This document shows positions 1-10,989 of a stretch of 10,989 nt of DNA, piece after piece. Source of the DNA: Candidatus Sumerlaeota bacterium (GTDB lineage: Bacteria; CG03; SLGR01); contig SLGR01000173.1 of NCBI GenBank assembly GCA_007136585.1, positions 1 to 10,989 of the forward strand, read 5' to 3'. Both the position numbers and the translations under genes were made by a program. The notes below the pieces were generated by a model. It made no database searches and was not told the DNA's origin. It was given only the letters and a program-made list of their open reading frames with translations. Position 1 is the first letter of the stretch. Every line of letters starts with the position of its first letter.

Positions 1-566
1 ACCTTGAGAGGCTGGAAAACTCCGCTTCCTTTTTCAGCTTCACTTTTCCCCGGGAGCTTATAATATCCAGTCTTGAGAATATACGGGTTCATCATAAGAC
101 GGGAAGGTTCAAAGTCAGGCTTCTTCTTTCGGGGTCAGGTGAGCTCAGCGCGGAAGCCTCCCCTGTTAAAAAGAGAGAAAAAATCCGTGTTATATTTTCC
201 GGAAGAAAGATAGCAGGGGTTCCGGAGACTGTATTTCACAAGACAACTGAAAGGGAGGTTTACGACTTGCGGCTGCGCCTGGCGGAAGAGAGGGGGTTCT
301 ATGATGCGCTGTTTACAAACGCGGAGGGGGAGGTTACCGAGGGGGCCAGGTCTAACGTTTATCTGGAAAAAAACGGTGAGCTTTTAACCCCTCCCGTATC
401 CTGCGGTCTGCTTGGGGGGACCGTGAGGCAGAAGCTTCTTGAGTCCGGACGGGCCCGGGAGAAGGTTCTTTACCCTGCCGACTTGAAGGATGGGGTTCTT
501 TATATTTCAAACGCGGTCGAGGGGCTTGTTCGCGCGGAGCTTGCCGAAGGGTTGCTTGAAAAATGA
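1..566 (+). CDS. pabC: Aminodeoxychorismate lyase domain (PabC), 5'-truncated; probably C-terminal half of a PabB-PabC fusion
   Basis: Class IV PLP-dependent aminotransferase-fold domain that releases pyruvate from 4-amino-4-deoxychorismate to give p-aminobenzoate for folate synthesis. The frame is open from base 3 to the TGA at 564-566 (187 residues seen). It begins with LERLENSASFFSF, the segment typical of this family. The HKTTEREVYD segment follows, and its lysine (codon 240-242) is the expected PLP-binding residue. Next come TNAEGEVTEGARSNVYL and the cofactor and substrate loop TPPVSCGLLGGTVRQ. The N-terminal stretch, with FKVRLLLSGSGELSAE, looks more like PabB-PabC fusions than stand-alone PabC, but the upstream half lies outside the window, so fusion is inferred. 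Product and pathway fit folE and folP further down. D-amino acid or branched-chain aminotransferases share the fold but match these motifs less well. Confidence 0.85.
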   Translation, partial: LERLENSASFFSFTFPRELIISSLENIRVHHKTGRFKVRLLLSGSGELSAEASPVKKREKIRVIFSGRKIAGVPETVFHKTTEREVYDLRLRLAEERGFYDALFTNAEGEVTEGARSNVYLEKNGELLTPPVSCGLLGGTVRQKLLESGRAREKVLYPADLKDGVLYISNAVEGLVRAELAEGLLEK

Positions 567-584
567 TTATTTATTTATTATAAA
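556..584 (+). promoter_or_regulatory. Putative sigma70-type promoter for tRNA-Met and the downstream operon
   Basis: A -35-like TTGAAA (556-561) is separated by exactly 17 nt from a -10-like TATAAA (579-584), within an AT-rich stretch (562-585) unlike the surrounding GC-richer DNA. Transcription would begin around 590-592, a few bases before the mature tRNA 5' end at 598. The -35 overlaps the last codons and stop of the pabC domain. No terminator is visible between the tRNA and the next gene, so the same promoter could serve the genes downstream. Confidence 0.6.
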
Positions 585-597
585 TCTTGGTAATCGT

Positions 598-674
598 GGC
601 GGAGTAGCTCAGCCGGTCAGAGCAGAGGAATCATAATCCTCGTGTCGGGGGTTCGAGTCCCTCCTCCGCTACCA
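598..674 (+). tRNA. tRNA-Met (anticodon CAU), elongator type
   Basis: A complete cloverleaf can be folded. The acceptor is GGCGGAG (598-604) with CTCCGCT (664-670), including a G1-U72 pair. The D stem is GCTC/GAGC. The anticodon stem is GAGGA/TCCTC around loop ATCATAA, anticodon CAT at 632-634. The T stem is 647-651 with 659-663 around TTCGAGT. Discriminator A671 and an encoded CCA (672-674) follow. It is not an initiator: it lacks the C1-A72 mismatch and the three G-C pairs next to the anticodon loop. A CAU anticodon also occurs in tRNA-Ile2, the TilS substrate. The G-G at acceptor positions 4-5 and the G1-U72/A73 end match elongator Met tRNAs such as that of Bacillus as I recall them, so Met is preferred. 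tilS lies about 550 bases downstream. Confidence 0.9.
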
Positions 675-725
675 TTTTGTTTGTCTGAATCCTCGGAACC
701 GGAGAGAATATACCTGTTTAAAAAA

Positions 726-1217
726 ATGCTTTCCAGAATAAAGGTTCTTATCATACCGCTTCTGATCGCCGGGTTCTTATCCGGAGCCGGGTGCGGGGAT
801 GCCGGGCTTTACGATTACAGTACTCCCGAGGGCGTCTTTGAGACATACCTTGAACAGGCCCGGACCCTGGCCGTTGTGGCCGACCACCGGCATTACAGGC
901 GGGCTATCCGGTGCTTCACTGACAGCGTCTGGGAGTGGTTTGAGGAAAACTATGAGACCCTCCCGGCCGACCGGGAGGAAGATGTTTACGAAAACCTTTA
1001 CAGGACAAAACAGAAGGCCTATGTCTTCGGCCGGGCAGTTGTCCCGGCCGGGCCGCCTCTCGACCCGGATGAGTACACCTTTTCCGAGGTCTCGGAAGAT
1101 ATCTGGGAGCTCAGCGTTGAAGGGTACCCCGAAACGATACGTTTTGTAAGGACCCGGCGCGGATGGGGTATAGAGGGTCTCTTCGGATTAAGGGATAAGG
1201 TCTCGGGCGGCGGCTGA
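726..1217 (+). CDS. Putative lipoprotein of unknown function
   Basis: A 163-residue protein that I do not recognise. It starts MLSRIKVLIIPLLIAGFLSG, a short basic end followed by a hydrophobic core. A cysteine at residue 23 within GAGC makes a plausible but non-ideal lipobox, because leucine at -3 is missing. The mature part begins DAGLYDYSTPEGVFETYLEQ and continues with aromatic, charged helix-forming sequence (SVWEWFEENYETL), then beta-rich sequence ending ETIRFVRTRRGWGIEGL. The phrase 'TPEGVFETYLEQA' followed by a strand-rich end resembles small NTF2/DUF4878-like lipoproteins, but that is only an impression. ATG 726 was chosen because longer readings run back into the tRNA. GGAGAG at 701-706 is 19 nt away, so an initiation at CTG 714 cannot be excluded. 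The gene ends 5 nt before tilS. Confidence 0.7.
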   Translation: MLSRIKVLIIPLLIAGFLSGAGCGDAGLYDYSTPEGVFETYLEQARTLAVVADHRHYRRAIRCFTDSVWEWFEENYETLPADREEDVYENLYRTKQKAYVFGRAVVPAGPPLDPDEYTFSEVSEDIWELSVEGYPETIRFVRTRRGWGIEGLFGLRDKVSGGG

Positions 1218-1222
1218 TAAAA

Positions 1223-2587
1223 GTGCACCCTCTTGAGAAGGCCCTCCTCCGCTCCCTTCCCGGGGAGCTGCCGCTTATTCTCTGTGTTTCGGGCGGGAGG
1301 GACTCTTCCGCCATGCTGGCCGGGATAGCCGGGATACAGGAGAACCTCTCTCATATTCCCGAGGTCATATACTTCGACCATAAGCTCAGGGAGGAATCAG
1401 CCGGAGAAAGAGAGTTTGTCCGCCGCGCCGCCTCCGACCTGGGTTTTATATTCACTTCTTTTGTTATTGACGTTAGAACCCACGCCTCCCGGACAGGATG
1501 CTCCATAGAGGAATCGGCAAGGGAAATGAGGTACGCCAGGCTCAGGGAATACGCGGAGATAAAGAATACGCCGGGAGTGGTGTTTACCGCGCATACGGCG
1601 GATGACCAGGCCGAGACGCTTCTTATGAGGTTTATCTCAGGCACCGGACGGACGGGGCTCCGGGGGATAAGGGAGAGTTTCAGTCTCTGCGAGGGGTGGA
1701 AGGTTGTAAGGCCCCTCATAGGTGTCTCCCGCGCAGAGGTTGAAGATTACCTGGAAACAGAAAAAATCAGGTATGTAGTTGATAAGAGCAACTTTGATAC
1801 CGCTTTCAGGCGCAACTTTGTGCGCCACCGACTCATACCGGAAATACGCAGGGTAAACCCCTCTGTTACCGGAACCCTCTCCCGCCAGGCGGAGATATTT
1901 GCGGAAGAGGAAGAATTCCTGGAAGAGTCTGTCCGCTGCGCGCTTAAAAAGGTAGGAACTTCCGAAAAAAACGGGGCTTATTTTATTGAATTAAGCGCTA
2001 TTATGAGTTATAATACCTGGCTGAGAAGACGGCTGCTCCGGAGGTTCTCTCCGGTAGAACTGGATTACAGGAAAACCGGGGCCATTGACAGGCTTCTCGG
2101 AAGGGAAGGGTCCGGATCCTCGGTTGATATAGGAAACGGGTGGAGAGCCAGGAAGGAGTATTCGTTCCTGGTATTTGAGAGGGCATCGGATCCGCCGGAG
2201 CTCTTTTCAGTTGAGCTCAAGGTTCCAGGAAGGACGCTCATAAAAGAGGCCGGCAGGGCTGTAACTCTCAGGGATATCCCGGCGGAGGAGGCGCTTTTTC
2301 CGCCCCCGGGTTCAACCGAGTATTTTGACCCCGGGAATGTATCCTTTCCCCTTCGGGCGCGCTCAAGACAGCCCGGGGACCGTATAAGCCCCTGGGGAAT
2401 GGAGGGGAGTAAGAAGGTAAAGGACCTCCTTATAGACCTGAAGATCCCGCCCCGGGAACGGGATCGGATGATCGTGATTGAAGATACGTCGGGGGTTCTC
2501 TGGGCAGCGCCGCACAGGCGGTCCTCACTTGCCCCGGTTATGCCCGGGAGCGGGAAAGCGCTTGAGATAAGAGTTGAAGATGAATGA
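1223..2587 (+). CDS. tilS: tRNA(Ile)-lysidine synthetase TilS
   Basis: Cytoplasmic ATP-dependent enzyme that attaches lysine to C34 of tRNA-Ile2(CAU), converting it from Met to Ile (AUA) decoding. It has 454 residues, a usual length. The PP-loop SGGRDS is at residues 23-28, inside LILCVSGGRDSSA. The HTADDQAETLLMR segment and RTGLRGI follow. The core ends with VDKSNFDTAFRRNFVRHRLIPEI, the family's D-SN-RN-R signature. A TilS C-terminal domain follows from about residue 375 (FPLRARSRQPGDRISPWG ... KDLLIDLKIPPRERD). The start is GTG 1223, 5 nt after the lipoprotein stop, and gives an N terminus of normal length. No strong Shine-Dalgarno is visible, so coupling to the upstream gene is likely. The window's heavy use of ATA isoleucine codons, some of which TilS-modified tRNA reads, is consistent with its need. 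The 3' end overlaps hpt by 8 nt. Confidence 0.95.
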   Translation: MHPLEKALLRSLPGELPLILCVSGGRDSSAMLAGIAGIQENLSHIPEVIYFDHKLREESAGEREFVRRAASDLGFIFTSFVIDVRTHASRTGCSIEESAREMRYARLREYAEIKNTPGVVFTAHTADDQAETLLMRFISGTGRTGLRGIRESFSLCEGWKVVRPLIGVSRAEVEDYLETEKIRYVVDKSNFDTAFRRNFVRHRLIPEIRRVNPSVTGTLSRQAEIFAEEEEFLEESVRCALKKVGTSEKNGAYFIELSAIMSYNTWLRRRLLRRFSPVELDYRKTGAIDRLLGREGSGSSVDIGNGWRARKEYSFLVFERASDPPELFSVELKVPGRTLIKEAGRAVTLRDIPAEEALFPPPGSTEYFDPGNVSFPLRARSRQPGDRISPWGMEGSKKVKDLLIDLKIPPRERDRMIVIEDTSGVLWAAPHRRSSLAPVMPGSGKALEIRVEDE

Positions 2588-3131
2588 TAGAAAGAATGAG
2601 ATAGGTAAGACCCTTCTTACAGGAAGGCAGATAGCAAAGAAAGTAAAGGAACTGGGTCGGGCTATCAGCTCGGATTACCGGGGGCTGGACCCTGTCTTTG
2701 TGGGGATACTTAAGGGGAGTGTGATATTTCTTTCGGACCTTCTCCGGGAGATAGATATAGAATGCTCGGTTGATTTTATAGCCCTGTCATCGTATATGGG
2801 GGAGACCGAGACCTCGGGGGTGGTCAAGGTGGTTATGGATCTCCGTGAATCCATAAGGGAGAGGCACGTGGTGCTCATAGAGGATATAGTGGATACCGGG
2901 CTCAGTATGGCTTACCTGCGGGACAACCTTCTTACGAGGCAGCCTGCCAGTTTCAGCATATGCTCGCTTCTTTCAAAAACTGCTGCGCGCAGGGTGCACG
3001 TAGATCTTAAGTACACGGGCTTTGAGGTTCCGGAAGAATTTCTGGTAGGGTACGGGTTGGATTACAGGGAGAGATACAGGAACCTCCCTTATATAGCCGC
3101 CCTTAAGCCGGAAGTATACAAGGGGGAGTAA
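2580..3131 (+). CDS. hpt: Hypoxanthine (guanine) phosphoribosyltransferase
   Basis: Purine-salvage enzyme that joins hypoxanthine or guanine to PRPP, giving IMP or GMP. It has 183 residues from ATG 2580. A TTG at 2574 would add two residues and is less likely. Visible motifs are the PPi-binding loop GILKGSVIF (42-50), the flexible-loop region SSYMGETETSGVVKVVMDL, and the PRPP-binding signature HVVLIEDIVDTGLSM (96-110) with its acidic pair E101-D102. The purine-site lysine is in LLSKTAARRVHVDLKYTG. The C terminus VGYGLDYRERYRNLPYI is near-invariant in bacterial HPRTs. It overlaps tilS by 8 nt and shares one base with ftsH. The tilS-hpt-ftsH order is shared with Bacillus and many other bacteria. 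Confidence 0.95.
   Translation: MNDRKNEIGKTLLTGRQIAKKVKELGRAISSDYRGLDPVFVGILKGSVIFLSDLLREIDIECSVDFIALSSYMGETETSGVVKVVMDLRESIRERHVVLIEDIVDTGLSMAYLRDNLLTRQPASFSICSLLSKTAARRVHVDLKYTGFEVPEEFLVGYGLDYRERYRNLPYIAALKPEVYKGE
3121..3128 (+). promoter_or_regulatory. Shine-Dalgarno region for ftsH
   Basis: The purine run AGGGGGAG lies directly before the TAATG stop-start junction, ending 2 nt before the ATG at 3131. The GGGG part sits at a more usual distance. It also forms the last codons of hpt, so ftsH translation is likely coupled to hpt termination. Confidence 0.55.
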
Positions 3132-5101
3132 TGCCGACCAAGAAACAGAAACAGCCGCCCAGGTTTTATAAAAGTCTCTCACTCTGGATATTTATCATAC
3201 TGGGGGCGGTTCTTATTTCAAATTATATCGCCACCAGGGAGGATATAGAAGAGATACCCTACAGTGAGTTCAGGCAGAAGCTTGAGGCCGGTCGCCTGGT
3301 AGAGGTCAAGATAAGCGAAGAGAAAGTTACAGGCTCTTATACCGATATAGACGGAACCGAGGTGAAGTTCGAGGCGGTAACTGTGGAAGACCCCGATCTT
3401 GCCAAGGACCTCCGGGAAAAAGGGGTTACCTTTGAAGGAGAGAGGACCGGCGGGTGGGTGCAGATGGTTTTTTTCAGTTTCGGTCCGTTTATCCTTTTTA
3501 TCGTGATATGGATACTTATACTGAACCATATGCGTTCCGGGGGAAAGCAGGCTATGAGCTTCGGGCGCTCAAAGGCAAAGATGCACGTGAAGGGAAAAGG
3601 GAAGACCATTACTTTCAAGGATGTAGCGGGGCTGGACGAGGCAAGGGACGAGCTGATGGAGATCGTGGAGTTCCTGAAGAACCCCAAGAAGTTCACAAGG
3701 CTTGGAGGGGAGATCCCGAAGGGTGTGCTTCTTTACGGGTCCCCAGGAACGGGGAAGACCCTTATGGCAAAGGCTATAGCAGGGGAGGCCGCTGTCCCGT
3801 TCTTTTCAACCTCCGGAAGCGAGTTTGTGGAGATGTTCGTGGGGGTGGGAGCCTCCCGCATAAGGGATATGTTTGAGAAAGGCAGGAGGAGCGCCCCCTG
3901 CCTGATATTCATTGATGAGCTTGACGCTGTCGGGCGGTCCAGGTTTTCGGGGCTCGGGGGCGGTCATGACGAGCGTGAACAGACCCTTAACCAGATACTT
4001 ACGGAACTGGACGGGTTTGATTCTCGTGAAGGAGTTATACTTATAGGGGCGACCAACCGCCCTGATGTGCTTGACCCTGCCCTTCTGAGAAAGGGCAGGT
4101 TTGACAGGCATATAAACGTTCCCCGTCCGAATTACAAGGAACGGAAAGAGATATTCCAGCTTCACGCAAAAAAGATAAAACTTGCCGAGGATATAGATTT
4201 CGGGGTGCTTTCCCGGAGAACCCCGGGGTTTGCCGGAAGCGATATATCCAACATAATGAATGAGTCCGCTCTCCTCGCGGGACGGGAGAATGCCTCCGGG
4301 GTAACTATGAGGCATATAGAGGAGGCCATAGACCGGGTAATAGCCGGTCCCGCAAAGAAGAGCAGGATAATATCAAGTGAGGAAAAACGCAAGGTGGCCT
4401 ATCACGAGTCAGGGCATACCCTTGTAGCCCTTCACCTTAAGAAAGCCGATCCCGTTCACAAGGTATCCATACTTCAGAGGGGTCCTGCCCTGGGGTATAC
4501 GCTGCAGCTTCCACTGGAGGACCGCCACCTTACCTCGGAGGAGGAGATACTGGACAGGATGAGCGTTATGCTGGGGGGGCGTTCGGCGGAGGAGCTTATT
4601 TTCGGAGAAAAGACCACCGGCGCGCATGACGACCTGCGCAGGGTAACGGAGATGGCTTACAAAGTAGTTGTGGAGTACGGTATGAGCGAGGAGCTCGGCC
4701 CCCTGACCTACCAGCGCGACAGGGAGAATATATTCCTGGGGCGGGAGCTTGCCCAGGGACGGGAGTACTCTGACGAGACCGCCCGCCGCATTGACGAAGG
4801 GGTAAGGAATATCGTGGAGAAATGCCACGAAAGGGCCAGAGCTCTCCTGAAGAAGCATAAGGAGAAGCTTATCGCCCTGGCGGAAGAGCTTGTGGTCCGT
4901 GAACAGATAGAAGGCGATGAGATAAAAATTATAGCCGGGATAGAGCCTGAACCCGGGGATCCGGAGAAAGATTCCCCTTCCGGAAAATCCGTATCGCGAG
5001 GAAGGAAAAAGCGAGGTTCATCAAGAGATAAGGACGAGGCTTCCGGCGAAACGAAAGAAGATGCCCCCGGTGAAAAAGGCGGATCAGAAGATGGACAGTG
5101 A
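3131..5101 (+). CDS. ftsH: ATP-dependent zinc metalloprotease FtsH
   Basis: Membrane-anchored AAA+ protease that unfolds and degrades damaged membrane proteins and regulators. It has 656 residues. A first membrane span lies at about residues 13-33 and an extracytoplasmic loop at about 34-108. A second span follows at about 110-131. The AAA module has Walker A GSPGTGKT (203-210), Walker [10 protein letters not shown] (258-266), and the second region of homology [14 protein letters not shown] with RFDR (306-326). The peptidase site is HESGH (425-429), with the third zinc ligand probably D501 in TGAHDDL. The usual forms are GPPGTGKT, RPGRFDR, HEAGH and TGASNDL, so there are four conservative departures but no lost catalytic residue. 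Residues about 604-656 form a low-complexity charged tail rich in K, E, D, G and S. The gene starts at the TAATG junction with hpt, and its last 11 nt overlap folE. Confidence 0.97.
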
Positions 5102-5657
5102 AGCCATAAGAAAATCAGTAAAGGAGTTCCTTAAAGCCATAGGAGAGGACCCCTCCCGTCCCGGTTTAAAGGATACGCCGGAGCGGGTTGCCGGGATGTG
5201 CGCCGAGATATTTTCTGGTTACGGGTCACCGTTTGAGCCTCCGCCGGTTTATTTTCAGGAAGAAAGTTATTCTGAGATAATACTTGTCAGGGATATAGAG
5301 TTTCACTCTGTCTGCGAACATCATCTGCTGCCTTTCTACGGACGGGCCCACGTGGCTTACATACCCCGTGAGGGTAATATTACAGGTATCTCCAAAATAG
5401 CGAGGCTGGTGGGGTCGATTTCAAGCCGGCTGCAGCTCCAGGAACGCCTTACCCAGTCTATAGCCGACCAGATGATGAGTAACCTGGACCCCCTGGGAGC
5501 GATGGTGGTAATGGAGGCGAGGCATCTGTGCATGATAATGCGGGGGATAAAAAAACCTTCTTCAAGTGTGGTGACATCGGCTATGAGAGGTATCTTTCTC
5601 AAGGATGCAAGAACCCGGTCGGAGGCGCTCTCTCTGATACACAGACGCGAGCTTTGA
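5091..5657 (+). CDS. folE: GTP cyclohydrolase I (FolE)
   Basis: First enzyme of folate synthesis: it opens GTP to give 7,8-dihydroneopterin triphosphate, acting as a cytoplasmic homodecamer. From ATG 5091 it has 188 residues, a normal size. Visible family motifs are IGEDPSRPGLKDTPERVA (residues 17-34) and VCEHHLLPFYGRAHVAYIP (74-92). Zinc ligands are C75 and H78, with C147 in MEARHLCMIMRGIKKPSS. LQLQERLTQSIAD is the usual decamer-interface helix. An ATG at 5061 in the same frame would add ten residues ([10 protein letters not shown]) and lengthen the overlap with ftsH. The 5091 start matches the usual MD-E-I N terminus, so it is preferred. It overlaps ftsH by 11 nt and folP by 4 nt. Confidence 0.95.
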   Translation: MDSEAIRKSVKEFLKAIGEDPSRPGLKDTPERVAGMCAEIFSGYGSPFEPPPVYFQEESYSEIILVRDIEFHSVCEHHLLPFYGRAHVAYIPREGNITGISKIARLVGSISSRLQLQERLTQSIADQMMSNLDPLGAMVVMEARHLCMIMRGIKKPSSSVVTSAMRGIFLKDARTRSEALSLIHRREL

Positions 5658-6472
5658 GAGTAAGAGACCTCATCGGGGAACCCCCGGCGGTGATGGGGAT
5701 ACTTAACGTTACGCCGGATTCTTTTTCCGACGGGGGAAGGTTCCTTGAAAAGGAAAAGGCCGTTAACCGGGCCCTAAGGATGAAAGAGGCCGGAGCGGCT
5801 ATTGTTGATATAGGAGGGGAGTCCACAAGGCCGGGGGCTTCTCCCGTGAGCGAGCAGGAGGAGATATCCAGGGTTATCCCTGTGATAGAGGAAGTCGCCT
5901 CAAGGGGTATCCCGGTCTCCTGCGATACATCAAAACCGGGGGTCGCCCGCGAGGCCCTACGGCGGGGGGCTGTTATGATAAATGATGTGCGCGGTTTTTC
6001 AGACCCGGAGATGAGGGAAGGTGCAGCCGGGTATAATGCGGCGGTATGCGTGATGCATATGAAGGGCACCCCACGGAGTATGCAGAGCGGACCACGGTAT
6101 GAGAACCTGCTCTCCGAGATAAGGGAGTACCTCCACCGGCAGGCCTCGCTCTGCCGGGAGGCGGGGATCCCCCGGGAGGAGATATTCATTGATCCCGGGG
6201 TGGGTTTCGGAAAGACCCTTGAACATAACCTTGAGTTAATCGCAAACGCGGATTTTTTTACGGTGCGGCACCCTGTGCTTATGGGGGTCTCGCGCAAATC
6301 GTTTATAGGTATGATATCCGGGCTGCATCCCCGTGACCGGCTCGGAGGCTCGGTGGCTTCGGCCTGCTGGTTAGCTCTTAAAGGGGTGGATATTCTCAGG
6401 GTTCATGATGTGAAAGAGACGGTGGAAGCCCTTAAGGTTATTAAAGAGATAAGGAAAAGGCGTAATGAGTGA
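5654..6472 (+). CDS. folP: Dihydropteroate synthase (FolP)
   Basis: Condenses p-aminobenzoate with dihydropterin pyrophosphate to form dihydropteroate; it is the sulfonamide target. From TTG 5654, within the TTGA overlap of the folE stop, the protein has 272 residues. Motifs seen are VMGILNVTPDSFSDGG (13-28), DIGGESTRPGA (52-62), INDVRGF (109-115), FIDPGVGFGKT (178-188), GVSRKSFIG (211-219) and RVHDV (249-253), all hallmarks of the TIM-barrel pterin-binding family. The frame stays open upstream inside folE, but the family needs only about ten residues before VMGILNVTPD. GTG 5690 or ATG 5693 would leave too little, so TTG is the best choice despite its weak codon and lack of a clear Shine-Dalgarno. 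Its substrate pABA is the product of the PabC domain at the window's left end. Confidence 0.93.
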   Translation: MRVRDLIGEPPAVMGILNVTPDSFSDGGRFLEKEKAVNRALRMKEAGAAIVDIGGESTRPGASPVSEQEEISRVIPVIEEVASRGIPVSCDTSKPGVAREALRRGAVMINDVRGFSDPEMREGAAGYNAAVCVMHMKGTPRSMQSGPRYENLLSEIREYLHRQASLCREAGIPREEIFIDPGVGFGKTLEHNLELIANADFFTVRHPVLMGVSRKSFIGMISGLHPRDRLGGSVASACWLALKGVDILRVHDVKETVEALKVIKEIRKRRNE

Positions 6473-7265
6473 CTTTTTCTATATAGCGCAGAGGATCTGG
6501 CTTGATTACCTGAGGCATATCGCGGATATACTTATAAGCGCTTTTATAATATACAAGCTTATGGCTCTTGTGCGCGGGACCAGGTCCGTTCAGGTTCTGA
6601 GGGGGATACTTTTTCTTCTCGCGGCGACCGTCATATCCAGCGTCCTGGACTTTGTCCTTATAGGGTGGATGCTGAGGTGGTTCTGGGTGGCGGGGGCGGT
6701 AGCGCTTGTGATTGTATTTCAGCCCGAGGTCAGGAGTTTCCTGGCGGATCTTGGCTCAGGGCGCCTTACCAGGCTCATTATGCGCGGCAAGGCCGAATTC
6801 CTTGACGAGGTTTTGAAAAGCCTGAAGAATATATCCAGGCGCGGGCAGGGGGCCCTTGTGGTCCTTGAGCAGGATACGGGGCTGAGAAATTACATTGAGA
6901 CGGGGATAACGATTAACGCCGAGGTTACAAGTGAGCTGATAGAGACGATTTTCACCCCCCAGTCCCCTCTTCACGACGGGGCGGTCATAATCTCAGGGGA
7001 CAGGCTTATAGCCGCGGGGTGCATACTTCCGCTGACACATAACCCGATGATGTCAAAGGTCATAGGGACAAGGCACAGGGCCGCCGTGGGGCTTTCCGAG
7101 GTCTCGGATGCGATAATATGCATCGTCTCTGAGGAGACAGGAGAGTACTCAATGGCGCACGACGGCACTCTCAGGAAAGGGCTGGAGCTTGATGAGATAA
7201 AGAAAACCCTTATGAGGCACTACCAGGAGAAAGCTGCCGAGAAATCGGCGGATATTGATCAGTAG
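6465..7265 (+). CDS. cdaA: Diadenylate cyclase CdaA (DacA)
   Basis: Membrane-bound cyclase that joins two ATP into cyclic di-AMP, a second messenger for potassium and osmotic balance and the cell wall. It has 266 residues. Three hydrophobic segments lie at about residues 17-36, 45-66 and 72-86. A conserved FQPEVRSFL linker follows, then the DAC domain with PLHDGAVII (DGA at 171-173) and GTRHRAAVG (RHR at 203-205), the two catalytic motifs. Both are intact, so the enzyme should be active. The gene overlaps folP by 8 nt (ATGAGTGA), with AAGGAAAAGG upstream as a ribosome-binding site. In many bacteria cdaA is followed by cdaR/ybbR and glmM. Here only a short anchor-like ORF follows and glmM is absent. 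Confidence 0.96.
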   Translation: MSDFFYIAQRIWLDYLRHIADILISAFIIYKLMALVRGTRSVQVLRGILFLLAATVISSVLDFVLIGWMLRWFWVAGAVALVIVFQPEVRSFLADLGSGRLTRLIMRGKAEFLDEVLKSLKNISRRGQGALVVLEQDTGLRNYIETGITINAEVTSELIETIFTPQSPLHDGAVIISGDRLIAAGCILPLTHNPMMSKVIGTRHRAAVGLSEVSDAIICIVSEETGEYSMAHDGTLRKGLELDEIKKTLMRHYQEKAAEKSADIDQ

Positions 7266-7285
7266 AAGGAACCGGAAACAGGATA

Positions 7286-7384
7286 ATGACGCGCAAACAG
7301 ATGAAGAAAAACTCTCTTTTAAAGCTGCTGGCTCTTTTCATAGCGGTACTCCTCTGGATATACGTTATGTATATGGGGCAATGA
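7286..7384 (+). CDS. 32-residue single-span membrane micro-ORF resembling the CdaR/YbbR N-terminal anchor
   Basis: A small ORF between cdaA and pdxJ encodes a basic start (MTRKQMKKNSLLK), one hydrophobic span (LLALFIAVLLWIYV) and a short end (MYMGQ). The basic-LKLL-LFIAVLLW-YV pattern is what I would expect at the N terminus of CdaR (YbbR), the extracytoplasmic regulator that normally follows cdaA. The YbbR repeats that should come next are completely missing: a TGA at 7382-7384 ends the frame and overlaps the pdxJ ATG as ATGA. GGA at 7274-7276 or AGGA at 7280-7283 may serve as ribosome-binding site; an internal ATG at 7301 is an alternative start. It may be a decayed cdaR remnant or a retained membrane micropeptide. 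The tight coupling to pdxJ suggests it is still translated, but that is inference. Confidence 0.65.
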   Translation: MTRKQMKKNSLLKLLALFIAVLLWIYVMYMGQ

Positions 7385-8091
7385 TAAAACTGGGGGTAAA
7401 CATAGACCATGTCGCAACCCTCCGTCAGGCCCGCCGACAGGGGATCCCCGATATAGTACAGGCGGCCCGGGCCGTCTCTGCCGGAGGCGCTGATATCATA
7501 ACCGTTCACCTGAGAAGGGACAGGAGACATATACAGGATAGCGACCTTTATCTTCTTAAAAAAAACTCCCCTCTTCCCCTTAATATGGAGATGGCGGCGG
7601 ACCGGGATATAACCGGTATCGCCCTTGATGTGAGGCCGGCGAGCGTATGTCTGGTCCCTGAGAACCGGATGGAACTTACTACCGAGGGGGGGCTTAACGT
7701 AAAAGAAAGCGCCTCCGCCCTTGAAGAGACTCTCCCGGTTCTTAAAAAAGCCGGGATAGAGGTATCTTTTTTTATTGACCCCCTTAAGGAGCAGGTAAGG
7801 GCCTCTTATGAGGCCGGGGCCGATGCCGTGGAGCTTCATACGGGAAGTTACGCAGACTCAGGGCCCGAAACCCTTGAAGCTGAGCTGAACCGGCTGAGGG
7901 AAGCCGCCGCCCTTGCGGTGGAGCTAGGGCTGAAGCTCAATGCGGGACACGGGCTTGATTACTCAAACCTCATTCCCGTAAGGGATATCCCCGGTATAAG
8001 CGAACTTAATATAGGGTATTCCATCGTATGCCGGGCTATCTTTACGGGGCTTGAAGCGGCGGTGCGGGAGATGAAAGAGCTGATTTTGTGA
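7381..8091 (+). CDS. pdxJ: Pyridoxine 5'-phosphate synthase PdxJ
   Basis: Condenses 1-deoxyxylulose 5-phosphate with 3-amino-2-oxopropyl phosphate to form pyridoxine 5'-phosphate in the DXP-dependent vitamin B6 route. It has 236 residues, close to the usual 240. It begins with the near-universal MIKLGVNIDHVATLRQAR. Catalytic positions are recognisable: H43 in VHLRRDRRHIQD, E70 in LNMEMA and H190 in LNAGHGLDY. CLVPENRMELTTEGGL, IDPLKEQV and ELHTGSYA are also typical. Two substitutions stand out: HLRRDRRH where HLREDRRH is common, and NIGYSIV where NIGHxIV is common. ATG 7381 fits the family N terminus exactly; a longer in-frame reading from 7255 would add about 40 unrelated residues. It overlaps the micro-ORF upstream (ATGA) and the small membrane protein downstream (GTGA). 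Its PLP end product is the PabC cofactor. Confidence 0.96.
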   Translation: MIKLGVNIDHVATLRQARRQGIPDIVQAARAVSAGGADIITVHLRRDRRHIQDSDLYLLKKNSPLPLNMEMAADRDITGIALDVRPASVCLVPENRMELTTEGGLNVKESASALEETLPVLKKAGIEVSFFIDPLKEQVRASYEAGADAVELHTGSYADSGPETLEAELNRLREAAALAVELGLKLNAGHGLDYSNLIPVRDIPGISELNIGYSIVCRAIFTGLEAAVREMKELIL

Positions 8092-8366
8092 GAAATAAGC
8101 GGAGAGGCCTGGTCTTTCTTCTCCTTCTTTCCGCGGGGTACTGGCTCTTTGTTTTCCTGGGACCCCGGGAGGAGCCGGACGTGAAGATGCCCTGCCGGGA
8201 TACGGGCCAGATGGTGCTTGAGAGCACCATAGATGTTTTTAAGGAGATCCGGGGACGGTACCCGGAGTCATTGGAGGAACTTAAGGAGCAGGGTTTCCTT
8301 GATGAGATTCCGGATAGCGGAGATACCCCGTGGGATTACACCCCGGAGGACGGGGCTATCAGATGA
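8088..8366 (+). CDS. Small membrane-anchored protein with pseudopilin-like C-terminal motif, function unknown
   Basis: A 92-residue protein that I cannot assign. It has a basic start (MRNKRRG) and a hydrophobic span at about residues 8-25 (LVFLLLLSAGYWLFVFLG). A short linker containing one cysteine follows, then a helix (VLESTIDVFKEIRGR) and YPESLEELKEQGFLDEIPDS ending in PWDYTPEDG. The pattern of a helix, then YP-SLEEL, G-L--IP, W-Y and G, is the same order seen in the C-terminal part of type II secretion and type IV pseudopilins (GspG-like). The basic-Gly-hydrophobic N terminus is also reminiscent, but the glutamate at position +5 after the glycine is absent, so it is probably not a processed pilin. 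The GTG start overlaps the pdxJ stop (GTGA), and its own stop overlaps acpS (ATGA), so it is co-translated with metabolic genes rather than secretion genes. Confidence 0.75.
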   Translation: MRNKRRGLVFLLLLSAGYWLFVFLGPREEPDVKMPCRDTGQMVLESTIDVFKEIRGRYPESLEELKEQGFLDEIPDSGDTPWDYTPEDGAIR

Positions 8367-8728
8367 GCATAGCCGGGACGGGGATTGATATAGTATGCAC
8401 CTCAAGGTTTGACCCTGCGCGGGTGGAGGCCCTGGCCGGGAAGATGTTGACGAAACGGGAGGCTGAGTACTGCCGGAGCCGCAGGGATTTTATCCTGCAT
8501 ATGTCCGGGAGGATAGCGGCCAAGGAGGCCTTTTTCAAGGCGGCAAACCGTATTGACAGCAGCCTCTCCTGGAAGGATATAGAGGTCACCTCCCGGGGGG
8601 TTCCCGGGCTCTCCGGGGAGTGCCGTGCCTACAGTCTCCTTGAATCAAGGAACCTCCAATGCAGTCTCTCCATATCCCACGATACCGGGTACGCGGTTGC
8701 CCACGCGCTTATTTGGAGCAAGGAATGA
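8363..8728 (+). CDS. acpS: Holo-[acyl-carrier-protein] synthase AcpS
   Basis: Transfers 4'-phosphopantetheine from CoA to a serine of acyl carrier protein, activating fatty acid synthesis. It has 121 residues, a normal length. The N-terminal GTGIDIV holds magnesium ligand D9. GRIAAKEAFFKA (49-60) holds E55, the second ligand, and corresponds to the family's R-AAKEA-KA. LSISHDTGYAVAHAL near the end matches the conserved SISH--YA-A. The start at ATG 8363 overlaps the preceding stop as ATGA, and the family begins directly with I-G-GIDIV. The pdxJ-acpS-nnr neighbourhood is a familiar one. The stop is followed at once by the structured repeat pair. Confidence 0.94.
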   Translation: MSIAGTGIDIVCTSRFDPARVEALAGKMLTKREAEYCRSRRDFILHMSGRIAAKEAFFKAANRIDSSLSWKDIEVTSRGVPGLSGECRAYSLLESRNLQCSLSISHDTGYAVAHALIWSKE

Positions 8729-8734
8729 AGAAAT

Positions 8735-8875
8735 TGAGTCAGCCCCCGCTGGCACGGTTTTCCTCATTCTCGCAGCCTATGGCTGCTCCGAGGGGTTCCG
8801 TCCGGAGGACGGAGCAAACCCGGAAACCCGTACCGCCGGGGACTGTAAATGTATATAAGGGTATTTTCAGGTGAA
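8735..8875 (+). repeat. Structured intergenic repeat, copy 1 (three-arm foldback)
   Basis: First of two diverged direct copies. It shares with copy 2 the 10-mer TGAGTCAGCC (8735-8744), the 11-mer CTCATTCTCGC (8763-8773), the 9-mer GCTCCGAGG (8785-8793) and a tail ATTTTCAGRTGAA. Both copies have 28 nt between the starts of the first two blocks. An outer stem pairs 8751-8763 with 8822-8834 (11 of 13 positions). Inside are two perfect hairpins: GCAGCC-TAT-GGCTGC (8772-8786) and TCCGTCC-GGA-GGACGGA (8797-8813). A 49-codon reading frame crosses it from ATG 8725, but the copies differ by out-of-frame length changes, so a nucleic-acid structure is preferred to a peptide. Confidence 0.75.
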
Positions 8876-8915
8876 ACGCCCATGAGTAAAGACACGCAAA
8901 AAGCAATTAAAATAC

Positions 8916-9038
8916 TGAGTCAGCCTCTGCCGGCATCCGTTTACTCATTCTCGCTTCGCTCCGAGGTCGACCCTGTCGAAATCCGTAAACATATGCCGGC
9001 ATCGTCTGAGGGTGTATGCGTGGATATTTTCAGATGAA
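8916..9038 (+). repeat. Structured intergenic repeat, copy 2 (three-arm foldback)
   Basis: Second copy, starting 181 nt after copy 1 and extending into the start of nnr. An outer stem pairs 8928-8944 with 8985-9001 (15 of 17 positions; arms begin TGCCGGCAT and end ATGCCGGCA). Inside are a small CTCG/CGAG hairpin (8950-8965) and a perfect TCGAC-CCT-GTCGA hairpin (8967-8979). The stems differ in sequence from copy 1 but occupy the same places and remain paired. The tail GGATATTTTCAGATGAA includes the nnr ATG at 9034. The 40 nt between the copies (8876-8915) are AT-richer and show no structure I can support. Confidence 0.75.
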
Positions 9039-10527
9039 GATAATAACTGCTGAGGAGATGAGAAGGATAGACAGGGCTTCTTCCGTGGATCCGGAAACCC
9101 TTATGGAGAGGGCCGGAAAGGGTCTCGCGGATTTTATACGGTTCAAACTCCCCCGGATTCCCGTCTGTTTTATCTGCGGCAGAGGAAATAACGGCGGCGA
9201 CGGTTTCGTTGCGGCCCGTTACCTGAAGGAGAAAGGGTTTGATGTGGATATTCGTCTGGCCGGGGATCCCGGAAAACTTTCAGGTCTTCCGGGGACCCAG
9301 GCCGCAAAACTTAGTATTCCGGTAAGGGGTATCACGGATCCTTCGGAACTGAAGGAGGTTCTTAAAACACCCTCAATAGCGGTTGACTGTCTTTTCGGAA
9401 CCGGGTTCAGGCCCCCCCTGGATTCCTACTCCCGGGGTATTCTTGAAATTATAAATAAAAATAGTAAAATAACCCTAGCCTGCGATATTCCCTCGGGTGT
9501 AAACGGGGATTCCGGGGATGCTGACGGGGGTGCCGTTTCTGCGGATATCACTCTCAGTTTTGAGTTTCCCAAGATAGGGCATCTTCTGGGCCCCGGCGCG
9601 GAGCTTACAGGAACCCTTGAGATAGCAGGGATCGGGACCGGGGTTTCACCTGAAAAATTTTTTCAGGAAGCGGAACTTACGGTTCCAGGGGATATAGATT
9701 TTTATTTCCGGCGCCGTAAAAGGGATACGCATAAAAAAGTTTTCGGACATGTTCTTGTACTCGGAGGCTCTCCCGGTATGGCCGGGGCCCCGGGTATGGC
9801 GGTCCTCGGAGCGCTGAGAGCCGGTGCGGGGCTTGTTACCTGCGCTGCCGGAAAATCGGTCGCGGAGGCCGCGGCGGGATGGGCTGCAAGTTCCATGCAG
9901 CTTCATCTTGAGGAGAACCCCGACGGGTCAATTAAAAGCGGTTCAGCCGGGATGATATCCGGTTATGCTGGCCGGAGAAATGTGGATTGTCTTCTGATAG
10001 GCCCCGGGCTGGGCGCGGGGAAAGAGCAGTCAGAGCTGGTTAAAAGAGTTATTGAGGGATCCGGGTCTCCGGTTCTTATTGACGCCGACGGGCTTAACGC
10101 CCTTTCCGGCAGACTGGAACTGCTCAGGGAGTGCCGGCAGCCGGTGCTTCTTACGCCGCATCCGGGGGAGTTTGAGAGGATAGCCGGGTACGGGTGCGGA
10201 AAGTCCCTGCCGGAGAGGATAAAAGCGGCGCGGGATCTCTCCGAAAGAACAGGGTCAGCGGTTCTACTGAAAGGGTACAGGAGCATTATCGCCTCGGAAG
10301 GGGAGGTTTTTATAAACCCGACCGGGGGGCCCGCTCTTGCCGCGGGCGGTTCGGGGGATGTCCTGGCCGGGATATGCGGCGCGCTTATGGGTCAGGGGGT
10401 TACACCTTTTGATGCCGCGCGGGCCGGGGCATGGGTTCACGGGCGCGCCGGAGATATCTCCGCCTGGCATACGAACGAACGTTATGTTCTGCCGGAAGAT
10501 ATATTGAATAACCTTTGGAGAGTATAG
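9034..10527 (+). CDS. nnr: Bifunctional NAD(P)H-hydrate repair enzyme Nnr (epimerase NnrE + ADP-dependent dehydratase NnrD)
   Basis: Repairs hydrated NAD(P)H: the N-terminal domain epimerises R- and S-NAD(P)HX and the C-terminal domain dehydrates S-NAD(P)HX with ADP. It has 497 residues. The epimerase (YjeF_N) domain spans about 1-215, with ITAEEMRRIDR at the start, CGRGNNGGDGFVAARYL (48-64), DCLFGTG (118-124) and CDIPSGVNGDSGD (150-162). The ribokinase-like dehydratase domain spans about 230-495, with GHVLVLGGSPGMAGAPGMA (238-256), LIGPGLG (321-327), IDADGLNAL (349-357), TPHPGEF (374-380) and NPTGGPALAAGGSGDVLAG (428-446), where D442 is the expected catalytic base. ATG 9034 gives the usual MKI-TAEEM start, although an upstream GTG at 9016 is in frame. 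No good Shine-Dalgarno is near; the start sits in the tail of repeat copy 2. Confidence 0.95.
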   Translation: MKIITAEEMRRIDRASSVDPETLMERAGKGLADFIRFKLPRIPVCFICGRGNNGGDGFVAARYLKEKGFDVDIRLAGDPGKLSGLPGTQAAKLSIPVRGITDPSELKEVLKTPSIAVDCLFGTGFRPPLDSYSRGILEIINKNSKITLACDIPSGVNGDSGDADGGAVSADITLSFEFPKIGHLLGPGAELTGTLEIAGIGTGVSPEKFFQEAELTVPGDIDFYFRRRKRDTHKKVFGHVLVLGGSPGMAGAPGMAVLGALRAGAGLVTCAAGKSVAEAAAGWAASSMQLHLEENPDGSIKSGSAGMISGYAGRRNVDCLLIGPGLGAGKEQSELVKRVIEGSGSPVLIDADGLNALSGRLELLRECRQPVLLTPHPGEFERIAGYGCGKSLPERIKAARDLSERTGSAVLLKGYRSIIASEGEVFINPTGGPALAAGGSGDVLAGICGALMGQGVTPFDAARAGAWVHGRAGDISAWHTNERYVLPEDILNNLWRV

Positions 10528-10542
10528 TGGTGCAGTTTGCAG

Positions 10543-10549
10543 AAGGAGG
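10543..10549 (+). promoter_or_regulatory. Strong Shine-Dalgarno for the following membrane protein
   Basis: AAGGAGG lies 5 nt before ATG 10555 and is the best ribosome-binding site seen in the window. It decides the start: the ATG at 10551 meets a TAG after three codons, and TTG 10537 lies before the site. It suggests independent and probably strong translation after the 27-nt gap behind nnr. Confidence 0.8.
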
Positions 10550-10554
10550 AATGT

Positions 10555-10860
10555 ATGCTTAGTGTAATTTTTGGTCTGGCAGGTATCGTTATAGGAGCGC
10601 TCTGGCTTGCCGCGTGGGGAGCCTGGGAGCCGTTTCTGGTAGTTCTTCAGGGTTCAATTCCGCCGTTTATAATCCTTGTAGGTCTCATCGCCGTAGCGGC
10701 CGGTATATCCAGTATGAAGGATAATATGGCGGCTAAAAAGGAAGAGGCTGAGCTGGAGGAAGAATCCGGTTCGGAAGAACCTGCCGCCCCGCAGGAAGAA
10801 TCCGGACCGGAAGACATTTCCGGAGCCCAGGAGCCTGAAGAGGAAAAAAGAGAAGAATAA
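10555..10860 (+). CDS. Small two-span membrane protein with glutamate-rich cytoplasmic-type tail, unknown function
   Basis: A 101-residue protein not assigned to a known family. It has two hydrophobic segments, at about residues 3-22 (VIFGLAGIVIGALWLAAWG) and 27-53 (FLVVLQGSIPPFIILVGLIA then VAAG). A basic patch (KDNMAAKK) follows, then a 40-residue tail dominated by Glu, Ser, Pro and Ala (for example EEAELEEESGSEEP). The tail looks disordered and is far more acidic than anything else here. The basic patch after span 2 suggests that the tail stays in the cytoplasm by the positive-inside rule. It lies between nnr and tsaE, which are usually adjacent, so it is an insertion into that pair or a lineage-specific member. 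The strong ribosome-binding site supports real expression. Confidence 0.75.
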   Translation: MLSVIFGLAGIVIGALWLAAWGAWEPFLVVLQGSIPPFIILVGLIAVAAGISSMKDNMAAKKEEAELEEESGSEEPAAPQEESGPEDISGAQEPEEEKREE

Positions 10861-10906
10861 GAGCGTTTTACGCGGATACTGATTTCGGGGATCCGGTTGC
10901 CCGCAT

Positions 10907-10989
10907 GTGCTGTGGGAAAATAGAAAAAAAAACCGGTTCTCCCGAGGAAACAAAGAGTTTCGGGAGAAGTCTTCTCAGCTTGCTGAAAG
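10907..10989 (+). CDS. tsaE: tRNA threonylcarbamoyladenosine biosynthesis ATPase TsaE, 3'-truncated by window end
   Basis: Only about 27 residues are visible, from GTG 10907 to the window edge. The segment KTGSPEETKSFGRSLLSLLK matches the start of TsaE, where S-EET---G--L---L precedes the Walker A loop, which would lie beyond the edge. TsaE is the ATPase needed with TsaB and TsaD to make t6A37 in ANN-decoding tRNAs, including tRNA-Met and tRNA-Ile. Its place after nnr is a common gene order. The frame is open from 10883, and no ATG occurs in it before this segment, so GTG is the probable start; GGGGA at 10887-10891 is a distant ribosome-binding candidate. Identity rests on a short motif plus context. 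Confidence 0.6.
   Translation, partial: MLWENRKKNRFSRGNKEFREKSSQLAE

Follow-up and report, generated by a model that had tools for sequence, protein, structure and literature searches.

Micro-CdaR: a candidate CdaA membrane subunit related to the CdaR anchor and lacking YbbR domains, encoded beside cdaA in several phyla

In Firmicutes and other bacteria the gene of the membrane diadenylate cyclase CdaA is directly followed by the gene encoding CdaR (YbbR, PF07949), a protein of roughly 120-420 aa. Two-hybrid work has placed the contact between these two proteins in the transmembrane region of CdaA (PMC6368335, PMC8573169). The mode of action of CdaR on CdaA has been stated to be unclear (PMC8573169), and the reported effects include activation and repression (PMC6368335, PMC8573169, PMC9259658), with no conclusive effect on the cyclase in S. 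aureus (PMC6368335). In the part of the open-access literature that was covered, no description was found of a small or anchor-only CdaR, or of CdaA in Elusimicrobiota.

In other systems, very small single-helix proteins bind a larger membrane complex and stabilise or tune it. KdpF, CydX and AcrZ are examples, the first two with genes inside the operon of the complex that they serve, and stabilisation is a common role of such subunits. Unlike these proteins, which belong to a transporter, an oxidase and a pump, the peptide described here is encoded beside a second-messenger cyclase, and no sequence relation to them is claimed. This putative micro-CdaR resembles CdaR in the position of its gene directly after cdaA, in its basic N-terminal segment and in its anchor pattern, but it has no YbbR domain and is only about 30 aa long.

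The micro-ORF between cdaA and pdxJ

The window, that is the whole stretch of DNA analysed, comprises 10,989 nucleotides of a Candidatus Sumerlaeota genome, and its relevant features are the following.

6465-7265, + strand: cdaA, membrane diadenylate cyclase (Pfam PF19293 and PF02457, NCBIfam TIGR00159), the constant neighbour
7286-7384, + strand: putative micro-CdaR, CdaR membrane anchor without YbbR domains (ORF, conservation, profile, dN/dS 0.195)
7319-7372, + strand: hydrophobic span of micro-CdaR, residues 12-29 (alignment A1, helical conservation pattern)
7355-7357 and 7361-7363, + strand: codons of W24 and Y26, both invariant in alignment A1
7381-8091, + strand: pdxJ (Pfam PF03740, 1.6e-92), a neighbour that varies in relatives, with glmM here in other lineages

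The product of cdaA has both the three-helix CdaA_N domain (Pfam, 1e-10) and the DAC domain (Pfam, 1e-40; TIGR00159, 1.9e-73). The micro-ORF encodes the 32-codon sequence MTRKQMKKNSLLKLLALFIAVLLWIYVMYMGQ, begins 20 nt after the cdaA stop (TAG, ending at 7265) and has a TGA stop which is overlapped by the pdxJ start at 7381 as ATGA. These ORF coordinates confirm the arrangement described in a sequence-only reading of this DNA, which had also given the span as 7266-7384; the end of that span is right, but 7266 directly follows the cdaA stop, and the ORF starts at 7286. An alternative ATG start at 7301, the starting point of most homologues, gives a peptide of 27 aa beginning with MKKN.

The 32-aa peptide has no Pfam match, and its chain ends a few residues past the membrane span. 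A Pfam search of the genome of the window (88% complete) gave no match to YbbR, in agreement with the earlier statement that all YbbR repeats are gone. The same statement was made for glmM; this gene is indeed absent from the cdaA operon, but it was not lost from the genome, since a full copy is located on contig C220 (E 5.8e-180). The sole Rfam match in the window is a tRNA, and therefore no known riboswitch family is present there at threshold.

We sampled 16 genomes of the phylum of the window and detected cdaA in 15. In all 15, cdaA is directly succeeded by an ORF with an intact frame that encodes 26-32 aa and has the same anchor. Its start usually lies 4 nt ahead of the cdaA end, and pdxJ comes next if the contig extends that far. 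An equivalent ORF in the same slot of every genome with cdaA indicates that the micro-ORF is more than a chance occurrence, and the retention of its frame across relatives had been named beforehand as a test. In the sixteenth genome (69% complete) neither cdaA nor the micro-ORF was detected. A profile built from these ORFs (A1) gave a single match per genome in these 15, with no second anchor copy in the phylum, and Pfam YbbR matched none of the 16.

The amino acid sequence of micro-CdaR is under purifying selection. The pooled dN/dS of 27 independent micro-gene pairs was 0.195, with 202 synonymous and 208 non-synonymous changes. The synonymous fraction was 0.49, compared with 0.21 in neutral simulations, and reached at most 0.34 in any of the simulations with strong transition bias. 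Low dN/dS and a conserved span had both been proposed as checks, and the span is in fact conserved, with W24 and Y26 invariant in A1 and a helical periodicity of conservation in each of the five groups (permutation p 0.001 to 0.03).

Homology to the CdaR anchor and occurrence in other phyla

Profile A1 was searched over 386 genomes. Outside the phylum its matches fell mostly on the N-terminal 20-25 residues of full-length CdaR encoded beside cdaA, in many families, which argues for homology to the CdaR anchor and bears out the similarity that the sequence-only reading depended on. Among the inspected matches with E<=0.005, 36 of 45 lay beside or in cdaA (a count taken from two search outputs). 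The other nine were mostly longer proteins with the anchor near the start, one being a YbbR protein by Pfam and two being encoded directly before glmM.

The micro, fused and long forms have in common the pattern N-x-x-[LI]-K-x-x-[AS]-x-x-[LI]-A-x-x-[LV]-W-x-Y, and the positions N9, K13, A/S16, A20, W24 and Y26 have the same spacing in the micro and the CdaR anchors. Position 16 is mostly Ala in the micro forms and Ser in the long forms. Judged from these sequences, the micro-ORF is homologous to the N-terminal anchor of CdaR and would descend from it or from a common ancestor. It has the single N-terminal anchor of the CdaR type and no YbbR domain; because this domain defines PF07949, we do not file micro-CdaR as a YbbR protein. 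No YbbR match above the family cut-off was found in the micro genomes tested. Pfam confirmed YbbR in 6 of 10 sampled long proteins, so the search is informative with incomplete sensitivity, and a very divergent CdaR elsewhere in the micro genomes is not strictly excluded.

The anchor-only gene was found in at least three other small phyla besides that of the window, and it is widespread in Elusimicrobiota. It was present in 6/6 genomes of the G082 phylum, in 2/3 of the G267 phylum and in 75/95 of the class of G214; in the G380 phylum all five genomes carry the anchor, four of them as fusions. The cultured Endomicrobium proavitum (G447, class of G214) has a micro-CdaR of 32 aa, MKKFLLRIMHNWHLKLLALCLAVVLWIFVVYR, which starts 4 nt before the cdaA end and has glmM as the next gene. 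The chromosome of this organism is 1,588,979 bp long (PMC4505116).

In a sample of the whole Elusimicrobiota-type phylum the profile matched 142 of 294 genomes. Family f271 gave almost no match, and the peptide is thus not universal in this phylum. At 18 of 20 further loci from this phylum the micro-ORF lies downstream of cdaA, immediately so at 17 and at a distance of 310 nt at one, and the remaining two are a micro-ORF before glmM at a contig end and a fusion. Pfam matched YbbR in only 4/294 genomes, and three of these matches are single proteins in which CdaA continues into the anchor and one YbbR domain.

A script sorted 132 distinct CdaA loci into 80 micro, 7 fused, 10 short, 26 full and 9 without an anchor, class counts that are not frequencies, as the set was partly chosen with the profile. 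The existence of CdaA loci without any anchor means that a small ORF behind cdaA is no default. The micro genes encode 24-50 aa, with a median of 32 (80 loci, including one contig-edge artefact), and 37 of the 80 start at -4 relative to the cdaA stop. L024, which the script had scored as micro, is actually a CdaR cut by the contig end.

At most loci outside the phylum of the window, as for CdaR, the micro gene is directly downstream of cdaA. The gene that follows it differs by lineage (pdxJ or glmM), and the constant is cdaA alongside. An exception is L067 (G345), where the micro-ORF is placed directly before glmM with no cdaA beside it. An anchor-like micro-ORF was also seen between topA and panC in G137 (L071), away from cdaA. 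Altogether, the anchor-only state looks old and common to several phyla, and not a peculiarity of one genome.

In three loci of the Endomicrobium type, L166 (G407), L167 (G406) and L175 (G421), the anchor has lost its W-x-Y end or the tryptophan. Two of these genomes are of 0.7-0.8 Mb, and the anchor appears as if decaying along with the genome; G406 and G407, both small, show changes in the C-terminal half of the span.

Fusions and the history of CdaA

The anchor forms the in-frame C-terminus of CdaA in four separate lineages of the CdaA tree (the G380 family, G473/G474, G443 and G574). In G443 the loss of 2 nt immediately ahead of the micro start created the fusion and left the anchor intact, as seen by comparing L183 with its close relative L184. 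With a DAC domain that finishes on the cytoplasmic side and an anchor whose basic N-terminus is expected inside, the topology of the fused proteins would be compatible.

A quick maximum-likelihood tree of CdaA, for which the longest rows and near-duplicates were left out and more Elusimicrobiota were added, recovered a single clade (SH-aLRT 90) containing every one of the 49 anchor-only rows, and required four fusion events. In a fuller tree keeping the long rows, the fusions of the G380 family fell outside the micro clade. The grouping of the anchor-only lineages in one CdaA clade makes the state look ancient, and a single early change passed down through several related phyla would explain it most simply; loss of YbbR here and its gain elsewhere would both fit the tree.

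Three single proteins of 393-420 aa (L185, L186 and L187 from G487, G663 and G534) run from CdaA through the anchor to one YbbR domain. They are similar to the present system in that CdaA is linked with a CdaR-type anchor, here in one polypeptide, but they keep a YbbR domain, and on the tree their CdaA branches far from the anchor-only clade. Besides this protein, G487 has a separate micro-CdaR locus (L191).

Proposed role and alternative explanations

We consider it probable that the ORF encodes a micro-CdaR, i.e. the CdaR anchor as a free CdaA membrane subunit of about 30 residues that docks on the three-helix domain of the cyclase. A helix that is selected, linked to cdaA, sometimes fused to its product and followed by nothing past the membrane agrees with a CdaA subunit that touches the cyclase only inside the bilayer. 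Micro-CdaR would be translated right after CdaA, probably coupled to its translation, and would insert as one helix whose basic N-terminus stays inside. The conserved face of the helix, given by the pattern above, is predicted to pack on the three-helix N-terminal domain of CdaA, presumably 1:1, so that the peptide would act as a fourth CdaA helix stabilising or tuning the assembly of the cyclase domains. We infer that it may affect c-di-AMP synthesis, in either direction. The minimal transmembrane regulator of CdaA suggested by the sequence-only reading therefore holds as regards a transmembrane partner, given the retained frame, the similarity to CdaR anchors and the lack of a second YbbR detected, while its regulatory part is what we infer.

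That reading had also allowed for a leader and for fresh decay. As a leader, the micro-ORF would couple ribosomes into pdxJ and its peptide would be inert, an option suggested by the ATGA overlap in the window and by the closeness of the next gene in many relatives. However, many lineages have glmM as the next gene and the distance varies, the overlap with cdaA (-4 in 37/80) is the commoner link, purifying selection acts on the encoded amino acids, and four lineages have the anchor fused to the upstream CdaA; we regard the leader as very unlikely. Decay after a recent truncation of cdaR is hardly credible as the origin of the ORF. Every YbbR domain is indeed missing and the anchor deteriorates in two very small genomes (L166, L167), but the frame is intact in 15/15 genomes of the phylum with cdaA as well as at many loci in other phyla, dN/dS is 0.195, and the anchor-only lineages form one clade which, spanning several phyla, is far too old for unselected decay. 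Convergence offers another explanation, in which an unrelated one-helix protein, possibly still a partner of CdaA, came to resemble the CdaR anchor. Short hydrophobic segments converge easily, and the 28 columns of the match are few and cover one helix only; yet the profile picks CdaR N-termini from whole genomes and not other membrane proteins, the six conserved positions keep their spacing, and the micro-ORF occupies the genomic slot of cdaR, which together make convergence improbable.

The peptide could also be linked to CdaA only as an assembly or stability factor, or as a membrane localiser, and exert no control over the cyclase output. This is a real possibility, though not the one we favour. 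Small one-helix subunits often have a stabilising role, and in micro-CdaR no extracytoplasmic domain remains for sensing. In addition, results from different species disagree on how CdaR affects activity (PMC6368335, PMC8573169, PMC9259658). Nothing decisive stands against this explanation, as regulation and stabilisation cannot be separated from sequence.

For micro-CdaR as a CdaA subunit, nature has apparently performed a minimal-domain experiment in which one helix was kept by selection, and this suggests that the working core of CdaR is one membrane helix. If one helix is all that selection keeps, then the CdaA-CdaR interface must be in the membrane, with the YbbR repeats as an optional extra. 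We lean slightly towards a broader proposal, in which the membrane helix is the part of CdaR that is essential and micro-CdaRs of about 30 aa would be an obligate fourth helix of CdaA in a group of phyla (the lineage of the window, Elusimicrobiota and small relatives), repeatedly fused into CdaA. If true, this would be an ancient class of c-di-AMP microproteins, with control of the cyclase without any extracytoplasmic sensor. Micro-CdaR adds a microprotein class that annotation has probably overlooked because of its small size.

Other elements of the window were also observed. Between pdxJ and acpS there is an ORF of 92 aa (8088-8366) with an N-terminal hydrophobic span and a pseudopilin-like stretch, YPESLEELKEQGFLDEIP, with no Pfam or NCBIfam match over the cut-off. 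The gap from acpS to the next gene (8720-9009) contains two 54-nt direct copies that are 76% identical and an inverted repeat (8920-8949 / 8980-9009), which together look like a small dispersed repeat element. A further ORF of 107 aa (10537-10860) has two hydrophobic spans and an acidic tail, and gave a weak NCBIfam match to the magnetosome protein MamI, with 40.8 bits where the cut-off is 80.
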